From assembly GCA_025774805.1 (NCBI GenBank), contig JALGZR010000135.1:1-7104 (forward strand): a DNA stretch of 7,104 nucleotides, in the 5' to 3' direction. The stretch comes from a bacterium (GTDB lineage Bacteria; ARS69). Below the pieces are notes generated by a model. The model was not told the origin of the DNA and made no database searches. It worked only from the letters and a program-made list of their open reading frames with translations. Below, one piece after another: positions 1-7,104 of this stretch. Both the position numbers and the translations under genes were made by a program. Numbering within the stretch: position 1 is the first letter of the stretch; every line of letters starts with the position of its first letter.

Positions 1-2
1 AA

Positions 3-113
3 TCCGTCCTGGAACCAATGCGTCGTCCAGCAGAATCCATCCTCAACATCCTGTGGTCCGAGAACGACCGGCCACAAGTCGTGAGTGCTGAAACGCGCTT
101 GTTTTGCGTCTAG
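3..113 (+). CDS. possible 3' end of an unidentified gene, cut by the window edge
   Basis: An open frame enters from the window edge and runs 36 codons to a TAG at 111-113. The last residues read about ...RPQVVSAETRLFCV. I do not recognise the family. My hand count of G+C by codon position is roughly 61, 44 and 64 percent, the order expected of coding DNA in a GC-rich genome, but position 3 is much less biased than in the neighbouring genes. It would converge on the operon that ends at 197, with 83 bases between. A chance open frame of this length is quite possible at this GC content, so this is only a tentative call. Confidence 0.22.
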   Translation, partial: SVLEPMRRPAESILNILWSENDRPQVVSAETRLFCV

Positions 114-196
114 ATCCCCGCTCCACCTGGATCCTCCGTCGAGCTCCCCGAGCGCATGTACCGCATCGGGGGCGTTCCGCCGACCCCCGGCGCCGG

Positions 197-1144
197 TCAT
201 GGGGCGGTCCAGACGATCTTCTTGTCCCCGTCCCTCTTAGTGCGGCTGCCGCTCCCGTGCCACTCCGGCATCCCGAACGGAAGGTCGAACCGCGGGATCG
301 CGGGCTCCTGCGCCGCGGTGAACCCCAGGCCGTACGGGGTCGGGTCCGGCTGGCCATCCTCGTCCGGAGTGACCACGCCGCTCAGGGTCGCGAGCGCCGC
401 GTTCCACGAGGCGGAGCGCTGCTGATTGTTGTCGGCCGCGGGATGCGTCACCTTCACGACCGTCACGTTGGCCTTGCCGGGCCAATTGTCCACCGCGATC
501 TCTGCTCCGTTCCCGATCATGACCACGACCTCGACCGGATTCTCGTCGATCAGTCGGTCCAGGAACTCGTTCCGGTACGACAGGATCGGGTTCTCCAGCA
601 GGATGCCCTTGAGCTCGTTGTCGACCTGCCCACGAACGCTGAAGAGCGACGTGTTCAGGAACACGTAGGAGCGCGTGATCCCCAGCTTCGCGAGGAAGCC
701 CTGCATGCGCTGTCCAGAGGAGCCCACGAAGACGCGGTGCCCAACGATCTCGTTGTGCGACGGATCCTGCCCGACGAGAACCACGCGTGCCGTTCCGTCC
801 AACCTCCCCCGGTAGAACACGGGGCCGAAGTCGAGCCGGAACCGGTTCTTCTTCGGGTGGTTGAGGTAGTGATCGAGGGGCGCCCGGTCGAAGAAGTTCT
901 CCCAGTCGTGCGGCGGTCCGGGATCGAAGAGGACCTCTCCCCCGGCCGCCAGCAGGGCCTGCGCCCACCGGAAGTACGGGCTCTCCGCGAGGTCGCGTAC
1001 GGTCTTGATCCCGAACGCGTCGTCCAGGTGCTTTGCGTCGGCGGCCGAGACGCCCTTGAGCGCGTCCGGCGGCGCGGCGAGGATCTCGGCGGCGCCCTTC
1101 CCCCGATACGCCGCCACCACCATCTTGTCGAAGGAACCCGGCAT
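197..1144 (-). CDS. uracil-DNA glycosylase superfamily protein with N-terminal helical HhH-like segment
   Basis: A 315-residue protein of the uracil-DNA glycosylase fold, a superfamily that removes uracil and other damaged bases from DNA to start base-excision repair. Residues 120-131 read ARVVLVGQDPSH, placing the loop-1 motif GQDPSHNE at 125-132. Like family 1 (GQDPYH) it keeps the Asp that positions the catalytic water, but Ser replaces the thymine-excluding Tyr. A family-like strand FLNTSLFS follows at 162-169, and the C-terminal HP of the DNA-intercalating loop is at 234-235 (VTHPAA). Residues about 18-66, with GVSAADAKHL and FGIKTVRDLA, resemble a small helical module related to helix-hairpin-helix domains and may bind nucleic acid. 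The start is supported by AAAGGAG at 1151-1157, six bases ahead of the ATG. It lies 19 bases after the amidohydrolase-S41 gene, so the two probably share a message. No signal peptide is seen; it should be cytoplasmic. Fold assignment is secure; substrate, and even glycosylase activity, are inferred. Confidence 0.85.
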   Translation of the reverse strand: MPGSFDKMVVAAYRGKGAAEILAAPPDALKGVSAADAKHLDDAFGIKTVRDLAESPYFRWAQALLAAGGEVLFDPGPPHDWENFFDRAPLDHYLNHPKKNRFRLDFGPVFYRGRLDGTARVVLVGQDPSHNEIVGHRVFVGSSGQRMQGFLAKLGITRSYVFLNTSLFSVRGQVDNELKGILLENPILSYRNEFLDRLIDENPVEVVVMIGNGAEIAVDNWPGKANVTVVKVTHPAADNNQQRSASWNAALATLSGVVTPDEDGQPDPTPYGLGFTAAQEPAIPRFDLPFGMPEWHGSGSRTKRDGDKKIVWTAP

Positions 1145-1163
1145 CGTTCGCTCCTTTCCGCGA

Positions 1164-4100
1164 CTAGTAGGCCTTCACGCTGGCCACGGGTACGTACGCT
1201 CGCCGCACGGCGACCTCGTTCCCCCCGACGTCGTACCCGCGGAACGCGAGTACGCCCTTTCCGAGGGGGAGATCGCGCACGACCTCGTCCAGGTTGATTC
1301 GGATCTCGTCGCCGGTGGTGTCGTACGAGATCAACGTCCGGTCATCCATCATCACGTCGAGGCGCGCGACGTTGCGCGACCGGACGACCGCGGCCGGCAG
1401 ATAGCCCTCACCTTCGTCGAAGGTCACCTCGATGTCGTACCGCTCCAGCTTGGAGAGGACCTCCCCTGCAAAGCGCATCAAACCTTCGTTCGCTCCGAGA
1501 ACGTCCTTCTCCTTCCTCATCCGGTACACCTCGTCGGGCGCGACGCCGTAGTCCTCCACGAGAACGCCTTCTTTGGGGCCCACGCGCATGGTTCGCCGCA
1601 TGGACACCCGCATGTCGCAGCCGCGGGGCAGTCTCGCATACGGGGACGGCGCCTCCGGATCGTCGACGGAGTCCAAGAGCCAGCGGATCAGCCGGTGAGA
1701 CCAGACGTTCGCGCCACCGGCGCCCGTGGTGTCGTGGATGCCGATGATGCGCCCGATGTTGTGGTCGGCGAATCCGGCGGCGAAGATGTCCGTGGCGCTG
1801 TAGCACAGCGCGTCGGTGATCAGCACCACGGGGCCGTCCCAGGACCTCTCCGCCTCCTCCAGATCGCCCGGCGGGGTGATGGGATAGGCGAGCGAGTACG
1901 TCGCGCCTGTCGTGAGCGACTCCCACAGCGAGGGTGTCCAGGGCTTCAGGGTCTCGTGTCCCTTGGACAGCCAGTAGTTCAGCCCGCTGATGATGAACTG
2001 AGCCTTCTGCGGCTGGATCCTTCTCGAGGTCAGGGACTGGAGCAGGCGCTCGGCCGCCACGATGTTGCCGCCCGGGTTGCCGCGGACGTCGATCACCAGG
2101 CCTTCCTCCGGCAGTTCGTTCTGCACGAGCCTGGCGAACTCCTTGACGAACGTGGCGGGCTCGTCTGTTCCGAAGCTGAAGATGCGGACATATCCGTACT
2201 TCTCCTCCGCCCCCTGGAGAGGCGCCGCGCGGAAGTTCGTGGGGAAGACGGTCTCGATTTCCCCCTTCCGGCCCGGGATCGGATCGAGGCACCCCGCCTC
2301 CTCGCGGTCGCGCGTCTTCTGCAGCAGGTCGTAGGCGAACAGAGTCGTCTTCACCCGGTGAATGTCGTAGGTCGCCGCGTCGAGACCGACCGCGAGCCCG
2401 GTCTCGATCATGCGTTCCGGATTCAGGCTGTCGGGGTCGACCCCGCGCTCGAAGGCGAGCCATGGCTGTGTCCACTCCCGGACTTCGCCGCTTCGATCCC
2501 GGTAGGTCAGGGTGACCCACTCCTCGTCGGGGGGCAGTCCCGATGCCAGCGGGCGAATCGTCAGCGCGTCGAGCCCCCGGGCGTGCCGGGCCGCTTCGTT
2601 GCAGCCTCCCTGCCTTTCTCCGTTCAGGGCGATGGCCCGCTCGATCGGGACGCCGTTCCAGTAGAGCGGCTCGACGCCAGGCACGAAGGTGCCCGCCGCG
2701 GCGCCCGCCCTCGGCCCGGCGCCCGCCACGACCTTGGAGACCACGTACTTCCTAATGTCCTTGTCCCAGAACTCCTCGATCAGGAAGGGAAGCCACGCGG
2801 TCAGGTACCGAAACGGTCTCGGCAGGCGGTAGGACGTGTGGAGGTCTTTCAGCGATCCGAACGCGCGCGTGATCTCGTTGTGGAACTCGATCTCCGGCGT
2901 GCGATCCTCCTCCGACTCGTCCTCGAGACGGTGTCTCAGGAGTCGCAGCCGCTGCACCGGATCGACCGCATGCCGGGCGCGCTTGAACGGAAGATGAACG
3001 TAGTTCTGCTCGAGGAGAACGATGGCCTGATCCACGATCCGCTTGCGCTCGTGCGGCGTCAGGCCGCCGGCCCTCTCCAGGGCTGAACGGAGGGAACGGG
3101 TCGTCTTCCGGAGCTCGGGTGCCACCGCCGCCGGATCGTCTCCCAGAAACTTCGCGTCATCGGGCAGCGGGGGGGTCTCGCCGTGGATCGTGAAGAGCCC
3201 GTTGCGCACGCGGGTCGGGATGCTATTGCAGTGGTAGAGCTTCCCGAGAAACTGATCGTCGTCCACGAAGGTGATCGGTTCGAGCCTCATGGGTCCCTCG
3301 ACCCACTCCGTGTACTTGCCCTCCGCGAGGTTGAACTCCTTGACATCGGTCTCGCCGAAGTCGTCGATCATTCGCCAGTACACGCCGCCGGCGTCCAGTG
3401 CGCCTCCGAACAGACCCGCGTTGTAGGCGTTCTCCACCGCCTCCGCCCGGTCCTCGATGTGGAGAAGGGCGTCCCGGAGCTCCTCCGTCGCCGCCTCGAG
3501 GGTCAGTCCTCCCATCCACTGGGGCGGATTGTCCTGCGTGAGATACAGCTGCCGCTTGTCGGCCCCGATGCGGACGTCCTCGAGCTCGCTCGGGGGGAAC
3601 CCGAAACGGTTCATGTAGCTCTTCTGTCCGAATCGAGGGGTACCGTCGATCGTGACGAGCCGGACGTCCGACTCCGTCGCCTTGATCAGGTGCATGTAGG
3701 AGTCCGCGTCCTGACCGTCGATGACGAGAAGATCGGCGAGCTTGTCCGGCGCGATCGTGCCGAGGAGCGAGTCCCACCCGAGGATCTCGGCCCCGTTCCT
3801 CGTGGCCATCGCGACAAGGTCCTCCAGCGTGAAGACCGTCTCTCCGTATTCCTCCTCGTACTCGCGGTTGGCCACCCAGGCCACCTTGAGCTCACCCAGC
3901 AGGTTCTTGCTTCCGGACGGCGCCCAGTCGCATCCGATCCCGATCAAGACCTCCGATTCCTTGGCCGCCTTGATGTCCATCGTCTCGCCGTAGAGCATGT
4001 AGTTGCTGAGCGGCGACCAGACGACCGAGCCTCCATAGCCCTTGATGACTGCGAAGTCCTCCGGCTCGAGCGCGTTGCAGTGGATTCCGCAGAAGGATTC

Positions 4101-4775
4101 GGCCAGCGCCCAACGCTCCGGAACACCAGGGAACTTCAGCCGGTGAAACCAGCCGCGCGCCGTGTCGTCTATGCCCTCGCTGAGGTGCTGCAGGTAGCAC
4201 TTGCACTTCTCGGCTGTCAGCTTCGCGAGGTAGTCAACCTGGTCGTTCGTGTCCGGGTTCGCGACCCGGGCGCCGGCACTCTCGAGATCCGGGTGAAGCG
4301 GTTTCTCGACGTTCCGGACGATGCCCTGGAAGCACTGCTTCATGCCCTCCTTGGAATCGTAGAGCGTGATACCCTGCGAGGTCGTCGTCCCCCCCAGGAG
4401 ACACCGGCACTCCGTGAAGCGCACGAGGGCGGGCATCGCGGCCGCGTCTCGGCCGAGGATCTGCGCGGGTTTGGCGATTCTCCTCTTGTACTCGTCGGAG
4501 CCTCTCCACTGGCCGTTGTTCGTGTACTTCCGCGGCGGGTCGTACCAGAGGGGCATCGCGTTGTAGCAGAGATGATTGTGGAGCTCGACCAGCCCCGGGT
4601 AGATCGTGTCCTTCGTGTCAATCCAGACCGCGCCCCCAAACTCCGGGGGAATCGGATCGGATGCCGCCCGGACGTGCTTGATCCGGTTGCCGTCGACGAA
4701 GACCGCGCCGTCGTCGATGATGCCGTCGGGTCCCATCGTGACGAGTCGCCCCTGGAGCACGTACTTCCCTGGCAT
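1164..4775 (-). CDS. amidohydrolase (deaminase/chlorohydrolase type) fused to an S41-family serine peptidase domain
   Basis: One uninterrupted frame encodes 1203 residues. Residues 1-390 form a complete metal-dependent amidohydrolase of the cytosine-deaminase/TrzN/SAH-deaminase group: small beta-sandwich start (VLQGRLVTMGPDGIIDDG), HxH at 66/68 (ELHNHL), His197 with Glu200 (HLSEG), His232 (GIHCNAL), Asp283 (GCDWAPSGSKNLLGEL), and the closing DKLADLLVID. This is the mononuclear metal set that hydrolyses ring C-N or C-Cl bonds. Residues 390-560 are a linker I cannot assign. Residues 570-1100 are S41-like: a helical lead-in ending DLHTSY (His646), a PDZ-like stretch about 695-770, RGNPGGN at 898-904, and the nucleophile motif CYSATDIFAAGFADH with Ser993. 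His646 matches the position of the His in the Ser-His-Glu set of tricorn-type S41 enzymes rather than the Ser-Lys dyad of CtpA (inference). The last 100 residues look beta-rich. No signal peptide or membrane segment is seen, unusual for S41. AAGGAGGT at 4782-4789 fixes the ATG start. Substrates of both halves are unknown. Confidence 0.88.
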   Translation of the reverse strand: MPGKYVLQGRLVTMGPDGIIDDGAVFVDGNRIKHVRAASDPIPPEFGGAVWIDTKDTIYPGLVELHNHLCYNAMPLWYDPPRKYTNNGQWRGSDEYKRRIAKPAQILGRDAAAMPALVRFTECRCLLGGTTTSQGITLYDSKEGMKQCFQGIVRNVEKPLHPDLESAGARVANPDTNDQVDYLAKLTAEKCKCYLQHLSEGIDDTARGWFHRLKFPGVPERWALAESFCGIHCNALEPEDFAVIKGYGGSVVWSPLSNYMLYGETMDIKAAKESEVLIGIGCDWAPSGSKNLLGELKVAWVANREYEEEYGETVFTLEDLVAMATRNGAEILGWDSLLGTIAPDKLADLLVIDGQDADSYMHLIKATESDVRLVTIDGTPRFGQKSYMNRFGFPPSELEDVRIGADKRQLYLTQDNPPQWMGGLTLEAATEELRDALLHIEDRAEAVENAYNAGLFGGALDAGGVYWRMIDDFGETDVKEFNLAEGKYTEWVEGPMRLEPITFVDDDQFLGKLYHCNSIPTRVRNGLFTIHGETPPLPDDAKFLGDDPAAVAPELRKTTRSLRSALERAGGLTPHERKRIVDQAIVLLEQNYVHLPFKRARHAVDPVQRLRLLRHRLEDESEEDRTPEIEFHNEITRAFGSLKDLHTSYRLPRPFRYLTAWLPFLIEEFWDKDIRKYVVSKVVAGAGPRAGAAAGTFVPGVEPLYWNGVPIERAIALNGERQGGCNEAARHARGLDALTIRPLASGLPPDEEWVTLTYRDRSGEVREWTQPWLAFERGVDPDSLNPERMIETGLAVGLDAATYDIHRVKTTLFAYDLLQKTRDREEAGCLDPIPGRKGEIETVFPTNFRAAPLQGAEEKYGYVRIFSFGTDEPATFVKEFARLVQNELPEEGLVIDVRGNPGGNIVAAERLLQSLTSRRIQPQKAQFIISGLNYWLSKGHETLKPWTPSLWESLTTGATYSLAYPITPPGDLEEAERSWDGPVVLITDALCYSATDIFAAGFADHNIGRIIGIHDTTGAGGANVWSHRLIRWLLDSVDDPEAPSPYARLPRGCDMRVSMRRTMRVGPKEGVLVEDYGVAPDEVYRMRKEKDVLGANEGLMRFAGEVLSKLERYDIEVTFDEGEGYLPAAVVRSRNVARLDVMMDDRTLISYDTTGDEIRINLDEVVRDLPLGKGVLAFRGYDVGGNEVAVRRAYVPVASVKAY

Positions 4776-4781
4776 GGGTAG

Positions 4782-4789
4782 ACCTCCTT
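4782..4789 (-). promoter_or_regulatory. Shine-Dalgarno site of the amidohydrolase-S41 gene
   Basis: The minus strand reads AAGGAGGT, a full match to the 16S rRNA tail, six bases before the ATG at 4775-4773. It settles the start and predicts strong translation. Confidence 0.8.
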
Positions 4790-5083
4790 CGGACGTGGTG
4801 ATGGAGTCACCTCGGAGGCCCGTGCGGGTGGTGCCTCCAGGGGAGGAGGATCTCTCCGACCATGGTAGCCGAACTCCGCGACGAAATGCCGGGCTTGGGA
4901 ACGAAACCCGTCAGCCCCGGACGTGGTCTCTCGTTCTATCGAAGAGGATCCCTGGCTATCAGCTAGCGCGACCGGCTTCCAGCTAGAGGCGCCAGAGGTG
5001 AAGGTGAGGCCGTCAGTTCAACAGCGAACCGAACGTCAGCACGGACGCAACGACACTCCCGCCGAGGACCGTCTCCTGGATTC
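4790..5083. other. non-coding region upstream of the amidohydrolase-UDG operon
   Basis: About 290 bases with no convincing gene on either strand; the open frames here lack ribosome binding sites and recognisable products. The operon promoter should lie here, reading leftward, but I find no good -35/-10 pair. Two copies of CAGCTAG stand exactly 20 bases apart (4960-4966 and 4980-4986), about two helical turns, which could be a regulator-binding direct repeat or chance. The right end passes into the repeat palindrome at the stop of the next gene. Confidence 0.5.
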
Positions 5084-5125
5084 CTCACCAGGCTCGTCGC
5101 GAGGCTGGTGAGAAGTGCAGGCTAG
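5078..5125. repeat. compact palindromic repeat, short relative of the 6095-6277 element
   Basis: Positions 5084-5112 form a nearly perfect hairpin. CTCACCAG (5084-5091) pairs with CTGGTGAG (5105-5112) and CTCG (5093-5096) with CGAG (5100-5103), with one G-G mismatch and a TCG loop. The left flank resembles the left arm of the larger element (shared CTCACCAGGCTCG then CGCGAGG). The right part, GAGGCTGGTGAGA then GCAGGCTAG, matches that element's right arm in 23 of 25 positions. It therefore looks like an element whose central part is missing. The final CTAG overlaps the stop codon of the metallopeptidase gene. With no T-run on either side it is not a standard terminator, although the hairpin lies 9 bases past the stop and could stabilise or end that message. 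Confidence 0.75.
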
Positions 5126-5931
5126 CCGAACCCCTTTTCGTCGAGGTCCTCTTCTCCCCAGCCGAAGTGGTGCGCGATCTCGTGGAGGACGGTGATGCGA
5201 ATCTCGTCCTCGAGCTCTTTGCGGGTCGTCGCCGCCCGCTCGAGGTTGCGCCGGAAGAGGTATATCGTGTTTGGAAGAGTCCCGGAGTCCTGCACGGACT
5301 GCTCGAGGAGGCTCCGTCCGAGAAAGAGACCGAGGATCTGGGGATCGAGCGGGGGGTCGGCGTCCGTGAGCAGCTCCTCCGCGGGGAAGTCCTGGACGAA
5401 GAGCGCGGTCTCGTCGAGAAGCGCTCGGGTCTTCTCGTCGAGCTCACTCACGGCGGCCTGGGCGAGCGAGAGGAACTCCTCCTCATCCATCTCCAAGGGC
5501 TCGGGGTATCCCTCGGGGTCGAGACGTCGTGCCTCCGCGAAGGCCACGAGCGCCGTGGCCTCGTCACCGGCCCGCTCGGCCAACAGGCCGCGGAGCTGGT
5601 GGACCTCCGGGATCCCGGCGTCGAGGGCGAGCGCCCTCTCCATGATCGCGCGGGCCTCTTCGAAGCGGCAGTCGCGGAAGAGAGCCCACGCGAGCGCCGA
5701 GTGAGCGTCGGCCCACCCCGTGGCCGTCTCCGCCGCGTTCTGCAGCTCGGGAATGGCCGCCTGGACTTCATCGAGATCGACGAGGCTCACGCCGAGCAGG
5801 TAGCGCAGCTCCGGGGAGTCGCTCTCCTCGTTGAGGGCTCCGAGGACACGACCGACGGCGGCCTCGGACTGACCCTCTTCGAGCAGAGACCAGATCTCGT
5901 CCCAGATCTCCTCGAGACGTTCGTCGTCCAC
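5122..5931 (-). CDS. TPR-repeat protein with C-terminal zincin-like metallopeptidase domain
   Basis: A 269-residue protein from the chosen GTG. Residues about 5-145 are alternating amphipathic helices with tetratricopeptide spacing (AHSALAWALF, EEARAIMERALALD, ATALVAFAEARRLDP), a protein-protein interaction scaffold. Residues about 155-269 match the small zincin-like family once called DUF1025 (PF06262): LFVQDFPAEEL, ILGLFLGRSLLE, NTIYLFRRNLER, then TVLHEIAHHFGWGEEDLDEKG. The HExxH zinc site is H250, E251, H254, with an acidic residue about eight positions on as likely third ligand. The protein ends just after this motif, as family members do. No signal peptide is seen, so it is probably cytoplasmic; substrates are unknown. 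The frame is open further upstream, to a TTG at 6078, but those residues look non-coding. The GTG at 5931 has GGTGGAG six bases ahead; a GTG at 5943 is the alternative. The TAG stop lies inside a repeat. The gene is monocistronic, divergent from the selenoprotein gene. Confidence 0.82.
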   Translation of the reverse strand: MDDERLEEIWDEIWSLLEEGQSEAAVGRVLGALNEESDSPELRYLLGVSLVDLDEVQAAIPELQNAAETATGWADAHSALAWALFRDCRFEEARAIMERALALDAGIPEVHQLRGLLAERAGDEATALVAFAEARRLDPEGYPEPLEMDEEEFLSLAQAAVSELDEKTRALLDETALFVQDFPAEELLTDADPPLDPQILGLFLGRSLLEQSVQDSGTLPNTIYLFRRNLERAATTRKELEDEIRITVLHEIAHHFGWGEEDLDEKGFG

Positions 5932-5937
5932 GGTCGA

Positions 5938-5944
5938 CTCCACC
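5938..5944 (-). promoter_or_regulatory. Shine-Dalgarno-like site deciding the metallopeptidase start
   Basis: The minus strand reads GGTGGAG six bases before the GTG at 5931-5929. It favours this start over the in-frame GTG at 5943 and the distant TTG at 6078, neither of which has a comparable site nearby. Confidence 0.5.
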
Positions 5945-5996
5945 GACGGGACCCGGCCCGTCTCTCGAAAGAAGAATCCGCCGAGAGGAAAGTTCC

Positions 5997-6025
5997 ATCT
6001 TGCCTTCGGTGCGGGGAAGGGACAA
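5997..6025 (-). promoter_or_regulatory. weak candidate promoter of the metallopeptidase gene
   Basis: On the minus strand TTGTCC (6025-6020) and CAAGAT (6002-5997) are separated by 17 bases, giving four and three matches to the sigma-70 boxes. Transcription would start about 60 bases ahead of the GTG, fitting the shorter start choice. The matches are modest and could be chance. Confidence 0.22.
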
Positions 6026-6063
6026 GGAAAACGGGAGGGACCGATCACGAAGCGGTCCCGCCC

Positions 6064-6080
6064 GCTTGACCCCGTCAAGC
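6064..6080. repeat. perfect 7-bp inverted repeat, possible operator
   Basis: GCTTGAC (6064-6070) and GTCAAGC (6074-6080) are exact inverse copies around CCC. The site lies between the divergent metallopeptidase and selenoprotein genes, just outside the 6095 element. Each strand carries TTGAC, so it also resembles a -35 box on both strands, but I find no matching -10 at proper spacing. It could be an operator or a small hairpin. Confidence 0.4.
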
Positions 6081-6094
6081 CGGAGAGGGAACCT

Positions 6095-6277
6095 CTAGCC
6101 TGCGTTTCTCACCAGGCTCGACGCGAGGTACAAGGATAGGCGTGGCTGGCGAGGAGATGGGGGGCTTTCGCCCGAGGCGGGGCCGTAGCCCCGTCGCAGG
6201 GCGGAAGCCGCGCAGTGACGAAGCCAGGCGCGGCTTTGCCGCTGCCGCAGTAGAGGCTGGTGAGATACGCAGGCTAG
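6095..6277. repeat. 183-bp structured repeat with 25-bp terminal inverted repeats (MITE- or REP-like)
   Basis: The arms at 6095-6119 and 6253-6277 are inverse copies agreeing at 23 of 25 positions, each ending in CTAG at the outer edge. The interior folds further. GGCTTTCGCCC (6163-6173) pairs with GGGCGGAAGCC (6199-6209) over 11 pairs including one G-U. Inside this, CGGGGC (6178-6183) pairs with GCCCCG (6188-6193) round a CGTA loop. GCGGC-TTT-GCCGC (6230-6242) makes a side hairpin, and AAGCCGCGC (6205-6213) can instead pair with GCGCGGCTT (6228-6236). No transposase-like frame is present; the open frame crossing it shows no real protein. A shortened relative lies at 5078-5125. It sits between divergent genes, so a non-autonomous mobile element, a dispersed REP-type repeat or a structured RNA are all possible. 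I cannot assign it to a named family. Confidence 0.78.
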
Positions 6278-6295
6278 ACGGCGAATCGGGCGAAG

Positions 6296-6307
6296 CCGTC
6301 CGGACGG
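6296..6307. repeat. perfect 12-bp palindrome upstream of the selenoprotein gene
   Basis: CCGTCCGGACGG is its own reverse complement and ends 38 bases before the GTG at 6346, a plausible operator position. In DNA this GC-rich a palindrome of this size can also occur by chance. Confidence 0.35.
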
Positions 6308-6334
6308 ATCGAGGTCCAGTCGGGTGCGAACCGG

Positions 6335-6340
6335 GGAGGA
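6335..6340 (+). promoter_or_regulatory. Shine-Dalgarno site deciding the selenoprotein start
   Basis: GGAGGA ends five bases before the GTG at 6346-6348. It selects this start over the in-frame ATG at 6142, which lies inside the repeat element and whose first 68 codons are unlike the family. Confidence 0.7.
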
Positions 6341-6345
6341 ACGAC

Positions 6346-6897
6346 GTGGCCTGGATCGAGACGATCGACGAGACGAACGCGCGCGGGAAGCTGGCGCTGA
6401 TCTACGAACGAATGCGGGGTCCTCGCGGGACGAGGGTCGCGAACATCCTGAAGAGTCAGTCTCTCGACCCCCACTCGCTGGCGGCTCACCACGCGTTCTA
6501 CCGCTCGGTGATGAGCGGCTCGAAGACGCTGCCTCGGGCGGATCGGGAGATGATCGCCGTGACCGTGAGCCGGATCAACGGGTGTCACTACTGAGTCGTT
6601 CACCACCGGCGCAGTCTGCGCCACTGGCTCGGGGACGAGGAGCTGGCCGACCGGATCACGGAGGATCCGGAGAGCGCGGGGCTCGACGCGCGGCGTCTCG
6701 AAATGCTCCGCTTCGCATCGAAGCTCACGCAGGCCCCCTCCACCATGACCGATGCGGACGCGCAGGGTCTACGAAGCGCCGGACACTCCGACGACGACAT
6801 CCTCCGGGTTGTTCAGGTGACGGGCTACTTCGCGTTCGTCAACCGTCTGGCGGACGGCCTCGGCGTCGAGCTGGAGCCCGAGAACGACGGGGAATGA
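6346..6897 (+). CDS. predicted selenoprotein: AhpD/carboxymuconolactone-decarboxylase-fold peroxidase-related protein, Sec at codon 83
   Basis: Read with the TGA at 6592-6594 as selenocysteine, this is a 183-residue protein of the AhpD-like 'peroxidase-related enzyme' family, small all-helical thiol peroxidases or disulfide reductases of the cytoplasm. The family active site CxxC appears as Cys80-His-Tyr-Sec83 (RINGCHY-U-VVHH). Glu68 lies 12 residues before Cys80 and His87 seven after it, the same spacing as the catalytic Glu118, Cys130 and His137 of M. tuberculosis AhpD. Homology continues past the TGA in the same frame: LDARRLEMLRFASKLTQAP, then DDILRVVQVTGYFAFVNRLA, then DGLGVELEP, the usual C-terminus. 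Sec would replace the resolving-position Cys. A SECIS-like hairpin follows the TGA directly. The true stop is also TGA (6895-6897). The GTG start has GGAGGA five bases ahead. Ordinary gene calling would split it into pieces ending at 6594 and starting at 6703. A real nonsense mutation of a Cys codon (TGC/TGT to TGA) is the alternative, but the hairpin and otherwise intact frame argue against it. Confidence 0.82.
6595..6638 (+). promoter_or_regulatory. candidate bacterial SECIS element
   Basis: Right after the in-frame TGA the RNA can fold so that GGCGCA (6608-6613) pairs perfectly with TGCGCC (6617-6622) round a GTC loop. Below a 2x2 internal loop CCA (6603-6605) pairs with TGG (6625-6627), and TCGT (6596-6599) may pair with ACGA (6635-6638). 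The loop begins 19 bases after the TGA and starts with G. This fits the known bacterial pattern: a short loop with G in its first two positions, about 16 to 37 bases from the UGA. The apex GCAGTCTGC closely resembles the GCAGGUCUGC apex of E. coli fdhF as I remember it. It would bind SelB carrying Sec-tRNA. Confidence 0.72.
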
Positions 6898-7000
6898 GCC
6901 CTTCGGGTTTCGCCCGGGGTGTCTCGGGGCGGCCTTCGGCTCCCCCGGACTGTCCGCTCCGTCCGCCGGCCGGCCGCGCGGGGCCCCCTTGCGGATCCGG
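6898..7000 (+). other. structured GC-rich region after the selenoprotein gene, possible weak terminator
   Basis: GGGG (6926-6929) pairs with CCCC (6942-6945) above a bulge and encloses GCC-TTC-GGC (6932-6940). Next to it CGGAC-T-GTCCG (6946-6956) is a perfect small inverted repeat. No T-run follows, so this is not a textbook intrinsic terminator, though the position fits an end of transcript. No gene is seen here. Confidence 0.3.
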
Positions 7001-7012
7001 GGGGTATGTCCC

Positions 7013-7104
7013 ATGTTAGAAGTGTACCGCCCGGCACGGACGGACGGGTTTCCCCTTCCCCGTCGGCTGCTCTCGACCGGATCGCCGTCGTCCGACCCCA
7101 CCGG
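7013..7104 (+). CDS. possible start of a further gene, cut by the window edge
   Basis: An ATG at 7013 opens a frame (MLEVYRPARTDGFPLPRRLL...) that stays open for 30 codons to the window edge. There is only a G-rich stretch ahead of it, not a clear Shine-Dalgarno site, and I recognise no family. The small AT-rich island around 7005-7022 in very GC-rich DNA could equally be a -10 region for a gene starting beyond the window (TTGCGG at 6989-6994 as a poor -35). Both readings are weak. Confidence 0.15.
   Translation, partial: MLEVYRPARTDGFPLPRRLLSTGSPSSDPT

Follow-up and report, generated by a model that had tools for sequence, protein, structure and literature searches.

An AhpD-like gene with an in-frame TGA in its active site, predicted to encode a selenoprotein

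We identified an AhpD-like gene with an in-frame TGA at positions 6346–6897 (forward strand) of the window, the whole stretch of 7,104 nucleotides of bacterial DNA under analysis. The observation, first made in a preliminary description of the sequence, was right in every detail checked. The gene very probably encodes a 183-residue AhpD-like peroxidase or disulphide-relay protein of the TIGR01926 family in which selenocysteine (Sec) takes the place of the second active-site cysteine (CxxU). This reading is well supported by a homologue column that holds either TGA or a Cys codon, by a model-conforming hairpin that is nearly confined to the genes with TGA, by the presence of selA, selB and tRNA-Sec (selC) in the host, and by the co-occurrence of SelA with the TGA-containing genes across genomes.

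Reading frame and active site

The frame opens with a GTG codon, five nucleotides downstream of a Shine-Dalgarno-like sequence (GGGGAGGA, 6333–6340, forward strand) read from the sequence, and runs for 183 codons to a terminal TGA (6895–6897). The first residues (VAWIETIDE) align with MAWIETIDE in relatives. The sole internal stop is the TGA at codon 83 (6592–6594, forward strand), which lies in the context Cys80-His-Tyr-TGA-Val-Val-His-His87 and is followed by exactly 100 sense codons, as initially described. The read-through product matches the TIGR01926 model ("peroxidase-related enzyme") with an E-value of 2.4e-41 and a score of 141.5 bits (curated cut-off, 81.8). The match covers profile positions 2–178 of 178 and residues 3–179 of the protein, that is, both sides of the TGA. 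The Pfam CMD domain also matches the read-through product (1.6e-12). Profile scans of four window proteins detected no member of an ahpC-like family. Elsewhere in the window, the reverse strand (1164–4775) encodes a 1203-residue protein that joins amidohydrolase and S41 peptidase domains.

The active-site stretch (6547–6606, forward strand) comprises Glu68 (6547–6549), Cys80 (6583–6585), Tyr82 (6589–6591), the predicted Sec83 (6592–6594) and His87 (6604–6606). The residues follow the AhpD pattern Glu-x11-Cys-x2-Cys/Sec-x3-His, and the gaps between E68, C80, U83 and H87 (12, 3 and 4) equal those of the relay residues of Mycobacterium tuberculosis AhpD, Glu118-Cys130-Cys133-His137 (PMC3141380), which bears out the catalytic spacing proposed earlier for Glu68, Cys80 and His87. 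Furthermore, Tyr82 stands where PA0269 of Pseudomonas aeruginosa has Tyr50 (PMC3141380). Both M. tuberculosis AhpD and PA0269 are CxxC proteins with a helical-hairpin active site of Glu, Cys, His or Tyr, Cys and His at spacing identical to that of the window protein (PMC3141380), which differs from them in its predicted Sec for the second Cys and is only distantly similar overall. Solved structures of peroxidase-related proteins (2pfx, 3c1l, 2oyo and 6k40) are homologous over approximately 145–170 residues (E-values from 8e-29 to 9e-25), and the best of these values makes the fold clear. The four proteins have Cys at the position of the predicted Sec, with 2pfx the only one shown in the alignment. 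By analogy with these families, Glu68, Tyr82 and His87 would activate the Cys80-Sec83 pair, which may then reduce peroxides or a partner protein and cycle via a selenenylsulphide.

Codon column and hairpin in homologous genes

The TGA occupies the second Cys position of the CxxC motif, and a search for homologues aligned through it, proposed in the preliminary description as a check, recovered relatives with either TGA (33 genes) or a Cys codon (TGT or TGC, 24 genes) in the same column. The TGA genes come from several phyla. A scan of a genome collection returned ten homologous loci with 44–53% identity, and the protein identity to the TGA-containing relatives (45–54%) spans the TGA; further homologues were drawn from 386 whole genomes. 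For example, metagenome-assembled genomes (MAGs) of Planctomycetota, Deltaproteobacteria, Chloroflexi and Marinimicrobia carry TGA at this codon, whereas the codon is TGC in Longimonas and in a Rhodothermaceae MAG. The column contained neither TAA nor TAG in any homologous gene fetched. Its single exception among the fetched loci, a CTG, belongs to a diverged neighbouring paralogue. At a GC content of 66%, the open frame after the TGA would by itself be weak evidence. Chance is nonetheless not the explanation: the TGA column is shared by 33 homologous genes, whose frames are otherwise free of internal stops.

The host has a second AhpD-like gene (G000:C177:32137–32595; locus L047, 1501–1959, reverse strand) whose Sec column reads CEY-TGA and whose hairpin has 7 bp and a GGC loop. 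Two other AhpD-like genes with TGA (L102 and L052) have Ser in place of the first Cys of the motif (SxxU), a case of Sec retained without its usual partner.

A bacterial SECIS element is expected to have a stem of 4–16 bp, a loop of 3–9 nt with G in one of its first two positions, a distance of 16–37 nt from the UGA, and a minimum free energy of at most −7.5 (PMC13188914). The sequence at 6608–6622 (forward strand) can fold into an upper stem-loop that follows these rules: GGCGCA-GUC-UGCGCC, with 6 bp, a GUC loop and a distance of 19 nt or, equivalently, GGCGC-AGUCU-GCGCC, with 5 bp, an AGUCU loop and a distance of 18 nt (−8.7 kcal/mol). With the innermost A-U pair opened, the AGUCU loop has the consensus pattern N1-G-[G/U]-N-N2. 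We judged the element by the published structural rules because an Rfam search of the window returned no match to a SECIS family. Taken alone, the hairpin is unexceptional (z = −1.04 against shuffles; p = 0.10 against synonymous recoding), so the argument for a SECIS rests on the comparison of homologues with TGA and with Cys.

Of the 33 TGA genes, 27 have a hairpin with an energy of −5 kcal/mol or below and G in the first two positions of its loop; of the 24 Cys genes, 1 does. The two groups also differed in hairpin energy (p = 3e-9) and in z-scores from synonymous-codon shuffles (p = 3e-6); both tests count relatives as independent observations. The hairpin geometry of the window gene recurs in four Planctomycetota relatives, with one compensatory change. 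In a second geometry, present in twelve other relatives, two pairs are compensatory and 88% of cells pair, compared to 37–57% when the structure is slid. The best-supported mechanism is one in which SelB carrying Sec-tRNA-Sec would bind the hairpin just 3′ of the UGA, leading to the insertion of Sec at codon 83 in place of termination, as expected from the families to which the components belong. The residue placed at the UGA is inferred to be Sec and no other.

The distribution of codons and hairpins also bears on two other explanations for the TGA. It could stem from a fault of assembly or sequencing, or mark a pseudogene in which the TGC or TGT of an ordinary Cys protein has mutated, given that it is one base away from either codon and lies in a draft, MAG-like genome. 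Yet the same TGA recurs with a SECIS hairpin in 33 homologous genes across phyla, and the column and frames are free of TAA, TAG and scattered stops, making this explanation highly improbable. A variant genetic code that reads UGA as Trp or Gly would accommodate the one UGA in frame. However, TGA occurs only where relatives carry Cys and has a hairpin after it, the host has tRNA-Sec, SelA and SelB, and the gene itself ends at a TGA (6895–6897) after which no model-conforming SECIS was seen. The chance of a variant code is, thus, close to nil.

Gene decay in relatives had been named as a sign against a functional selenoprotein. We found no in-frame stops in the fetched loci other than the TGA of the Sec column and the terminal ones, but two relatives do have damaged frames. 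The frame of one (L028) is broken upstream of its TGA. The other is the only orthologue of the window gene in the same family (genome G004; locus L033, 1504–1985, reverse strand), which is frameshifted and lacks a stretch of approximately 49 nt (counted by hand) that spans the UGA and hairpin.

Selenocysteine machinery and the missing selD

The preliminary description held that the host should have selA, selB, selC and selD. The first three are present in its draft genome (5.1 Mb in 284 contigs, 96% complete and 5% contaminated): selA at C79:61811 (E 1e-135), selB at C266:19630 (E 2.4e-114) and a tRNA-Sec gene with a TCA anticodon at C171:8216. selD, on the other hand, is not in the assembly. 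Across a sample of 386 genomes, SelA was present in 25 of the 27 with a TGA-containing AhpD-like match, compared to 171 overall (44%; Fisher p = 7e-8) and to 16 of the 30 genomes that had only other matches (Fisher p = 0.001). These co-occurrences were counted by hand, and the TGA position was confirmed for the fetched loci only. One genome (G194, 98% complete) had a TGA-interrupted AhpD-like match but yielded no SelA hit at an E-value of 1e-40.

Directly upstream of the gene is a 183-bp element (window positions 6095–6277) with near-identical terminal inverted repeats (CTAGCCTGCGTTTCTCACCAG...). The element is one of a highly abundant, MITE-like family of repeats. Three arms of the repeat lie in the window, one of them at 5105–5125, and the 5.1-Mb host genome has 299 copies of the arm (0 in a reversed control), often paired approximately 161 bp apart. 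We rejected the possibility that the window contig is a contaminant of the bin, because this repeat recurs in the assembly, with copies on the selA contig as well.

Two selD models had no match in the incomplete 5.1-Mb draft assembly. A weak candidate proved to be purM (348 aa), and the three PF00586 matches in the assembly fall in two genes, purM and an 846-aa gene that has two such domains and is probably purL. All four genomes of the same family (G001–G004) have a selD with UGA, in a conserved place between a conserved 'FPRGEW' gene and a peptidyl-prolyl isomerase gene (in G004 and, as far as contigs reach, in the other relatives). In the host, the genes that flank selD are adjacent (contig C95; locus L122, reverse complement 12560–12960), and the reading frame of the upstream gene runs straight into the final 16 or so codons of selD. 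The junction, which looks clean, is either a real excision of selD or a local misassembly. Because the host genome is incomplete, the absence of selD is unproven, and the gene may lie elsewhere in the unassembled part.

These findings raise the possibility that this lineage is losing Sec decoding: a gene that evolved as a selenoprotein gene would, after the excision of selD, now end translation at the UGA and yield an 82-residue fragment. On a contiguous contig, the conserved selD site retains no more than the 3′ end of the gene, no second copy turned up, and in G004 the orthologue has a frameshift across the UGA and SECIS. However, the host retains intact selA, selB, tRNA-Sec and a second UGA-bearing AhpD-like gene, the window frame is otherwise undamaged, and conservation with the G004 orthologue is at least as high after the TGA (66%) as before it (56%). 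With the host genome a draft of 284 contigs, we consider such a loss unlikely. A host that lacks a standard SelD yet decodes Sec with intact SelA, SelB and tRNA-Sec, drawing on another source of selenophosphate, is a very unlikely scenario. The selD gap and the G004 deletion lower our confidence that this strain makes the selenoprotein today; past selection of the gene as a selenoprotein is unaffected.

A further member of a known selenoprotein family

AhpD-like selenoproteins with a CxxU motif are an established class, as the preliminary description had recognized. A survey of the Sargasso Sea reported 27 AhpD-like selenoprotein sequences in 2005 (PMC1088965), the 2008 GOS survey listed 299 sequences (AhpD-like 1; PMC2398784), and a 2026 review includes TIGR01926/COG2128 CxxU proteins among those containing Sec (PMC13188914). 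The window protein shares with these selenoproteins the family model, the CxxU motif and the type of SECIS just past the UGA. It differs from the catalogued TIGR01926 CxxU members in its host lineage, a sparsely sampled family, and in nothing else essential. The gene is, therefore, one more case of a selenoprotein family on record since 2005 and not a new kind.

The absence of selD from its conserved locus poses a small puzzle, which relocation to the unassembled part of the genome, an error of assembly, or a step in the loss of Sec synthesis by the lineage could each explain. Standard gene callers are expected to cut the protein at residue 82 or to label the gene a pseudogene. Recording it corrects the annotation and credits a sparsely sampled lineage of bacteria with the Sec trait.
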